Assembly (NCBI RefSeq): GCF_019746665.1
Contig: NZ_JAIERS010000012.1
Coordinates: 1-64,000 of the forward strand
Direction of reading: 5' to 3'
DNA: 64,000 bases
DNA from: Sphingomonas sp.
GTDB lineage: Bacteria; Pseudomonadota; Alphaproteobacteria; Sphingomonadales; Sphingomonadaceae
In this document: positions 1 through 64,000 of the stretch, piece by piece
How positions within the stretch are numbered: position 1 is the first letter of the stretch
Layout: each line of letters begins with the position of its first letter
The notes under the pieces: generated by a model
Told to the model about the DNA's origin: nothing
The model's input: the letters and a program-made list of their open reading frames with translations, nothing else
The model's database searches: none
Program-made: the position numbers and the translations under genes

Positions 1-606
1 GAGGTCACCACCGGGGCTTCGTTCTGGTTGGTGACCGCGATGGTCACCGGCCTGCTGCTGGTGATGCTGCCGTCGCTCGCGTGGACGACGATGCTGTAGA
101 CGTTGTCGCCATCCCGGTCGCGCGGGGTCTCGTAGTCCGGCGCCGCCTTGAACCGCACCTCGCCGGTCGTGGGGTCGATGGTGAACAGCTCGGCGTCGTC
201 ACCGCTTAGCGAGTAGGTGAGGGTGGTCCCCGCGTCGGGGTCGGTGGCTTGCGCGGTGTACACGACGCCAGCGCCGTTCTCGGTGAAGCTGGCTTGTCCG
301 GGCGAGGTCACCACCGGGGCTTCATTCTGGTTGGTGACCGCGATGGTCACCGGCTTGCTGCTGGTGATGCTCCCGTCGCTGGCATGGACGACGATGCTGT
401 AGACGTTGTCGCCATCGCGGTCGCGCGGGGTCTCGTAGTCGGGGGCGGCCTTGAACCGCACCTCGCCGGTCGCGGGGTCGATCGTGAACAGGTCGGCGTC
501 GTCGCCCGAGAGGCTGTAGGTGATGATCGCGCCGGCGTCCTGGTCGCTCGCGCGCACGACATAGACGATGCCGGCCGCATTCTCGACGACGCTCGCCTGA
601 TCGCTC
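1..606 (-). repeat. Tandem 303-bp repeat inside the adhesin gene
   Basis: The DNA from 1 recurs from 304 with only scattered mismatches, a period of 303 bp (101 codons). Each unit encodes one cadherin-like domain ending in an acidic linker of the form NQNEAPVVTS. The near-identity at DNA level indicates recent duplication or gene conversion. More copies probably follow beyond the left edge. Confidence 0.9.
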
Positions 607-1163
607 GAGCCGATCAGCGGCGCGTGGTTCGCCGGGGTTTCGGACGTGGCGGGGGCCGAGGGGCCGTGCTCGCCGCCACCAAAGGCTTCGATCGGCAAAC
701 GCGCGGCGCCCATCGCTAGATTGGCGATCGGGGCCGCGGCGGTCGCGATCGGCGGCGTATCGGTCACCGCCGCGAACCCCGTCCGCGCAGCCCGGGGCAG
801 CAGCGCGCCCACCTCGATCGGCGCGAGTACCGGCGCAGCCACGCCCCGCCCCGGCGACGCGCTGTGCGGCAGCGGATTTTCCAGCGCGGTTCCCGGAGCA
901 AGCCCCTCCAGCACCGAGACAGGCGGGCGCAGGGCGAAAGCTTTGCTGGACGTGACCGCGCCAGCGGCGGACGACCAGCTGGCTAGGCTATGCGTGCCAA
1001 GGTGCAGCAGCGTTACGTCGGGCAGGATCGAGGAGGTCACCGCGATCGGCGCGGTGTTGATGAGCCGGTTGTTCAGCCGATTTGCGCCGTCGGAAGTTTT
1101 GCCGGCGATGGTTTCCAGCATCTGCCGCGCGGTCGCGATGTCCTTTCCGTCTTGGCTGCTCAC
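1..1163 (-). CDS. Large cadherin/VCBS-repeat adhesin, N-terminal part (cut by window edge)
   Basis: A GTG start at 1163 is preceded by a GGAGG ribosome site; the frame then stays open leftward to the window edge (387 codons seen). Residues 1 to about 185 are low-complexity, Ala/Pro/Thr-rich. After that come cadherin-like tandem repeats of about 101 aa, carrying the motifs YSLSGDDA, FTIDP, TGEVRFKAAPDYE and DGDNVYSIVV. Such repeats occur in very large surface adhesins (BapA/LapA type) exported by type I secretion. The divergent exporter operon next door fits: the substrate lies beside its own transporter. No N-terminal Sec signal is seen, as expected for a type I substrate. The C-terminal secretion signal lies outside the window. 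Class confidence is high; ligand and exact architecture are unknown. Confidence 0.85.
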   Translation of the reverse strand, partial: MSSQDGKDIATARQMLETIAGKTSDGANRLNNRLINTAPIAVTSSILPDVTLLHLGTHSLASWSSAAGAVTSSKAFALRPPVSVLEGLAPGTALENPLPHSASPGRGVAAPVLAPIEVGALLPRAARTGFAAVTDTPPIATAAAPIANLAMGAARLPIEAFGGGEHGPSAPATSETPANHAPLIGSSDQASVVENAAGIVYVVRASDQDAGAIITYSLSGDDADLFTIDPATGEVRFKAAPDYETPRDRDGDNVYSIVVHASDGSITSSKPVTIAVTNQNEAPVVTSPGQASFTENGAGVVYTAQATDPDAGTTLTYSLSGDDAELFTIDPTTGEVRFKAAPDYETPRDRDGDNVYSIVVHASDGSITSSRPVTIAVTNQNEAPVVT

Positions 1164-1424
1164 GCCAGTCGCCGCCTCCCGTCATGGAGCCCGGCGCATC
1201 GCGGCCTGGCGCGATGCCGGCGGCGGCTGGGCTCCGCGCGTCCGACCCTGCCGCGAACACGCTATCCGCGTAACGATAGCGGTGGTGCCGTTAAAAATTT
1301 GCCCACGAAGCAGCCGGGGCCGGCCCGACCCGCTTTGGGCCGACGCTGGACGGATCATTAACCATTCCGCGATAGCCCCGCACCGTGGCGGCACTGACCG
1401 TCGACCATAACGGGAGCGATTGCG
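1164..1424. promoter_or_regulatory. Divergent promoter region between adhesin and its exporter operon
   Basis: These 261 bp separate the divergent starts of the adhesin (1163, leftward) and the first ABC gene (1425, rightward), so both promoters must lie here or upstream of it. The stretch around 1286-1300 is the only AT-rich part. No convincing -35/-10 pair or operator could be assigned by eye. Confidence 0.4.
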
Positions 1425-3140
1425 GTGCAAGCGGAAGCACACGCCGAGACGGGAATGACCCCGCCGACGAGCGGGTGGCGGAGCTTTGCCGATATCGCCG
1501 CTGTGATGGGCATATGGAAGCGCGGCCTGCTGCTGTCCGCGGTGGTGCTCAACATTCTGGGTCTCGCCTTGCCGCTCGCTATGTTGCAGCTGTTCGACCG
1601 GATCATTCCCAGGGCCGCGGTCGAAACGCTCGCGATGATCGTGATCGGGCTGCTGGCGGCGTTGTTGTGCGAGGCGGCGCTGCGGATCGCGCGATCGATC
1701 ATTATCGCCTGGAACGGCGCGCGCTTCGATCACAAGACCTCCACGCACCTGGTCGCCTGCCTGCTCGATGCGCCGCTGCGCGCGGTGGAAGCGCAGCCGA
1801 TCGGGGTTCACATGACGCGGATGAACAGCGTTGAGCCGGTACGCGATTTCTACAGCCAGCAGCTGGCGTTCCTGTTCGCCGATGGCATCTTCATCATCAT
1901 TTTCATGGCGTTGATGTACTACATCGCCGGCTGGTTGGTGCTCGTGCCGCTGGCGATGGTCGCGATCTATGGCGCGCTGGCTTGGGTGACCGGCGACGCG
2001 CTCCATCGGGCGCTGGTGTCGCGCAAGGAATTCGACGATCGGCGCTACAACTTCATTTTCGAGGTGTTGTCCTCGATCCATTCGGCGAAGGCGCTCGCGA
2101 TGGAGCAGGCGCTGCAGCGCCGCTACGAACGCCTGATCGCGGGCTGCGCGACGCCGGCATGGCGGGTCAATTATCTCAGCAGCCTCGCCGAGAGCTATTC
2201 GGCGAGCTTCTCGCTGGCGACCTCGATCGCGGTTGGCGCGGCGGGGGCATGGTTCGTCATCAACGACCAGATGAGCGTCGGCGCGCTCGCGGCGGTTACC
2301 ATGTTGTCGGGCCGTTCGGTCCAGCCGCTGCTGCGCGCGCTGGGGCTGTGGCACCGCTTCCAGTCGGTGCGCATCAACGTGCAGAACCTGGAGAAGGTGG
2401 TCGCGATGCCGCGCGAAAACGCGGCGGCGGCGATCGCGCTTGATCACTTCCAGTCGGCGACGGTGGCCGACGTTCACTTCGCCTATGAAGGCGCGGCGGC
2501 GCCGGTGTTCGAAGGCGTCGCGCTGTCAATCCAGCGCGGGGAAACGATCTCGATCTCGGGCGCCAACGGCAGCGGCAAGACGACCTTGATCCGTTTGCTG
2601 GCGGGCGATCTGGCGGCGGGGGTCGGCGAGATCCGCGTCAACGACCGCCCAATCGATGACTTCGATCACCAGTCGCTGCGCCGGCGGATTGCCGTCATCC
2701 CGCAGCACTGCATGTTGTTGCAGGGCACGGTGCTCGACAACCTCACCCGCTTCGACGTCGACGCCAATCTCGATCAGGCGCTCGAGCTCGCGGCCCGGCT
2801 TGGGCTCGACCGCTTCTTCGCGGCGCTGGCGGATGGCTATGAGATGCAGGTCGGCGACGGGCGCTCGCATATCCTGCCGAGCGGGGTGATCCAGCGCATC
2901 GGCATGGTGCGCGCGCTGGTCGGCCAGCCCGAGCTGATCCTGTTCGACGAAGCCAACATGTCGCTCGATCAACATGGGGACAAGCTGGTCCGTGAACTGC
3001 TGGCCTCTTACAAGCAGGACTGCGGCATCGTCATCGTCAGCTTCCGTCCCTCGCTGCTCGCGATCGCCGATCGCCATTTCGAGATCCGGGAGCGGCGGAT
3101 CCAGCCGGCCGCCGGCGTTCCCGCCGGAGGGCGGGGATGA
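1425..3140 (+). CDS. Type I secretion ABC transporter subunit (first of a pair, degenerate ATPase motifs)
   Basis: 571 aa, with an ABC exporter membrane domain (residues ~25-320) and a C-terminal nucleotide-binding domain. Walker A GANGSGKTT lies at 379-387 and Walker B carries D508 E509. Two key motifs are altered: the signature reads LPSGV (484-488) instead of LSGGQ, and the H-loop histidine is replaced by F540 (SFRPSLL). It overlaps the next ABC gene by ATGA, so the two subunits probably form a heterodimer with unequal ATP sites. The GTG start at 1425 has a GGGAG site 8 nt upstream; ATG 1455 is an alternative. It should act in the inner membrane, exporting the adjacent adhesin. Family call is firm; the substrate is inferred from position. 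Confidence 0.88.
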   Translation: MQAEAHAETGMTPPTSGWRSFADIAAVMGIWKRGLLLSAVVLNILGLALPLAMLQLFDRIIPRAAVETLAMIVIGLLAALLCEAALRIARSIIIAWNGARFDHKTSTHLVACLLDAPLRAVEAQPIGVHMTRMNSVEPVRDFYSQQLAFLFADGIFIIIFMALMYYIAGWLVLVPLAMVAIYGALAWVTGDALHRALVSRKEFDDRRYNFIFEVLSSIHSAKALAMEQALQRRYERLIAGCATPAWRVNYLSSLAESYSASFSLATSIAVGAAGAWFVINDQMSVGALAAVTMLSGRSVQPLLRALGLWHRFQSVRINVQNLEKVVAMPRENAAAAIALDHFQSATVADVHFAYEGAAAPVFEGVALSIQRGETISISGANGSGKTTLIRLLAGDLAAGVGEIRVNDRPIDDFDHQSLRRRIAVIPQHCMLLQGTVLDNLTRFDVDANLDQALELAARLGLDRFFAALADGYEMQVGDGRSHILPSGVIQRIGMVRALVGQPELILFDEANMSLDQHGDKLVRELLASYKQDCGIVIVSFRPSLLAIADRHFEIRERRIQPAAGVPAGGRG

Positions 3141-5374
3141 GCCAGAACGCGGCCGAGCCCATCGACGCGCGCGCGTTGCAGCAACAGCTGAGCGAGCGGC
3201 TGGGCGCCGAGGCGCTGCTCACCGCGGCGCCGCACCGGCTGGCGGAAACGCTATGCGGCGGCACCGGCGCCGATCTGGGCTCGCACGGGCCGTTCGCGGC
3301 GTGTTTGGTCCCGTGGCTCAGCGCGCTCGGCTGGCGCAGCCATCCCCGGGATTTGGCGGAGGCTCTACCCTACTTCGCCAAATCACTGTCGCTGACCGAT
3401 TTGCTCAACGTCCTGGCGACGCTGGGATTTGTCTGTCGTAGCACCAAGGTGCGGCGCGGCGCCGTCGACCCCCGGCTGATGCCGGCGCTGCTGGTGACGC
3501 GCGGGGGCGAGCCGCTGGTGGTGTTGGGCGAAACCGAGACCGGCTGGCGCATTTGGGACGGCGCAGGCCAGCTTGAGCGCGAGGTCGCCCCGCGCGACCT
3601 GGACGGGGTGCTCCATACCGTTGTCCGCCGCGTCGACGATCGAACCAAGGACGAGCAGCCCCATTCCCGTAGCTGGACGGCGCGGCTGTTCGGCCGGTTT
3701 GCGCCCTCGTTCCGGCAATTGCTGGCGATTTCGCTGTTCACCAACTGCATCGCGATCAGCGCCTCGTTCTTCATGATGGCAGTTTACGACAAGGTTATCC
3801 CCACCCGGAACGGCGGCACCCTGCTGTTCCTGGCGCTGGGCATGGGCGTGTTCGTGCTGGCCGACGCGGTGCTGCATCAGGTGCGCGCGCGGATCGTCGC
3901 GCATGTGGGCGCCCGGGTGGAAACGCTGGTCGCCACCGCGACCTTCCGCCAGCTGATCGAACTGCCGACCGCCGCGATCGACGGCGCGCCGGTCAGCGGC
4001 CAGATGTCGCGGCTGCGCGAGTTCGACAGCATCCGCGATCTGTTCACCGGCCCGATGGCGAGCGTGGCGCTGGAGCTGCCGTTCATTTTGCTGTTCGTGG
4101 GCGTGATCTGGTTCATCGCCGGCCCGGTCGTCTGGGTGCCGGTGGTGATGATCGCGCTCTATGGCTTGGCCGGCCTGTTGATCGAGCCGGCGCTGCGGCG
4201 CGCGCTGCGGCGGTCGTCGGTCGCGCGTGCCAAGCGCCATTCCTTCCTGATCGACATGCTCAACAACATGGCGACGGTGAAGCAGCTTTCGGTCGAGGCG
4301 CTTTGGAAGAAGCGCTTCGACGAACTTTCGGGCAACCTCGCCTATTCGCATTTCCGCGTCACCCAGCTCAGCCAGCAACTGCAAACGGTTACCCAGGCGA
4401 TCACGATGGCGGCGGGGGCGAGCGTGATCGCCTGGTCGGCGCTCCGCGTGATCGACGGCGATATGTCGCTCGGCGGCATGATCGCGACGATGACGCTGGT
4501 GTGGCGGCTGATCTCGCCGATTCACAGCCTGTTCCTGGCGCTGTTGCGGCTGGAACAGGCCAAGCTTTCCGCCAAGCAGCTCAACCACCTGATGCGCCTG
4601 CCGACCGAAACGCGCCGGCGGACGGGCCGCATCCAACGCAACATCGTCGGCGAAGTGCGCTTCGATCGCGTGAGCTTCCGCTACAGCGCCGCCGCCGATC
4701 CGGCGTTGCTGGGGGTGAGCTTCAAGGTGCCGCCCGGCTCCTTCGTCGCGATCACTGGCGGCAACAGCTCGGGCAAATCGACCTTGCTGTCGCTGATCCT
4801 GGCGTTGCACCGGCCCCAGGCGGGCGGCATCTTCATCGACGGGGTCGACATTCGCCAGTCCGACGCGGTCGCGATGCGGCGGGCGATTGGCTACGTACCC
4901 CAGAATGCCGAGCTGTTTCACGGCTCGATCCTCCAGAATCTGCGCCTGGGGAACCCGATCGCCACGCTCGAGGAAGTGGAGCAGGCCTGCGCGACAATCG
5001 GTATTCTCGACGCTATCCGCGCGCTGCCCGAAGGTTTCGACACCCATGTCGACGATCATTCGCGCGAGCGGTTCAGCGCCGGCTTGCGCCAGGGGCTGGC
5101 GATCGCGCGGGCGCTGGTGAAGCAATCGCGGCTCCTGCTGCTCGATGAATCGGCGCAGCTGCTCGATGCCGAGGCTAGCCAGGCGTTCGAGCGGATGCTG
5201 CTCAGGCTGAAGGGAAAGACCACGATCATGCTGGTGACGCACCGGCCGAGCCACATGGCGCTCGCCGATCAGATCCTCGTTCTCGAACAGGGCCAGGTTA
5301 CCGGCCTGGGAACCCCGGAGACCATCATGCCCGAATACATGGCCCGACGGATGCAGCAGGGAGCGGCAGCATGA
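3137..5374 (+). CDS. Type I secretion ABC transporter with C39-like N-terminal domain
   Basis: 745 aa. Residues 1 to about 140 resemble the peptidase-C39-like domain of RTX/bacteriocin exporters, but the Cys-Gly catalytic pair and the His of active C39 proteases are not evident. This suggests a substrate-docking C39-like domain, not a protease. The membrane domain follows (~185-480), then an NBD with Walker A GGNSSGKST (541-549), a modified signature FSAGL (646-650), Walker B D670 E671 and an intact H-loop His702. It overlaps the genes on both sides by ATGA, so the three products should be made in fixed proportion. It is the likely catalytic partner of the upstream degenerate ABC subunit. Confidence 0.9.
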   Translation: MSQNAAEPIDARALQQQLSERLGAEALLTAAPHRLAETLCGGTGADLGSHGPFAACLVPWLSALGWRSHPRDLAEALPYFAKSLSLTDLLNVLATLGFVCRSTKVRRGAVDPRLMPALLVTRGGEPLVVLGETETGWRIWDGAGQLEREVAPRDLDGVLHTVVRRVDDRTKDEQPHSRSWTARLFGRFAPSFRQLLAISLFTNCIAISASFFMMAVYDKVIPTRNGGTLLFLALGMGVFVLADAVLHQVRARIVAHVGARVETLVATATFRQLIELPTAAIDGAPVSGQMSRLREFDSIRDLFTGPMASVALELPFILLFVGVIWFIAGPVVWVPVVMIALYGLAGLLIEPALRRALRRSSVARAKRHSFLIDMLNNMATVKQLSVEALWKKRFDELSGNLAYSHFRVTQLSQQLQTVTQAITMAAGASVIAWSALRVIDGDMSLGGMIATMTLVWRLISPIHSLFLALLRLEQAKLSAKQLNHLMRLPTETRRRTGRIQRNIVGEVRFDRVSFRYSAAADPALLGVSFKVPPGSFVAITGGNSSGKSTLLSLILALHRPQAGGIFIDGVDIRQSDAVAMRRAIGYVPQNAELFHGSILQNLRLGNPIATLEEVEQACATIGILDAIRALPEGFDTHVDDHSRERFSAGLRQGLAIARALVKQSRLLLLDESAQLLDAEASQAFERMLLRLKGKTTIMLVTHRPSHMALADQILVLEQGQVTGLGTPETIMPEYMARRMQQGAAA

Positions 5375-6780
5375 ATGCTCCGGTCGACTTTTCCGACGCC
5401 CATGCGACCGCGCGGCCATTGAGCGGCATGACGACGCTCAGCCGCGTCGCCAATGTCTTTCGCGGCGAGGGTGCCGATATGACGCGCAGCCAACAGCTGT
5501 TGCCGCGCTCGATCGCGCTCGCCGAACTGCCGCCGCCCCGCGCCTCGAGCCGGGTGGTGTGGCTGGTGTCGGTCACGATCATGGCGTTCGCCGCCTGGGC
5601 GTCGCTGGTCCCGCTCGATGAGCTGGTCTCGGCGCCTGGCGAGGTGCTGCCGCGTCTGCAGGTGCAACCCGTGCAGCATCTGGAAGGCGGCATCATCGAC
5701 CGGATCGACGCGACCGACGGTGCCGAGGTGAAAAAGGGCGATCCGATCGTCACGCTGGATGGCGCGGCCGTGCTGGCCGACCTGCAGCGGGCGAAGGCGC
5801 GCCGCGATGCGCTGGCGCTCCAGTCCGATCGCCTGCTTGCGTTCAGCACCGGGCGCCGCCGCGCCGCATCGGGCACCCCGGCCGCCGATCTGGCGGCGGG
5901 CGAGGCGGTCGTGCTCTCGGCGCAGCGGGAAAGCCGTGCGGCGCAGCTCGCCGTCGCGGCGTCGCAGGCGACCGAAAAGCGCCATGAGGTGGAAGCGTTG
6001 CGCGGCCGGGAAGAAGGACTGCGCCGCCAGATCGAGCTGCTGAAACGCGAGATGGCCGCGCGCAAGCCGCTCGTCGATCGCGGGTTGATCTCTTCGCTCG
6101 CCTATCTGGCGCAGGAACGCGAATTGACCCGGCTTGAAGGTAGCCTGGCGGAAACGATCGGCGATCGCCGCCGCTCCGAAAGTTCGGTGCTGGAGGCACA
6201 GCGCAACGGGCGCGAGATCGACCAGCGGCTGCGGGCCGATGCGCTCAACGATTATGCCTCGGTCGCCGGGCAGCTCGCCCAGGCCGATCAGGAAGTGAAG
6301 CGGCTGGAAAGCCAGGCACAGCGGCTGGTGGTCCGCGCGCCGATGGCGGGTGTCGTCAAGGGTCTGACCGCGATCAGCCTGCGCCAGGTGATCGCCCCCG
6401 GCGGCGTGATCGCCGAGGTAGTGCCGCAAAGCGGGCCGATGGTCGCGATGGTGCGCGTGTCCCCGGCCGAGATCGGCCATGTCCGCGTTGGCAGCAAAGC
6501 GGTCGTCAAGGTCGCGACCTATGATTTCGCGCGCAACGGTGGGGTGAACGGTGTGGTCGATTACGTGTCGGCATCGTCGTTCGTCGATGACAAGGGCAAT
6601 AGCTATTTCAAGGCACGGTTGCGGCTGATGCACAACTATGTCGGCGCCAGGCAGCAGAATTTCGTTCTGAAGCCGGGCATGACGGTGGTCGCCGACATCA
6701 AGACAGGCTCGAAGACGCTGACCGAATATCTGTTCAAGCCGGTTTCGCGCGCGCTGGATGGCGCGTTTCACGAACGCTGA
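5371..6780 (+). CDS. HlyD-family periplasmic adaptor (membrane fusion) protein
   Basis: 469 aa. A single membrane segment near residues 60-82 is preceded by a cytoplasmic tail of about 60 residues. After it come the lipoyl/barrel-sandwich half with the HlyD hallmark LEGGIIDRI (~residue 108), a long coiled-coil hairpin (~130-310) and a C-terminal beta-barrel. The protein should link the ABC pair to an outer-membrane TolC-like channel. No TolC gene is present in the window, so the channel is encoded elsewhere. It is the last gene of the ATGA-coupled secretion operon. The family assignment is firm. Confidence 0.93.
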   Translation: MNAPVDFSDAHATARPLSGMTTLSRVANVFRGEGADMTRSQQLLPRSIALAELPPPRASSRVVWLVSVTIMAFAAWASLVPLDELVSAPGEVLPRLQVQPVQHLEGGIIDRIDATDGAEVKKGDPIVTLDGAAVLADLQRAKARRDALALQSDRLLAFSTGRRRAASGTPAADLAAGEAVVLSAQRESRAAQLAVAASQATEKRHEVEALRGREEGLRRQIELLKREMAARKPLVDRGLISSLAYLAQERELTRLEGSLAETIGDRRRSESSVLEAQRNGREIDQRLRADALNDYASVAGQLAQADQEVKRLESQAQRLVVRAPMAGVVKGLTAISLRQVIAPGGVIAEVVPQSGPMVAMVRVSPAEIGHVRVGSKAVVKVATYDFARNGGVNGVVDYVSASSFVDDKGNSYFKARLRLMHNYVGARQQNFVLKPGMTVVADIKTGSKTLTEYLFKPVSRALDGAFHER

Positions 6781-6785
6781 AGATT

Positions 6786-6801
6786 AGCGTAGGACGCTTT
6801 T
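6786..6801 (+). terminator. Weak terminator-like hairpin after the secretion operon
   Basis: AGCGT at 6786-6790 pairs with ACGCT at 6794-6798 and is followed by TTTT, 5 nt after the HlyD stop. The stem is only 5 bp, so this is tentative. Confidence 0.3.
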
Positions 6802-6886
6802 AAACCACGCCCCCTCGGCGTGCGAATACAAGGGGACGTGCTGAAGCCCGATCCGCTCGGCTAGACAGCGCGGCATTCGCCGAGTC

Positions 6887-6908
6887 GCGCCCCGCCGCCG
6901 CGGGGCGC
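6887..6908. other. GC-rich perfect stem-loop at the 3' end of the dehalogenase gene
   Basis: GCGCCCCGC (6887-6895) and GCGGGGCGC (6900-6908) form a perfect 9-bp stem with a 4-nt loop, beginning 3 bp past the dehalogenase stop codon. There is no T run on either strand, so it is more likely an mRNA 3'-end stabiliser or a factor-dependent terminator than a classical intrinsic terminator. Confidence 0.5.
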
Positions 6909-6911
6909 CGC

Positions 6912-7805
6912 TCAGCTTTCGAGCGAGGCCGCGAAGCTTCGGATGGCGGCCGCGATCTCCGCCGCGCTGTCCTCCTGCAGAAAATGCAGGCCGGGCACGG
7001 TGACTTCGCGCTGATTGGCCCAGCTCCGGCAATAATCGCGCGCGGGGCCGACCAGGATCGAGCCCGGATCGGCGTTGATGAACAGCTTCGGCGTCGGGCT
7101 GGTGCGGTGAAATTCGCCGTAGCGGCGCGCTTTTTCGACGATTTCGCGCGGCTCGCCGTCGAGCGGGATCTGGCGTGGCCAGGCGAGCATCGGCCGGCGA
7201 TCCTCGCCGCCGGCCACGAACGGACGGCGATATTCGTCCATCTCGGCCGCGCTCAGCTCGCGCATCACCGATCCGCGCAACACGCCCTCGATGAACAGGT
7301 TCTTCTCGAAGATCAGCTTTTCCCCCGCCGGCGAGCGGAACCCTTCGAAGATCGCCCGGGCGTTTTCGGGCCAGTGCGTCCAGGTCATCGGCGTGACGAT
7401 CGCCTCCATATAGACGATCCCGCTCACCCGGTCGGCATGATCCATCGCCCATTGCAGGCCGAGCGAGGAACCCCAGTCATGGATGACGAGCAGGATATCG
7501 TCGCCCAGATCGAGTTGATCCCACAGCGCGCTCAGATGGGCATAATGCACGTCCCAGCTGTAGCGGGCGTCGCCTTCGCCGGAGATCTTTTCGGAATCGC
7601 CCATGCCGATCAGGTCGCACGCGACGAGCCGCCCAAGCCCCTCGCAGCCGCGCATGATGTTGCGCCACAGATAGCTGGAAGTCGGGTTGCCGTGCTGGAA
7701 GACGACCGAGCGGCCGCTCCCCTCGTCGATATAGGCCATCTGGCGGCCCAGCACGTCTCGGGTCCGCTTGGCGGCGAAGGGTTGTTCTGACAGGGGGATG
7801 GTCAT
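6912..7805 (-). CDS. dhaA: Haloalkane dehalogenase (LinB/HLD-II-like)
   Basis: 297 aa alpha/beta hydrolase that hydrolyses carbon-halogen bonds in haloalkanes to alcohols. The sequence tracks LinB closely: HGNPTSSYLW (halide-binding Asn40), nucleophile Asp110 with halide-binding Trp111 in HDWGSSLG, Glu134 in YMEAI and catalytic His274 in GLHFLQED. All positions of an HLD-II catalytic pentad are present. ATG 7805 was chosen because GGAG lies 9 nt upstream and the N-terminus aligns with LinB; ATG 7820 is also in frame. It is the last gene of a leftward operon with a crotonase, SDR and acyl-CoA dehydrogenase. No signal peptide, so cytoplasmic. The natural substrate may not be xenobiotic. Confidence 0.92.
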   Translation of the reverse strand: MTIPLSEQPFAAKRTRDVLGRQMAYIDEGSGRSVVFQHGNPTSSYLWRNIMRGCEGLGRLVACDLIGMGDSEKISGEGDARYSWDVHYAHLSALWDQLDLGDDILLVIHDWGSSLGLQWAMDHADRVSGIVYMEAIVTPMTWTHWPENARAIFEGFRSPAGEKLIFEKNLFIEGVLRGSVMRELSAAEMDEYRRPFVAGGEDRRPMLAWPRQIPLDGEPREIVEKARRYGEFHRTSPTPKLFINADPGSILVGPARDYCRSWANQREVTVPGLHFLQEDSAAEIAAAIRSFAASLES

Positions 7806-7872
7806 CGCGATGATCTCCATGATCCGATTAACGCGCGCACGGCTGTAGCGTACGCTTCAATCGCGACCCGCG

Positions 7873-8658
7873 CTAGCGGCCCTGGAACACGGCGGGGCGG
7901 CGCTGCATGAACGACATGATCCCCTCGGCCGCATCGGCGCTGCCCATCACCCGGTCGCGCACGGTCGCCACCGCCGCGATCGCCGCCTGCTCGCCACCCT
8001 CGATATATTTGCGTCCCGCCTCCTTGGTCACCTGGATGCCGAGCGGCGCGTTGGCGACGATCGTCCGCGCCAGCGTCATCGCGCGCTCCACCTGCGTACC
8101 GGCCGGCACCACTTCCTGCACCAGCCCGATCCGATAGGCCTCCTGCGCGCCGAACTCGTCGCACAGGAACAGGTGGTACATGGCATTCCCCCAGCCGGCG
8201 CGGGTGATGTAGCGGAAATGCGCGCCGCCCAAGGGCGCGATGCCGCGCTTCGATTCCATCTGGCAGAAGCGGCTGTCATCGGCGGCGACGACGATGTCTC
8301 CCGCCAGCGCCAGTTCGATGCCGATGGTGAAGCAGATGCCTTGCACCGCCGTCACGATCGGCTTGCGGCACTGGTTCTTCAGCCCGAACGGATCGATCTG
8401 CCCCTCGGCGAGCGGCTTGGCGGTGGCGCCGGGACCGAAGAATTTGGGCATGTCGAGCCCGGCGGTGAAATGCTCGCCCTCGGCGCACAGCACGCCCGCC
8501 CACAGCGCATCGTCCTGGTCGAGCAGCGTCAGCGCGGCGGCGAGCTGCTCCATCATCTCGGGAATGAAGGCGTTCTTCTTGGCGGGATTGTCGATGATGA
8601 TCTTCAGAATGTGATCGTGGCGCTCGTGGCGTACCTGCGCGGCGCTTTGCTCGGTCAT
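7873..8658 (-). CDS. Enoyl-CoA hydratase/isomerase family protein (crotonase)
   Basis: 261 aa, the usual size for a crotonase. The oxyanion-hole strands are recognisable (AGLDMPKFF; VQGICFTIGIELALAGD), and acidic residues stand at both positions used for water addition (GIE and QME). It should hydrate or isomerise an enoyl-CoA in the cytoplasm. ATG 8658 has the strong site AAGGAGAGAG just upstream. It lies 43 bp downstream of the SDR gene and 67 bp upstream of the dehalogenase, so the four genes look like one catabolic operon. The exact acyl-CoA substrate cannot be told from sequence. Confidence 0.88.
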   Translation of the reverse strand: MTEQSAAQVRHERHDHILKIIIDNPAKKNAFIPEMMEQLAAALTLLDQDDALWAGVLCAEGEHFTAGLDMPKFFGPGATAKPLAEGQIDPFGLKNQCRKPIVTAVQGICFTIGIELALAGDIVVAADDSRFCQMESKRGIAPLGGAHFRYITRAGWGNAMYHLFLCDEFGAQEAYRIGLVQEVVPAGTQVERAMTLARTIVANAPLGIQVTKEAGRKYIEGGEQAAIAAVATVRDRVMGSADAAEGIMSFMQRRPAVFQGR

Positions 8659-8701
8659 GGCCGTCTCTCTCCTTGTTGTCGGTGGTAGGGGCAGGGGGGT
8701 G

Positions 8702-9472
8702 TCACACCGAGGTGACGCCGCCATCGACCGCCAGCGTCTGCCCGGTGATGTGCTTGCCGGCGTCGCTGGCGAACAGCAGCACGGTGCCCTTCAGATCCTG
8801 ATCGTCGCCGATGCGGCCAAGCGGCGCGGCCTTGGCGAAATGCTCGACACCCAGTTTCTCGAACGTGCCCTTGGTCATGCGCGAGGGGAACATGCCGGGC
8901 GCGATGGCATTGGCGGTGATGCCGTATCGGCCCCAGGATGCCGCCAGCGCGCGGGTGAAATTGATGACCGCGCCCTTGCTGGTATTGTAGGCGATCAGCC
9001 CATCGGCCCCGCGCAGCCCCGCGATCGAGGCCATGTTGATGATCCGGCCATAGCGGTTGGGGATCATCGACAGCTTGGCGATCCGCTGCGACAGGATGAA
9101 CAGCGCGCGGATGTTGAGATTCATGATCTTGTCGAACGCATCGATGGGGTGGTCCTCGGTCGGCGCGCCCCAGCTCGCTCCGGCATTGTTGACGAGAATG
9201 TCCACCTTGCCCAGCCGGTCGATCGCGCTGTCGGCGAGCGCGAAGATCGCCTCCTCGCGGCTATTGTCGGCCACCACATAGGATACGTCGATTCCCCGGC
9301 CCTGGAGATGCGCCTGCGCCTCCGCCAGATCGGCTTCCTTGCGTGACGAGATCACCAGCCGCGCGCCGAAATCGCCGAGCGCCTCGGCGATCTGGACGCC
9401 GAGCCCGCGCGAGCCGCCGGTGATGAGCGCGGTCTTGCCGGTAAGATCGAACAGTTTGGTGGGGTCGGTCAC
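8702..9472 (-). CDS. Short-chain dehydrogenase/reductase (classical SDR)
   Basis: 256 aa NAD(P)-dependent oxidoreductase of the FabG/3-hydroxyacyl-CoA dehydrogenase type. Visible motifs are the nucleotide loop TGGSRGLG, NNAG, catalytic Ser in MASIAG, YNTSK (YxxxK), and a C-terminal DGG. GTG 9472 is preceded by AGGAAGGA at good spacing; TTG 9478 is an in-frame alternative. In this operon it could oxidise the 3-hydroxyacyl-CoA made by the crotonase, or the alcohol released by the dehalogenase. Which of these is inference. Confidence 0.88.
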   Translation of the reverse strand: MTDPTKLFDLTGKTALITGGSRGLGVQIAEALGDFGARLVISSRKEADLAEAQAHLQGRGIDVSYVVADNSREEAIFALADSAIDRLGKVDILVNNAGASWGAPTEDHPIDAFDKIMNLNIRALFILSQRIAKLSMIPNRYGRIINMASIAGLRGADGLIAYNTSKGAVINFTRALAASWGRYGITANAIAPGMFPSRMTKGTFEKLGVEHFAKAAPLGRIGDDQDLKGTVLLFASDAGKHITGQTLAVDGGVTSV

Positions 9473-9515
9473 GATCAAAGTCCTTCCTGCAAGGAGGTGG
9501 CCTGGAGACGGGCGG

Positions 9516-11348
9516 TCAGAAATCGGCGGCGGCGAGCGCCATCAGCGGCGCGGCGCCGGTGCGCGCGGCGGCGAGGTGAGTGTCGATCTGCGGCATTTCG
9601 CGCAGTGCCCAGAAATTGCCGATGGTGATCTTGCGCTCCAGGAACGCCGGATCGCCGTCCTGCCGGGCGAGCGCTTCGAGCGCCGCCACCCCGATCCGCC
9701 CCCACATGAAGCCGATCGCGACGATGCCGAAGATCGCGAGGACGTCGCTGGCGATCGCGCCGATCGCGTTCCGATCCTCGCCCGCCGCCGCCAGCAGCGC
9801 GAGCGCCTGCCGCAACCCGGCGAACCCGGTGGCGAGTGCCGCGCTTTGGTGGCGCAGCGTCTCGTGCGCCGCCATCGCGCCGAGCAGCGCTTCGATCTCC
9901 TCGATGAAGCTCGCGACGCCGCGCCCGCCTTGCGCGGGCAGTTTGCGGGTGACGAGATCAAGCGCCTGAATGCCGTTGGCGCCCTCGTAAAGCTGGAAGA
10001 TGCGTCCGTCGCGGACCTGCTGCTCGACGCCATTGTCGCGGATATAGCCGTGGCCGCCAAAGACCTGGACGGCGAGATTGGAGGCTTCGAACGCTTTGTC
10101 GCTGCAGTAAGCCTTCACCACCGGCGTCATCAGCGAGGCGAGCGCGCCGGCGGTCGCGCGGCGATCGGCGTCGGGGCTGAGCGCCTGTTCGTCGAGCAGC
10201 AGCGATACCCACAGCGCAAGCGCCCGCGCCCCTTCCAGAAAGGCCGCCTGCTTCAGCAGCATCCTGCGCACGTCGGGATGGACGATGATCGGATCGGCAC
10301 GGCCACTTCCGCGTGCGGCGGGATCGGCGGCCCGGCCCGACAGCCGCTCCTTCGCGTAACTCGCGCTTTTGGCATAAGCGGCGGCGGCGGTCGCGATCGC
10401 CTGGACCCCGGTGCCAAGCCGCGCGCCGTTCATCATGTCGAACATCGCGCTCATCCCGCTCGACTTCGACGCCGCCGGGGCATCGGCCTTGGTGCTGCCG
10501 AGCTTCCACCCGATCGCGCCATCGAAGTTGAGCACGGTCGTCGCGCTGCCCTTCAGGCCCATCTTGGCCTCGAGCCCGCCGACCGAGATGCCGTTGCGAC
10601 GCCCGGTCAGCCGGCCCTCGTCGTCCAATTCCATCTTGGGGACCAGGAACAGTGCCACCGTCGCCAGATCATCGACATAGCGACCATCGGCGTCGGGCAG
10701 CTTGGCGAGCACCAGATGGATGACATTGTCGGTCAGATCATGGTCGCCGCCCGAGATGAAGATCTTGGTGCCGTCGATGCTGAAGCGGCCGTCGGGCAGC
10801 GGCGTGGCCCGCGTCGCCATCAGCCGCAGATCAGTGCCGCAGGCGGGTTCGGTGAGGCACATCGTGCCGGTCCAGGTGCCCCGGACCATCTGGGGAACGA
10901 TATGCGCGCGCATCCAATCGGACCCGGCGCGGGCGATGCTGTGCATCGCGCCGCGGGTGAGGCCGGGATAGAGGAGCAGCGCGGCATTGGCGCAGGAAGC
11001 AATCTCGTTCACCGCGGTGCCGATCACCCCGGGCAAGCCCTCGCCGCCGAGCGCCGCGCTGACGGTGAGGCGGTTCCACCCCGCGCCGCAATAAGCGTGA
11101 TAGGCATCGCCAAAGCCCGGCGGCGTCCGCACCACGCCGTTTTCCAGGGTGCAGCCATGACGATCGCCGACGGCGTTGAGCGGTTCGAGCACGCCGCTGG
11201 CGAACTCCGCCATCGCTTCCACGATCGGCCGAGTGAGATCGGGGGTGAGATCGGCGAAGCCCGGCAGATCGCCGCGCCGATCGATGCGCAGCACATCGTG
11301 CAGCAGGAACATGAACTCATCCACCGGGATGCCGCTCGATCGAGCCAT
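9516..11348 (-). CDS. Acyl-CoA dehydrogenase (large, with C-terminal extension)
   Basis: 610 aa FAD-dependent acyl-CoA dehydrogenase of the roughly 600-residue group (FadE5/AcdB-like). Motifs are the flavin/substrate strand MCLTEPACGTDL, the region GLKGSATTVLNFDGA, VFGGHGYIRDNG, and the catalytic segment YEGANGIQALDL with its Glu. The last 130 residues form the extra helical domain of this group. ATG 11348 is preceded by GGGAGA; an open frame extends upstream to 11516 but would run into the TetR gene. First gene of the leftward operon, divergent from tetR, so probably repressed by it until its acyl-CoA-type inducer appears. Confidence 0.9.
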   Translation of the reverse strand: MARSSGIPVDEFMFLLHDVLRIDRRGDLPGFADLTPDLTRPIVEAMAEFASGVLEPLNAVGDRHGCTLENGVVRTPPGFGDAYHAYCGAGWNRLTVSAALGGEGLPGVIGTAVNEIASCANAALLLYPGLTRGAMHSIARAGSDWMRAHIVPQMVRGTWTGTMCLTEPACGTDLRLMATRATPLPDGRFSIDGTKIFISGGDHDLTDNVIHLVLAKLPDADGRYVDDLATVALFLVPKMELDDEGRLTGRRNGISVGGLEAKMGLKGSATTVLNFDGAIGWKLGSTKADAPAASKSSGMSAMFDMMNGARLGTGVQAIATAAAAYAKSASYAKERLSGRAADPAARGSGRADPIIVHPDVRRMLLKQAAFLEGARALALWVSLLLDEQALSPDADRRATAGALASLMTPVVKAYCSDKAFEASNLAVQVFGGHGYIRDNGVEQQVRDGRIFQLYEGANGIQALDLVTRKLPAQGGRGVASFIEEIEALLGAMAAHETLRHQSAALATGFAGLRQALALLAAAGEDRNAIGAIASDVLAIFGIVAIGFMWGRIGVAALEALARQDGDPAFLERKITIGNFWALREMPQIDTHLAAARTGAAPLMALAAADF

Positions 11349-11514
11349 CGTCTTCTCTCCCGCCTTGACCATCACCCCATCTGCATGATCTTCGCCATGC
11401 TCGCTGGGGCGTGTCGTTCGCTTTTTATCGTCAAACTCGCTATTGGTGACCGTGCTTGCAACAGCATGATAAGCATCATGCAGAGAGTCAAGCCGAAGGA
11501 ATTGAGGAACGGGC
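11349..11514. promoter_or_regulatory. Divergent control region of the acyl-CoA dehydrogenase operon and tetR
   Basis: 166 bp between the divergent starts. It is noticeably less GC-rich than the flanking genes around 11415-11470 and holds a perfect palindrome at 11464-11481 (listed separately). Both promoters must lie here. Confidence 0.6.
11464..11481. promoter_or_regulatory. Candidate TetR operator: perfect 18-bp inverted repeat
   Basis: GCATGAT (11464-11470), AAGC, ATCATGC (11475-11481): two perfect 7-bp arms around a 4-bp centre. It starts 51 bp upstream of the tetR ATG and lies in the shared promoter region with the divergent operon. Size, symmetry and position are those expected of a TetR-family operator. 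Binding is inferred. Confidence 0.6.
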
Positions 11515-12156
11515 ATGGGTCATTCACGGGCGGAAAAGGCGCAGAGCCGGGAGCGCATTCTGAGCATCGCCGGGCAGATCATCCGCGAGCGCGGCATCGA
11601 CGCGATCAGCATCGCCGATCTGATGAAGCAGGCCGGGCTGACCCACGGCGCCTTCTACGTCCATTTCGCATCGCGCGACGCGCTGATCGCGGCGGCGCTG
11701 GAGCGTGCCTTGCAGGATGGCGAGGCAGCCTCGGCCGCGGGCAATCGCAGCGGCGGCAAGCGCACGGTGAAATCGATCGTCAACGGCTATCTCAGCCGCG
11801 CGCACCGCGATGGCCCCGCCGCCGGCTGCGCGGTATCGTCGCTGTCGGGCGAGGTCGCGCGCAGCGGGGCGCTGACCCGCAAGATCATGATGGCCAAGTT
11901 GGATCGCTATTTCGAGAGCATGGCCGCCGCCAGTACGTCAGCCTCGGACGATCCGGCGCGCGCGCGGGACTTCGCGATGGGCGCTTGGTCGACGATGGTC
12001 GGCGCGATCATCCTGTCGCGCGTCTTCGCCGGCGACCCGAAGGCCGACCAGATCCTGCTCGCGGCGCGCAACGTGATCCTTACGCTCGACGGGCAAATCG
12101 AGCCCGACCGGCCGACCGAGCCGACGCCCGAAGCGACAGGAAAGACCCTGATGTAA
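11515..12156 (+). CDS. TetR/AcrR-family transcriptional regulator
   Basis: 213 aa. N-terminal helix-turn-helix at about residues 10-55 (RERILSIAG, ISIADLMKQAGLTHGAFYVHF) followed by a helical ligand-binding domain. GAGG lies 7 nt upstream of the ATG. It is divergent from the acyl-CoA dehydrogenase-SDR-crotonase-dehalogenase operon with a palindrome in the gap, so it most likely represses that operon and itself. The domain order GCAVSSLSGEVAR resembles AcuR-like regulators, several of which sense acyl or acrylyl compounds; that ligand link is only suggestive. Confidence 0.9.
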   Translation: MGHSRAEKAQSRERILSIAGQIIRERGIDAISIADLMKQAGLTHGAFYVHFASRDALIAAALERALQDGEAASAAGNRSGGKRTVKSIVNGYLSRAHRDGPAAGCAVSSLSGEVARSGALTRKIMMAKLDRYFESMAAASTSASDDPARARDFAMGAWSTMVGAIILSRVFAGDPKADQILLAARNVILTLDGQIEPDRPTEPTPEATGKTLM

Positions 12157-12177
12157 ACCCCATTGGGCATCGCGCCG

Positions 12178-12444
12178 AAAGGTCAGGCGCATCGTGTCGA
12201 GCAACGCGCCCGCCCTCTGCTCGCGCTCGCGCACCTTGTGGCGCATCACGGCATCACCAGGCAGCAGGCCAAGCCCGGTGACGTTGTCGAGATACTCGGC
12301 GATCGCAACCGTCTTGGCGGTGTGGACGACGCCGTCGAGCTTGAGGACGGGCAGTTCGCCGGTCGGCGAATGGTCGGCGATCGTCCGCGGCAGCGTCGCG
12401 TAATCGAGGTCGATGAAGCTGATCTCGCGCCCGTTGGTGCAGCC
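12178..12444 (-). pseudogene. Remnant of a glutathione S-transferase N-terminal domain
   Basis: Leftward translation gives a GST thioredoxin-fold fragment: SFIDLDYATLP, HSPTGELPVLKLDG and KTVAIAEYLDN are the beta3-beta4-alpha3 region of a GST, followed by a partial helix RHKVREREQRAG. The start of the domain, including the first strand with the catalytic residue, and nearly all of the C-terminal helical domain are missing. The frame is fused without a stop to a LysR effector-domain fragment on its 5' side and runs on antisense into tetR on its 3' side. Most likely a deletion relic. Confidence 0.7.
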
Positions 12445-12900
12445 CCTGTCCGCGACGAACAGCGGCAGGCCGGCGATCCCCAGCCCGGCGAGAGCCGCCG
12501 CGCGGTGCGCTTCGATCGTCGTCAGCGCGAGCGTGGGTGGCGCGTCGCCGAAGCTGGCGCGCAGCCAGCGCGACAGGCCGATATTCTCGAACGCGTCTGT
12601 CCAGCCGATAAAGCCAAGTCCTTCCGCATCGGCGTTGCGGGCGGCGTAAAGCGCCATCCGAATAGCGCCGAGCTTGCTGATCCGATACGGACCCTTGACT
12701 GGCCGCCTGAAGCGGACGGCGAGCGTCACCTCGCCGTCGAGCAGGTCGCGCTCGGCGGGCGCGGCGTCGATCGCGAGCCTCGGCGGGTGAGTAGGGCGGG
12801 CGAGATACGGCAACACAATCCAGTTCGCGACGATTTCGGTCGTGGCGATCCGCGCTGGCGCGGGCCGCGCGATATGTTTGGGGGCGGCGGCTGCCGCACA
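12445..12900 (-). pseudogene. Remnant of a LysR-family effector-binding domain
   Basis: About 150 codons read as the second part of a LysR regulator: RIATTEIVANWIVLPYL, a short AERDLLDGEVTLAVR segment, GFIGWTDAF and AAALAGLGIAGLPLF are typical effector-domain strands and helices. There is no helix-turn-helix and no ATG; only TTG 12816 or GTG 12819 could start it. The frame begins immediately after, and in register with, the purQ stop codon. The 3' end is fused in frame to a GST fragment. Both halves of the parent genes have been lost, so I read this as a deletion junction between two former neighbours. Confidence 0.7.
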
Positions 12901-12942
12901 CCGTTCTACGGGTTGCCGTGGCTCCTGGTCCGCGCCAGCGGC

Positions 12943-13611
12943 TCAGGCGTTTACCGCCGCCAGCACGCCTTCGAGCAATCGCCGCCCGTCGGTGCCGCCA
13001 TGCGCGGGCTCGATCCGGCGCTCGGGGTGCGGCATCATGCCGAGCACATTGCCGCGCGCGTTGAGCACGCCCGCGATGTCGCGCGCCGACCCGTTGACCT
13101 GCTCGGCATAGCGCAGCGCGACGCGGCCTTCGCCCTCCAGCCGGTCGAGCGTCTCGGCATCGGCGAAGTAATTGCCGTCATGATGCGCGACCGGGATCAC
13201 GATGCGCTCGCCTGCGCGGCAACGGCTGGTGAACAGGCTTTGCGCATTCTCCACGGTGAGCGCCACGTCGCGGCAGACGAAGTTCAGGCCCGCGTTGCGC
13301 ATCAGCGCGCCGTGGAGCAGGCCGATTTCGGTGAGCACCTGGAAACCGTTGCACACCCCCAGCACCGGCACGCCGCGCTCCGCCGCCGCGACGATCGCCG
13401 GCACGATCGCCGATCGCGCCGCGATCGCGCCGCAGCGCAGATAGTCCCCGTAGGAGAAGCCGCCGGGCAGGGCGATCAGGCCGAGGCCTTCGGGCAATTC
13501 GGTGTCGCCATGCCACACCATCGCCGGCTTCGTGCCCGTCACCGCCTGGAGCGCGACCGCCATGTCGCGATCGCAATTGGAGCCCGGGAAGACGATGACC
13601 GCGGTTTTCAC
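12943..13611 (-). CDS. purQ: Phosphoribosylformylglycinamidine synthase subunit PurQ (glutaminase)
   Basis: 222 aa class I glutamine amidotransferase that supplies ammonia to PurL in the fourth step of purine synthesis. Motifs are FPGSNCDRD at the N-terminus, [12 protein letters not shown], the nucleophile Cys in VLGVCNGFQ, and the catalytic His-Pro-Glu in MMPHPER. The GTG start at 13611 overlaps the purS stop (GTGA). An upstream in-frame extension to 13665 lies inside purS and is not part of the family. Sits in a purC-purS-purQ operon; purL is not in the window. Confidence 0.96.
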
Positions 13612-13838
13612 GCCCGCTCGACCCGGTAATTCTCGATCACGGTGTTGGCGAGCAGCTGGCGGCACATCGCGTCGATCTGGTCATCGCTGGTATCGTCGGC
13701 GACCTCGAGCTCGAACACCTTGCCGGCGCGGACATCGGCCACGCCGGCGAAGCCCAGGCCGTCCAACGCCTTGTGGATCGCGCGGCCCTGGGGATCGAGC
13801 ACGCCGGGTTTCAGGCTGACGATGATGCGCAGTTTCAT
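13608..13838 (-). CDS. purS: Phosphoribosylformylglycinamidine synthase subunit PurS
   Basis: 76 aa, the typical size of PurS, the small structural subunit that bridges PurQ and PurL in the three-part FGAM synthase. It starts [18 protein letters not shown] and contains the [11 protein letters not shown] strand of the family. It lies 38 bp downstream of purC and overlaps purQ by GTGA, so it is co-translated with its partner. Confidence 0.96.
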
Positions 13839-13876
13839 GGCGCGCGCTATGCCGTGCGCCGCGCCGCCGCGCAACC

Positions 13877-14656
13877 TTACTTGCCGCGCTGCTTGCGGTG
13901 GGTTTCCAGGTCGAGCACGGTGTTGTCCGCGCCCTCGGGGAGCAGGCCCAAACGGCGCGCGACCTCCTGATAGGCCTCCATCTCGCCCCCCAGATCGCGC
14001 CGGAAGCGATCCTTGTCGAGCTTTTCGCCGGTCGCCATGTCCCACAAGCGGCAGCCATCGGGGCTGATCTCGTCCGCCAGGATGATGCGGCTATAGTCAT
14101 TGTCCCAGATGCGGCCAAATTCGAGCTTGAAGTCGATCAGCCGGATGCCGACGCCGCCGAACAGGCCGGAGAGGAAATCATTCACCCGGATCGCCAGATC
14201 GGCGATGTCGTGCATCTCTTCCTGGCTGGCCCAGCCGAAGCAGGCGATATGTTCCTCGGTGATCATTGGATCGCCGAGCGCGTCGTCCTTGTAATAATAT
14301 TCGATGATCGTGCGGGGCAGCGGGGTGCCCTCCTCGATCCCGAGCCGCTTCGACAGCGAGCCGGCGGCGACGTTGCGCACCACCACCTCGATCGGGATGA
14401 TTTCCACCTGGCGGATCAGCTGTTCGCGCATGTTGAGCCGGCGAATGAAGTGCGTCGGCACCCCGATCATCGCGAGCAGGGTGAAGACATGCCCCGAAAT
14501 CCGGTTGTTGAGCACGCCCTTGCCGTTGATCGTGCCCTTTTTCTGCGCGTTGAAGGCGGTCGCGTCGTCCTTGAAATACTGGATCAGCGTGCCGGGTTCG
14601 GGCCCCTCATAGAGGATCTTCGCTTTGCCTTCGTAAATCTGGCGGCGCCGGGCCAT
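13877..14656 (-). CDS. purC: Phosphoribosylaminoimidazole-succinocarboxamide synthase (SAICAR synthase)
   Basis: 259 aa, single-domain bacterial PurC. It joins CAIR and aspartate with ATP in purine synthesis. Motifs are [11 protein letters not shown] at the N-terminus, [14 protein letters not shown], the substrate loop [14 protein letters not shown] and [13 protein letters not shown] 14656 is the natural family start. First gene of the purC-purS-purQ operon; a stable hairpin (14677-14707) stands in its leader. Confidence 0.96.
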
Positions 14657-14676
14657 GGCTGTTCCTGAAATGCAAC

Positions 14677-14707
14677 GCCCCGGCCGCAGGGAGCGCGGGG
14701 CCGGGGC
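14677..14707 (-). other. 9-bp stem-loop between kynU and purC
   Basis: GCCCCGGCC (14677-14685) pairs perfectly with GGCCGGGGC (14699-14707). On the leftward strand it lies 54 bp after the kynU stop and 20 bp before the purC start. It is followed by GTTGCATTT, not a clean T run, so it may be a weak terminator for kynU or a leader structure of purC. Confidence 0.4.
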
Positions 14708-14760
14708 TAAGGGGCTCGTATATAGCGCGGTTCCAGCCCCCGCGCAACGGCGGTCAGGCT

Positions 14761-15969
14761 TCAGGTCACCGCGCGACGGGTGGCGAAGCGCGGCTCCGCC
14801 CAGGCGCCCCGAGCGATCACCTCGGCCAAAATCATGCCCGCGCGCGCCACGTCTTCGTGCGACAGATAGAGCGGGGTCAGGCCCAGCCGCAGAATGTCGG
14901 GCGTGCGGAAATCGCCGATCACGCCGCGCTCGATCAGCGCCTGGCACAGTTCATGGGCGTGGGCGTGGCGGAGCGCGATATGGCTGCCGCGCCGTGCCGG
15001 ATCGCGCGGCGAGACGACTTCCAGCCCCAGGCCATCGGCGGTGGCGGCGAGTTGATCGAACAGCCGCGCGCTCTTGGCGGCGAGCAGCGCGGGATCGGCT
15101 TCGAGCATCAGCTCGACTCCCGCTTCGAGCGCGGCGAGGCCGATGATCGGCGGGGTGCCGGCCAGCCAGCGGCGGATGCCGGGGGCGGGGGCGTAGCCAT
15201 CGGTGAAGTCGAACGGCGCGGCATGGCCCATCCACCCCGAGAGCGGATTGTGGAGCGCGGCCTGATGGCGCCCGGCGACGAACAGCCAGGCCGGCGCGCC
15301 CGGGCCACCGTTCAGAAATTTATAGCCGCAACCGACCGCGAGATCGGCGCCCGCCGCGTTCAGGTCGATCGGCACCGCGCCGATGCTGTGGCTCAAATCC
15401 CAAAGCACGCGCGCCCCGACCGCGTGAGCTTGCGCGGTCCAGGCGGCGAGATCGAATCGCGCGGCGGTCTTGTAATGGACATGGGTGAGCAGCAGCAGCG
15501 ACACGCTTTCATCGAGCGCCCCGGCGAGCTGGTCGCGCTCGACGACGCGCAGTGCCGCGCCCGGCACCGCCGCCACCGCGCCCTCGGCGATGTGGAGATC
15601 GGTCGGGAAGTTCCCGGCCTCGCTCAGCAACACGCCGGGCCGCGCGCGCAGCGCGGCGACGATCAGCTTGTAAAGGTTCACCGAGGTCGAATCGCACGCG
15701 ATCACCTCGCCGGGCGCGGCGCCGATCAACCGGGCGATCTTGTCGCCGATGCGGGTTGGCGCGTCGATCCAGCCTTCATTCCAGCCGCGGTTCAGGCGTT
15801 CACCCCATTGCCGCTCGGTCAGCTCGGCCACCGCCGCACGAGCGTCGTGGGGCAGGGGGCCGAGTGAGTTGCCGTCGAGATAGATCACGCCTTCGGGCAA
15901 TGCGAAGCGCGCGCGAAAAGGCGCGAGCGGATCGGCCGCGTCAAGCGCGCGCGCCTCGTCCAGCGTCAC
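14761..15969 (-). CDS. kynU: Kynureninase
   Basis: 402 aa PLP-dependent fold-type I enzyme that cleaves kynurenine to anthranilate and alanine in tryptophan breakdown. Family segments seen: [41 protein letters not shown], and the PLP lysine in [13 protein letters not shown]. The GTG start at 15969 overlaps the stop of the upstream hydrolase (GTGA), so the two are translationally coupled. Cytoplasmic. Confidence 0.95.
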
Positions 15970-16838
15970 TCGAAACTCCGCGCGATCAGGGTGACGCTCT
16001 GCTTCCAGGCGGTGCTTTCGGGCGCGATCAGTTCGACATGGCCGGTCTGCGGCACCCGCACCAGCGCGACCGGATCGCCCGCCGCCCGCGCCGCTTCAAA
16101 ATAGCCCAGGTTCAGCCGCATCGGGATGATCCGGTCATTCTCCCCCGCGACGATCCACTGTTCGGCGCCGAGCGGGAGCAGGCGCGGGACCGAGGTATCG
16201 GCGAAGGCATTGGGTCGCTCGCCGACCAGCTTGCCGACGACTTCGGTGCCGCAGCCATTGTCGGGGCTCGCCGCGACGGCTTCCAGATCGGGCAGGCCAC
16301 CCAGGCTCACCACCGCCGCGATCGGCAGCGGGCTCGCGCTCCGCAGCGGGCTGTCGGCGGGCAGCTTGCCGCGCCCGGCGAGCCACAGCGCGAGATGCCC
16401 GCCCGCCGAATGGCCGACCGCGACGATGCGCCGCGTATCCAGCTTGAACCGCGCCGCGTTGGCCCTCAGCGCGTCGGCGGCGGCGGCGACATCGGCGAAG
16501 GTGCCGGGATAGCCGCCGCCCGCGCGATCGATTCCACGATAATCGACGTTCCACACCGCATAGCCGCGCCCGCGCAAATCCTCCGCAAGCCAGTTCATCA
16601 GGCTGCGATCGGCGATGCTCGTCTGCCAGCAGCCACCATGAACCATCAGCACGGTCTTGTGCGGCCCCGGCCCGGCGGGAACCCAGACATCGACCTTCTG
16701 CTCGGGTGCCGGGCCATAGGCGATCGTCGCCTGGGGCGCCGGGCGCGGACGGCTCGTCAGGTCCGGCCAGGTCAGCGGTTTCCAATCGGCCATGCCGCCC
16801 AGAAGCAGCATGGCGGCGGCGAGGGCAAGGCGGCGCAT
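15966..16838 (-). CDS. Alpha/beta hydrolase, possible kynurenine formamidase-like esterase
   Basis: About 290 aa alpha/beta hydrolase. HGGCW forms the oxyanion loop, GHSAGGH the nucleophile elbow, and a C-terminal Asp/His pair (GENDR; TGHVELI) completes the triad. HGGxW plus coupling to kynU suggests an AFMID-type N-formylkynurenine hydrolase, the step before KynU. Against this, the chosen start (ATG 16838) gives a hydrophobic N-terminus (RRLALAAAMLLLGG) that looks like a signal peptide, which would put the enzyme outside the cytoplasm. An in-frame start at 16913 would overlap the next gene. Family sure, substrate unsure. Confidence 0.75.
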   Translation of the reverse strand: MRRLALAAAMLLLGGMADWKPLTWPDLTSRPRPAPQATIAYGPAPEQKVDVWVPAGPGPHKTVLMVHGGCWQTSIADRSLMNWLAEDLRGRGYAVWNVDYRGIDRAGGGYPGTFADVAAAADALRANAARFKLDTRRIVAVGHSAGGHLALWLAGRGKLPADSPLRSASPLPIAAVVSLGGLPDLEAVAASPDNGCGTEVVGKLVGERPNAFADTSVPRLLPLGAEQWIVAGENDRIIPMRLNLGYFEAARAAGDPVALVRVPQTGHVELIAPESTAWKQSVTLIARSFE

Positions 16839-16876
16839 GACCGTGCCGTAGCCGAGCACCGCGCCGCCTGCCAAGC

Positions 16877-17692
16877 TCAAGCCAATGCCGCGTTGAGCCG
16901 CCGCCGGCCCCACCGCCAGGCGAGGAACAGCGCCGCCGCCACCAACACCCAGGGCAAGCCGCCCGCGACGAGGAGCAGCATCAGTGCCAGCAGCGCGCTC
17001 AGGCTGTCGCGCCCGATCGCATAGCCATTGGCGAGCGGGCTATCGCCATCGAACCACCCGGTCGCGAGCGGGCGATAATCGAAATGCATCGGCGTCACCG
17101 CCAGCTGGGCGCGGGCCGAGCGCGTTGCCACCGCCTGCTCGCGGCCATTGGCGCGCAGATTCTGGGCGCGTTGCTGCAGCTCGACCCGCTCGCGGGCCGG
17201 CAGCCCGGGCTGGGCGAGGCGACGCGCGATCTCCGCCAGTTCCGCCCGTTGGCTCTCCTGGGCGGCGGCCAGATCGGTCAGTCGTGACTGCTGATCCTCC
17301 GACTCGATCCGCGCCGAAAGGAGCCTGCCGCCCAGCTGGCCGAGCGTGGCGCTCGCCTTGCTGCCGAAGCCGCGCGCGAGCTGGGGGGCGATCGCCAGAT
17401 CGAGCGTGGCGCGGGGCGCCTGCGGCTTGCCGTTGTCGAGCGTCATGCTGGTCACCACGCATTGGTCCGGCCCCAGCGCCTCGCACGCCTGGGCATGGCG
17501 CTCCTGCGCGGCGGCGATCTGCGCGGCGGGGGCGGCGAAGCTGTAATCATAGCTGAAGCTGCGCCCGGCGACCGCCCTCACCCCCGGCGTGGCGATCGCG
17601 ACCCGATCCTCGAGCGCCTCGCCGGCGGTATTGCTCTCCACTTTGTTACAGCCCGCAAGGGCGATTGCCACCAGCATCAGAAGTCGACGCAT
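16877..17692 (-). CDS. DUF4349-like lipoprotein
   Basis: 271 aa. The N-terminus is a lipoprotein signal ending in ALAGC (lipobox), so the mature protein is lipid-anchored. A central domain with a long coiled coil (about 125-190: repeated Glu/Arg/Gln-rich heptads) is followed by one C-terminal membrane helix (about 233-258) and a basic tail (WRWGRRR). This layout is that of DUF4349 proteins, whose function is unknown. ATG 17692 has GGAGAGG upstream. It ends 38 bp before the hydrolase-kynU pair and reads in the same direction. Confidence 0.75.
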   Translation of the reverse strand: MRRLLMLVAIALAGCNKVESNTAGEALEDRVAIATPGVRAVAGRSFSYDYSFAAPAAQIAAAQERHAQACEALGPDQCVVTSMTLDNGKPQAPRATLDLAIAPQLARGFGSKASATLGQLGGRLLSARIESEDQQSRLTDLAAAQESQRAELAEIARRLAQPGLPARERVELQQRAQNLRANGREQAVATRSARAQLAVTPMHFDYRPLATGWFDGDSPLANGYAIGRDSLSALLALMLLLVAGGLPWVLVAAALFLAWRWGRRRLNAALA

Positions 17693-18013
17693 CGCATCCT
17701 CTCCGCTCATCGTTGCGATGCGCGTATATCCTATCGTTTGAATAGGAGAAAGCGCTTTTGCCCCATTTTCGCCTTATTTGGGCAGGGCAGATCGGTGCCG
17801 CGTTTCCCCGCGTCCCCGCAGCAAGCGTACGAGCGATAGGGCAGTCTTGTGAATAGCTGCGCTCAGGGCACGATGATGCTCAGCCCAGGCGGCGCTTTCA
17901 TAGTCGTTGTTCAAGGCCGGTCTCCACATCGTCGGCGGCCTTGTGCCATCGCCAGACGCGATGGCGCCAACAAAAGGCTGGACCTTCAACACAAGCCACA
18001 CTTATGAATAGCG
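17693..18013. other. Intergenic region before the LysR regulator
   Basis: 321 bp between the lipoprotein (leftward) and the LysR gene (rightward). An AT-richer stretch at 17720-17775 could hold the leftward promoter. The only coding potential is a short leftward frame at 17774-17929, listed separately with low confidence. No operator or RNA gene recognised. Confidence 0.4.
17774..17929 (-). CDS. Possible small hypothetical protein (51 aa)
   Basis: A short leftward frame gives a product beginning MWRPALNNDYESAAWAEHH and ending in a basic Arg-rich tail. Amino-acid use (helical, Ala/Glu/His/Arg) is protein-like, but there is no clear ribosome site. The frame stays open upstream to 18001. No family recognised; it may be chance. 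Confidence 0.3.
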   Translation of the reverse strand: MWRPALNNDYESAAWAEHHRALSAAIHKTALSLVRLLRGRGETRHRSALPK

Positions 18014-18922
18014 ATGCGCTCGCTGCCGCCGCTCGCCGCCATTCGGGCCTTTGAAGCCGCCGCCCGGCTGCGCCACTTTTCGCGCGCGGGCGAGGAACTG
18101 GGCATCAGCCAGGCGGGCATCAGCTACCAGATCAAGCTGCTGGAGGAGCGGCTGGGGGCGCCGCTGTTCACCCGCAACGGTCGCTCGGTGGCGCTGACGC
18201 CGCTCGGCGAGCAGATCGCGCCGCGGATCAGCGCCGCGTTCGATGCGCTCGACGCCGCTTTCGCCGCCGCGCGCGACGATGCCGCGCGGCTGGTGATCAC
18301 CGCGAGCATCAGCTTCGCGACCAACTGGCTCGCGCCGCGCGTGTCGCGTTTCCAGCAGCGCCATCCCGAACTCGCCGTGCGGCTGCTGATGAGCGACGCG
18401 ATGCTCGATCTCGGCCGTGGCGAGGCGGATGTGGCGATCCGCGTCGCGCGCCAGCCGCCACCGGGGCTGGAGGCGCGGCGCCTGATGCGCACCGGCCTGA
18501 TGCCGCTTGCGAGCCCGGCGCTGCTCCAACGCCATCCCCGCGTCACGACGCCCGACGATGTCATGGCGCTGCCCCGGCTGTCGCCCGATGATTGCTGGTG
18601 GGATTTTTGGGCGGAGGCCGCGGGCGGCGGCCCACCGGCGCCGCAAGCCGGGCGGATGAGCTTCGAATCGCAATTGCTCGAAGGATCGGCGGCGCTGGCG
18701 GGAGAAGGGGTCGCGATCCTCAACGTCGGCCTTTGGGGACCGCAGATCGCCGCCGGCCAGCTGGTCGCGCCGTTCGCCAAGGTCGCTTATGCGCCTGATT
18801 CCTATTGGCTGTGCTGCCCGCCCGAACGCGCACGCAGCGGCAAGGTGCGCGCGTTGCGCGCCTGGCTCGCGGCGGAGATCGCGGCCTGCGACGATCCCTT
18901 CGGCGTATTCGCCCCAGGATAG
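18014..18922 (+). CDS. LysR-family transcriptional regulator (GcvA-like)
   Basis: 302 aa. The winged helix-turn-helix at residues 1-60 (PLAAIRAFEAAARLRHFSRA, ELGISQAGISYQIKLLEERLG) has the form of GcvA-type LysR proteins. It is followed by a full effector domain (about 90-300) including FATNWLAPRVSRFQ and GRGEADVAIRVA. It stands alone, 35 bp upstream of parC on the same strand and divergent from the lipoprotein/kynU group, so a role in controlling the latter is possible. The target is not evident. Confidence 0.9.
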   Translation: MRSLPPLAAIRAFEAAARLRHFSRAGEELGISQAGISYQIKLLEERLGAPLFTRNGRSVALTPLGEQIAPRISAAFDALDAAFAAARDDAARLVITASISFATNWLAPRVSRFQQRHPELAVRLLMSDAMLDLGRGEADVAIRVARQPPPGLEARRLMRTGLMPLASPALLQRHPRVTTPDDVMALPRLSPDDCWWDFWAEAAGGGPPAPQAGRMSFESQLLEGSAALAGEGVAILNVGLWGPQIAAGQLVAPFAKVAYAPDSYWLCCPPERARSGKVRALRAWLAAEIAACDDPFGVFAPG

Positions 18923-18956
18923 CGCGGCGCGTGCCGCCCTGCTACGGCGACACGCA

Positions 18957-21197
18957 ATGACCACCGATACGCTGCCGACCCCGATCCAGGATACGCCTTT
19001 CGATACCGCGCTATCCGAACGCTATCTCGTCTATGCGCTCTCGACGATCACCGCGCGCTCGCTGCCCGATGTGCGCGATGGGTTGAAGCCGGTGCATCGC
19101 CGCCTGCTCTGGGCGATGCGCGCGCTGCGGCTCGATCCGGCGCAGGGCTATAAGAAGTGCGCGCGCGTCGTCGGCGACGTGATCGGCAAATACCACCCGC
19201 ATGGCGATGCGAGCGTCTATGACGCGATGGTGCGCTTGGCGCAGGATTTCGCGCTGCGCTATCCGCTCGTCGACGGGCAGGGCAATTTCGGCAACATCGA
19301 CGGCGATGGCGCCGCCGCCTATCGCTATACTGAGTGCCGGCTGACCCAGGTCGCGATCGACCTGATGGCGGGGCTCGACGACGACGCCACCGATTTCCGC
19401 CCGACCTATAATGGCGAGGAGCAGGAGCCCGAACTGTTCCCGGGCATGTTCCCCAATCTGCTGGCGAACGGCGCGAGCGGCATCGCGGTCGGCATGGCGA
19501 CCAGCATCCCGCCGCACAACGCCGCCGAACTGCTCAACGCCGCGATCGCGCTGGTCGATGATCCCGAGGCGGACGTGCTCGCCTTCGTCCAGGGGCCCGA
19601 TTTCCCGACCGGCGGGCGCGTGGTCGATAGCGCCGCGGCCATCGCCGAGACCTACGCCACCGGGCGCGGCGCGTTCCGGGTGCGGGCCAAGTGGCACGTC
19701 GAGGATCACGGCCGGGGCACCTGGGCGGCGATCGTCACCGAAATCCCCTATGGGGTCCAGAAGGGCAAGCTGATCGAGGCGCTGGCGACGATCGTCAACG
19801 ACAAGAAGCTGCCGATCCTGGCGGACGTGAACGACGAATCCGACGCCGAAATCCGCATCGTCCTCGAACCGCGCGCCCGCACGGTCGATGCCGACACGCT
19901 GATGGAGAGCCTGTTCCGCCTCTCCGATCTGGAAGTGAAGGTTCCGCTCAACCTCAACGTGCTCGATGCGCAGCGCACGCCGCGCGTGATGAGCCTGAAG
20001 GCCGCGCTCCAGGCCTGGGTGGCGCACCAGTTCGTCGTGCTCGAACGCCGCACCCGCCACCGGCTTGGCAAGATCGCCGACCGGGTGGAGCTGCTCGACG
20101 GCTATCTCGTCGCTTATCTGAACCTCGACCGCGTGATCGAGATCATCCGCACCGAGGATGAACCCAAGTCGGTGATGATCGCCGAGTTCTCCCTCACCGA
20201 TCGCCAGGCCGAGGCGATCCTGAACATGCGGCTGCGATCCTTGCGCAAGCTGGAGGAGATGGAGCTGCGCGGCGAGCGCGACACGCTCGTCGCCGAGCGC
20301 CAGGGGCTCGAGGAGCTGCTGGCGAGCGAGGCGTTGCAGCGCGCGCGGCTGAAGGCGGACATGGCGGTGATTCGCGATCGCTATGGCCCCGAAACCGCGC
20401 TCGGCAAGCGCCGGACCGAGATCAGCGAGGCGGGGCCGGTCCGCGAAATCCCGCTGGAGGCGATGATCGAGCGCGAGCCGATCACCGTCATCCTCTCGCA
20501 GCGCGGCTGGGTGCGCGCGATGAAGGGGCATATCGATCTCGCCTCGGCCGAAGCGCTGAAGTTCAAGGAGGGCGACGGCCCCGGCTTCGCCTTCCACGCG
20601 CAGACCACCGACAAGCTGCTGCTCGCCGCCGAGACCGGGCGCTTCTACACGCTCGCCGCCGACAAGCTGCCCGGCGGGCGCGGCTTTGGCGAGCCGGTGC
20701 GACTGATGATCGACCTGGAGAGCGACACCGGCATCGTCGCGCTGTTGCCGGTGAGCCAGGCCGAGCGGCTGCTGCTGGCGGCGAGCGACGGGCGCGGCTT
20801 CATCGCCCTCGCGCGAGAACTGGTGGCGGAGACGCGCAAGGGCAAGACGGTCGTCACCCCGCGCCCCGGCGCCAAGCTGCGCCGCGTCCACCCGATCGGC
20901 CCCGCGCATGATTATGTTGGCGTGATCGGCGACAACCGCAAGCTGCTCGTCTTCCCGCTCGCCGAACTGCCGGAGATGACACGCGGGCAGGGGGTGCAGC
21001 TGCAACGCTATCGCGATGGCGGGCTGTCGGACGTGACGAGCTTCACCTACGCCGCCGGGCTCAGCTGGGCGATGGGGGGCGAAACCGGGCGGACCCGGAC
21101 CGAGGCGGACATGAACGCCTGGCGCGCGGCGCGCGGCGCGGCGGGGCGGATGCCGCCCACCGGCTTCCCGCGCGACAATAGCTTCGGGGCGCGCTGA
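18957..21197 (+). CDS. parC: DNA topoisomerase IV subunit A
   Basis: 746 aa. ParC cuts and rejoins DNA and, with ParE, unlinks daughter chromosomes. N-terminal segments [24 protein letters not shown], the catalytic tyrosine in [44 protein letters not shown], a coiled tower region and C-terminal beta-pinwheel blades are all present. ATG 18957 is the family start; a longer in-frame extension from 18789 lies inside the LysR gene and is spurious. parE is not in the window. Confidence 0.96.
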
Positions 21198-21261
21198 CCC
21201 CCCGCATTTTCCCCAAGGGCGCGGTTCACAGCGTCTTAATCCTTTGAGATTAGCCGCTGAA

Positions 21262-22989
21262 ATGATGGCTCCACGTGTGCCCCGGTCGCTTACTGCACTC
21301 GATCCGCTTCCAATCGCGGCGGCGGAGCCGTTTGCCGCGTCCGAACTCGACATGATGACGCGCCGCGCGGTCGAGCTGCTGCCGATCCCGGCGGTGGTGC
21401 TGCGGCTGGCCAACGGCCGGTTCCGCATCGAGGCGAGCAACGACGCCTATCTCTCCGCCCGGATCAGCGGCGAGGACGAGCGCCCGCCGTTGGTCTCGCT
21501 GCTGGCGGGGCGCATCCAGGCCTTCCTGGCGGGTGGCGACGCGCGCGATCACTTCCCCTGGCAATTCGGCGAGGCGGTCGAGGCACGCTATTACGAGGTG
21601 CATCTCGCCCGCGCGGTCGAGCGCGAGGGGTGCCCGCGCTGCCTGGTGACCTTGCTCGATCACACCGCGCAGCGCCGCACCGAGGCCAATCTGCGCCGCG
21701 AGATGCTGACCGACAGCCTCTCCGGCCTGCCCAACCGCGCGGGGTTCACCGACCTGCTCGAGCAGACCTTGGGCGCCGATCCGCACACCCGCGCCAACTA
21801 TGCGGTGGTGGTGGTGAACCTCGATCGCTTCAGCCGGGTGAATGCCTGCCTCGGCTCGCTCGCCGGGGACGAGCTGCTGATCACCGTCGCCCGCCGCATC
21901 CGGGGCGCGCTGCGCAGCGGCGACACGCTCGCCCGCCTGGGCGGCGACGAGTTCGGCATCCTGCTCTCGCTCGAAACAGGGCGCGACGACGCGGCTCATG
22001 TCGCCAAGCGCATCCAGGCGGCGCTCACCACGCCGTTCCGCCTGGCCGATTTCGAGATCCGGGTGTCGTGCTCGATCGGCATCGCCTTTGGCGCCGATCC
22101 GATCGACGACGCCGAGGATCTGATCCGCCACGCCCAGTTCGCGGTGAAGCGTTCCAAGACGAGCGGGGTCGCCGAGGCCTATCATCGCGGCGCCTTCGCC
22201 GCAGCGCGCGAGCAATTCGGGCTGGAAACGGCGCTGCGCCGCGCGATCGACGCGCAGAAACTGCGGCTCACGTTCCAGCCGATCATCGATCTTTCTACCG
22301 GCAAGATCACCAGCTTCGAGGCGCTGAGCCGCTGGCGGACCGATGACGGGCAGGATCATTCGCCCGCCGATTTCATCCCCGTCGCCGAAGAATCGGGGCT
22401 GATCGTGCCGCTCGGGCGCTGGGCGCTGGCCGAAGCCGCGCGCACGCTCGCTGAATGGGATCGGCGCGCGGGCGGCGATTGCGGGGTGCGCGTCGCGGTG
22501 AATATCTCGGCGATCCAGCTCCAGCGCGACAATGTGCCGCTCGCGGTGGAGCAGGCGCTCGCCGGCGCCGGGCTCGACGGCAAGCGGCTGACCCTGGAGC
22601 TCACCGAAAGCGCGCTGATCGGCGATCCCGACCGCGTCGCGCAGACGATGCAGGCGCTGAAGCGGCTCGGCGCGACGCTGGCGATGGACGATTTCGGCAC
22701 CGGCTATTCGAACCTTGCCTATCTGCAGAAGCTGCCGATCGACGTGCTCAAGATGGATCGCAGCTTCGTGACCGGGATGCTCGCCGATCGCGACAAGATC
22801 GCGATCGTGCGCGCGATCCTCGGCCTCGCCCAGGCGCTGGGGATGCACACCACCGCCGAGGGAATCGAGACCAACGAGCTTGCCCAGACGCTCGCCGCCT
22901 TGGGGTGCAGCTATGGCCAGGGCTATCTCTATGCCCGCCCGCTCGAAGCGGATGAAGCCTATGCGCTGTTGAGCGCCGCCAGCGCCTGA
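21262..22989 (+). CDS. Diguanylate cyclase/phosphodiesterase with GGDEF and EAL domains
   Basis: About 575 aa. An N-terminal PAS-like sensor region (~30-140) is followed by a GGDEF domain with the intact motif at residues 227-231 (LGGDEFG) and an EAL domain with EAL at 353-355 (FEALSRW) and further metal-site segments (NISAIQ, ELTES, DDFGTGYSN, KMDRSF). Both the c-di-GMP synthesis and breakdown motifs look competent. No membrane segment. ATG 21262 or 21265 may start it; TTG 21244 is in frame too. Its last 31 bp overlap the opposing CCA-enzyme gene. c-di-GMP commonly controls large adhesins such as the one at the left edge, but a link is untested. Confidence 0.92.
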   Translation: MMAPRVPRSLTALDPLPIAAAEPFAASELDMMTRRAVELLPIPAVVLRLANGRFRIEASNDAYLSARISGEDERPPLVSLLAGRIQAFLAGGDARDHFPWQFGEAVEARYYEVHLARAVEREGCPRCLVTLLDHTAQRRTEANLRREMLTDSLSGLPNRAGFTDLLEQTLGADPHTRANYAVVVVNLDRFSRVNACLGSLAGDELLITVARRIRGALRSGDTLARLGGDEFGILLSLETGRDDAAHVAKRIQAALTTPFRLADFEIRVSCSIGIAFGADPIDDAEDLIRHAQFAVKRSKTSGVAEAYHRGAFAAAREQFGLETALRRAIDAQKLRLTFQPIIDLSTGKITSFEALSRWRTDDGQDHSPADFIPVAEESGLIVPLGRWALAEAARTLAEWDRRAGGDCGVRVAVNISAIQLQRDNVPLAVEQALAGAGLDGKRLTLELTESALIGDPDRVAQTMQALKRLGATLAMDDFGTGYSNLAYLQKLPIDVLKMDRSFVTGMLADRDKIAIVRAILGLAQALGMHTTAEGIETNELAQTLAALGCSYGQGYLYARPLEADEAYALLSAASA

Positions 22990-24167
22990 GCGACGCCCTC
23001 GTCGCGGATGGCGGCGAAACGGTCCCCGCCCGGAAAATCCTCCGCCACCCAGCGCGCCTCGATCGCGCGGAGCGTGCGCGCGACATCGGGGCCTTTGCGC
23101 AGGCCGCGCGCGACCAGCTCGCCGCCCGACAGCGGCAGGCGCGGCACCGGCCAATCGGCGATGATCCGCCAGCTCGATAGCGCCTCATCGGCCGCCGCGT
23201 GCAGCGCGAGCCGATCGGCGGCCCCTTCGAGCCCCAGCTGATAAGCGAGCGCCCGGGGCGTGGCGAGCACCGGCTCGACCGCCGCGATCAGCCGCTTGCG
23301 TTGCGCGTTGGAGAGCTTCAGCCGCGCGCCGATGGTGTCCGCGAGCGCCGGATCGTCCGGCAACAGCGCCGCGAGCCTGCGGATCGCATGGGGGGGAAGG
23401 CCCACGGCGCGCTCGAACGTGGCGACTCTCGCCAGTCGATCCGCGCTGATGATCTCGGGCAGCACCGGGCGAAAAATCCCGTGCGCGATCATCAGCGCGA
23501 CCGTCTCCGGCGCGGCGGCGGCGACCAGCAGCTTGAGCAGCTCGTCCGCCACGCGCTCGCGGCTCAAAGCCATCAGGTCGTTGGCGCGCGCGGTGCAGGC
23601 GGCGAGCCCGCCGGGGTCGATCGCCGCGCCGAACCGCGCCGAGAAGCGGAAGAAGCGCAGGATGCGCAAGTGATCCTCGGCGATGCGCTGGAGCGGGTCG
23701 CCGATGAAGCGCACCCGCCGCACCGCCAGATCGTCGAGCCCGCCGAAATAATCATGCACCGCGCCGCTCGACGGATCAGCGTAGAGCGCGTTGATCGTGA
23801 AATCGCGCCGCGCCGCGTCCTCGCGCCAATCGTCGGTGAAGGCGACCTCGGCGTGGCGGCCATCGGTGCTGACATCGCGGCGCAGCGTCGTCACCTCGAC
23901 CGGACCATCGGGCAGCACGGCGGTGATCGTGCCGTGGGCGAGGCCGGTCGGCACCGCTTTCAGCCCCGCCGCGCGCACCCGCTCGATCACCGCTTGCGGG
24001 CCGAACCTCGTCGCGATGTCGATGTCGTGGACGGGCAGCCCGAGCAACGTATCGCGCACCACGCCGCCGACGAAGCGCGCCCCGTCCGCCCCGGCATCGA
24101 GCGCGGCGCACAGCGCGGCGAGGCCCGCCCGGTCGCGCCACGCGGCGGGCGGCAGCACCACGCTCAT
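22959..24167 (-). CDS. cca: CCA tRNA nucleotidyltransferase (poly(A) polymerase family)
   Basis: 402 aa class II nucleotidyltransferase that builds or repairs the CCA end of tRNA. Catalytic motif RFVGGVVRDTLLGLPVHDIDIAT carries the two metal-binding Asp residues; RRDFTINALYAD, the flexible-loop segment and AEDHLRILRFFRFSARFG follow. The size fits alphaproteobacterial CCA enzymes. ATG 24167 overlaps the stop of the Nudix gene (ATGA). Tail-to-tail overlap with the GGDEF-EAL gene. Confidence 0.92.
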   Translation of the reverse strand: MSVVLPPAAWRDRAGLAALCAALDAGADGARFVGGVVRDTLLGLPVHDIDIATRFGPQAVIERVRAAGLKAVPTGLAHGTITAVLPDGPVEVTTLRRDVSTDGRHAEVAFTDDWREDAARRDFTINALYADPSSGAVHDYFGGLDDLAVRRVRFIGDPLQRIAEDHLRILRFFRFSARFGAAIDPGGLAACTARANDLMALSRERVADELLKLLVAAAAPETVALMIAHGIFRPVLPEIISADRLARVATFERAVGLPPHAIRRLAALLPDDPALADTIGARLKLSNAQRKRLIAAVEPVLATPRALAYQLGLEGAADRLALHAAADEALSSWRIIADWPVPRLPLSGGELVARGLRKGPDVARTLRAIEARWVAEDFPGGDRFAAIRDEGVAQALAALNSA

Positions 24168-24748
24168 GCCAATCGCCGCGCGAGATTGACGATCATCGCC
24201 GCGGTCGCCCCCCAGATGCGTCGTTCGCCCCAATACATTTCGAAGAAAGTCCGCTCACGCCCCTGCCACATCAGGCTGGCGACGCGGTGATTGGCCGGAT
24301 CGAGCAGAAAGTCGAGCGGCACCTCGAACACATCGGCGACTTCGCCCGCATTGGGGGTGAAATCGAGATCGGGCGGCACGATCGCGACGATCGGGGTGAC
24401 GGCATAGCCGGTGCCGGTGTGGTAGCGATCCGCCGCGCCGATCACCCGGGGCAGGTGGCGGGGAAGGGCGATCTCTTCCTCGGCCTCGCGCAACGCGGCG
24501 GCGACGGCGTCGGCATCCTCGGGATCGATCCGCCCGCCGGGAAAGGCGACCTGCCCGGGGTGACGGCGCATCGTCGCCAGCCGTTGGGTCAGCACCACGC
24601 CCGGTTCGGCGCGATCGGTGATCGGCACCAGCACCGCCGCTTCGGTCAGCGGCGGTCCCTCCGCGATCGGCTCGCGCGCGTCGCTCAGCAGCAGATCGGC
24701 GGGGGGCGCCCCGGCGAGCGCCGAGCGCAGGCGCGCTTCAAGGCTCAT
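24164..24748 (-). CDS. Nudix hydrolase, CoA pyrophosphatase (NudL-like)
   Basis: 194 aa. The Nudix box is GGRIDPEDADAVAAALREAEEEI, with the REAEEE metal site, preceded by the VLVPIT and LTQR...RHPGQVAFPGG segments that characterise NudL-type CoA diphosphatases. These cut CoA into 4'-phosphopantetheine and 3',5'-ADP. ATGA overlaps on both sides tie it to the DUF1285 gene upstream and the CCA enzyme downstream. Confidence 0.9.
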   Translation of the reverse strand: MSLEARLRSALAGAPPADLLLSDAREPIAEGPPLTEAAVLVPITDRAEPGVVLTQRLATMRRHPGQVAFPGGRIDPEDADAVAAALREAEEEIALPRHLPRVIGAADRYHTGTGYAVTPIVAIVPPDLDFTPNAGEVADVFEVPLDFLLDPANHRVASLMWQGRERTFFEMYWGERRIWGATAAMIVNLARRLA

Positions 24749-25299
24749 GCCGGGTCGAGCGCGAAGAAGGCGCCGTCGCTCCAAACCCCGCCATCGCTCT
24801 CGATCGCGCGCTCGGCGAGTTCGTAATAAACGGGGCGCGCCAGCACCGCCTCCAGCCCGCCGCGCACATGCAGATAGGGGCGCGGCCCCTCGGGCGTGGC
24901 GGCGAGGCGCAGGGGATGGTCCGGCCCCGCCGTCACCAGATCGCCGGTGTTGAGCCGGAACGCGAGCCGTGCGGCGTCGCCTTCCCCTTCCGCCTTCATC
25001 TCCACCGCGACGAAGGGCGCGTCCTCGACGTCGATCGTCAGCTTCTCGACCGGCGTCACCAATACGAAGCCGCCATCCGCCTCGCGCCGTAGCAGGCGGG
25101 AAAAGAGCCGAACCATTGCCTCGCGCCCGATCGGGCTGCCCTGATGATACCATTGGCCGTCGCGGGCGATCCGCATGTCGCTATGCCCGCAATGCGCCGG
25201 GTTCCAGCGCTCGACCGGCGGCAGGCGCTGCTCCTCGACCAGCCGCGCGACATCGGCGAGCGACAGCGCGGCGAGATCGGGGGGTGGCGGCATCGGCAT
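24745..25299 (-). CDS. DUF1285 domain protein
   Basis: 184 aa, soluble, no signal peptide. The segments PPVERWNPAHCG, DMRIARDGQWYHQGSPI, MVRLFSRLLRREADG and VTPVEKLTIDVEDAPFVAVEM are those of the DUF1285 family, which is common next to the Nudix and CCA-enzyme genes in this group. Function unknown. It starts the leftward DUF1285-nudL-cca coupled set. Confidence 0.88.
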   Translation of the reverse strand: MPMPPPPDLAALSLADVARLVEEQRLPPVERWNPAHCGHSDMRIARDGQWYHQGSPIGREAMVRLFSRLLRREADGGFVLVTPVEKLTIDVEDAPFVAVEMKAEGEGDAARLAFRLNTGDLVTAGPDHPLRLAATPEGPRPYLHVRGGLEAVLARPVYYELAERAIESDGGVWSDGAFFALDPA

Positions 25300-25338
25300 G
25301 GCTCGCGACTTAAGCAGCCGCGCCGCCAGCGTAAAGCC

Positions 25339-25791
25339 TCACGCCGGGCCGAGCATCCCGGCTTGGTCCGCTACCGGGCCGCGCGCGAGCAGGCGGTGGC
25401 GCTCGACCGGCCCGGGCGCGCGCCACTGGCCGGTGCGCGCGGCGGTGAAGCCGAAGCGGCCATAATATTCGGGATCGCCGATCAGCATCAGCGGGGCGTC
25501 GCCGGCGGCGGCGAGCAGCGCGCGCATCAGCGCCGCGCCATGGCCTTCGCTCTGCCGCTCGGGCGCCACCGCGACCGGGCCGACCATCACCAGCGGCACG
25601 CGCGTCCCATCGTCAACGGCGAGGGTAATGGGAAAGGCGAGCAGCGCCGCGATCAACCCGCCCGCGTCGCTCAGCGCGAAGCTCAACCCCGCGAGCGGCG
25701 CGGCATCGGCGCGAATCGCATAGGCGGTGCGTCGCCGCCGGTCCGCCCCGAACGCACGATCGAGCAGCGCCTCGATCGCGGGGAGCGGCAC
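25339..25791 (-). CDS. GNAT-family N-acetyltransferase
   Basis: About 150 aa. The acetyl-CoA-binding strand and loop are clear: VMVGPVAVAPERQSEGHGAALMRALL (R/Q-x-x-G-x-G/A form), followed by GDPEYYGRFGF near the C-terminus. The substrate is unknown. The start is unclear: GTG 25791 is the only standard start codon but lacks a ribosome site, whereas the codon ATC at 25815 has GGAGA six bases upstream and better matches the expected N-terminal length. Confidence 0.8.
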   Translation of the reverse strand: MPLPAIEALLDRAFGADRRRRTAYAIRADAAPLAGLSFALSDAGGLIAALLAFPITLAVDDGTRVPLVMVGPVAVAPERQSEGHGAALMRALLAAAGDAPLMLIGDPEYYGRFGFTAARTGQWRAPGPVERHRLLARGPVADQAGMLGPA

Positions 25792-25909
25792 GGTGGCGAG
25801 CGGCTGGGGCGCGATGGCAGGTCTCCGAAAATGGTGGGGGAAGTGGACGGCGGCGCGCGCGCGCCATAGCCTTGGCCGCCGGCAACGCAAGCCGGGGCGG
25901 GAGATGTCG

Positions 25910-26542
25910 ATGAAACTTTATGATTCGCCCTGGGCGCCGAGCCCGCGCCGCGTCCGCATCTATCTGGCGGAAAAGGGAATCGAGGTCGAGCGGGTGACGA
26001 TCGACCTGCGCCAGGGCGAGCATTTCCAGGAAGCCTATCTGCGCGTGAACCCGCGCGGGGTGGTGCCCGCGCTCGAACTCGATTCGGGCGAGGTGATCTG
26101 CGAATCGAGCGCGATCTGCCGCTATTTCGAAACGCTGCACCCCGAACCACCGCTCTTCGGCGCGACAGCGCTCGACAGCGCCCGGATCGAGAGCTGGACA
26201 AGGCGGATCGAAAGCGATGGCTATGCGGCGGCCGTCTATGTGTTCCGCAACAGCCGCCCGGCGATGGAGGGGCGGGGGGTGCCCGGCCAGTGGCCGCCGA
26301 TCCCGCTGATCCCCGAACTCGCGACACGCGGCACGATCATGTGGGGCGCCTTTCTCCACACGCTGGAGACGCGGCTGGCGCAGAGCCCCTGGATCGCGGG
26401 CGACTTCTTCAGCTTCGCCGATATCAGCGCGCTGGTGACGATGGATTTCGCCAAGACCGCCAAGCTGCCCCAGCCCGCGCCCGATTCGGCGCTCGGCCGC
26501 TGGTATGCCGCCGCGAGCGCCCGGCCGTGCGCCCAGGCCTGA
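25910..26542 (+). CDS. Glutathione S-transferase
   Basis: 210 aa two-domain GST. Residues 1-80 form the thioredoxin fold (KLYDSPWAPSPRRVRIYLAEKG, NPRGVVPALELDSGEVICESSAICRYFE, with the cis-Pro and glutathione gamma-Glu site ESSAI); the rest is the helical domain with a WIAGDFFSFADIS motif. GGGAG lies 6 nt before ATG 25910; ATG 25904 is an alternative. Cytoplasmic detoxification enzyme; substrate unknown. Followed by folB after 62 bp. Confidence 0.92.
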   Translation: MKLYDSPWAPSPRRVRIYLAEKGIEVERVTIDLRQGEHFQEAYLRVNPRGVVPALELDSGEVICESSAICRYFETLHPEPPLFGATALDSARIESWTRRIESDGYAAAVYVFRNSRPAMEGRGVPGQWPPIPLIPELATRGTIMWGAFLHTLETRLAQSPWIAGDFFSFADISALVTMDFAKTAKLPQPAPDSALGRWYAAASARPCAQA

Positions 26543-26604
26543 TCCCACTTTGCGCGCCGCGTCGCGATGCTCTAAGGGGCCGCGCTTTGGCGAAGGAGAC
26601 AGGC

Positions 26605-26973
26605 GTGGATCGGCTCGAGCTGGAGGTGCACGATATCGATGCGATGGTGCTCACCGGCATTTATTCGGAAGAGACCCATCTGCCCCAGCCGCTGCGCATC
26701 TCGATCACCGCCGAACTCGATTGCGAGCCGCATTACGCGCCAGGCACGCCGCTTTCAGCCTCCAAGAACTATCTCGACCTGAAACGCGCCGCGACCACGG
26801 CGCTGCCCGAGGGGGTCCATTTCACCCTGATCGAGGCGGTCGCCGATCATATTTGCGAAACCCTGCTGCTGCAGGATCAGCGGTTGCGCTGGGTGCGGGT
26901 TAAGATCGTCAAGCTCGCGATCGCCGAGGCGGGCGAATCGATCGGCATCACTCTCACGCGCCACCGGCGATGA
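26605..26973 (+). CDS. folB: Dihydroneopterin aldolase-like protein
   Basis: 122 aa, the usual FolB size. GTG 26605 has a strong AAGGAG site 6 nt upstream. The catalytic Glu region (LTGIYSEE, PQPLRI), the central Tyr (KNYLDL), the LIEAVADHICETLL helix and the Lys-bearing strand VRVKIVKL align with dihydroneopterin aldolase, which makes 6-hydroxymethyl-dihydropterin in folate synthesis. The motifs are somewhat divergent (the usual KP after the catalytic strand is KL), so a related epimerase-type activity is possible. Confidence 0.75.
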   Translation: MDRLELEVHDIDAMVLTGIYSEETHLPQPLRISITAELDCEPHYAPGTPLSASKNYLDLKRAATTALPEGVHFTLIEAVADHICETLLLQDQRLRWVRVKIVKLAIAEAGESIGITLTRHRR

Positions 26974-27266
26974 CGCGGATCGAGGCGACCGCGGATTGCC
27001 CCGCGTTGCTCGAGGCGGTGCGCGCGGCGCCCGGGGACGTCGTGGTAGTGCTCGGCGCCGACCTCGGCGTGCTCGAGCGCGCCCTGGCGAGCGCCGCGAT
27101 CGGTCCGCTCGCGATCGAGCGCACCCCGGCGCGGGTCAACGCGGTCGATTGCGGCGCAGGCGTGGCGGCGGCGGATGTGGAGCAGGCGCTCGCCTTTCTG
27201 GAGGCCGCCGACTGCACCACTGGGCAGGTCCTTGCCCTCAGCGCTCGCAGCGCCCCAACTGATTGA
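26970..27266 (+). CDS. Small SDR-like Rossmann fragment protein
   Basis: 98 aa, ATGA-coupled to folB. The second half, RVNAVDCGAG ... AAADVEQALAFLEAADCTTGQVLALSA, copies the end of a short-chain dehydrogenase (VN-x-x-x-PG, VTGQVL-V-DGG), but the nucleotide loop and YxxxK are missing. A stand-alone half-domain of unknown role, perhaps regulatory or structural. Its end overlaps the opposing gene by 29 bp. Confidence 0.65.
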   Translation: MTRIEATADCPALLEAVRAAPGDVVVVLGADLGVLERALASAAIGPLAIERTPARVNAVDCGAGVAAADVEQALAFLEAADCTTGQVLALSARSAPTD

Positions 27267-28080
27267 GAACCAGGGTATAATCCTCGCGTGCTGCGGCCGC
27301 GTCCGGTGCGCCGAGCGCCTGCACCGCCCGGTCGGGGAGCGCCGGCGGCAGGAAGCAGGCGAGCCGATACCAGAGCAGCGTATCGCGCGCCGGCGGAGCG
27401 GCGGCTTCATCGACGATCTCGCTCAGCGCCACCGCCCAGCGCGGCTGCTCGCCAGGGCGCCGCAACACGCTCAGCGATACCGGGCGGCTGTCCTTGGTCG
27501 TCAGGAAAATCTGGGTTTCACCCTCGCCAGGCAGGCTGCCGGGCACGTGGAAGACATTGCCGATGCCGGTGATCTCCGGCGGCGCGTCGGGCGCGACGAG
27601 CGCGCGGGCGATCTCGCGCAGGCGCGCGTCGAAGCTCGGCGTCCAGGCCTGCTGGCCGCGCTTGCCGATTAGCTGGATTTGGTCCGCCTTGCCCGCGACG
27701 GGGGCGGCGAACAGCAGTACGCGCTGGCCCTTCAGCTTGGGCGGCCGGCCTCGCGCGTCGAGCGGCACATCGACCAGATAGTTAACGCGCGCTGGCAGTG
27801 ATTCGCGGCCGCGGATCTGCGCGAGCACGTCGGCGGTGACGTCTAACCGGACGAATCCTGGCGCGAGCCCTGGCGATTCCGCCGGTTTCAACCGGCCCGC
27901 CGAGCGCACCACCGCGTCGATCACGCTGGGCGAGGTGCGCAGCAAATCCGCAACAAAGGCGTAAGGCGGGGGTGGCACCGGCGCTGCCGCAAGTGGCGGA
28001 TTTTGGCCGAGAACCGCGGATGGCGGCGCGAAGAGCGCGGTAAACGCTGTCAAAAACGCGAGGGCGGGAACGCGGGACAT
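27238..28080 (-). CDS. Exported hypothetical protein
   Basis: 280 aa. Signal peptide of about 25 residues (ALAFLTAFTALFAPPSAVLG) from ATG 28080, then a Pro/Ala-rich linker and a globular domain with VRLDVTADVLAQIRGRESLPARVNYLVDVP and a late WRLACFLPPALPDR-like segment containing Trp and a single Cys. No family recognised. It is divergent from tonB, so it may share regulation with that system. Confidence 0.75.
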   Translation of the reverse strand: MSRVPALAFLTAFTALFAPPSAVLGQNPPLAAAPVPPPPYAFVADLLRTSPSVIDAVVRSAGRLKPAESPGLAPGFVRLDVTADVLAQIRGRESLPARVNYLVDVPLDARGRPPKLKGQRVLLFAAPVAGKADQIQLIGKRGQQAWTPSFDARLREIARALVAPDAPPEITGIGNVFHVPGSLPGEGETQIFLTTKDSRPVSLSVLRRPGEQPRWAVALSEIVDEAAAPPARDTLLWYRLACFLPPALPDRAVQALGAPDAAAAREDYTLVLNQLGRCER

Positions 28081-28306
28081 ACCCGCGCCGTTAGCGTAGG
28101 AAGTGTTTTTGATACAGAAATAAATCGGCCAACCAGGGATTGTACGTTTGTTGCGTCCGACAAAGCGTTTGCATGGGTTTCGAGTGGGCGATAGAGACTC
28201 GGGCTCTGTAGGATATAAAGGCTCACGGCTCCCGGCCGCGGCCGACCCTGGGGCAGGGCCGGACACGGGGCAGGGTTGCCGGATAAAAACGGAGTTTCGT
28301 ACCTGA
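28081..28306. promoter_or_regulatory. Divergent region upstream of tonB
   Basis: 226 bp. AT-rich tracts at 28105-28160 (leftward side) and a GGATATAAAGG segment at 28209-28219 are the best promoter candidates. I could not find a convincing Fur box, which would be usual for tonB. Confidence 0.4.
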
Positions 28307-29005
<699 letters not shown>

Positions 29006-29011
29006 TGAACC

Positions 29012-29049
29012 GCCGGCGCTGCTTGACCGTGGCGCCGGCATCCTTTTTT
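29012..29049 (+). terminator. Intrinsic terminator or attenuator between tonB and exbB
   Basis: GCCGGCGC (29012-29019) and GCGCCGGC (29032-29039) form a perfect 8-bp GC stem, followed after ATCC by six T (29044-29049). This has the shape of a rho-independent terminator. It lies 7 bp after the tonB stop and 32 bp before exbB, inside what would otherwise be one operon. Confidence 0.7.
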
Positions 29050-29080
29050 CTGGCCATGATCGACCGATAAGGAAAACACT

Positions 29081-29857
29081 ATGCTGACCACCATCCTCAC
29101 CGCCGCCGCCGGGGGCGCGAAGAACGAAAATCCGTATGGCTTCTGGGAAGCGCTGCAGCAGGGCGGCGTGATCGCCTGGTCCGTGGCGGGCATCCTCACG
29201 CTCATGCTGTTCGTTTCGCTCTACATCTTCTTCGTGAAGATTTTCGAGCAGTCGAAGATCAACGCGCAGACCAAGCGCGTCCGTTCGGGCTTCTGGAACC
29301 TGACCAGCCTGCGCGAGGGCGCGGCCAAGCTGGAGCCGAACTCGGCCTATCGCCAGATCGTCGATGACGGCCTCGCCGCGCAGGAGCAGCACGGCAAGCT
29401 CACCGATCCGGTCGAAGCGCATGACTGGCTGCATGGCTCGCTCGCACGCTCGGAAGCCACGATCAATTCGTCGCTCGGCGGTGGTCTCGCCTTCCTCGCG
29501 ACCGTCGGCGCGACCGCGCCGTTCATCGGGCTATTCGGCACCGTGGTCGGTATCTATCGCGCGCTGATCAAGATCGGTTCGTCGGGCGACCCGTCGATCG
29601 ACAAGGTCGCGGGGCCGGTGGGTGAAGCGCTGATCATGACCGCTTTCGGTCTGGTCGTCGCGGTGCCGGCGGTGCTCGGCTACAACTTCCTGCAGCGCCG
29701 CAACAAGCAGATCGCCGAGGACCTGAACGCCTTCTCGAACGACGTGCTCGGCTTCCTTGCCTCCAACGGCGCGGTGCGCCCGGTGACGCGCGGCGCGAAG
29801 CCCGCGGCGGCCCCCGCCAAGCCGGCGGCCGCGCCCGCCAAGCCGACCGCGGCGTAA
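29081..29857 (+). CDS. exbB: ExbB/TolQ/MotA proton-channel protein
   Basis: 258 aa. Three membrane segments (about 25-50, 130-155, 170-195) and the ExbB hallmark GGGLAFLATVGATAPFIGLFGTVVGIYRAL. The C-terminal tail is an Ala/Lys/Pro repeat (AAPAKP units), unusual but short. AAGGA precedes ATG 29081. Forms the inner-membrane proton channel with ExbD that energises TonB. Confidence 0.94.
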   Translation: MLTTILTAAAGGAKNENPYGFWEALQQGGVIAWSVAGILTLMLFVSLYIFFVKIFEQSKINAQTKRVRSGFWNLTSLREGAAKLEPNSAYRQIVDDGLAAQEQHGKLTDPVEAHDWLHGSLARSEATINSSLGGGLAFLATVGATAPFIGLFGTVVGIYRALIKIGSSGDPSIDKVAGPVGEALIMTAFGLVVAVPAVLGYNFLQRRNKQIAEDLNAFSNDVLGFLASNGAVRPVTRGAKPAAAPAKPAAAPAKPTAA

Positions 29858-29864
29858 CTGCTTC

Positions 29865-29890
29865 GCCCCGGGTCGCGCGCGGCCCGGGGC
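29865..29890 (+). other. GC stem-loop between exbB and exbD
   Basis: GCCCCGGG (29865-29872) pairs with CCCGGGGC (29883-29890). No T run follows, so it is probably an RNA-stability or processing hairpin in the operon transcript. Confidence 0.4.
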
Positions 29891-29915
29891 TGTTCACACA
29901 TAGGATAGTTCGCAA

Positions 29916-30401
29916 ATGGCGATCAGCACTGGCGGAGGAGGCTCCGCCGATAAGCCCCTGTCGGACATCAACACGACGCCGCTCGTGGACGTGATGCTCG
30001 TGCTGCTCATCATCTTCCTGATCGCGGTGCCCGTCGCGGTGCAGTCGGTGAAGGTGAAGCTGCCCGAGGTTCGGTACGACCCGACCGTGACCAAGCCGGA
30101 GAATATTTCGCTCGCGGTGCGCGGCGGCCCCGGCGGCACTTGCGAGGTGTTCTGGAACCTGACCAAGGTCAGCAGCCAGGAACTGCTCGACCGCGCGGTG
30201 GCCAAGCTCAAGGCCGACGTCGAGCGAATGGGTGACAGCCTCACCGCCGACAACCTGCCCGAGGCACATATCCGCGGCGACGTCGACACGCCGTACAAGT
30301 GCATCGGCGGCACCATCTTCACCATGCAGAAGGCCGGCTATCCCAAGGTCGGCTTCATCTCGCAGCCGCCGCCGGGCTCCGCGCTCGCCGAGCGGCAGTG
30401 A
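29916..30401 (+). CDS. exbD: ExbD/TolR biopolymer transport protein (first copy)
   Basis: 161 aa. The N-terminal cytoplasmic stub is followed by INTTPLVDVMLVLLIIFLI, the single membrane helix with the proton-carrying Asp, then a periplasmic domain. Two Cys (TCEVF, YKCIG) in the periplasmic part could form a disulfide. Subunit of the ExbB-ExbD motor for TonB. Confidence 0.93.
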   Translation: MAISTGGGGSADKPLSDINTTPLVDVMLVLLIIFLIAVPVAVQSVKVKLPEVRYDPTVTKPENISLAVRGGPGGTCEVFWNLTKVSSQELLDRAVAKLKADVERMGDSLTADNLPEAHIRGDVDTPYKCIGGTIFTMQKAGYPKVGFISQPPPGSALAERQ

Positions 30402-30417
30402 TCAGGAGTAACAGATC

Positions 30418-30837
30418 ATGGCAATGAGCGGCGGTTCCGATGATGGCGAACCGATGATGGAAATGAACACCACGCCGTTGATCGACGTGTTGCTCGTGCT
30501 CCTTATCATGTTCATCATCACGCTTCCGATCCCGACCCATGCGGTGAAGGTCGATCTTCCGCAGAAGAGCAATCCGCAGACCGTTGATCCGGTGAAGAAC
30601 AAGATCGTGATCAACGCGGCGGGCGTCACGCTGTGGAACGGCCAGCCGGTCGACGACCAGACGCTGGCGCAGTTCCTCGAGCAGTCAAAGTCGCTCGATC
30701 CCGAGCCCGAGCTGCAATTCCAGCCCGAGCCTGAAGCGCGCTATGAAGTTGTCGATCGTGTGCTCGCGGTGGTCAAGCGGTCGGGCGTCGGCAAGCTGGG
30801 GTTTGTCGGCAACGAGCAGTATCGCAACGATTTCTGA
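30418..30837 (+). CDS. exbD: ExbD/TolR biopolymer transport protein (second copy)
   Basis: 139 aa, 16 bp after the first exbD. NTTPLIDVLLVLLIMFIITLP again has the membrane Asp. The periplasmic domain is shorter, lacks the Cys pair and has acidic repeats (PEPELQFQPEPEARYE). Two different ExbD proteins behind one ExbB, as here, are typical of sphingomonads and xanthomonads; in the latter ExbD2 has a specialised role. The role here is inferred. Confidence 0.92.
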   Translation: MAMSGGSDDGEPMMEMNTTPLIDVLLVLLIMFIITLPIPTHAVKVDLPQKSNPQTVDPVKNKIVINAAGVTLWNGQPVDDQTLAQFLEQSKSLDPEPELQFQPEPEARYEVVDRVLAVVKRSGVGKLGFVGNEQYRNDF

Positions 30838-30855
30838 TTGTTGCACTCAGTTGTG

Positions 30856-30889
30856 AAGGGGCGGGGCGAGGCTTTCGCGCCGCCCTTTT
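30856..30889 (+). terminator. Intrinsic terminator of the exb operon
   Basis: AAGGGGCGG (30856-30864) pairs with CCGCCCTTTT (30880-30889), with one G-T pair, and an inner GCGA/TCGC stem extends it. The distal arm runs straight into TTTTC. It lies 18 bp after the second exbD stop. Confidence 0.75.
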
Positions 30890-30911
30890 CTTATGGGCAG
30901 GCCGGCTGATT

Positions 30912-31057
30912 GGTTCGCGCAGAGGCGCAGAGGCGCAGAGGACGCAAAGAGGAGGGGGCTTGGGGCCTCCCCAAGTCACCGAAGGCGCCTCGCCGTTATG
31001 ACGATAAACGCTTCGCGCGCTCCTGAGATCGCCGCCCTCTGCGCCTCTGCACGAACC
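30912..31057. repeat. 146-bp element bounded by 22-bp inverted repeats
   Basis: The left arm 30912-30933 and right arm 31036-31057 are inverted copies with one mismatch, built from GCAGAGGC units (three tandem GCGCAGAG units on the left). An inner perfect hairpin CTTGGGG/CCCCAAG lies at 30959-30975. No gene in it. It looks like a short palindromic or MITE-like intergenic repeat; whether other copies exist cannot be seen here. Confidence 0.65.
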
Positions 31058-31086
31058 AAGAAACGCCTTGAGGCGGAGCCCGACCT

Positions 31087-31638
31087 TCACAATTTGGGCA
31101 ACGTCACCCCGCGCTGGCCCATATATTTGCCCGCGCGGTCGGCGTAGCTCACCTCGCAGGGCTCGTTGCCTTGCAGAAACAGGAACTGGCACGCGCCCTC
31201 GTTCGCATAGATGCGCGCCGGCAGCGGGGTCGTGTTCGAGAATTCGAGCGTCACATGCCCCTCCCAGCCGGGCTCCAAAGGGGTGACGTTCACAATGATC
31301 CCGCAGCGTGCATAGGTCGATTTACCGAGGCAGATCACCAGCACGTCGCGCGGTACCCGGAAATATTCGACCGTACGGGCGAGCGCGAAGCTGTTGGGCG
31401 GGATCACGCACACGTCGGTCTGGCGATCGACGAAGCTATTCGCGGCAAAGTTCTTGGGATCGACCACCGCCGAATCGACATTGGTGAAAATCTTGAACTC
31501 GTCGGCCACCCGCGCGTCATAGCCATAGCTCGACAAGCCATAGCTGATGCAGCCCTCGCGCACCTGGCGCTCAACGAACGGCTCGATCATGCCGTGGGCG
31601 AGCGCCTGCTCGCGGATCCAGCGGTCGGCCATGATCAT
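31087..31638 (-). CDS. dcd: dCTP deaminase
   Basis: 183 aa trimeric enzyme converting dCTP to dUTP, the precursor of dTMP. Family segments are [89 protein letters not shown] lies 7 nt before ATG 31638; ATG 31632 is possible. Overlaps cdd by ATGA, last gene of the UPF0262-GH25-cdd-dcd set. Confidence 0.96.
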
Positions 31639-32069
31639 GCGTCGACTCCCAGATTGGCCGGCCCGAAGGCATGGGGTAGCAACGTCGAAAGTTTATGGGT
31701 GACGACCGCGCCCGCGACGCTGGCGCAGTGGATCGGCAGGTCGTGGCCGCTCAGTTGTGCCGCCTCATTCAGGATTTGGCGGCAGCGACCACAGGGGGTG
31801 ACGATCCCGGCATCGCCCAATCCTTCGGCGCGCATCACCCCGCCGATCACCGCGACCTCGCGCACCGCACGCAGTTGGCCGCCGCTGTTGGCGCTCGCCA
31901 GCGCCACCGTCTCGGCGCAGAGCGACAGGCCGTAGCTCGCATTCTCGAAATTGGCGCCGGTGATGATGCCGCCATCGGCGAGCCGCAGTGCCGCACCCAC
32001 CGCGAAATTTGAATAGGGCGCATAGGCATGGGCCGCGGCGGCGCGCGCGGCGGCGATCAGGTCGTTCAT
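31635..32069 (-). CDS. cdd: Cytidine deaminase
   Basis: 144 aa. The zinc-site motifs CAETVA and PCGRCRQ and the N-terminal [11 protein letters not shown] identify a tetrameric cytidine deaminase, which salvages cytidine to uridine. ATGA overlaps with both neighbours; co-expression with dcd puts two cytosine-deaminating steps of pyrimidine metabolism together. Confidence 0.95.
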
Positions 32070-32740
32070 GGTGCGATCACGTCCCAATGGACGGGCGCGG
32101 GGGCGCCCTCGATCCGGTGAAAGTCGCTCGCCTGCCACATTCGCCAGGGTCGGGCGGCATAATCGGGGGCGAGCAGGTTGCCGGTTTCCCAGACGGGGCA
32201 GGGCAGTGCCGCGCTCACCTGATAAGCGCGCTCGAACGCGGGGGAGACGCGGAGCAACGCGGCATGGCCGGCATGGGCCTCGATCGCGCCGAGCATCTGG
32301 CGCAACTCCGCAATCAGCGCGGCGCGCTCGGGCCGGCGGGGGCAGGCGGGATCGAAATCGAGCGCGAGCGCGGGCGGCAGCGCGTCGGGACTGCGCGGCA
32401 CCAGCGCCAGGAACGCCTCGGCCTGCGCGCGCGCGGGGGCGCATAGGGAATAGACATGGATCGCGCCGCGGCCCAGTCCGGCCTCGGCGAGCGCCTCCCA
32501 ATCGCTCTCGAACGCTGGGTCGCGAGCGATGCCCTCGGTCGCGACGTGATAGACGAACGCCGCGCCCGCTGCCTTCAACTGGCGCCATTCGAACGGCCCC
32601 TCGCCGCCGCGAACGTCCATGCCCTGGAAGGGGTAGCGCTCGCGCGACGGCGCCCAGCTTTCCGCGAGCCGCCAGCCGGCCAAGCCCAGGCAGCCAAGGC
32701 CGATCGCGCCGGCGGCGATGACGGGCAGCCAGCGCTTCAT
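32066..32740 (-). CDS. GH25-family lysozyme-like protein
   Basis: 224 aa. One N-terminal membrane helix (about 6-26) anchors a periplasmic GH25 (Chalaropsis-type lysozyme) domain: FQGMDVRGGEGPFEWRQLKAAGAAFVYHVATEG and a final W-x-A-SDF region. The position of the usual D-x-E catalytic strand reads ALDFD, that is Asp-Phe-Asp, so the glutamate may be lost or shifted. If active it would cut peptidoglycan. Coupled by ATGA to UPF0262 upstream and cdd downstream. Confidence 0.8.
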   Translation of the reverse strand: MKRWLPVIAAGAIGLGCLGLAGWRLAESWAPSRERYPFQGMDVRGGEGPFEWRQLKAAGAAFVYHVATEGIARDPAFESDWEALAEAGLGRGAIHVYSLCAPARAQAEAFLALVPRSPDALPPALALDFDPACPRRPERAALIAELRQMLGAIEAHAGHAALLRVSPAFERAYQVSAALPCPVWETGNLLAPDYAARPWRMWQASDFHRIEGAPAPVHWDVIAP

Positions 32741-33219
32741 CCCTTGATGTGAAGCACGCAGATCAGGGTAAACAGGCGGCGGGCGGTATCAAAATCGATC
32801 TCGATCTTGCCTTCCAGCCGCTCCTTGAGCAGCTCGGCTGCCTCGTTGTGGACCCCGCGCCGCGCCATGTCGACCGTTTCGATCTGTTGCGGCGTCGCAT
32901 GGCGGATCGCCTGATAATAGCTGTCGCAGATCGCGAAATAGTCCTTGATCGGGCGGCGGAAGCGGCCGAGCCCGAGCACATAAGTCTCAAGCGCGCTGCC
33001 ATCCTCGCGCGCGATCGAGATGGCGAGCCTCCCTTCCTCCACCGACAGCGCGATGCGGTACGGCCCGGAATAACCATCCGGATATTCACGCGCGGGCTTG
33101 AAATAATTACCCTCGATCAGATCGAAGATCGCGATCCGCCGCTCCTGCTCGATATCGGCGTTGCGCCACAGGATCGTATGCTCGTCGAGGGTGATGTCGA
33201 TGATGCGGGGATCGACCAT
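32737..33219 (-). CDS. UPF0262 family protein
   Basis: 160 aa, soluble. The segments IIDITLDEHTILWRNADIEQERRIAIFDLIE, LGLGRFRRPIKDYFAICDSYYQAIR and ARRGVHNEAAELLKERLEGKI match the alphaproteobacterial UPF0262 family of unknown function. First gene of a leftward coupled set, divergent from dnaB. Confidence 0.92.
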   Translation of the reverse strand: MVDPRIIDITLDEHTILWRNADIEQERRIAIFDLIEGNYFKPAREYPDGYSGPYRIALSVEEGRLAISIAREDGSALETYVLGLGRFRRPIKDYFAICDSYYQAIRHATPQQIETVDMARRGVHNEAAELLKERLEGKIEIDFDTARRLFTLICVLHIKG

Positions 33220-33322
33220 GGCTTCAGCCTATCGGGCGAACCGGCGCGCGAATCAACCTTATCCACGTGTTTCAATCCAACGCGCGCTTGAGCCCGGCGC
33301 GGCGGAGTGAGAAGGGGGCGGG
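33220..33322. promoter_or_regulatory. Divergent promoter region of UPF0262 and dnaB with a DnaA-box-like site
   Basis: 103 bp. TTATCCACG at 33259-33267 matches the DnaA-box consensus TTATNCACA at 8 of 9 positions. It stands 56 bp upstream of dnaB. A single near-match is weak evidence. Confidence 0.4.
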
Positions 33323-34804
33323 ATGGCGACCGCTTTTGCTGCTCCCCCCACCGCCGCGCCCGCCCGCGCGCTGCCGCACAATGTCGAGGCGGAGGCCGCT
33401 CTGCTCGGCGCGATGCTGATCGACGCGCGGGTGGCGGACGACATGGTCGAGTTGCTCGATGCCGAGCATTTCTACGATCCGCTCCACGGCCGCGTGTTCG
33501 AGGCGGTGAAGAAGCTGCGCCGCGCCGGGCTGCTCGCCACGCCAGTGACGCTGAAACCTATGTTCGAGCAGGATGCCGGGATGCAGGCGCTGGGCGGCCC
33601 GAGCTATCTCGCGCAGCTGACCGGAAGCGGTGCCGCGCTGATCGGCGCGCGCGATTTCGCCGGGCAGATCAAGGATCTGGCGATGCTGCGTACGCTGATC
33701 GGCGTCGGGCGCGAGCTGGTCGACAAGGCGTTCGATACCTCGAGCGAGGTCAACCCCAAGAAGCAGATCGAGGAGGCAGAGGAGTCGCTGTTCCGCATCT
33801 CGGGCGACACCGAGAGCCAGAAGTCGGTGAAGACGTTCGGCGCCGCCGCCACGCTCGCGCTACAGATGGTCGAGCGCGCGCAGAATGCGGGCGGGAGCCT
33901 GTCGGGCATCACGACCGGGCTCGATTCGGTCAACGGCAAGACGGGCGGATTGCATCGGTCGGACCTGGTGATCCTCGCCGGGCGGCCGGGCATGGGCAAG
34001 ACCTCGCTCGCCACCAACATCGCCTTTAACGCCGCGCAGCGCTATCTGCGCGACCGCGAGGACGGAATCGAGGGCAGCCGCTCTGTCGGCTCGCGGGTGG
34101 CGTTCTTCAGCCTGGAAATGTCGGCCGACCAGCTCGCGACGCGCATTCTCGCCGAGCAATCGCGCGTCTCCAGTGAGAAACTACGCATGGGCACGCTTAA
34201 TTCGCAGGAAATGCAGCGGCTGATCCAGGCGTCGATCGAACTGCAAAACCTGCCGCTGTACATTGACGATACCGCAGGCCTCTCGATCGCCGGGCTGCAC
34301 ACGCGGATGCGCCGGCTGCAACGCAAGTTCGAGGGTGAGATCGGGCTGGTGGTGGTCGATTATCTCCAGCTACTGTCGGGTAGCGCGCGGGGTGGCGACA
34401 ATCGCGTGCAGGAGATCAGTGAAATCTCGCGCGGATTGAAGACGATGGCGAAAGATCTGAACGTCGCGGTGGTCGCGTTGTCGCAGCTCAGCCGCGCGGT
34501 CGAGCAGCGCGAGGACAAGCGCCCGCAACTCTCCGACCTGCGTGAATCGGGCTCGATCGAGCAAGACGCGGACATGGTGTGGTTCGTCTATCGCGACGAT
34601 TATTACCACGCCGCGCGCGAGCCCACCGACCGATCGAGCGACGCCTATATGGCTTGGCTGGAGGAGGGGAACCGCATCCAGGGCATTTCGGAGCTGCTGA
34701 TCTCCAAGCATCGCCACGGCGCGACCGGCAAAGCGACCTTGTTCTTCGATCGCGAAGTGACGCGCTTCAGCGACTATGCCGGCCCAGGCGCGCCAGTAGG
34801 CTAG
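33323..34804 (+). CDS. dnaB: Replicative DNA helicase DnaB
   Basis: 493 aa. The N-terminal DnaG-binding domain (about 18-120, PHNVEAEAALLGAML) is joined by a linker to a RecA-like motor with Walker A GRPGMGKTS (Lys226), Walker B VVVDYLQLL and the DnaB signature DLRESGSIEQDADMV. It unwinds DNA at the fork as a hexamer. Length and all motifs are normal. Confidence 0.97.
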   Translation: MATAFAAPPTAAPARALPHNVEAEAALLGAMLIDARVADDMVELLDAEHFYDPLHGRVFEAVKKLRRAGLLATPVTLKPMFEQDAGMQALGGPSYLAQLTGSGAALIGARDFAGQIKDLAMLRTLIGVGRELVDKAFDTSSEVNPKKQIEEAEESLFRISGDTESQKSVKTFGAAATLALQMVERAQNAGGSLSGITTGLDSVNGKTGGLHRSDLVILAGRPGMGKTSLATNIAFNAAQRYLRDREDGIEGSRSVGSRVAFFSLEMSADQLATRILAEQSRVSSEKLRMGTLNSQEMQRLIQASIELQNLPLYIDDTAGLSIAGLHTRMRRLQRKFEGEIGLVVVDYLQLLSGSARGGDNRVQEISEISRGLKTMAKDLNVAVVALSQLSRAVEQREDKRPQLSDLRESGSIEQDADMVWFVYRDDYYHAAREPTDRSSDAYMAWLEEGNRIQGISELLISKHRHGATGKATLFFDREVTRFSDYAGPGAPVG

Positions 34805-34996
34805 CGTACCGTCGTCATTGTGGCTTGCTAAACCACGCTGGACATGATGTAGTTGATGATCACGTGAGCCAGACAGTAGCCGCGTAAAGCGCTGGCACGT
34901 CCCGTCTACCGATGGAGTGGGACTGTATGGCCTTGGCCCGCATTTTTCCCTGGGTGTCGCGTTATCGTGCCGCGTTGATCGCTCGGAGCGCGCGCC
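34805..34996 (+). promoter_or_regulatory. Region between dnaB and the pcs-mcr-accA operon
   Basis: 192 bp. It should hold the promoter of the 3-hydroxypropionate genes. A short TGTGG/CCACG hairpin (34818-34838) follows dnaB. GGAG lies 8 nt before the pcs ATG. No sigma-factor or operator motif could be assigned with confidence. Confidence 0.4.
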
Positions 34997-37900
34997 ATGT
35001 CGGCTGATCTCGCGCCCGAAACGCTGCACGCAAGCGCCGATAAGGCGCCGGTCGCTCTGACTAATCCTGTGCGCACGCGCGCCGATTGGGAGGCGATGCG
35101 CGCCGCCGTCCTCGCCGATCCGGGCGCGTTCCACGGTGCGATCGCGGCCGAGGCGCTGCATTGGCGCGTGGGCGATGCCTGGCTGCAGCGCGATGCGGAC
35201 GGAACGTGGCGCGGATGGGATGCCGGCACGGGCGCGCCCGTCGCCCCTGATCTTCCCATCGGTTTCGCCCCGTGGACTAACGCATTCGATGCAAGCGACG
35301 CGCCGCACTGGCGCTGGTTCACGGGGGCGCGCACCAATGGTGCGTTCAACGAGGTCGATCGTCATGTGCTTGCCGGGCACGGTGCCGAGACCGCGCTGAT
35401 CTTCGAGGGCGACCGCTGGGACATGGCGGCCGAGGGGGGACGGGGGGCGCCGGTCGATTGCTTCACCGTCTCGCGCAAGCAGTTGCTGCTCGAAAGCGTC
35501 AAGTGCGCGCTGGCGCTCGCTAAGCTCGGGCTGAAGCCCGGCGATCGGCTGGTGCTCAACATGCCGAGCATCATGCCGCAAATCTTCTGGACCGAAGGCG
35601 CCAAGCGGCTCGGCGTCGTCTATACGGCGGTGTTCGGCGGGTTCAGCGACAAGACGCTTTCGGACCGTATCTGCGACGCCGGCGCGAAAGTGATCGTCAC
35701 CTCCGACGGCAGCTATCGCAATGCGCAGGTCGCCGCGTTCAAGAACGCCTATACCGATCCGGCGCTGGATAATTTCGTGCCGGTCGCCACCGCTTTGACG
35801 GTACTCGCCGAGCTTGATCTTGGTTTGGCCGAGGAAGACGCCGAGCGGATCCGCGCGACCGTCGCCGAAACGCTTGCCGGCGAAGTGACGGTCGAGCGAT
35901 CGGACATCATGCGCGGGGTCGGGCGGGCGCTGGCGGCGCTTGGCAAGGACGGGCGGCTGAGCGCGGCCGACGCGGCGCGGCTGCGCATCGCGATCGCCTC
36001 GGCGTTGGTCACGCTGCCGCCCCGGGTTGAAGCGGTGATCGTCGTCCGCCACACCGGCCAGGGCGATGTGATCTGGCGCGAGGAGCGTGACCATTGGGCG
36101 CACGCGCTGACCGCCGAAGCGCTTGGCGACATTCTCGCGGCAGCCCGCGCCGCCGGTTTCGCGGTGGAAAGCCAGGCCGATATGCTGGCGCTCGACGATC
36201 GCGATTTCGTCCGCGCTATCTGGGCGAGTTCCAAGCCGCTGCCGGTCGATGCCGAATTCCCGATGTTCTTCATCTACACCTCGGGCTCGACGGGGAAGCC
36301 CAAGGGCGTGGTGCATGTCCATGGCGGCTATTCCGCCGGCATCGCGCACACGATGCGGGTCGCGTTCGACGCCCGGCCGGGCGATACGATGTATGTCGTG
36401 GCCGATCCGGGTTGGATCACCGGCCAAAGCTATATGATCGCCGCCGCGTTGCTGACGCGGGTGACGAGCCTGGTGTCCGAAGGATCGCCCGTCTTTCCCC
36501 ATGCGGGGCGCTTCGCCGCGATGATCGAGCGGCACCGGGTGAGCATCTTCAAGGCCGGCGTCACGTTTCTAAAGTCGGTGATGGCCGACCCCGCCAATCT
36601 TGCCGATATCGAGCGATACGACCTGTCGAGTTTGCGCGTCGCGACCTTCTGCGCCGAGCCCACCTCGCCGGCTGTTCAGGCGTTCGGGATGGCGCATGTC
36701 GTGCAGCAGTATATCAACAGCTATTGGGCGACCGAGCATGGCGGCATCGCCTGGACCCATTTTTATGGGAACGCCGATTTCCCGCTCGAAGCCAATGCCC
36801 ATGCCTATCCGCTGCCCTGGATCGTTGGCGACGTATGGGTGGAGGATGAGGCGGCCGCCCCTGCAGCGGCGCCTTTCGCGCGGCATGAAGGCGAGGGGAC
36901 GGCTTGGCGGCCGGCTGAGACGGGGGAGAAGGGCGATGTCGTCATCACCGTGCCCTATCCCTATCTCGCCCGCACGATCTGGGGCGACGCCGCCAATTTC
37001 AAGGTAAGCGACGGCGCCGTCGCCGCGGGCTGGCGTGGCGATGCCGAGCGTTGGGCCGGCGGCTATTGGCGGCGCTGGCGCGGCGCCTGGGCCTATACCC
37101 AGGGCGATTTCGCGGTGCGCCATGCGGGCGGATCATTCAGCTTCCACGGCCGCAGTGACGATGTGATCAATGTCTCGGGCCACCGGATGGGCACCGAGGA
37201 GATCGAGGGCGCGATCCTGCGCGACAAGGCGCTCGATCCCGACTCACCTGTCGGCAATGTGCTGGTGGTCGGCGCCCCGCACCGCGAAAAGGGGCTTACC
37301 CCGCTCGCTTTCGTGGTACCGGTCGCGGGGCGCAAGCTGACGCTCGACGACAAGCGCAGGCTGTTCGAGCTGGTCCGCACCGAGAAAGGCGCGGTCGCGG
37401 TGCCTTCGGACATTATCGAGGTGTCGCAATTCCCCGAGACGCGCAGCGGCAAATATATGCGCCGCATGGTGCGTGCGCTGGTCGAAGGCGGCGCGGTGGG
37501 CGACGCGACGACGCTGCGTAATCCCGAGGCGCTCGTCGAGATTAAATCCGCGATCGAGCGCTGGCAACGCCGTCAGCAGCTCGCCGAGAACCAGGCGCTG
37601 TTCGATCGCTACCGCTACTTCCTCGTGCAGTATAATCAGGTCGCGCCGGGCAAGCGGGTGGCGACCGTCACCGTCACCAACCCGCCGGTCAACGCGCTCA
37701 ACGAGCGCGCGATCGACGAGCTGGTGATCGTCGTCGAGCATCTGTCGCGCAAGGACGATGTTGTCGCGGTGGTGTTCACGGGCCAAGGCACCAGTTCGTT
37801 CGTCGCGGGCGCCGACATCCGCCAGATGCTGGAGGAAATCCATAGCCTCGACGAGGCGATGGTGCTGCCCAACAACGCCCAGCTCGCCTTCCGCAAGATC

Positions 37901-40492
37901 GAGACGATGGGCAAGCCATGCATCGCCGCAGTGCAAGGCGTGGCGCTCGGCGGCGGGATGGAGTTCGCGCTGGCCTGCCACTACCGCGTCGCCGAGCCGA
38001 CCGCGCGCTTCGGCCAGCCTGAAATCAGGCTGCGGCTGCTCCCCGGTTATGGCGGCACCCAGCGCCTGCCGCGCCTGCTGCTCGATCGGCGTGGAGCGGA
38101 GGGCTTGCGCGATGCGCTCGATCTGATCCTGGGCGGCCGCAGCATCGATGCAGCAAAGGCGCAGCAAATCGGGTTGATCGATATGTTGGTCGATGGCCGG
38201 CGGGATGCGCTCGCGGAGGCCCATGCGCTGGTTCGGGATTATGTGCGCGAAGGCACGAACAGTGCGCTCGGCAAAGCTTATGCTGCGCGGCAAGCGGCGA
38301 CCCGCGAATGGGAAACGGCTTCTGAAGCATCCCTCGATATGGTGCTGGAGGACGGCTTCTTGCAGCGTATCCTCCGCCAACTCGATTGGGCCGGAAGGGG
38401 GGAAGCAGGCGCGCGCGCGCTCGATGCAGTGCGGACCGGGCTGGCGCATGGCATGGCCGCAGGACTCGCGCGAGAGGCGCGGCTGTTCGCCGAGGCGATC
38501 GTCGATCCGCAGGGCGGCAAGACCGGCATCCGCCAGTTCATCGACAAGGTGAGCCCGCCGCTGCCGGTGCGACGCGACGGGGTGTGGATCGACGCCGAAC
38601 ACGCCCCGCGCGGCGCGGCGCTGCAGGCGGCGGGCGAATTGCTGCCGGTGGGCGCGCCCTTCTACCCTGGCGTCACTCCGATCCCGGCCTGGCAATATGC
38701 CTTTGGCGTCGCGCGCGATCCCGATACCGGCGCGCCGCGCTTCGGCCCGCCCGCCACCCATGAGCATGAACTGATCGTGAAAGTGCCTGAACCGGCGCCC
38801 AACGAAGCCCTGCTCTACATGCTGACGAGCGAGGTGAACTTCAACGACATCTGGGCGCTGACCGGCATCCCCGTCTCGCCGTTCGACGCGCATGAAGAGG
38901 ATGTGCAGATCACCGGATCGGGCGGCATCGCGCTCGTCGCAGCGCTCGGCAGCGAGGCACGCGCCGAGGGGCGGGTGAAGGTCGGCGATTTGGTGACGGT
39001 CTATTCGGGCACCAATGATCTGCTCTCCCCCCAGGTCGGCAATGATCCGATGTTCGCCGATTTCTCGATCCAGGGCTATGAGACCGAAACCGGCAGCCAT
39101 GCGCAGTTCCTGAGCGTGCAGGCGCCGCAGATGCACGCCATCCCGCCCGATCTCACGCTGGAGCAGGCGGGGAGCTATGTGCTGAACCTGGGCACTGTGG
39201 CGCGCTGCCTGTTCACCACCTTGAAGATCGCGCCGGGGCGACGGCTGTTCGTCGAAGGATCGGCGACCGGGACTGGTCTTGATGCACTGCGCAGCGCGGT
39301 GCGGACCGGGTTGCAGGTGACCGGGCTCGTCTCCTCGCCCGAGCGTGCGGAGTTCGTCGCGGGGCAGGGGGCAGTCGGAGCGATCAACCGCAAGGATCCC
39401 GCGCTCGCCGCCTTGTTCACGGTTGTGCCCGAGAACGTAGCCGAAGCGCGGGTGTGGGAGGCAGCGGGCGCGCCGCTCATCGCCGCCTATCGCGCGCTCA
39501 ACGACGGGGCGCTCGCCGATTATGTCGTGAGCCATGCGGGCGAAACCGCCTTCCCGCGCAGCTTCCAGCTGCTCGCCGAAGGAGGGACGCTTGCCTTCTA
39601 TGGCGCTTCGTCGGGCTATCACTTCAGCTTCATGGGCAAGCCGGGGGCTGCGAGCCCGGAGGAGATGCTGCGCCATGCAAGCTTGCGCGGCGGCGAGGCG
39701 GTGCTGCTCTATTACGGCCCCGGCTCGACCGAGCTACTCGACCAAATGGGGCTGGAGATTATCGAGGCCGCGCGCCGCTTCAACGCGCGCAGTGTGGTCG
39801 CCACCACCACCGATGGCCAGCGGGAGTTCCTGCAATCGCTAGGGCTGGAGGAGGCGATCGAGGGCATCGTCAGCCTCGAGACGATCCGGCGGACCGAGGG
39901 CGGCAATTTCCTGTGGCCCGATACCATGCCACGCCTGCCCGACGCCAAGGCCGATATCGATCGCTTCAAGGCGGCGGTCCGCGATTATCAGGATCGGGTG
40001 ATGAAGCCGTTCGGCGGCGCGGTCGGTCGCATCCTGCGCTCGGCCGACAATCCGCGTGGCGCGCCCGATCTTATCTTCGAGCGCGCGGGGCAGGATACGC
40101 TTGGCGTCTCGACCTCGCTGGTTAAACCCTTCACCGGCCGCGTCGTCTTCGCCGAAGATCTGCAAGGGCGCCGCTTCACCTTCTACGCCCCCCAGGTGTG
40201 GACGCGTCAACGCAAGATCCTGATGCCGACCGCGTCGATCCTCGGCACCCATCTGTGCAACGCCTATGAAGTCGCGCGCATGAACGACATGATCGCCGCC
40301 GGCCTGCTCGAGGTAACCGAGCCGAGCGTCGTCGCCTGGAACGAGTTGCCGCAAGCTCATCAGGCGATGTGGGACAATGTCCATGCCGGCGCGACTTATG
40401 TTGTCAACCACGCGCTCCCCGCGCTTGGCCTGCGCAGCCGTGACGAGCTGCTCGAAATGTGGGCGGCGCAGGAAAGCACCCCGCCCGATTGA
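34997..40492 (+). CDS. pcs: Trifunctional propionyl-CoA synthase (3-hydroxypropionate pathway)
   Basis: 1831 aa, close to the roughly 1820 aa of known Pcs. Three fused enzymes turn 3-hydroxypropionate into propionyl-CoA. (1) Acyl-CoA synthetase, ~100-840: P-loop YTSGSTGKPKG (427-437), WATEHGG, YTQGDF, catalytic Lys819 in SGKYMRR. (2) Enoyl-CoA hydratase, ~870-1190, dehydrating 3-hydroxypropionyl-CoA: ALGGGMEFAL with Glu989 and FGQPEI with Glu1009, 20 residues apart as in active crotonases. (3) Enoyl-CoA reductase of the crotonyl-CoA reductase/MDR type, ~1250-1831: NFNDIWALTG, nucleotide loop EGSATGTG near 1421. Known Pcs encloses its chamber so that acrylyl-CoA does not escape. mcr follows after 42 bp. 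No fragmentation or missing domain. Confidence 0.96.
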   Translation: MSADLAPETLHASADKAPVALTNPVRTRADWEAMRAAVLADPGAFHGAIAAEALHWRVGDAWLQRDADGTWRGWDAGTGAPVAPDLPIGFAPWTNAFDASDAPHWRWFTGARTNGAFNEVDRHVLAGHGAETALIFEGDRWDMAAEGGRGAPVDCFTVSRKQLLLESVKCALALAKLGLKPGDRLVLNMPSIMPQIFWTEGAKRLGVVYTAVFGGFSDKTLSDRICDAGAKVIVTSDGSYRNAQVAAFKNAYTDPALDNFVPVATALTVLAELDLGLAEEDAERIRATVAETLAGEVTVERSDIMRGVGRALAALGKDGRLSAADAARLRIAIASALVTLPPRVEAVIVVRHTGQGDVIWREERDHWAHALTAEALGDILAAARAAGFAVESQADMLALDDRDFVRAIWASSKPLPVDAEFPMFFIYTSGSTGKPKGVVHVHGGYSAGIAHTMRVAFDARPGDTMYVVADPGWITGQSYMIAAALLTRVTSLVSEGSPVFPHAGRFAAMIERHRVSIFKAGVTFLKSVMADPANLADIERYDLSSLRVATFCAEPTSPAVQAFGMAHVVQQYINSYWATEHGGIAWTHFYGNADFPLEANAHAYPLPWIVGDVWVEDEAAAPAAAPFARHEGEGTAWRPAETGEKGDVVITVPYPYLARTIWGDAANFKVSDGAVAAGWRGDAERWAGGYWRRWRGAWAYTQGDFAVRHAGGSFSFHGRSDDVINVSGHRMGTEEIEGAILRDKALDPDSPVGNVLVVGAPHREKGLTPLAFVVPVAGRKLTLDDKRRLFELVRTEKGAVAVPSDIIEVSQFPETRSGKYMRRMVRALVEGGAVGDATTLRNPEALVEIKSAIERWQRRQQLAENQALFDRYRYFLVQYNQVAPGKRVATVTVTNPPVNALNERAIDELVIVVEHLSRKDDVVAVVFTGQGTSSFVAGADIRQMLEEIHSLDEAMVLPNNAQLAFRKIETMGKPCIAAVQGVALGGGMEFALACHYRVAEPTARFGQPEIRLRLLPGYGGTQRLPRLLLDRRGAEGLRDALDLILGGRSIDAAKAQQIGLIDMLVDGRRDALAEAHALVRDYVREGTNSALGKAYAARQAATREWETASEASLDMVLEDGFLQRILRQLDWAGRGEAGARALDAVRTGLAHGMAAGLAREARLFAEAIVDPQGGKTGIRQFIDKVSPPLPVRRDGVWIDAEHAPRGAALQAAGELLPVGAPFYPGVTPIPAWQYAFGVARDPDTGAPRFGPPATHEHELIVKVPEPAPNEALLYMLTSEVNFNDIWALTGIPVSPFDAHEEDVQITGSGGIALVAALGSEARAEGRVKVGDLVTVYSGTNDLLSPQVGNDPMFADFSIQGYETETGSHAQFLSVQAPQMHAIPPDLTLEQAGSYVLNLGTVARCLFTTLKIAPGRRLFVEGSATGTGLDALRSAVRTGLQVTGLVSSPERAEFVAGQGAVGAINRKDPALAALFTVVPENVAEARVWEAAGAPLIAAYRALNDGALADYVVSHAGETAFPRSFQLLAEGGTLAFYGASSGYHFSFMGKPGAASPEEMLRHASLRGGEAVLLYYGPGSTELLDQMGLEIIEAARRFNARSVVATTTDGQREFLQSLGLEEAIEGIVSLETIRRTEGGNFLWPDTMPRLPDAKADIDRFKAAVRDYQDRVMKPFGGAVGRILRSADNPRGAPDLIFERAGQDTLGVSTSLVKPFTGRVVFAEDLQGRRFTFYAPQVWTRQRKILMPTASILGTHLCNAYEVARMNDMIAAGLLEVTEPSVVAWNELPQAHQAMWDNVHAGATYVVNHALPALGLRSRDELLEMWAAQESTPPD

Positions 40493-40534
40493 GCGCAGCC
40501 GCGCCCCCTGACACCCCCAAGCCCGGAGACCAGC

Positions 40535-43500
40535 ATGGCCAAAAGCACGATCGCCGAGCGCGCGGCGAAGCCCAAGACCAAGGCGGCGCCGATGGACGCG
40601 GCGCTCTCTCCCGCCGGTCGGCTTGCGGGCAAAATCGCGGTCGTCACGGGCGCGGCGGGCAATATCGGCGGCTATATCGTTCGCCGCTATCTCGCCGAAG
40701 GCGCCACAGTGGTGATGACCGGGCGTACGCCCAGCCGTACCGATGCCGCCGCGCAGGCAATCCGTGTCGAACTGGGGATCGCATCGGACCAGCTGGCGAC
40801 GGTGACTCTCGACGGCGCCGATCCGGCCTCGGTCCGCGCGGCGATCGCCGAGGTGGTCGAGCGGTTCGGGCGGATCGACATTCTGGTGAACAATGCCGGC
40901 TCGGCCGGGCCGAAGCAGCCGCTCGAAGCGCTGCCGCTCGACGCCGCCGAACTCGCCGCGCTCCAGAAATCTGGCTCAACCGACGCTGAGACCGTGGGCG
41001 ACGCGATGCGCAGCCTGCTCGGCGTCGCGTGGCATGTCGCGCGCGAGGCGGCGCCGGCGATGATCGAGGGTGGGTCGATCATCAACGTCTCGACCATCTT
41101 TTCGCGCACGCCCTATTATGCGCGCACCGCCTATGTCGTGCCCAAGGCGGCGCTCAATGCCTGGTCGCGCGAATTGTCGCTGGAGCTGGGGCCGCGCGGG
41201 GTGCGGGTGAACCTCGTTTATCCCGGCCCGATCGAAAGCGAGCGCATCCGCAGCGTGTTCGCGACGATGGACAAGATGCGCGGCGACGAGCCGGGCACCA
41301 CCGCCACCCAATTCTTTGACATGATGTCGCTGGAGCGCGCGACCGGCGGGAATGCGCGCGCGAAAACCTTCCCGACGCCAGACGATATCGCCGCGACCTG
41401 CGTGTTTCTCGGCAGCGACGAGTCCGCCGCCTATAACGGCCATGATTTCGAGGTGACGCACGGTATGACCGTGCGCAAGGAGCAGCGCTCGACCTATCTC
41501 TCGCGCCCGACGATGCGCTCGATGGACGGCACCGGCCTCGCGGTGCTGATGGTCGCCGGCGATGGTTGGGAAGACGCGCTGGAGATCGCTCGCGTCCAGA
41601 TTGGCTGCGGCGCCCAGGTGTTGCTCGGGCTCGCGCGCCAAGCCGATGTCGCGATCGCCCAGGCGCGCGCCAAGGCCGAAGGGATTGGTGACAAGCTGAC
41701 GATCGTCCGCTTCAACCGTACCGAGCCAGCGGCGATGGAAAAGGCACTGGAGGATTACACCGCCGAACAGATGCCGATCACCGCCGCGCTGTTCCTGCCG
41801 GCGCTCGCGCCCGAGGAAGTGCAGGGCAGTCTGGTGGGCGCGGAACGCGAGATGGTCGACCGTTTCCTCGACATCGAGCTGACCGGCGCGATCGCGCTCG
41901 CCCGCACGATGAGCCGCTATTGGAAGCGCCACGACCGGCTGCTCCAGCCACCGCGCTTCGCCTTCGTCTCGAACGCGAGCGACGGGCGCGGCGATGTCTA
42001 CGCGAACATGCTGCGCGCCGGTGTCGAGCAGCTGATCCGGGTGTGGCGCGACGAGTCCGAGATCGACGTCGCGCATGGCCGGCGCCGTCAGGCCGAATGG
42101 GGGAACCAGATCGTCCGCTTCACCAACGGCGAGGCCGAAAATATCCGCTTCACCGCCGGCCACGCCGCCCGCATCCTGCTGAAGGAAAGCAAGATCCGCG
42201 ATGTGACGCTCTATCTGCCAAGCAGCATCGGCGAGGCGACCGGCGCGCGCAACGCGATGCCGGGGTTCAGCGAGAATATCACCGGGCTGCATCTTGGCAA
42301 GGTGGCGCTCATCACCGGCGGTTCGGCGGGGATTGGCGGCCAGGTCGCGCGGCTGTTGGCGCTCGCGGGCGGCAAGGTGATGATGGTCGCCCGGCGCGAA
42401 AGCGAACTGGCGGTCGCGCGCGCCCGGATCGTGAGCGAACTGGAGGATATCGGCTTCGCGGGCGTCGAGCGGCGGGTGCAGACGATGGCGAATGTCGACG
42501 TCAGCGACTTCACTTCGCTGCGAAAAGCGGTCCAGGCGACGATCAAGGCGTTCGGGCGGATCGATTATCTAATCAACAATGCCGGCGTCGCGGGTGCCGA
42601 GGAAATGGTCGTCGATATGAGCGTCGACGCCTGGAACTATACCCTCGACGCCAACCTCATCAGCAATTTCCTGCTGATCCACGATGTCGTGCCGCTGATG
42701 AAGGCGCAGGGATCGGGCTATATCCTCAACGTCTCGTCCTATTTCGGGGGCGAGAAATATCTGGCGGTGGCATATCCCAACCGTGCCGATTACGCGGTCT
42801 CGAAATCGGGGCAGCGCGCGATGGTCGAGTCGATGGCGCGTTATCTCGGGCCGGAAATCCAGTTCAACGCGATCGCGCCGGGTCCGGTCGATGGCGATCG
42901 GCTCGCGGGAACCGGCGGTAAGCCCGGACTGTTCGAGCGGCGGGGCAAGCTCATTCTCGAAAACAAGCGGCTGAACGCGGTCCATGCGGCCGTCGTCAAG
43001 GCGCTGCGCCGCGGGATAAGGGTGGAGGCGGTCCTCTCCCGCCTGTCGCGCAACGATACGGTGCGGATGTCGCACGATCCCAACAACCCCCGCGAACTGC
43101 GCGATCTGGCGCTTGCATGCGCCCGCGAGGGCGACGGGGTCTGCAGCTGGGATCGCTATCTGCTGACCCCCGCCATCGCCGCGCGGCTGGTGTCGCGACT
43201 CCGGCAAGCCGGCTATCTGCTCGACGCGCCCGGCTGGTCCGATCGCCCCGATACCAAGGAGGCCAACAGCGATTGGCTGCTCCGCACCCCGCCCGATGAC
43301 GCGCCCTTCCTGCCCGCCGAGCGCATCGCGATCGAGGCGAAGAAGGTCGGCGGCGGCGTGCTCTCGCAGCTTTATCTCGGCAAGATGCCGACGGAAACCG
43401 ACGTGGCCCAGGCGACCGTGTTCTTCCTGGCCGACCGGGCGGTGTCGGGCGAGACCTTCATGCCCTCGGGCGGGCTGTCAGTCGAACGCTCGACCACCGA

Positions 43501-44260
43501 GCGCGAGCTGTTCGGTGGGCCGAAGCAGGAGCGGCTCGATCAGATGCGCGGCCGCACCGTGTGGGTGATCGGCGAGCATCTCACCGATTACCTGGCCGAG
43601 GTGGCGCGCGCCTTCGTCAGCGATTGCCATGTCGCGCGTGTGGTCCTGATGGCGGCGAGCCCCGGCGGCTTGTCGGCGATCGAGGCCCAGCTTGACGATC
43701 TTCCCGAAGGGGCGGTCGAAACGATGGTCTACGGCGATGCGATCGAGGTCGCGATGGATTCGGCCCTGGTGCAATGGGGAAGGCCGACCACGATCCTCTC
43801 CACCCCCGCCGAACCGCTGCCGCAGCAGTTATTCGCGCTCGACGCGCCGCTGACGCCCGAGGCGTTCCGTGGGGTGGTCGCCGCCAACCTGACGCAGCAA
43901 TTCCGGGTCGCGCGGAAGGCATCGCTCTATGACGGCTGCCAACTGGTGCTCACTTCCCCCGATGTGCCGATGGGCGATACCAGCCCGGCCTTCGCGCTCG
44001 CCAATTTCATCAAGACGACGCTCCACGCCTTCACCGCGACGCTGGCGGTTGAGAATGAGCGGCTGGTGCACGACGTGCCCGTCAACCAGATCAACCTAAC
44101 CCGCCGCGTCCGTTCCGAAGAGCCACGCGATCTCGACGAGCATCTGGAGGAAGTGAAGCGCTTCGCCCGTGCGGTGTTGCTGCTCGGCGCGCCGCTTCCC
44201 GATGCCGAGGACTCGCGCTACCGTGCGCGCATCTATCGCGGGATGTCGATGACGGTGTGA
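40535..44260 (+). CDS. mcr: Bifunctional malonyl-CoA reductase (NADPH)
   Basis: 1241 aa, two SDR-type halves as in Chloroflexus Mcr (about 1220 aa). The N-terminal half (~30-575) reduces malonate semialdehyde to 3-hydroxypropionate: cofactor loop TGAAGNIGG near 38-46, STIFSR, and YVVPK with Tyr200/Lys204. The C-terminal half (~575-1241) reduces malonyl-CoA to the semialdehyde: LHLGKVALITGGSAGIGG near 595, NVSSYFGGEK, and YAVSK with Tyr753/Lys757. The C-terminal segments NQIDLTRR-like and ALANFIKTTLHAFTAT are strongly conserved with known Mcr. GGAG lies 6 nt before the ATG; the stop overlaps accA (GTGA). Product feeds Pcs encoded upstream. Cytoplasmic. Confidence 0.96.
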   Translation: MAKSTIAERAAKPKTKAAPMDAALSPAGRLAGKIAVVTGAAGNIGGYIVRRYLAEGATVVMTGRTPSRTDAAAQAIRVELGIASDQLATVTLDGADPASVRAAIAEVVERFGRIDILVNNAGSAGPKQPLEALPLDAAELAALQKSGSTDAETVGDAMRSLLGVAWHVAREAAPAMIEGGSIINVSTIFSRTPYYARTAYVVPKAALNAWSRELSLELGPRGVRVNLVYPGPIESERIRSVFATMDKMRGDEPGTTATQFFDMMSLERATGGNARAKTFPTPDDIAATCVFLGSDESAAYNGHDFEVTHGMTVRKEQRSTYLSRPTMRSMDGTGLAVLMVAGDGWEDALEIARVQIGCGAQVLLGLARQADVAIAQARAKAEGIGDKLTIVRFNRTEPAAMEKALEDYTAEQMPITAALFLPALAPEEVQGSLVGAEREMVDRFLDIELTGAIALARTMSRYWKRHDRLLQPPRFAFVSNASDGRGDVYANMLRAGVEQLIRVWRDESEIDVAHGRRRQAEWGNQIVRFTNGEAENIRFTAGHAARILLKESKIRDVTLYLPSSIGEATGARNAMPGFSENITGLHLGKVALITGGSAGIGGQVARLLALAGGKVMMVARRESELAVARARIVSELEDIGFAGVERRVQTMANVDVSDFTSLRKAVQATIKAFGRIDYLINNAGVAGAEEMVVDMSVDAWNYTLDANLISNFLLIHDVVPLMKAQGSGYILNVSSYFGGEKYLAVAYPNRADYAVSKSGQRAMVESMARYLGPEIQFNAIAPGPVDGDRLAGTGGKPGLFERRGKLILENKRLNAVHAAVVKALRRGIRVEAVLSRLSRNDTVRMSHDPNNPRELRDLALACAREGDGVCSWDRYLLTPAIAARLVSRLRQAGYLLDAPGWSDRPDTKEANSDWLLRTPPDDAPFLPAERIAIEAKKVGGGVLSQLYLGKMPTETDVAQATVFFLADRAVSGETFMPSGGLSVERSTTERELFGGPKQERLDQMRGRTVWVIGEHLTDYLAEVARAFVSDCHVARVVLMAASPGGLSAIEAQLDDLPEGAVETMVYGDAIEVAMDSALVQWGRPTTILSTPAEPLPQQLFALDAPLTPEAFRGVVAANLTQQFRVARKASLYDGCQLVLTSPDVPMGDTSPAFALANFIKTTLHAFTATLAVENERLVHDVPVNQINLTRRVRSEEPRDLDEHLEEVKRFARAVLLLGAPLPDAEDSRYRARIYRGMSMTV

Positions 44261-45189
44261 GCGACTATCTGCCCTTCGAAAAGGCGATCGAGGCGCTTGA
44301 GCGGCGGGCGGCCGAACTGCGTGCCGAAGGGGCGCCCGAGGTCGAGGGGCGCCAGCTAGAGGAACGCGCCGAGCGGCTGCTCGATTACACTTATGCCCAG
44401 CTCACGCCGTGGCAGCGCACGCTGGTCGCGCGCCATCCCAAGCGACCGCAAATCCACGATTTCATCGCCGGACTGTTCGATGACTTCATGCCGCTGGGCG
44501 GCGACCGTGCCTTCGCCGACGATCCGGCGCTGATCGGTGGGCTCGCGCGGTTCCAGGGGCGGCCGGTGATGGTGATCGGCAACGCCAAGGGCCGCGATAC
44601 CGCCGCGCGGCTCAAGCACAACTTCGGCATGGCGCGGCCCGAGGGCTATCGCAAGGCGATCCGCCTGCTCGATCTTGCCGACCGGTTTGGCCTGCCGGTG
44701 ATCACCTTGGTCGATACCCCGGGCGCCTTTCCGGGGATCGACGCCGAGGCGCGTGGCCAGGCCGAGGCGATCGCGCGCGCGACCGAGCGTTGCCTGGGCG
44801 TGGCGAGCCCGCTGATCGCGGTGATTACGGGCGAAGGCGGATCGGGCGGCGCGGTCGCGCTCGCGGCCGGGGACCGAGTGCTGATGTTCGAGCACGCGGT
44901 CTATTCGGTGATCAGCCCCGAAGGCTGCGCCTCGATCCTGTGGCGTTCAGCCGAACGCGCGCCAGATGCCGCCGAGGCGATGCGGATCACCGCCGCCGAT
45001 CTGCTGCGGCTGAAAGTGATCGACCGGATCGTTTACGAGCCCGTGGGCGGCGCGCACCGCCAGCCGGGGGTGGCGATCAAACGGCTGGGCATCGCGCTGG
45101 GCGAGGAGTTGCAGGCGTTGCGCGCGCTCACTCTGGAGGCGCGCCGGGTCGAGCGGCGGCAGCGTTTCCTGGCGATGGGACGGCTATAG
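44257..45189 (+). CDS. accA: Acetyl-CoA carboxylase carboxyltransferase subunit alpha
   Basis: 310 aa. AccA, with AccD, moves CO2 from biotin to acetyl-CoA, giving malonyl-CoA. Segments GGDRAFADDPALIGG, HNFGMARPEGYRKAIRL, TLVDTPGAFPGIDAE, GEGGSGGAVALAAGDRVLMFE, YSVISPEGCASILWR are all present. The GTG start overlaps the mcr stop, so carboxylase and reductase are made together. That coupling suggests a copy dedicated to 3-hydroxypropionate formation; whether the genome also has a housekeeping accA cannot be seen here. accB, accC and accD are not in the window. Confidence 0.94.
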   Translation: MSDYLPFEKAIEALERRAAELRAEGAPEVEGRQLEERAERLLDYTYAQLTPWQRTLVARHPKRPQIHDFIAGLFDDFMPLGGDRAFADDPALIGGLARFQGRPVMVIGNAKGRDTAARLKHNFGMARPEGYRKAIRLLDLADRFGLPVITLVDTPGAFPGIDAEARGQAEAIARATERCLGVASPLIAVITGEGGSGGAVALAAGDRVLMFEHAVYSVISPEGCASILWRSAERAPDAAEAMRITAADLLRLKVIDRIVYEPVGGAHRQPGVAIKRLGIALGEELQALRALTLEARRVERRQRFLAMGRL

Positions 45190-45272
45190 GGGACTGAGAA
45201 CGAACCTCCCCTTGCAGCGAAGAAGCTATCGCCGTTCACTTTCTTCGGCGAACTCAGCGCGAGCAAGCAGCG

Positions 45273-45713
45273 TCAAGCAGCGCAGCCATGCCGCAGCTGC
45301 CATACCGGCACCCGCGCATCAGCCGCGCTCTGATAGACATGCTCGTAGCGCGTCAGACTAGCCGCGAGCGTCGCGGCATCGACCGGGCTTTCCGGCGCGA
45401 AACTGTCGAACCCGCAGCGGCGCATGAAGGCGATCTGATCGACCAGCACGTCCCCCGCCGCGCGCAGCTCGCCGGCATAGCCTGCCTCGCGCAGGATGCG
45501 CGCCGCCGAATAGCCGCGCCCGTCACGAAAGCTGGGGAAGCTCACCTCGATCAGCGCGAGGCGATCGAGCGCCGGAATCAGCGCCCGGGCATCGTCGCCA
45601 GCCTCGATCCGCACCGCGGTCGCGTTGTTCTGGCCGGCGAGAAAGGCATCGAGCGTGATCGCCGGCTCTTCTTGCGGCTCGTCGTCGCGCAAGCGCAGTA
45701 GCGTATCAGCCAT
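45273..45713 (-). CDS. DUF934 protein of the sulfite reductase cluster
   Basis: 146 aa. The central LALIEVSFPSFRDGRGYSAARILRE and GYAGELRAAGDVLVDQIAFMRRCGFDSF segments are the DUF934 signature. The family is found beside cysI/cysH in alphaproteobacteria and is thought to assist sulfite or phosphoadenylylsulfate reduction. It overlaps the cysI end by 8 bp. It is the last gene of the cluster here; the expected cysH does not follow. Confidence 0.9.
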   Translation of the reverse strand: MADTLLRLRDDEPQEEPAITLDAFLAGQNNATAVRIEAGDDARALIPALDRLALIEVSFPSFRDGRGYSAARILREAGYAGELRAAGDVLVDQIAFMRRCGFDSFAPESPVDAATLAASLTRYEHVYQSAADARVPVWQLRHGCAA

Positions 45714-47337
45714 AGATCGCCTCCTTGAACGGCTCGAACCCCAGCCGGCGATAGGTGTCGATGAAGCGCTCGCCGTCCTCACGCGCTTGGACGTACAGGT
45801 CGGTGACGCGCTCGACCGCGTCGACAATGCCGTCCTCGTCGAAGCCTGGCCCGGTGATCCGCCCAAGCGACACATCCTCCGCGCCCGATCCCCCGAGGAG
45901 AAGCTGGTAATTCTCGGTACCTTTGCGGTCGACGCCCAGGATGCCAATGTGCCCGGCGTGATGATGGCCGCAGGCGTTGATACAGCCGCTGATCTTCAGC
46001 TTCAGCTCGCCGAGCGTGCGCTGGCGATCAAGGTCGGCGAAACGCTGCGCGATCTTCTGCGCGACCGGGATCGAGCGGGCGTTCGCGAGGCTGCAATAAT
46101 CGAGCCCCGGGCAGGCGATGATGTCGCTGATCAGGTCGAGATTGGCGGTCGCGAGCCCCGCTGCGGCGAGTGCCGCGAACAAGGCCGGCAGGTCGGCCTT
46201 GCGGACATGCGGCAGGACGAGATTCTGCGCATGAGTCACCCGCACCTCGTCGAAGGAATAACGCTCGGCGAGGTCGGCGACGACGCGCATCTGCTCGGCC
46301 GAGGCATCGCCGGGGATGCCCCCCACGGGCTTCAGGCTGATGGTCGCGATCGCATAGCCGGGTGCCTGATGCGCGCTGACATTCTGGCGCGCCCAGTCGG
46401 CGAAATCGGGGTCGTTTAGGTCAATCGCGTCGCTCAAGCCGGTTTCGAACGCGGGCGGGGCGAAGAAAGCGCTGATCCGCTCGAGCTCGGCGAGCGGCGG
46501 ATCGATGCCCTCGTGGCGCAGCCGGGCAAATTCCGCCTCCACCTGGCGGCGATATTCCTCCGCGCCGAGTTCGTGGATCAGGATCTTGATCCGCGCCTTG
46601 TAGATATTGTCCCGCCGGCCGTAGCGGTTGTAGACACGCAGGCACGCTTCCAGATAGCTCAGCAACTCGGTCGCGGGAACGAAGTCCTTGATCTCCACCG
46701 CGATCATCGGCGTGCGCCCCATCCCGCCGCCGACGAAGACGCGGGCGCCCAGTTCGCCATCGCGGCGCACCAGCTGGATGCCGATATCGTGCAGCCGCAT
46801 CGCGGCGCGATCCTCGTCGCTCGCGATCACCGCGATCTTGAACTTGCGCGGCAAATAGCTGAATTCGGGGTGGAAGCTGCTCCATTGGCGCAGCAATTCG
46901 GCCCAGGGGCGCGGATCGGCGACCTCATCGGCGGCGGCGCCCGCGAACTGGTCCGAGCTGATGTTGCGGATGCAATTGCCGCTCGTCTGGATGGCGTGCA
47001 TCTCGACGCTGGCGAGATCGGCGAGAATGTCGGGCGCTTCGCTCAGCTTGATCCAGTTATACTGGATGTTCTGGCGCGTGGTGAAATGGCCATAGCCGCG
47101 ATCATAGCGCTCGGCGATGTCGGCGAGCATCCGCATCTGCTTGCCCGAAAGCGTGCCATAGGGGATCGCGACGCGCAGCATATAGGCGTGGAGTTGCAGG
47201 TACAGGCCGTTCATCAGCCGAAGCGGCTTGAACTGGTCTTCCGACAGCGCGCCCGCCAAGCGGCGTTTCACCTGATCGCGAAACTCCTCGACCCGCGCGT
47301 CGACGATCGCCTGATCATATTGGTCATATTGGTACAT
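45706..47337 (-). CDS. cysI: Sulfite/nitrite reductase hemoprotein (CysI-like)
   Basis: 543 aa. Two ferredoxin-like half-domains plus the siroheme/[4Fe-4S] site with Cys409, Cys415 (CPGLDYC), Cys452 and Cys456 (GCINACGHHH). N-terminal GHFTTRQNIQYNW and TSGNCIRNISSD are siroheme-binding segments. Reduces sulfite to sulfide with six electrons for cysteine synthesis. Neighbours cobA (siroheme precursor) and DUF934 support sulfite over nitrite. cysJ is absent nearby, so electrons probably come from ferredoxin or another donor. Confidence 0.93.
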   Translation of the reverse strand: MYQYDQYDQAIVDARVEEFRDQVKRRLAGALSEDQFKPLRLMNGLYLQLHAYMLRVAIPYGTLSGKQMRMLADIAERYDRGYGHFTTRQNIQYNWIKLSEAPDILADLASVEMHAIQTSGNCIRNISSDQFAGAAADEVADPRPWAELLRQWSSFHPEFSYLPRKFKIAVIASDEDRAAMRLHDIGIQLVRRDGELGARVFVGGGMGRTPMIAVEIKDFVPATELLSYLEACLRVYNRYGRRDNIYKARIKILIHELGAEEYRRQVEAEFARLRHEGIDPPLAELERISAFFAPPAFETGLSDAIDLNDPDFADWARQNVSAHQAPGYAIATISLKPVGGIPGDASAEQMRVVADLAERYSFDEVRVTHAQNLVLPHVRKADLPALFAALAAAGLATANLDLISDIIACPGLDYCSLANARSIPVAQKIAQRFADLDRQRTLGELKLKISGCINACGHHHAGHIGILGVDRKGTENYQLLLGGSGAEDVSLGRITGPGFDEDGIVDAVERVTDLYVQAREDGERFIDTYRRLGFEPFKEAIYG

Positions 47338-47352
47338 GAGTCGGGCCTTCGT

Positions 47353-47829
47353 TCAATTGAGGCGGGCGGCGGGCGCCCCATCGCTCTGGTCGGCGACGAC
47401 CAGCGGATAATGGCGGACGATAACCCCCAGTTGGGCGAAGCCAAGCCCGTCGATCTTCTCTTCGCGGTGCGCGGCGCGGATCGCGCGGAATGCCTCGGCG
47501 ACGCCGGGCGCGTCATGCCCCTCGGGCGTCGGATAGCCGACCATCACGATCACATCCCAGTCGGCTTCATCGCCCTCCGCGCGCTCGAGCAGCGAATAGC
47601 TGGTGAACAGCCCACGCGCGATGCCGATGCGGTCCATCGCGAACCAGTTACGCTTGATATACTCGATCAACGCGGCGCGCTTGCCGGGCTGCGCGCGCAG
47701 ATAGGTTTGCGTGATGTGGCGCGTCGCCGGTTGCGTGGCGGCCGTCGGGGTGGCGAGTTCGGCCTCGGCCGCGGTCGCAGCTTGGGCCGCGAGCACGAGC
47801 GCGGCGAGTGGCAGGAGCGGGCCGTTCAT
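47353..47829 (-). CDS. Exported small protein, dimeric alpha/beta-barrel-like
   Basis: 158 aa. A signal peptide (MNGPLLPLAALVLAAQAATA) is followed by a domain of about 110 residues, ITQTYLRAQPGKRAALIEYIKRNWFAMDRIGIARGLF ... DWDVIVMVGYP, whose strand-helix-strand order recalls the dimeric alpha/beta-barrel (NIPSNAP/ABM) fold. Its start overlaps the DUF2849 stop (ATGA) and it ends 15 bp before cysI, so it is embedded in the sulfur operon. Its function there is unknown. Confidence 0.72.
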   Translation of the reverse strand: MNGPLLPLAALVLAAQAATAAEAELATPTAATQPATRHITQTYLRAQPGKRAALIEYIKRNWFAMDRIGIARGLFTSYSLLERAEGDEADWDVIVMVGYPTPEGHDAPGVAEAFRAIRAAHREEKIDGLGFAQLGVIVRHYPLVVADQSDGAPAARLN

Positions 47830-48125
47830 ATCACCCAAGCGCCCGCATCGGTATCGGCGGGCTTCAGCGTCAGGTCCGGCCGCACGGTCGGCCCCAGCGC
47901 GCGCACCCGGTCCTTGATGTGCGCGGGGCGGATATGGCCGTCGGCCTCGCGGGTCGCGTCGATCAGATAAGGCACGTTCACACGGCGGGCGCCTTCTTCG
48001 CGCTTGGCGATCGCGTCGCCGGTATCGCCGACATCGACCGCGTCCTGAACCAGCCGCGACCAGCCGTCGCCCGCCCACCAGATCACGTCGCCACTCGCTA
48101 AATCCTGCCCCGTCAACAGCTTCAT
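47826..48125 (-). CDS. DUF2849 protein
   Basis: 99 aa. GQDLASGDVIWWAGDGWSRLVQDA and VNVPYLIDA ... GHIRPAHIKDRVRALGPTVRPDL match DUF2849, a small cytoplasmic family nearly always next to siroheme synthase and sulfite reductase genes in alphaproteobacteria. Exact role unknown. ATGA overlaps on both sides. Confidence 0.9.
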   Translation of the reverse strand: MKLLTGQDLASGDVIWWAGDGWSRLVQDAVDVGDTGDAIAKREEGARRVNVPYLIDATREADGHIRPAHIKDRVRALGPTVRPDLTLKPADTDAGAWVI

Positions 48126-48910
48126 GCCGCCCCCTCCGCCACCCGCGCCCAGTGCGCCAGCGCATCGGCGGCGTCGGACAGTTCGACCACTTCGCCAACC
48201 ACGATCACCGCCGGGCTGCCGATCGCCATCCGCGTCACCATCGCCCCCAGATCGGCGAGCAGGGTCTTCATCGCCCGGGCGCCCGGCAGCGTACCGCGTT
48301 CGAGCACCGCGACCGGCATATCGGGCGCGACCCCATCGGCGATCAGCTTGTCGGCGATCTGCGCCGCGCTCGCGACGCCCATATAGATGACGAGCGTGCG
48401 CCCCTGCCCAGCAAGGCCCGCCCAATTCTGCTCGTTCAACCCCTGGCACTGGCCCGCCACGAAGCTCACTGCGCTCGCATAGCCGCGGTGGGTGAGGGGC
48501 AGCATCGCTTCCGCCGCGCAGCCGAGCGCCGCCGAAACGCCGGGGATCACCTCGACCGGGAGGCCAGCGGCGCGCACCGCTTCGACCTCCTCGCCGCCGC
48601 GCCCGAAGATGAAAGGGTCGCCGCCCTTCAGCCGCACGACGATGTCGCCCGCGCGAACATGCGCGACGATCAGCGCGTTGATCGATTCCTGCGGCAAGGT
48701 GTGCCGCGCGCGCCGCTTGGCGACCGAGATGCGATGCGCGCTAGCGGGTGCGAGATCGAGCACGCGCTGATCGACCAGCCCATCATGCACCAGCACATCG
48801 GCGCTCGCGAGCGCCCGCACCGCGCGCAGCGTCAGCAGATCGGGGTCGCCAGGGCCGGCGCCAACGAGAATCGCGCGCCCGCGCGCGGCCGGATCGAGCA
48901 GAGTCGCCAT
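48122..48910 (-). CDS. cobA: Uroporphyrinogen-III C-methyltransferase
   Basis: 262 aa. LVGAGPGDPDLLTLRAVRAL, LVHDGLVDQRVLDLAP, VRLKGGDPFIFGRGGEE, VIPGVSAALGCAAEAMLPLTHRG are the SAM-binding and substrate segments of SUMT (CobA/CysG-A). It makes precorrin-2, the precursor of siroheme for CysI. The CysG-B oxidase/chelatase domain is missing here and must be supplied elsewhere. ATG 48910 is the family start; first gene of the coupled cluster. Confidence 0.94.
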   Translation of the reverse strand: MATLLDPAARGRAILVGAGPGDPDLLTLRAVRALASADVLVHDGLVDQRVLDLAPASAHRISVAKRRARHTLPQESINALIVAHVRAGDIVVRLKGGDPFIFGRGGEEVEAVRAAGLPVEVIPGVSAALGCAAEAMLPLTHRGYASAVSFVAGQCQGLNEQNWAGLAGQGRTLVIYMGVASAAQIADKLIADGVAPDMPVAVLERGTLPGARAMKTLLADLGAMVTRMAIGSPAVIVVGEVVELSDAADALAHWARVAEGAA

Positions 48911-49014
48911 GGCCGGGGGGATGCGCCCGGGGACGTGGCGAGGCAATCCAAGCTTGGGTTGGCGGCGGCGAAGCGAAACTTTCGTGCGAGCTTTACGATA
49001 GGAAGCCCCGAAGC
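48911..49014 (-). promoter_or_regulatory. Promoter region of the siroheme-sulfite cluster with a palindrome
   Basis: 104 bp upstream of cobA. CCAAGCTTGG at 48948-48957 is a perfect 10-bp palindrome, extended to an imperfect 16-bp symmetry, 38 bp before the start codon. It could be an operator for a sulfur regulator; no specific factor can be named. Confidence 0.35.
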
Positions 49015-50427
49015 TCACCCGTCGCGCAGGCCGATCCCGATCAGCGCGCGCGCCTGTTCCGCCTCGGACGAGACCACTGGGTAGGCGCAGTAATCCGCCG
49101 CGTAATAGGCGCTTGGCCGGTGATTGCCCGACCAGCCAACCCCACCGAACGGCGCGTTCGACGCCGCGCCATTGGTCGGCTTGTTCCAGTTGACGATCCC
49201 GGCGCGGGCATTGGCCCAGAACTGGTCGTACAGCGCCGGGTCTTGGCTGATGAGCGAGGCGGATAGGCCGTAGCGGGTATTGTTTGCCTCGACGATCGCG
49301 TCCTCGAACGCGTTCACCCGGGTGATCTGGAGCACCGGGCCGAACAGCTCGACATCGGGGCGATCATTCATCTCGCTCACGTCGATCAGCCCGGGGGTGA
49401 GGAAGGGGAGGTTGTCGTCTGGCCGCAGCATGTGGCGCAGCGGCCGCCCGCCGCGCGACATGAGCTCGAGAAAGCTTTCCTGCAGCAGGTCGGCCGCCTC
49501 GTTGTCGATCACCGGGCCCATGAAGGGCTGCGGATTATCGAGCGGCGCGCCGATAATCATCCGGTCGAGCAGCTTGGTCAGTTCGCCCAGCAAGGGCTGG
49601 TGGAGACGTTCGTCGACGATCAGCCGCCGCGCGGCGGTGCAGCGCTGGCCGGCGGTGGTGAAGGCAGATTGCACGATCAGCACCGCCGCCGAGGCAAGAT
49701 CGGGCGCGTCCCAAACCACGATCGGGTTGTTGCCGCCCATCTCCAGCGCCAGGATCTTCTCGGGCTTGTCGGCGAAGGCGCGGTTGAGCGCGATGCCGGT
49801 GCGCGCCGAGCCGGTGAACAGCAGCCCGTCGATATCGGGATGCGCAGCGAGCGCCTTGCCCTCGGCCGGCCCGCCGATCAGCACACGCAGCACGCCTTCG
49901 GGCACGCCCGCCTCGTGAAAGCATTTGACGAGGAAGGCGCCAACTGCCGGGGTCTTCTCCGACGGCTTGAACACCACCGCGTTGCCGGCGAGCAAGGCAG
50001 GGACGATATGGCCGTTGGGCAGATGGGCGGGGAAATTGTATGGCCCCAGCACCGCGAGCACGCCATGCGGCTTGTGGCGCAGCGCGACGCGGCCCGCCTG
50101 GCTGTCCATCCGCCGTTGCGGGGTGCGTTCGGCATAGGCGGTGGCAGAGATATTGACCTTCGCCATAACCGCGTCGACTTCGGTCTTGGCCTCCCACAGC
50201 GGCTTGCCCGCCTCACGCGCGATAAGTTCGGCGAAGGCATCGTAATGGCTGCGCACGACATTAGCGAAGCGGCGCAGCGCCTCGAGCCGGTAAGCGAGGG
50301 GTTGCGCGGCCCAGCCGGCCCAGCTTGCCCGAGCACGACCTATTTCCTCATCGACATTGCCCGGCAGCCCGCGCCACACCAGCGCCCCCGTCGCCGGTTC
50401 GGTCGATACGATTTCCTGTCCCAGCAT
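49015..50427 (-). CDS. astD: N-succinylglutamate 5-semialdehyde dehydrogenase
   Basis: 470 aa aldehyde dehydrogenase. VLGPYNFPAHLPNGHIVPALLAGNAVVFKPSEKTP, LFTGSARTG, LEMGGNNP (general base Glu) and TTAGQRCTAARR (nucleophile Cys) are AstD-type. It catalyses the fourth step of the succinyltransferase route of arginine breakdown. ATG 50427 has GAGAGG upstream. selO lies 57 bp upstream on the same strand. astB, the second step, is found at the right edge, 13 kb away; astA, astC and astE are not in the window. Confidence 0.93.
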   Translation of the reverse strand: MLGQEIVSTEPATGALVWRGLPGNVDEEIGRARASWAGWAAQPLAYRLEALRRFANVVRSHYDAFAELIAREAGKPLWEAKTEVDAVMAKVNISATAYAERTPQRRMDSQAGRVALRHKPHGVLAVLGPYNFPAHLPNGHIVPALLAGNAVVFKPSEKTPAVGAFLVKCFHEAGVPEGVLRVLIGGPAEGKALAAHPDIDGLLFTGSARTGIALNRAFADKPEKILALEMGGNNPIVVWDAPDLASAAVLIVQSAFTTAGQRCTAARRLIVDERLHQPLLGELTKLLDRMIIGAPLDNPQPFMGPVIDNEAADLLQESFLELMSRGGRPLRHMLRPDDNLPFLTPGLIDVSEMNDRPDVELFGPVLQITRVNAFEDAIVEANNTRYGLSASLISQDPALYDQFWANARAGIVNWNKPTNGAASNAPFGGVGWSGNHRPSAYYAADYCAYPVVSSEAEQARALIGIGLRDG

Positions 50428-50484
50428 CCCCGTCCTCTCAGGCAACGCGCTTTGCCCCAGCGCAGGGGGGCTTGCCAAGAGCGC

Positions 50485-51837
50485 TCAATCGGCGAGCGCC
50501 GCGCCAAGCGCCCGAATTTGCTCGACCTTGGCATTGAAGGGATCCCAATCATCCCGCTCGGCGATCGCCGACCACAAGCTTTCGACCTCCTCGATCAGCA
50601 GCGAGCAGGTGGGGCCTTGCCAGAACGCGTCGCGCGCCTTGCGCGGGCGATAGCCGAGCAGCAGCCCGCGCGCCTCGGCGAAGGCGGGGCCGAGCGCTTC
50701 GGGGATCTCACCGCCAAAGCTTTGATGGAAAAAGCCCGCAACATCGACCTGGCTCGCCGCCAGCCCGCGCTCGATCGCCTCCGCGAGCGCGACGTCGTCG
50801 GCGCCGGGTTTCACCCCGAGCCGCCACAGTATCGCGGCCGTGAGCGCCTCGCGATAGCGCGGCGCGAACCGCTCCATCACCTCGATCAATGGCTCGGCCT
50901 CGACCAGCAGGCGAAGGCAGGTGGCGAGCTGGTACACGTCCCAGTGGATCGCCTCGGCCTGCCGCCCGAAGGCGTAGAGCCCGGCATGATCGAAATAGGC
51001 GGCGGTGAAGCCCGCGTCCCAACGCGGCACGAAGCGCCAGGGGCCGTAATCGAAACTTTCCCCGGTCACATTGATGTTATCGCTGTTGAGCACGCCGTGC
51101 ACGAAGCCCGCCCCCATATATTGCCCGGCGAGCCGCGCGGTGCGATCGACCACCAGATCGAGCAGCCGCACCGGATCGCCGCTGGTGTCGCCGTAATAAT
51201 GACGCAGCACGTAATCGGTCAGCCGCCCAAGATTGTCGGTATCGCCGAAATAGGCGAGCCGCTGGAAGGTGCCGATACGAATATGGCCGTGGCTCAGGCG
51301 TACCAGCACCGAGGAGCGGGTGGGGGAGGGCTCGTCCCCGCGATCGAGCGCTTCGCCAGTTTCAATCAGTGAGAAGGTCTTCGAGGTTTCGACCCCCAGC
51401 GCCTCCAGCATCTCGGTCGCCAGGATTTCGCGCACCCCGCCCTTCAACGTCAGCCGCCCATCGCCAAAGCGGCTATAGGGCGTCTGCCCCGATCCCTTGG
51501 TGCCCAGATCAAGCAGCCGGCGTTGATCGTCACGCAGCTGCGCGAACAGAAAGCCGCGTCCGTCGCCGATATCGGGATTGTAAACACGGAACTGATGGCC
51601 GTGATAGCGCAGCGCCAAAGGCTGGGGCAGCGAGCCCGGCAGCGGCGTGAAGCGCGCGAAATAATCGATCCACGCGGCGTCATCCAGGTGCGCCAAGCTG
51701 ACCCGCGCCGCCCAGCGATCGTTGCGGAAGCGCAGGGTAGCTTGCGGAAAGCTGGCCGGGGAAACCGGATCGAAAAAAGCCTCGCCCAATTCCAGAATGG
51801 TTTGGGCGGGTGCGAATGCTTGCGGCGGGCTGCTCAT
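50485..51837 (-). CDS. selO: SelO/YdiU-family protein AMPylase
   Basis: 450 aa pseudokinase-fold enzyme that transfers AMP to proteins. Segments: LALRYHGHQF, NPDIGDGRGFLFAQL, GTKGSGQTPYSR, GRLTLKGGVREILATEML, and the active site HGVLNSDNINVTGESFDYGPW. It is somewhat shorter than E. coli YdiU (478 aa), with a rearranged C-terminus ending DDWDPFNAKVEQIRAL. ATG 51837; a longer frame to 51876 would enter the divergent hydrolase. Cytoplasmic, linked to redox stress in other bacteria. Confidence 0.92.
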   Translation of the reverse strand: MSSPPQAFAPAQTILELGEAFFDPVSPASFPQATLRFRNDRWAARVSLAHLDDAAWIDYFARFTPLPGSLPQPLALRYHGHQFRVYNPDIGDGRGFLFAQLRDDQRRLLDLGTKGSGQTPYSRFGDGRLTLKGGVREILATEMLEALGVETSKTFSLIETGEALDRGDEPSPTRSSVLVRLSHGHIRIGTFQRLAYFGDTDNLGRLTDYVLRHYYGDTSGDPVRLLDLVVDRTARLAGQYMGAGFVHGVLNSDNINVTGESFDYGPWRFVPRWDAGFTAAYFDHAGLYAFGRQAEAIHWDVYQLATCLRLLVEAEPLIEVMERFAPRYREALTAAILWRLGVKPGADDVALAEAIERGLAASQVDVAGFFHQSFGGEIPEALGPAFAEARGLLLGYRPRKARDAFWQGPTCSLLIEEVESLWSAIAERDDWDPFNAKVEQIRALGAALAD

Positions 51838-51874
51838 GCGGCGATATGGGGCGGGAGGCGATGGAGACGCAACC

Positions 51875-52780
51875 ATGGAGCGGTTTGAACACCTCTACTG
51901 GTGGTCGCGCGACAATCTGCGACTGCACGCGCGCGATTATGCACCGCCCGAGGGGCGGAACGCCGCCGCGCGCCCGCCGATCCTCTGCCTGCCGGGCCTG
52001 ACCCGCAACGCCCGCGATTTCGATCGCCTCGCGCGCCATTTGAGCGATGCGGGCTGGCGGGTGCTCGCGCTCGATCTGCGCGGGCGCGGCGAGAGCAGCT
52101 ATGCGCGCGATCCGATGAGCTATGTGCCGCTCACTTATGTGCAGGATGTCGAGGCGCTGCTCGAGCAGCTCGCGGTGCCGAGCTACGTCGCGATCGGCAC
52201 CTCGCTCGGCGGGATCGTCGCGATGCTCCTCGCGGGGGCCGCGCATGAGCAGCTGGCGGGCGTGGTGCTCAACGATGTCGGGCCGGAGCTTGAGCCGGCG
52301 GGCCTTGCGCGCATTCGCGGCTATGTCGGGCGCAGCAGCAGCTGGCCGACCTGGGTCCATGCCGCGCGCGCGCTCGCGGAGGCGAACGCGGGCGTCTATC
52401 CCGATTACGGCCTTACCGACTGGATCGCGATGGCCAAGCGGCTCTACCGGGTGAGCAACAGCGGCCGGATCGTGCTCGATTACGACATGAAGATCGCCGA
52501 GCCCTTCCGCCTGCCGGGGAACGAGGCGGGGCCGGATATGTGGCGCGCGCTCGATCAGCTGAAAGGCGTGCCGGTCGCGATCGTGCGTGGCGAGCGATCG
52601 GATATCCTCTCCACCGATACCGCCACGCGCATGGCCGCCGAGCTTGCTGGCGCCGAGCTGGTGACAGTGCCGCGCGTCGGCCACGCGCCCACGCTCGATG
52701 AGCCAGAGGCGGTGGCGGCAATCGAGCGCCTGCTCGCGCGCGTGGCGGCGGGTGAAGACCGGGTAGCGGCGGTGGCGTGA
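51875..52780 (+). CDS. Alpha/beta hydrolase
   Basis: 301 aa. LCLPGLTRNARDFDRLARHL forms the oxyanion loop, LDLRGRGES and the nucleophile elbow GTSLGG follow, and Asp (GERSD) plus His (VGHAPTLDEPE) complete the triad. The build is that of the RsbQ/3-oxoadipate enol-lactonase/esterase group. GGAG lies 8 nt before ATG 51875. Divergent from selO with a 37-bp gap. Substrate unknown. Confidence 0.88.
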   Translation: MERFEHLYWWSRDNLRLHARDYAPPEGRNAAARPPILCLPGLTRNARDFDRLARHLSDAGWRVLALDLRGRGESSYARDPMSYVPLTYVQDVEALLEQLAVPSYVAIGTSLGGIVAMLLAGAAHEQLAGVVLNDVGPELEPAGLARIRGYVGRSSSWPTWVHAARALAEANAGVYPDYGLTDWIAMAKRLYRVSNSGRIVLDYDMKIAEPFRLPGNEAGPDMWRALDQLKGVPVAIVRGERSDILSTDTATRMAAELAGAELVTVPRVGHAPTLDEPEAVAAIERLLARVAAGEDRVAAVA

Positions 52781-52782
52781 GG

Positions 52783-52843
52783 CGAAACGGCCGGCGGGGC
52801 GTTTCGTGCGCTGAAGCCCGCTCCTGCATCAGGGGAGCGGGCT
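52783..52843 (+). other. Two stem-loops upstream of the GH130 gene
   Basis: CGAAACG (52783-52789) pairs with CGTTTCG (52800-52806). A stronger perfect 10-bp stem AGCCCGCTCC (52815-52824) / GGAGCGGGCT (52834-52843) follows, ending 19 bp before the next ATG. No T run, so the second could mask or shape the ribosome site (it contains GGAG) of the downstream gene. Confidence 0.45.
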
Positions 52844-52862
52844 CGGCGCTCTGGAACCCCGC

Positions 52863-53975
52863 ATGATCCTGCACGATGCCCTGATCTTCACCCCCGATGA
52901 CGTCGATCTCGCGCGGTCGCCGCTCGCCGGGCGGATCGATGCCGAGACCTATGTGCTGGGCGCGTTCAACCCGGGTCTCACCCGGCTACCGAGTGGCAAT
53001 TTGCTGCTGATGGTGCGCGTGGCGGAGGCGTTGAAGCACCCGGTCCGCGATCAGCATATCCACGCGATCCGTTGGGAAGCGGGGCGCTATCGGCTCGATC
53101 CTTGGCCGATCGGCCAGGTCGATCCCAGCGATCCGCGCAAATTCACGATGCGCCAGGCGGGATGGCGGGTGATGGCGCTCACATCGCTTTCCTGGTTGCT
53201 GCCGGTCGAGCTTTCGCCCGATGGGCGCCGGGTGGAGGCGGTACATTATGCGCACGCCCTCGCGCCGGGCGCGCCTTATGAATGCTACGGCATCGAGGAC
53301 GCGCGGATCAGCCGTATTGGCAACCTTTGGTACATGACCGTCTGCGCGGTGAGCCCCGAGCGGCACTGCACGGTGCTCTACACCAGCGACGATGCGCTGC
53401 ACTGGCAGCGGCAAGGCATCGTGCTCGATCACCAGAACAAGGACATGCTGCTGTTCGAGGGACTGATCGAGGGCCGGTTCTGGGCGCAGACCCGGCCGCT
53501 CGGCGACCTGTATTTCGCCTATCCGCCGGATAGCACGTGGCGCGCGGGGCCGGCGATCAACCTCGCGTCGTCGCCCGACGCGCTGCACTGGAAGCCGTGC
53601 GATCATCCCGGTTTGCGCCCGCACGCGGCGACGCTCCATACCGCGCGCATGGGCGGCGGCGCGCCTCCAGTGCTGACCGACCAGGGCTGGCTGAGTCTGT
53701 GGCACGGCGTCGAGCCCGCGGGCGTGGCCGGCATCTACCGCACCTATTGGTCGCTGCTCGACGCCGCCGAGCCCTGGCGGGTGCTGCGGACCGAGCATGA
53801 CCCGCTCATCACGCCCAATCCGGCGCTCACCGAGCCGCTGAAGGACCGGATGTATCTGGAGAACATCGTCTTCACGACCGGCATCGTCGATGCGGGCGAC
53901 CATTATCTGGTGGCGAGCGGCGAGGCGGACCTGGCGTGCCGGATGACGTGGATCGACAAACGGGCGTTCGGCTGA
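52863..53975 (+). CDS. GH130-like glycoside phosphorylase
   Basis: 370 aa, five-bladed beta-propeller pattern. TYVLGAFNPGLTRLPSGNLLLMVRVAE, YGIEDARIS (the acidic residue of the conserved ED-x-R motif), SSPDALHWKPCDHPGL, GGGAPPV and KDRMYLENIVFTTG are hallmarks of GH130 beta-mannoside phosphorylases and relatives. It would cleave a beta-mannosidic bond with phosphate. Cytoplasmic, no signal. Next to a GT4 glycosyltransferase. Sugar specificity is not determined by the sequence. Confidence 0.85.
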   Translation: MILHDALIFTPDDVDLARSPLAGRIDAETYVLGAFNPGLTRLPSGNLLLMVRVAEALKHPVRDQHIHAIRWEAGRYRLDPWPIGQVDPSDPRKFTMRQAGWRVMALTSLSWLLPVELSPDGRRVEAVHYAHALAPGAPYECYGIEDARISRIGNLWYMTVCAVSPERHCTVLYTSDDALHWQRQGIVLDHQNKDMLLFEGLIEGRFWAQTRPLGDLYFAYPPDSTWRAGPAINLASSPDALHWKPCDHPGLRPHAATLHTARMGGGAPPVLTDQGWLSLWHGVEPAGVAGIYRTYWSLLDAAEPWRVLRTEHDPLITPNPALTEPLKDRMYLENIVFTTGIVDAGDHYLVASGEADLACRMTWIDKRAFG

Positions 53976-54036
53976 GCATTGACGTCACTCAGCCAAGAGA
54001 TGACGCGCGCGGATCACCCGGCTAAGAACCCCGCGC

Positions 54037-55170
54037 ATGTCGCAACCCCTCCATATCCTTCACCTCCACTCCAGCTTCGATCTCGGCGGCAAGGAAGCGC
54101 GCGCGGTGCGGCTGATGAACGCGTTTGGCGACCGTGCGCGGCACACGATCATCTCGGGCGTCCCCGGAGCGCTCGGCGCGCGCGACGCGATCGCCAAGGG
54201 CATCAAATATGAAATCGCGCAGCAGCAACTGCCGCTCACCGGGCGCCCATCGGTCGATCGCTATCAGGCGATCGCGCGGTACATGCTGCGCTTCGATCTG
54301 GTGCTGACGTATAATTGGGGCGCGATCGACGGGGTGATGGCGCGCCGCGTGTTCGGCAAGGGGCAGCCGGGGCTCGTCCATCATGAGGACGGCTTCAACG
54401 CCGACGAAGCGACCGGGTTGAAGCGTGAGCGCAACCTTTATCGCCGCTTCGCGCTGGGCGCCGCGCACGCGCTCGTCGTGCCATCGCTGGTGCTGGAGGA
54501 TATCGCGCTCGGCACCTGGAAACAGCCACGCGGGCGTGTCCACCGGATCAGCAACGGGATCGAGGTGGCGCGCTACGCCAAGCCCGATCCGCGCGCGCTG
54601 GCGGGCATCAAGCGGCGCGAGGGCGAGCTGCTGGTCGGCGCGATCGCCGGCCTGCGTGAGGTAAAGGACCTGCCGCTGCTCGTGCGCGCGGTGGGCGGGA
54701 TGCCGGGCCGGGTGCGGCTGGTGATCGTGGGCGAGGGGCCGGAGCGTGCCCGGATCGAGGCAACCGCGCGCGCGATGGGAATGGCGGACCGTGTTCATCT
54801 ACCCGGCTTCCTGCCCGAACCGCACCGCTATGTCGGGCTGTTCGATATCGTCGCGCTCTCCTCCTCCAGCGAGCAGTTCCCGATCTCGATCGTCGAGGCG
54901 ATGGCGGCGGGCAAGCCGGTGGTCGCGCCGCCGGTGGGGGACGTGCCGGTGATGGTCGCCCCCGAGAACCTGCCCTTCATCGCCCGCCACCGCGACGAAG
55001 TGCATCTGCGCGACGCGTTCCAACTGCTGGCTCTGGACCCCGAATTGCGCGCGCGCGTTGGTGCGGCGAACCAGGCGCGGGCGGCGGCGGAATTCGATGA
55101 GGATCGAATGATCGCCGCCTATGCCCAGCTTTACGCCACGGCGGCGCGACGGCCGGGCGCGCTTGGCTGA
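54037..55170 (+). CDS. Glycosyltransferase family 4 protein
   Basis: 377 aa GT-B fold. The C-terminal nucleotide-sugar domain has VGAIAGLREVKDLPLLVRA, LVIVGEGPERARIE and SSSSEQFPISIVEAMAAGKPVVA, the E-x7-E motif. The N-terminal acceptor domain starts ILHLHSSFDLGGKEARAVRLM. Probably adds a sugar to a surface polysaccharide or glycolipid. Follows the GH130 gene after 61 bp. Acceptor unknown. Confidence 0.9.
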   Translation: MSQPLHILHLHSSFDLGGKEARAVRLMNAFGDRARHTIISGVPGALGARDAIAKGIKYEIAQQQLPLTGRPSVDRYQAIARYMLRFDLVLTYNWGAIDGVMARRVFGKGQPGLVHHEDGFNADEATGLKRERNLYRRFALGAAHALVVPSLVLEDIALGTWKQPRGRVHRISNGIEVARYAKPDPRALAGIKRREGELLVGAIAGLREVKDLPLLVRAVGGMPGRVRLVIVGEGPERARIEATARAMGMADRVHLPGFLPEPHRYVGLFDIVALSSSSEQFPISIVEAMAAGKPVVAPPVGDVPVMVAPENLPFIARHRDEVHLRDAFQLLALDPELRARVGAANQARAAAEFDEDRMIAAYAQLYATAARRPGALG

Positions 55171-55249
55171 GCGCATTGGGGGTCGATTTCCGGCTGAATT
55201 GTGCTAGAAATGTGGCAGGGCGCGGCGACCGCGCCAACTGGAGACCTGT

Positions 55250-56653
55250 GTGTTCAAGGGTTTGCGGCCGATCCTTTATGGCGGCCAGGAAGTGTGGCCG
55301 CTGATCGAAGGCGGTAAAGGCGTATCGGCGACCAATCATGCGAGCGCGGGCGCCTGGGCGGCGGCGGGCGGCATCGGCACGGTTTCGGCGGTGAATGCCG
55401 ATAGCTATGACGCCGAAGGCAAGATCATCCCGCAAATCTATCGCGCGCTCACCCGTCGCGAACGCCATGAAGAGCTGATCCAATACGCGATCGACGGCGC
55501 CGTGCAGCAGGTGCGGCGCGCGTGGGAAATCGCCGGCGGCAAGGGCGCGATCAACATCAACGTACTGTGGGAGATGGGCGGCGCGCAGCGCGTGCTCCAC
55601 GGCGTGCTGGAGCGGACGCGCGGCATGGTCTCGGGCGTTACCTGCGGCGCGGGGATGCCGTACAAGCTTTCCGAAATCGCCTCGCATTACGGCGTGTCGT
55701 ACCTGCCGATCGTGAGTTCTGCGCGGGCCTTCCGCGCGCTTTGGAAGCGCGCTTATTCGAAGGCCGCCGAATGGCTCGCGGCGGTGGTCTATGAAGACCC
55801 CTGGCTGGCGGGCGGGCATAACGGCCTTTCCAACGCCGAAGACCCGCGCGCGCCCGAAGACCCCTATCCGCGGGTGAAGGCGCTGCGCGAGACGATGCGC
55901 GAGGGCGGCATTCCGGACAGCGTGCCGATCGTGATGGCGGGCGGTGTCTGGTATCTGCGCGACTGGGAGCATTGGATCGACAATCCCGAGCTCGGCGCGA
56001 TCGCCTTCCAATTCGGCACCCGCCCGCTGCTCACGCAGGAGAGCCCGATCCCCCAGGCGTGGAAGGAAAAGCTCACCCAGATCGAGCCCGGCGAGGTGCT
56101 GCTCCACCGCTTCTCGCCGACAGGCTTCTATTCGAGCGCGGTGCGCAACCCCTTCCTGCGCGCGCTCGAGGCCCGGTCCGAACGGCAGATCGCCTATTCG
56201 ACCGAGCAGGCGGGCGATCATCAGTATCAGCTCGATGTCGGCGTGAAGGGTAAGAATTTCTGGGTGACGCTGAACGACCTGCAGCGCGCGCGCGAATGGC
56301 ACGGTCATGGCTTCACCGAAGCGCTCAAGACGCCTGACAACACGCTGGTGTTCGTGACGGCGGCCGAAAAGGCTGAAATCCGCAAGGATCAGGCGGACTG
56401 CATGGGCTGCCTCAGCCAGTGCCAATTCTCATCCTGGGCAGATAGCGAGACGAACTCGACCGGGCGCTTGGCCGATCCACGCAGCTTCTGCATCCAGAAG
56501 ACGCTGCAGGAAATCGCCCATGGCGGCGATCCCGAGCAGAACCTGATGTTCGCGGGGCACGCGGCGTACAAGTTCAAGCAGGACCCGTTCTATTCGAACG
56601 GGTTCGTGCCGACGGTGAAGCAGTTGGTCGACCGGATTTTGAGCGGCGATTGA
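55250..56653 (+). CDS. NAD(P)H-dependent flavin oxidoreductase (nitronate monooxygenase family)
   Basis: 467 aa, longer than nitronate monooxygenases (about 320-380). The TIM-barrel FMN part is seen in MVSGVTCGAGMPYKLSEIA, YLPIVSSARAF, GGHNGLS and VPIVMAGGVWYL, AFQFGTRPLLT. The extra C-terminal part carries a cysteine motif Cys384-x2-Cys387-x3-Cys391 (CMGCLSQC) and Cys414, which could hold an Fe-S cluster. GGAG precedes GTG 55250. Convergent with truA, only 3 bp apart. The reaction is unknown. Confidence 0.85.
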   Translation: MFKGLRPILYGGQEVWPLIEGGKGVSATNHASAGAWAAAGGIGTVSAVNADSYDAEGKIIPQIYRALTRRERHEELIQYAIDGAVQQVRRAWEIAGGKGAININVLWEMGGAQRVLHGVLERTRGMVSGVTCGAGMPYKLSEIASHYGVSYLPIVSSARAFRALWKRAYSKAAEWLAAVVYEDPWLAGGHNGLSNAEDPRAPEDPYPRVKALRETMREGGIPDSVPIVMAGGVWYLRDWEHWIDNPELGAIAFQFGTRPLLTQESPIPQAWKEKLTQIEPGEVLLHRFSPTGFYSSAVRNPFLRALEARSERQIAYSTEQAGDHQYQLDVGVKGKNFWVTLNDLQRAREWHGHGFTEALKTPDNTLVFVTAAEKAEIRKDQADCMGCLSQCQFSSWADSETNSTGRLADPRSFCIQKTLQEIAHGGDPEQNLMFAGHAAYKFKQDPFYSNGFVPTVKQLVDRILSGD

Positions 56654-56656
56654 GCC

Positions 56657-57403
56657 CTAGCTTTCGGGGTAGTCCGCCCTGACGAAGAACAGCCCGTCCG
56701 GCGGCGCGTTGAGGCCGAGCGCGGCGCGGTCGCGCGCGTCGAGCGCGGCGCGGAGATCGTCGGGCGTCCACTTCCCTTGGCCCACCAGCGCGAGGCAGCC
56801 GACCATCGAGCGCACCTGATGGTGGAGGAACGAGCGCGCCGAGGCGAAGACGCGGATCACCTCGCCCTCGCGCACCACCTCCAGCCGGTCGAGCGTGCCA
56901 ACCGGGCTGTCGGCCTGGCAGTGAACCGAGCGGAAGGTGGTGAAGTCATGCCGCCCGACCAGCACCGCCGCACCTTGCGCCATCAGCGCTTCGTCGAGCG
57001 GCACCGGCACCCGCCACGCCAGCCCCCGTTCGAAGGTGAGCGGCGCGCGGCGGTTGACGATGCGGTACTCGTAATGCCGCGCCAGGCACGAGAAGCGCGC
57101 GTGCCAATCATCGGGCACCACCTCGCACGCGCGGATCGCGACCGGATCGGGGCGGAGCAGCGCGTTGAGCCCCTCCATCAGCCGGAACGGGGTGATCGTG
57201 CGGCTGAGATCGACATGCGCGCGCATCGCGAGGCCGTGGACGCCGGCATCGGTGCGGCCGGCGCAGTGGAGCGTGGCGACCTCATGCGCCAGGCGGGCGA
57301 GGGCGTTCTCGATCGCCTCCTGCACGCTCGGCCCATGCGCCTGACGCTGCCAGCCCATGAACGGGCGGCCATCATATTCGACCGTCAGCGCGAAGCGGGT
57401 CAC
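56657..57403 (-). CDS. truA: tRNA pseudouridine(38-40) synthase
   Basis: 248 aa. [14 protein letters not shown], the catalytic Asp in [14 protein letters not shown], and [13 protein letters not shown] are the TruA motifs. It makes pseudouridine in the anticodon arm of tRNA. The GTG start overlaps the fmt stop (GTGA), so both translation-related genes are co-translated. Confidence 0.96.
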
Positions 57404-58305
57404 AGTTGCGTACCCGGCGGGATCGCGAAGCCGCGCAGCAGCTCGGCGGCGGTCATCGGGGCGCGGCCGGCGCGCTGGACGAGCGTCGGGCGCAGCGCAC
57501 TGCCGAGCCCGCAGGAGATGGTGAGGGTGCCGTCGAGCACGGTCCCGGGCGCGCCGCTTCCGTCCACCACCTCGGCGCGAAGCAGCTTCAGCCGCTCGCC
57601 GCCATGTTCGAAGAACGCGCCGGGCGCGGGGTTGAAGGCGCGGACTTGCCGTTCGATCTGCGCCGCGCTCTGCCGCCAGTCGATCCGCGCTTCGGCCTTG
57701 TCGATCTTGGCCGCATAGGTCACGCCGGCCTCGGCCTGCTGGATGGGCGGGTGGCCTGCCAGATCGGCGAGCACTTGCACCATCAGCCGCGCCCCCAGGC
57801 CCGCGAGTTCGTCGGTCAGCTCGCCAGCCGTTTTCCGGCCGATCTCGACCGATTCCTCCAATCGTACGGGGCCGGTATCGAGCCCGGCTTCCATCTGCAT
57901 GATGCCGATACCCGTCACCGCATCTCCCGCCAGGATTGCGCGCTGGATCGGCGCCGCGCCGCGCCAGCGCGGCAACAGCGAGCCGTGGACGTTCAAGCAC
58001 CCATGCAGCGGCACGGCCAGCACCGCCTTGGGCAGGATCAGGCCATAAGCGGCGACCACCGCTACATCGGGCGCCAGCGCGGCGAAATCGGCCTGCGCCT
58101 CGGCGTCGCGCAGCGTGAGCGGGGTGCGCACCGGCACGCCCAATGCCTCCGCCGCCGCCTGCACGGGGGAGGGGGTTAGCGCCTTGCCCCGTCCCGCCGG
58201 GCGCGGCGGCTGGCTGTAGGCGGCGACGATCTCGTGCCCCGCCGCCGCCAGCGCCCTGAGCGTCGGCACGGCGAAATCGGGGGTGCCCATGAAGACGATA
58301 CGCAT
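57400..58305 (-). CDS. fmt: Methionyl-tRNA formyltransferase
   Basis: About 301 aa. [34 protein letters not shown] (Asn, His) and [10 protein letters not shown] (Asp) form the formyltransferase site; the C-terminal OB-like domain binds initiator tRNA. ATG 58305 or 58308 may be used. Divergent from recR; def lies just beyond, so the formylation and deformylation genes share a neighbourhood. Confidence 0.96.
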
Positions 58306-58358
58306 CATTCCCGTGAAGCGCTTGGCAGGGGCGCGCGCAAGCCCTTATGTGGCGAGGC

Positions 58359-58952
58359 ATGTCGCCCGAGATCGACGCCCTTACCCAAGCGCTCGCCCGT
58401 CTGCCGGGCCTTGGCCCCCGCTCCGCCCGCCGCGCGGTGCTGCATCTGCTCAAGAAGCGCGAGACCGCGCTCGCGCCATTGCTCGACGCGCTCGCCGCCG
58501 TTTCGGACCGGCTGACCCGGTGCCACATCTGCGGCAATGTCGACACCTGCGATCCGTGCGCCATCTGCGCCGACCCCCGCCGCGACGCGCGCGCGCTGTG
58601 CGTGGTGGAGGAGGTGGCGGACCTGTGGGCGCTTGATCGCGCGCGGATCTTCCCCGGGCGCTACCATGTGCTCGGCGGGCGCTTGTCGGCGCTCGAAGGG
58701 GTGCGGCCCGAGGATTTGAGCATCGATGCGCTTGTCCGCCGGATCGAGGGCGGCGGCGTGGACGAAGTGGTGCTCGCGATGAACGCCACGCTCGAAGGCC
58801 AGACCACCGCGCATTACATCGCCGATCGCATCGAGCGCTTCCCGGTGCGCGTCACCCAGCTCGCGCACGGGCTGCCGGTGGGGGGCGAGCTGGATTATCT
58901 CGACGAGGGCACGCTCGCCCAGGCATTACGCGCGCGGCGGCCGGTTGCTTGA
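58359..58952 (+). CDS. recR: Recombination protein RecR
   Basis: 197 aa. The helix-hairpin-helix [19 protein letters not shown], the four-Cys zinc finger [16 protein letters not shown], and a Toprim domain ([14 protein letters not shown]) are complete. RecR works with RecF and RecO in gap repair. ATG 58359 matches the family; ATG 58347 is possible. Confidence 0.96.
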
Positions 58953-58983
58953 CCTTTACGGAACGCGATCCTAGCTGATCGCC

Positions 58984-59511
58984 ATGGCCGTCCGTCCGAT
59001 CGTAGAAATTCCCGACCCGCGCTTGCGCACCATCTCGACCCCCGTCGCCGAGGTGACCGACGAAACGCGCGCGCTGATCGACGACATGTTCGATTCGATG
59101 TACGCCGCGCGCGGCATCGGCCTCGCCGCGATCCAGATCGGCGTCCCGCAGCGCATCCTGGTGATCGACCTGCAGGAAGAAGAAGACGAGGAGGGCAAGC
59201 CGATTCGCGCCCCCCGCGTGTTCATCAACCCCGAGATCGTCGAGAGCTCGGACGAACACTCGGTCTATACCGAGGGTTGCCTTTCGGTCCCCGATCAGTT
59301 CGCCGATGTCGAACGCCCCGCGCGCTGCCGCGCCCGCTGGCTCGACGCCGACGGCACGGCACATGACGAGGAACTGACCGGGCTGCTCGCGACCTGTCTG
59401 CAGCATGAGATGGATCATCTGGAAGGGATCATCTTCATCGACCATCTCTCTCGGTTGAAGCGCGACATGTTGCTGAAGAAACTCGCCAAGGCACGCAAGA
59501 CCGCCGCCTGA
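58984..59511 (+). CDS. def: Peptide deformylase
   Basis: 175 aa. The three motifs GIGLAAIQIG, EGCLSVP and QHEMDH (metal-binding Cys and two His, catalytic Glu) are intact. It removes the N-formyl group from new proteins. 31 bp after recR, same strand. An acidic insert (EEEDEEGK) lies in the beta-hairpin, as in many alphaproteobacterial forms. Confidence 0.97.
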   Translation: MAVRPIVEIPDPRLRTISTPVAEVTDETRALIDDMFDSMYAARGIGLAAIQIGVPQRILVIDLQEEEDEEGKPIRAPRVFINPEIVESSDEHSVYTEGCLSVPDQFADVERPARCRARWLDADGTAHDEELTGLLATCLQHEMDHLEGIIFIDHLSRLKRDMLLKKLAKARKTAA

Positions 59512-59556
59512 AGGTTGCCGCGACGAAACCCGACCGAACAATTCGGTTGGACTATC

Positions 59557-59637
59557 CGTCACCCCGGCCTTGAGCCGGGGTCCCGCTTCTTCTTCGGTCG
59601 CAAGGCAGCGGGACCCCGGCTCAGGGCCGGGGTGACG
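59557..59637. repeat. REP-like palindrome with 31-bp arms
   Basis: Left arm 59557-59587 and right arm 59607-59637 are inverted copies with one mismatch (G-T in RNA), separated by 19 nt. The arms have the form GTCACCCCGGCC...CCGGGGTCCCGC. Such CCCCGG-rich palindromes are common dispersed intergenic repeats in sphingomonads. It lies between def and a GST gene and could also end def transcription. Confidence 0.8.
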
Positions 59638-59719
59638 GCGCGTCTTTGGAATGCACTGGTGCTTGCCGATCCCTCCGCGCCGGGGCACATCGGCGCAACG
59701 ACAAAGGGAGAGGTTCGTT

Positions 59720-60841
59720 TTGACCGCCAAGCTCTGGGGGATGCCCGGCTCGCTCTACACCGCGCGGGCGCGCAGCTATCTGATCAAGCAGCATGTCGCC
59801 TTCGAGGAGGCGATCCCCGGCGATCCCGGCTGGCCGGAGGTGACCAAGGCGGTCGGCCGCTGGATCATCCCGGTACTGCAACTTAACGATGGCACGCTGA
59901 TTCAGGACGGCGTGGCGATCATCGATCATGTCGAGGCGCAAGGCGTGCGGCGCTCGGCCTATCCTGCGACGCCGCGCCACCGCGCGATCGCCCATGTGTT
60001 CGAGCTTTATGGCGGCGAGGGGCTGCTGCGCCCGGCGATGCATTATCGCTGGGATTTCGATGACGCGAACCTTGACTTCCTGCGCACCGATTTCGTCCGC
60101 GCGCTCTTCCCCGGCGCGACGCCCGAGGTGGAAGCGGCGGTGTTCGATAACGCCAGCGGCCGGATGCGCCGCGCGCGCGACGGCTTCGGCGTCTCGCCCG
60201 AAACGGCGGGGGCGGTCGAGGCAAGCTATCACCGCTTCCTCGCGCTGCTCGACGCGCATCTGGCCAAGCACCCCTATCTGCTCGGCGGCGCGCCGACGCT
60301 TGGCGATTATGCGCTGATCGGGCCGCTGTTCGCGCATCTGGGGCGCGATCCGTACCCCGTCGCCGAGATGCAGCGCCGCGCCTATCACGTCTGGCGCTGG
60401 GTCGAACGGATGAACCGACCCCAGGCGCTGCTCGATGGCTATCCCAGCGAGGCGCTGATCGCCGATGACGGCGTGCCCGAGACGCTCGCCGCGCTGCTGC
60501 GCTTCGTCGCCGGGGATTATCTGCCCGAGCTGGCGGCTCATGTCGCCTTCGCCAATGACTGGCTCGCCGCGCGGCCCGATCTCACCGCAGGGACCAATGG
60601 GCTCGACACCCCCGGCGCGCGCGCGATCGGCAAGGCGCGGTTCGATTGGCATGGGCACGGCATCGAGACGCTGGTGATGCCCTATCGCTTCTGGCTGCTC
60701 GACCGCTTGCAGGCGGCGCTCACGCCGGAGGGCAAGGCGCTGCTGGAGGAAACCGGGCTCGGCGCGCTCGCGACTTTGCGGACAAGCCGGCCGGTCGAAC
60801 GCGTGGACAATCTGGAGGTGTGGGGCGCGGCCTTGAACTAG
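59720..60841 (+). CDS. Glutathione S-transferase family protein
   Basis: 373 aa, longer than a standard GST. TTG 59720 is preceded by GGGAGAGG at correct spacing. Residues 1-80 are thioredoxin-like (KLWGMPGSLYTARARSYLIKQ, WIIPVLQLNDGTLIQDGVAIIDHVE), then a helical domain with YLLGGAPTLGDYALIGPLFAHL. About 120 extra C-terminal residues (WHGHGIETLVMPYRFWLLDRLQ) are seen in a subset of alphaproteobacterial GSTs. Substrate unknown. Confidence 0.85.
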   Translation: MTAKLWGMPGSLYTARARSYLIKQHVAFEEAIPGDPGWPEVTKAVGRWIIPVLQLNDGTLIQDGVAIIDHVEAQGVRRSAYPATPRHRAIAHVFELYGGEGLLRPAMHYRWDFDDANLDFLRTDFVRALFPGATPEVEAAVFDNASGRMRRARDGFGVSPETAGAVEASYHRFLALLDAHLAKHPYLLGGAPTLGDYALIGPLFAHLGRDPYPVAEMQRRAYHVWRWVERMNRPQALLDGYPSEALIADDGVPETLAALLRFVAGDYLPELAAHVAFANDWLAARPDLTAGTNGLDTPGARAIGKARFDWHGHGIETLVMPYRFWLLDRLQAALTPEGKALLEETGLGALATLRTSRPVERVDNLEVWGAALN

Positions 60842-60859
60842 CGCGGCAGCCGGGCCTCC

Positions 60860-61873
60860 TCACGCCACCGGCGGCTCGCCGGGCAGCACCACCGCGACCC
60901 GCAAGCCGCCGAGCGGTGACCGGCTCGCCTCGATCCGCCCGTGATGCGCCTCGACGATCGCCTGCGCAGTCGCGAAGGCGAGCGACAAGTGGGTGAGCGA
61001 TTCCTCGGGCAGATCGGCGGCGCGGTAGAAGGGCTCGAACAGCTGCTGCGCGAGATCGATATCGACGCCGGGCGCGCTGTCGTCCACCGTCAGCTCCCAG
61101 GCGCCGCCGCGTGGCTCGGCGCCGAGCAGGATGCGGCCGCCACGCGGGGTGTAGCGAAGGCTATGTTCGATCAGCGCGCCGAGCAGCTGCTCGATTTGCG
61201 CGCCGTCCCAACGCGGCAGGCCACCGCTGGCGGCGCGCAGCGTCAGCTCCAGCGCGACCCCGGCCTTGTCGGCGAGTGGCTGCGCGACGAAACCTGCGTT
61301 GCGCATCAGCGCGCCGGGATCGGTGGGGGCGAGCGCGACCGGCAGGCGCCCGAGATCGGCGAGCGCGACCGCGCGGAGATCCTCGACGATCCGCGCCAGC
61401 CGGACGACCGGCTGGAGCCGCGCTTCGCTGGCGCCCTCCGCCTCGGCGGCGGCGACAAGCGCCTCGACCGGCACGCGCATCTCCTCGGCGATCGCGACCA
61501 GCCAGGTGCGCCGCGAACGCTCGGTCCGCTCGCGTGCGTCGGCGATGCGCGCCAGGTTGCGAAGACCCTGCGCCACCTCGAATGGGGCGGTTTCGTCGAG
61601 CATCACCGGCTCGCGCGCGCCGACCGCCTCGGTCGCCGCCAGCAGGCGCGCATGGAGCGCGGCGTGGCGCCGGGCAAAGCCGCGCCCGACGATCGCGACG
61701 GCGCCCAGCGCCACCAGCATCACCACGCCGATCGCTAGCAGCTGCGCCGCCAGCCGGGTTTCGCCGCTCAGGCTTAGCGCCGCTAGCAGCGCCCCCGCCG
61801 CGAGCAGCGCCAGCACGACGATCGCCCCAGCGGCAACGAGGAACGATAGAAACAACCGACGAGCGACGCGCAA
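60860..61873 (-). CDS. Degenerate sensor histidine kinase (no phospho-accepting His)
   Basis: 337 aa, TTG start after GGGGAAG. Two membrane helices (about 7-36, 42-63), a HAMP-like linker, a DHp-like helix and an ATPase-like domain ending GEPPVA. The H-box, normally SHELRTP, reads AEEMRVP (129-135), so the phosphorylated His is Glu130. The N-box Asn is His237 (EHSLRYTP), and the G2 loop is HLSLA instead of GLGLA. F-box LFEPFYRA is kept. No response regulator is adjacent. Best read as a pseudokinase sensor; it cannot autophosphorylate in the normal way. Confidence 0.82.
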   Translation of the reverse strand: MRVARRLFLSFLVAAGAIVVLALLAAGALLAALSLSGETRLAAQLLAIGVVMLVALGAVAIVGRGFARRHAALHARLLAATEAVGAREPVMLDETAPFEVAQGLRNLARIADARERTERSRRTWLVAIAEEMRVPVEALVAAAEAEGASEARLQPVVRLARIVEDLRAVALADLGRLPVALAPTDPGALMRNAGFVAQPLADKAGVALELTLRAASGGLPRWDGAQIEQLLGALIEHSLRYTPRGGRILLGAEPRGGAWELTVDDSAPGVDIDLAQQLFEPFYRAADLPEESLTHLSLAFATAQAIVEAHHGRIEASRSPLGGLRVAVVLPGEPPVA

Positions 61874-61931
61874 TCAACTTCCCCTGACTTCAGCGCCCCC
61901 TAGAGTCGGTTTCAGCTTCGCTGAACCGGCA

Positions 61932-62000
61932 CCGGCCCGCTCCCCCACCCGACCTCCCATAGATTACGCTGTTGGGAGGTCGGGTGGGGGAGCGGGCCGG
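61932..62000. repeat. Perfect 28-bp inverted repeat
   Basis: Left arm 61932-61959 and right arm 61973-62000 are exact inverted copies around a 13-nt centre. A second hairpin GCTGTTT (62008-62014) / AAACAGC (62026-62032) follows. It fills the gap between the kinase-like gene and cysQ. Probably a dispersed intergenic palindrome; unlike the repeat at 59557 in sequence. Confidence 0.8.
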
Positions 62001-62062
62001 CGCCGACGCTGTTTAAGCCCTGCTGAAACAGCCTCTAACGCCTGGGCGCGGGCGGGGGAAGC

Positions 62063-62812
62063 TCAAGCCGCGGCGATCGCGGCGAGCACGGGCGCGGCCC
62101 ATTCGGGGCGGCAGATCAGCAGATCGGGCAGGCGCGGATCGGCGCAGTTGTACACGAGCCTGCTGCCGTCGATCCGCGAGGCGTGGCAGCCGGCGGCGAG
62201 CGCGACCGCGGCGGGCGCGCAATTGTCCCACTCATATTGCCCGCCGGCATGGAGATAGATGTCGGCGGCGCCGGTTAGCACCGCCATCGCCTTGAACCCG
62301 GCCGAGCCCATCGGCACCAGATCGCCACCGAGCGCATCGGCGACCGGGCCGGCGATCGCGGGCGGTCGCGAGTCGCTGATCGCGATGCGCGGCCGTCCAC
62401 CATGCGGCGCCGGAAGGGCGGGGGGCTGATCCGACGAGAAGGTGCGGCCCGAGGCGGGCAGGGTTACCGCGCCGACGCGTGGCACGCCGTCGATCGCGAG
62501 CCCGACATGCACCGCCCAGTCGGGCGAGCGGCAACAAAAGCCGCGCGTGCCGTCGAGCGGGTCGACGATCCAGACCCGGTGCGCGCCGCAGCGGGCGCCA
62601 TCGTCCTGCGATTCCTCCGACAGGATGAAATCGTCGGGCCGCGCGGCATGGAGGCGATCGAGGATCAGCCGGTTCGCTTCGAAATCGCCGCGATTGCCGA
62701 GTTGGTCGCCGCAGCAGTCGCCATCGCCGAGCAAGGCGCGCAACAAATCGCCAGCCTCGATCGCGATCGCGCGGGCGAGCGCGGCGTCGGACAGGGCGGG
62801 ATCGCTAAGCAT
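62063..62812 (-). CDS. cysQ: 3'(2'),5'-bisphosphate nucleotidase CysQ
   Basis: 249 aa inositol-monophosphatase fold. LSEESQDD and WIVDPLDGTRGF carry the metal-binding Glu and Asp residues, and GGQYEWDNCAPAAVALAAG is the family's second motif. It clears 3'-phosphoadenosine-5'-phosphate left by sulfate reduction, which links it to the cysI cluster about 15 kb away. Confidence 0.9.
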   Translation of the reverse strand: MLSDPALSDAALARAIAIEAGDLLRALLGDGDCCGDQLGNRGDFEANRLILDRLHAARPDDFILSEESQDDGARCGAHRVWIVDPLDGTRGFCCRSPDWAVHVGLAIDGVPRVGAVTLPASGRTFSSDQPPALPAPHGGRPRIAISDSRPPAIAGPVADALGGDLVPMGSAGFKAMAVLTGAADIYLHAGGQYEWDNCAPAAVALAAGCHASRIDGSRLVYNCADPRLPDLLICRPEWAAPVLAAIAAA

Positions 62813-62862
62813 TACGGGGGTCTCGTGCCACAAAAGCGGCGCCAAAGCGAGCGTCCGCGCGC

Positions 62863-63087
62863 TCAGCCCTCCTCGGCGCGCTGGCGATCGAGCGAATCGA
62901 TAATGCGCACGCCCGCCATGAACACCGCGATCGGGCACACCGCGAACAACAGCCAGCCGCCGGGGCCGGGATATTGCTGCAGATAATGCACCCCGCGCTC
63001 CACCGCCCCGTTCGCCAGCCCGAAAATCACCAGAAAGGCCTCGAACTTGTTCTTGATGACGAACAGCTGGGCGACGCGCGCGAACAT
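62863..63087 (-). CDS. Small membrane protein, hypothetical
   Basis: 74 aa from ATG 63087. An amphipathic basic N-terminus (FARVAQLFVIKNKFEAFLVIFGLANGAVERG) is followed by one clear membrane helix (GGWLLFAVCPIAVFMAGV) and a charged tail (DSLDRQRAEEG). No known family recognised. Between cysQ and astB, same strand; ends 50 bp before cysQ. Confidence 0.65.
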   Translation of the reverse strand: MFARVAQLFVIKNKFEAFLVIFGLANGAVERGVHYLQQYPGPGGWLLFAVCPIAVFMAGVRIIDSLDRQRAEEG

Positions 63088-63139
63088 GCGAAGAGTTAAG
63101 CAAACCCCGCGCCAAGCCCGGATTTCCGCCATTTCGGTG

Positions 63140-64000
63140 TTAAGCGGCGTGGTTAACTGTCAGTAAATCCGACAGGTCGAGCAGATCGAACAGCCGCGCG
63201 CGCGCCGTTTCGATCCGGGCGATCAGGGCAGGGTCGCCAATCTCGCCAGCGCTGATCGACTCGGGCCATTCGGCCTCGATCAACGCGGCGAGCCGATCGA
63301 GCTTCGCGGCATCGACCAGGAAGCGCGGATCGACCCTTGCCGGATCGGCGACGACGCGCAGGCGCAGGCATGCCGGACCGCCGCCATTCGCCATCGACTC
63401 GCGCACATCGACCACTTCGAGCCGGCGGATCGGGCCGTTGCCCGCGACCATTTCCTGCAGCCACGGCCAAACGCGGGGATGCGCCTCTGCCTCGCGCGGC
63501 AGGACCAGCGCCATGCCGCCGTCGCGCAGGCTGACCAGCTGGGCGTTGAACAGATAGGAGCGCACCGCGTCCTCAAGGCTCACCGCGCTCGCCGGCACCT
63601 CGACGATCTGGACCGAGGGCAGCTTGGCACGGAGCGCGGCGTAGAAATCGCCCTGCACCGCGAACGCCTGTTGGTGGGTGAACAATACCTGCTCGTTCGC
63701 CACCGCGACCACATCGTTATGGAACGCGCCGGCGGCGATCGCCTGCGGGCTTTGCTGGACGAACAGCACGCGCTCGGGATCGAGGCCGTGCGCGCGCGCC
63801 ACCGCCTCGCTCGCCTGCCGGGCCTGGCGCGCGGGGAAGGGGCCGCCGGGTTCGCCATAGACGAACACCTCGATCCCGGGCGCGTCATGCCGCTCGGCGA
63901 GGCGCATATGATTGGCGGCGCCCTCGTCGCCGAACGGCGCGGGGATGGGCGCATGGACCGCGAAGCTCGCGTCGGCGAAGGCGAGGCGCAGCTGGGCGAG
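63140..64000 (-). CDS. astB: N-succinylarginine dihydrolase (5' end beyond window)
   Basis: 286 codons seen; the N-terminal part (about a third) lies past the right edge. FGDEGAANHMRL, FVQQSPQAIAAGAFHNDVVAVANEQVLF, SYLFNAQLVSL, MANGGGPACLRLRVV (with the catalytic Cys near the end) are AstB segments. It hydrolyses succinylarginine to succinylornithine, CO2 and ammonia in arginine breakdown. Confidence 0.95.
   Translation of the reverse strand, partial: LAQLRLAFADASFAVHAPIPAPFGDEGAANHMRLAERHDAPGIEVFVYGEPGGPFPARQARQASEAVARAHGLDPERVLFVQQSPQAIAAGAFHNDVVAVANEQVLFTHQQAFAVQGDFYAALRAKLPSVQIVEVPASAVSLEDAVRSYLFNAQLVSLRDGGMALVLPREAEAHPRVWPWLQEMVAGNGPIRRLEVVDVRESMANGGGPACLRLRVVADPARVDPRFLVDAAKLDRLAALIEAEWPESISAGEIGDPALIARIETARARLFDLLDLSDLLTVNHAA

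Follow-up and report, generated by a model that had tools for sequence, protein, structure and literature searches.

The locus described here raises the question of why a Sphingomonas genome should encode both signature enzymes of the 3-hydroxypropionate bicycle together with a second copy of an acetyl-CoA carboxylase subunit, and what use the organism could make of them. The locus lies in a window of 64,000 nucleotides, the whole stretch of DNA that was analysed (C29:1-64000, C29 being one of the 30 contigs of the source genome, which comprises 3.10 Mb and is 94.9% complete). ORF coordinates and translations delineate three intact open reading frames on the + strand, at 34997-45189, and the features of interest are the following:

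34805..34996, + strand: upstream intergenic region, after dnaB; presumed promoter region with no recognised motif
34997..40492, + strand: pcs, predicted trifunctional propionyl-CoA synthase, 1831 aa (domains, structure alignment, invariant residues)
40535..44260, + strand: mcr, predicted bifunctional malonyl-CoA reductase, 1241 aa (structure alignments, active-site residues)
44257..45189, + strand: accA paralogue, predicted acetyl-CoA carboxylase carboxyltransferase alpha subunit, 310 aa, GTG start (curated family models)

This layout agrees with the first-pass annotation, made from the sequence alone, which had listed three same-strand genes for proteins of 1831, 1241 and 310 aa, a spacing of 42 bp between pcs and mcr, and an overlap of the mcr stop codon TGA with the GTG start of accA as GTGA. 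The “direct fusion” of accA that it also mentioned is not the case, accA overlapping mcr in the operon without being fused to it. Judging from the gene spacing, the three genes are probably co-transcribed.

The proposed enzyme identities are borne out by domain, family-model and solved-structure matches, and the occurrence of three such full-length matches at one locus is far beyond chance. Pcs has the domain order AMP-ligase, crotonase, zinc-type ADH, i.e., that of a full-length trifunctional propionyl-CoA synthase, and its positions 28-1827 align with the solved chain 6eqo_A (2874 bits), a chain that we take to represent the Erythrobacter NAP1 enzyme. The AMP-ligase lysine K819 and the crotonase glutamates E989 and E1009, presumably catalytic residues, are invariant in seven aligned Pcs sequences. 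Mcr aligns with 8hi4_A over positions 25-1241, and its two halves align with 6k8v and 6k8s. The active-site residues given as important in passages of a structural study of Roseiflexus MCR (PMC10470521) were placed on the window Mcr by a constant offset, which accommodated 13 residues but not Arg1164. All 13 are present in the window protein and are identical in all 35 aligned Mcr, the window's included; at these positions, the catalytic residues of both SDR1 and SDR3 of a bifunctional SDR-type malonyl-CoA reductase are intact. Both Mcr and Pcs are accordingly annotated here as predicted NADPH-dependent enzymes.

The organism had been described as heterotroph-like, with no photosynthesis gene in view. 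The search for pufLM and bch genes that the first-pass annotation recommended led to a different picture. On the same contig as the operon, pufL and pufM are located at C29:85754-87416 (two PF00124 matches, 356 and 320 bits); bchC, bchX, bchY, pufL and pufC score above their NCBIfam equivalog thresholds; and bchZ, which runs over the edge of the region retrieved there, is matched over positions 171-467 of 468. The bchCXYZ and pufLMC genes lie 35-43 kb past the operon, ~16-25 kb beyond the end of the window, and escaped notice because they start outside it. With genes for both the L and M subunits of a type II reaction centre, the source organism is predicted from its gene content to be an aerobic anoxygenic phototroph.

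The link to photosynthesis extends to the entire order. In a survey of 396 genomes of Sphingomonadales (mcr called at E <= 1e-100), mcr was detected in 35 and PF00124 in 80, and all 35 mcr genomes are among these 80 (Fisher p 3e-28, uncorrected for relatedness). At the genus level, PF00124 occurs in 23 of 84 genera, and these include all eight genera with mcr (p 1e-5). This confinement of mcr to pufLM-bearing genomes (35/35 among the 396) ties the module to light use and names strains for testing. The remaining 45 of the 80 pufLM-bearing genomes have no mcr match, so the module is optional for phototrophs. The mcr and puf genes are within ~130 kb of each other in five of the 35 genomes (G000, G203, G281, G065 and G207); nine genomes have them on one contig at a distance of 0.9-1.8 Mb, and in 21 they are on different contigs. 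Neither these distances nor the gene neighbours support the idea of a mobile cassette that is linked with the photosynthesis genes.

The order of the two large genes is equally stable, pcs being directly upstream of mcr in every one of the 35 genomes. The partial bicycle of Erythrobacter sp. NAP1, and presumably that of Porphyrobacter ULC335, resembles the window in this respect, i.e., pcs is directly followed by mcr in pufLM-bearing alphaproteobacteria, and in the 18 genomes of an Erythrobacter-group genus (hereafter g2) Pcs is 69-81% and Mcr 60-80% identical to the window proteins. A scan of public genomes with the Pcs alignment yielded 399 related stretches, and the best 80 of these 399 come, according to their record titles, from sphingomonads, other alpha-, beta- and gammaproteobacteria, Gemmatimonadota, Chloroflexota and one Aneurinibacillus. 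Together with the 35 of 396 genomes of the order, the 399 stretches make the “few aerobic phototrophs” to which the genes had been assigned too narrow a circle. An mcr match lies just after pcs in 71 of the best 80 loci; in seven of the other nine, the contig ends inside pcs or within ~1.1 kb, and the last two loci belong to Chloroflexus (L194) and Aneurinibacillus (L185). PF00124 was queried in 50 Pcs-bearing public genomes from the best 80 of the 399 loci: 46 contain it, and it is missing in four genomes of unstated completeness, namely, the isolate Aneurinibacillus danicus and three MAGs (L117, L120 and L178). An association of Pcs with photosynthesis beyond the order, drawn as it is from 50 of 399 matches, is a lead rather than a rule. 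The association between anoxygenic photosynthesis and the 3-hydroxypropionate cycle has been published, with Sandarakinorhabdus and Novosphingobium MAGs named as potential mixotrophs in passages of that paper (PMC10239486).

Aneurinibacillus danicus bears on a different reading, under which the module would mainly assimilate external 3-hydroxypropionate (or acrylate) to propionyl-CoA via Pcs, light being incidental. By established chemistry, Pcs alone suffices for this, and A. danicus, a member of Bacillota, encodes a full-length Pcs; neither PF00124 anywhere in its genome nor Mcr in the 3.3 kb downstream of pcs was matched. However, Mcr and the operon AccA, which would make 3-hydroxypropionate from acetyl-CoA, would be pointless in such a scheme, and neither the joint presence of pcs and mcr throughout the 35 genomes nor the restriction to pufLM-bearing genomes of the order is what scavenging predicts, the latter being left unexplained. 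Given that accA sits in the operon, we consider simple scavenging quite unlikely.

We propose instead that the module is biosynthetic. The operon AccA, together with the single AccD detected in the genome and shared biotin carboxylase parts, would convert acetyl-CoA and bicarbonate to malonyl-CoA; Mcr would reduce malonyl-CoA to 3-hydroxypropionate at the cost of 2 NADPH; and Pcs would activate, dehydrate and reduce 3-hydroxypropionate to propionyl-CoA. The direction from acetyl-CoA to propionyl-CoA, which had been proposed at the outset, is supported. Propionyl-CoA carboxylase, methylmalonyl-CoA epimerase and methylmalonyl-CoA mutase, all encoded elsewhere, would then yield succinyl-CoA with uptake of a second bicarbonate.

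The search for these three enzymes, also recommended in the first-pass annotation, pointed to genes for all three. A cluster at C25:34.8-43.9 kb encodes a carboxyltransferase, methylmalonyl-CoA epimerase, enoyl-CoA hydratase, methylmalonyl-CoA mutase, biotin synthase and biotin carboxylase. The epimerase (TIGR03081) and the mutase (NF006944) pass equivalog cut-offs and are clustered with PCC-type subunits: the carboxyltransferase produces a 653-bit Carboxyl_trans match, and the biotin carboxylase contains a PCC_BT domain. We read these two proteins as putative PccB and PccA, respectively; in the NCBIfam check of this cluster, none of the proteins passed a PCC-specific model. A methylmalonyl-CoA mutase match is found in all 35 mcr-bearing genomes. 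Given this cluster of epimerase, mutase and PCC genes, acetyl-CoA could reach succinyl-CoA with the incorporation of two bicarbonates.

The presence of both signature enzymes might also be taken to indicate a full autotrophic 3-hydroxypropionate bicycle. The reactions are the same as in the Chloroflexus bicycle, and the Chloroflexus Pcs (L194) is 60% identical in the best segment. However, there is no mcr or accA match within 8 kb of the Chloroflexus pcs, whereas the window has pcs, mcr and accA in one operon, and, as far as tested, the source genome contains the linear branch only. A check for mesaconyl-CoA enzymes, which the first-pass annotation had suggested as well, turned up the hydratase family (PF19315) over only ~160 of 353 positions, with no full-length match and two partial ones (16-180 and 18-172 of 353) in this 94.9% complete genome. 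The ethylmalonyl-CoA pathway of Dinoroseobacter and other phototrophs is another CO2-fixing acetyl-CoA route through propionyl-CoA; by contrast, no crotonyl-CoA carboxylase/reductase (Ccr) over the curated cut-off was found in the source genome, the highest-scoring protein being Pcs (147 of 378.55 bits). For a relative with the same key enzymes, passages of the respective publication (PMC10674011) state that it has no full carbon fixation pathway, and, with the hydratase matched only in part, the complete bicycle appears very improbable.

Isocitrate lyase is present in the source genome, with a strong PF00463 match in which two segments of a single frame score 176 and 150 bits, and the operon as a replacement of the glyoxylate shunt was rejected for this genome. 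The route is thus not obviously needed for growth on acetate, which suggests that it is an addition to the usual acetate route and not a substitute. PF00463 is matched in 78 of the 80 pufLM-bearing genomes, all 35 mcr genomes among them. Outside the source genome, the top match in most cases reaches only ~67-82 bits over 81-240 of 526 positions, mostly in frames of 535-615 aa; we take these weak matches for a putative other type of isocitrate lyase. Because Ccr was not found over its cut-off, mesaconyl-CoA hydratase is matched only partially and isocitrate lyase is present, we interpret the operon as part of a linear anaplerotic branch and not of a bicycle.

The third gene of the operon provides further clues to its role. 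The operon AccA scores above the curated thresholds of PF03255, NF004344 (427 bits, threshold 357) and TIGR00513 and is a full-length equivalog. Apart from the one AccD detected (TIGR00515, over cut-off), the source genome encodes a second, housekeeping AccA. An accA gene directly follows mcr in 22 of the 35 mcr genomes and lies ~2 kb further in one (G105); no match was found near mcr, within the stretch fetched around it, in the other 12, each of which has one AccA that does not adjoin mcr. Unlike the window, the NAP1 locus (L148) shows no accA match adjoining mcr either. Two full-length AccA, one of them the mcr-linked copy, are encoded in 20 of the 35 genomes, and in G155, G238 and G105 the mcr-linked copy is the sole full-length match. 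The mcr-linked accA of G297, one of the 20 genomes with two copies, is split, possibly by sequencing error given that mcm of this genome is split too. A second AccA was detected in none of the 45 pufLM-bearing genomes without mcr, so that within the 80 pufLM-bearing genomes an additional copy is confined to the vicinity of mcr.

In a tree of 49 AccA sequences (21 mcr-linked, of which 17 are from the survey and 4 from named loci, 23 housekeeping, and 5 unlinked single copies), 20 mcr-linked copies, including that of the window, form a clade with support of 96/90, which falls to 58/54 when the G105 protein is added; the five unlinked single copies are placed, weakly, on the housekeeping side. 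Linked accA is found in 39 of the best 80 of the 399 Pcs loci, with Mcr 69-84% identical to that of the window, and all of these are sphingomonad or other alphaproteobacterial records (we assume Aerophototrophica to be alphaproteobacterial). AccA is needed for fatty acid synthesis. Given that the copies of G155 and G238, which belong to the supported clade, are the only AccA of their genomes, the sequences suggest that the operon AccA functions as a carboxyltransferase subunit, presumably pairing with the shared AccD.

The 192 bp upstream of pcs in the window contain none of the PpsR-type (TGTN12ACA), strict FnrL, EcfG-type (GGAAC-N16/17-CGTT) or sigma-70-type motifs. Ten patterns were typed across the 35 pcs upstream regions and in five coding controls. 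Photosynthesis-type control by PpsR is not supported, TGTN12ACA being present upstream of pcs in one of the 35 genomes against 1.3 expected. Strict FnrL was found in none, loose Fnr in three (controls 0-2), RpoH in two (0-2), RegA-like in two (0-3) and LysR-like in seven (0-5), compared with 17 for the EcfG pattern (controls 0, 0, 0, 1 and 0). The strict EcfG-type site is present in 17 of the 18 g2 genomes and in none of the 17 others; by chance, between ~0.1 (estimated from shuffles) and 0.16 (estimated from the remainder of the loci) of 35 genomes would carry it. Relative to the position that aligns with the pcs start of the window, it lies 128-163 nt upstream, and its spacer is 16 in all 17 genomes, with differing spacer sequence. 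The site fits the EcfG motif GGAAC-N17-20-GTT given for Sphingomonas melonis in passages of PMC6599016 and is a candidate EcfG promoter. EcfG also topped the dyad count (7 of 20 upstream regions), which taken alone proves little, the best dyad of one shuffled set likewise reaching 7 of 20. A motif sampler revealed a second upstream element, at 51-86 nt, in 13 of the 16 g2 genomes submitted to it. The window shares neither element, whereas the genome that is the counterpart of NAP1 (G284) has the EcfG-type promoter; the elements are informative for the relatives alone, and the g2 genomes are not phylogenetically independent.

These promoters are relevant to the possibility that the operon serves mainly as an overflow valve, consuming NADPH and ATP under illumination or during stationary phase; carbon gain would then be of secondary importance, and the product might enter a storage polymer. 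The known stoichiometry of three NADPH per propionyl-CoA and the presence of PhaC in the source genome are compatible with such a role, and the EcfG-type sites of the Erythrobacter group (17 of 18 genomes) hint at stress or stationary phase as the setting. However, the window has no such site, and its genome encodes the route on to succinyl-CoA, which favours carbon gain, so that a valve seems unlikely. From the genes, their conserved active-site positions, the genome context and the co-occurrence with reaction-centre genes, we infer that an aerobic anoxygenic phototroph probably uses this operon for biosynthesis, as an anaplerotic branch that fixes CO2 and most likely pays under cyclic photophosphorylation, which would supply the ATP and spare organic carbon. 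By known stoichiometry, each acetyl-CoA converted requires three NADPH and several ATP, and because of this expense light-powered use of the route appears likeliest. Whether CO2 fixation outside the Calvin cycle by aerobic anoxygenic phototrophs is meaningful is still argued. Light-powered CO2 co-assimilation, the likeliest use of the operon, has already been proposed in print for Porphyrobacter, and passages of that work report genes of the 3-hydroxypropionate bicycle up by day in strain ULC335 (PMC10674011).

Two features are possibly new, namely, the accA paralogue linked to the operon and the promoter of EcfG type before pcs in relatives: the openly licensed literature, as represented by listings and passages, yielded no account of the paralogue or of an EcfG link of the operon. 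We tentatively suggest that the dedicated AccA paralogue overlapping mcr could mark a separately regulated ACC pool for CO2 fixation, not for fatty acids, in phototrophic Sphingomonadaceae and that the Erythrobacter-group operon, if controlled by the general stress sigma factor EcfG, could belong to a programme for survival under starvation and light and not to a growth pathway. The mcr-linked AccA and the EcfG-type promoter offer two handles, on carboxylase partitioning and on stress control, that are testable in cultured Erythrobacter.

The neighbours of the operon in the window are genes for dCTP deaminase, UPF0262, DnaB, sulfite reductase and tetrapyrrole methylase, and these are beside the operon in none of 34 relatives (up to 8 kb fetched on each side of mcr). 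Weak aldehyde dehydrogenase matches (30-31%) were seen in these flanks in two relatives.

A pattern search upstream of the propionyl-CoA synthase gene (pcs) recovered an EcfG-type promoter motif in 17 of the 18 genomes of the Erythrobacter-group genus g2 that carry the malonyl-CoA reductase gene (mcr), compared with none of the 17 other genomes, which suggests that the CO2-fixing operon is under general-stress control in the Erythrobacter group. A second conserved element, a possible operator, is present in 13 of the 16 g2 genomes given to the motif sampler.

128-163 nt upstream of pcs: EcfG-type site GGAAC-N16-CGTT, 17 g2 relatives (loci L079-L088, L090-L094, L105 and L107)
51-86 nt upstream of pcs: second element, roughly GTAATTTTGCTGCATNACCGCC, on the pcs side of the EcfG-type site, g2 relatives (motif sampler)

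The carboxyltransferase gene accA is located after mcr in G238 (locus L095) and G155 (locus L096), and a search of both genomes identified this mcr-linked copy as the only full-length AccA; the housekeeping gene therefore seems to have been displaced by that of the operon. In Sphingomonas psychrolutea (L119), pcs and accA are both in the expected place, but the best matching Mcr piece, the only one kept, spans no more than residues 452-1241; the N-terminal half may be encoded in another frame.

Full-length Pcs is also encoded in a record of Aneurinibacillus danicus (Bacillota), on a 10.9 kb contig (L185) with a GC content of 0.50.

L185:2252-7615: pcs match

This protein is 64% identical to Chloroflexus Pcs. 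No Mcr match was found within the 3.3 kb downstream of pcs, and a family search of the genome detected no PF00124 (reaction-centre L/M) protein. This Pcs could have a non-phototrophic role, in 3-hydroxypropionate assimilation, or else could represent contamination.

In the window's own genome, the propionyl-CoA cluster includes a biotin synthase gene flanked by mcm and a biotin-dependent carboxylase subunit gene.

C25:40593-41639 (L042:14593-15639): biotin synthase gene, TIGR00433 over cut-off

Directly downstream of the operon, on the opposite strand, the following genes are encoded.

Window 45706-50478, minus strand: genes for a sulfite/nitrite reductase, a tetrapyrrole methylase and an aldehyde dehydrogenase

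The combination of the reductase and the methylase suggests that sulfate or nitrite is reduced for assimilation and that sirohaem is synthesised.
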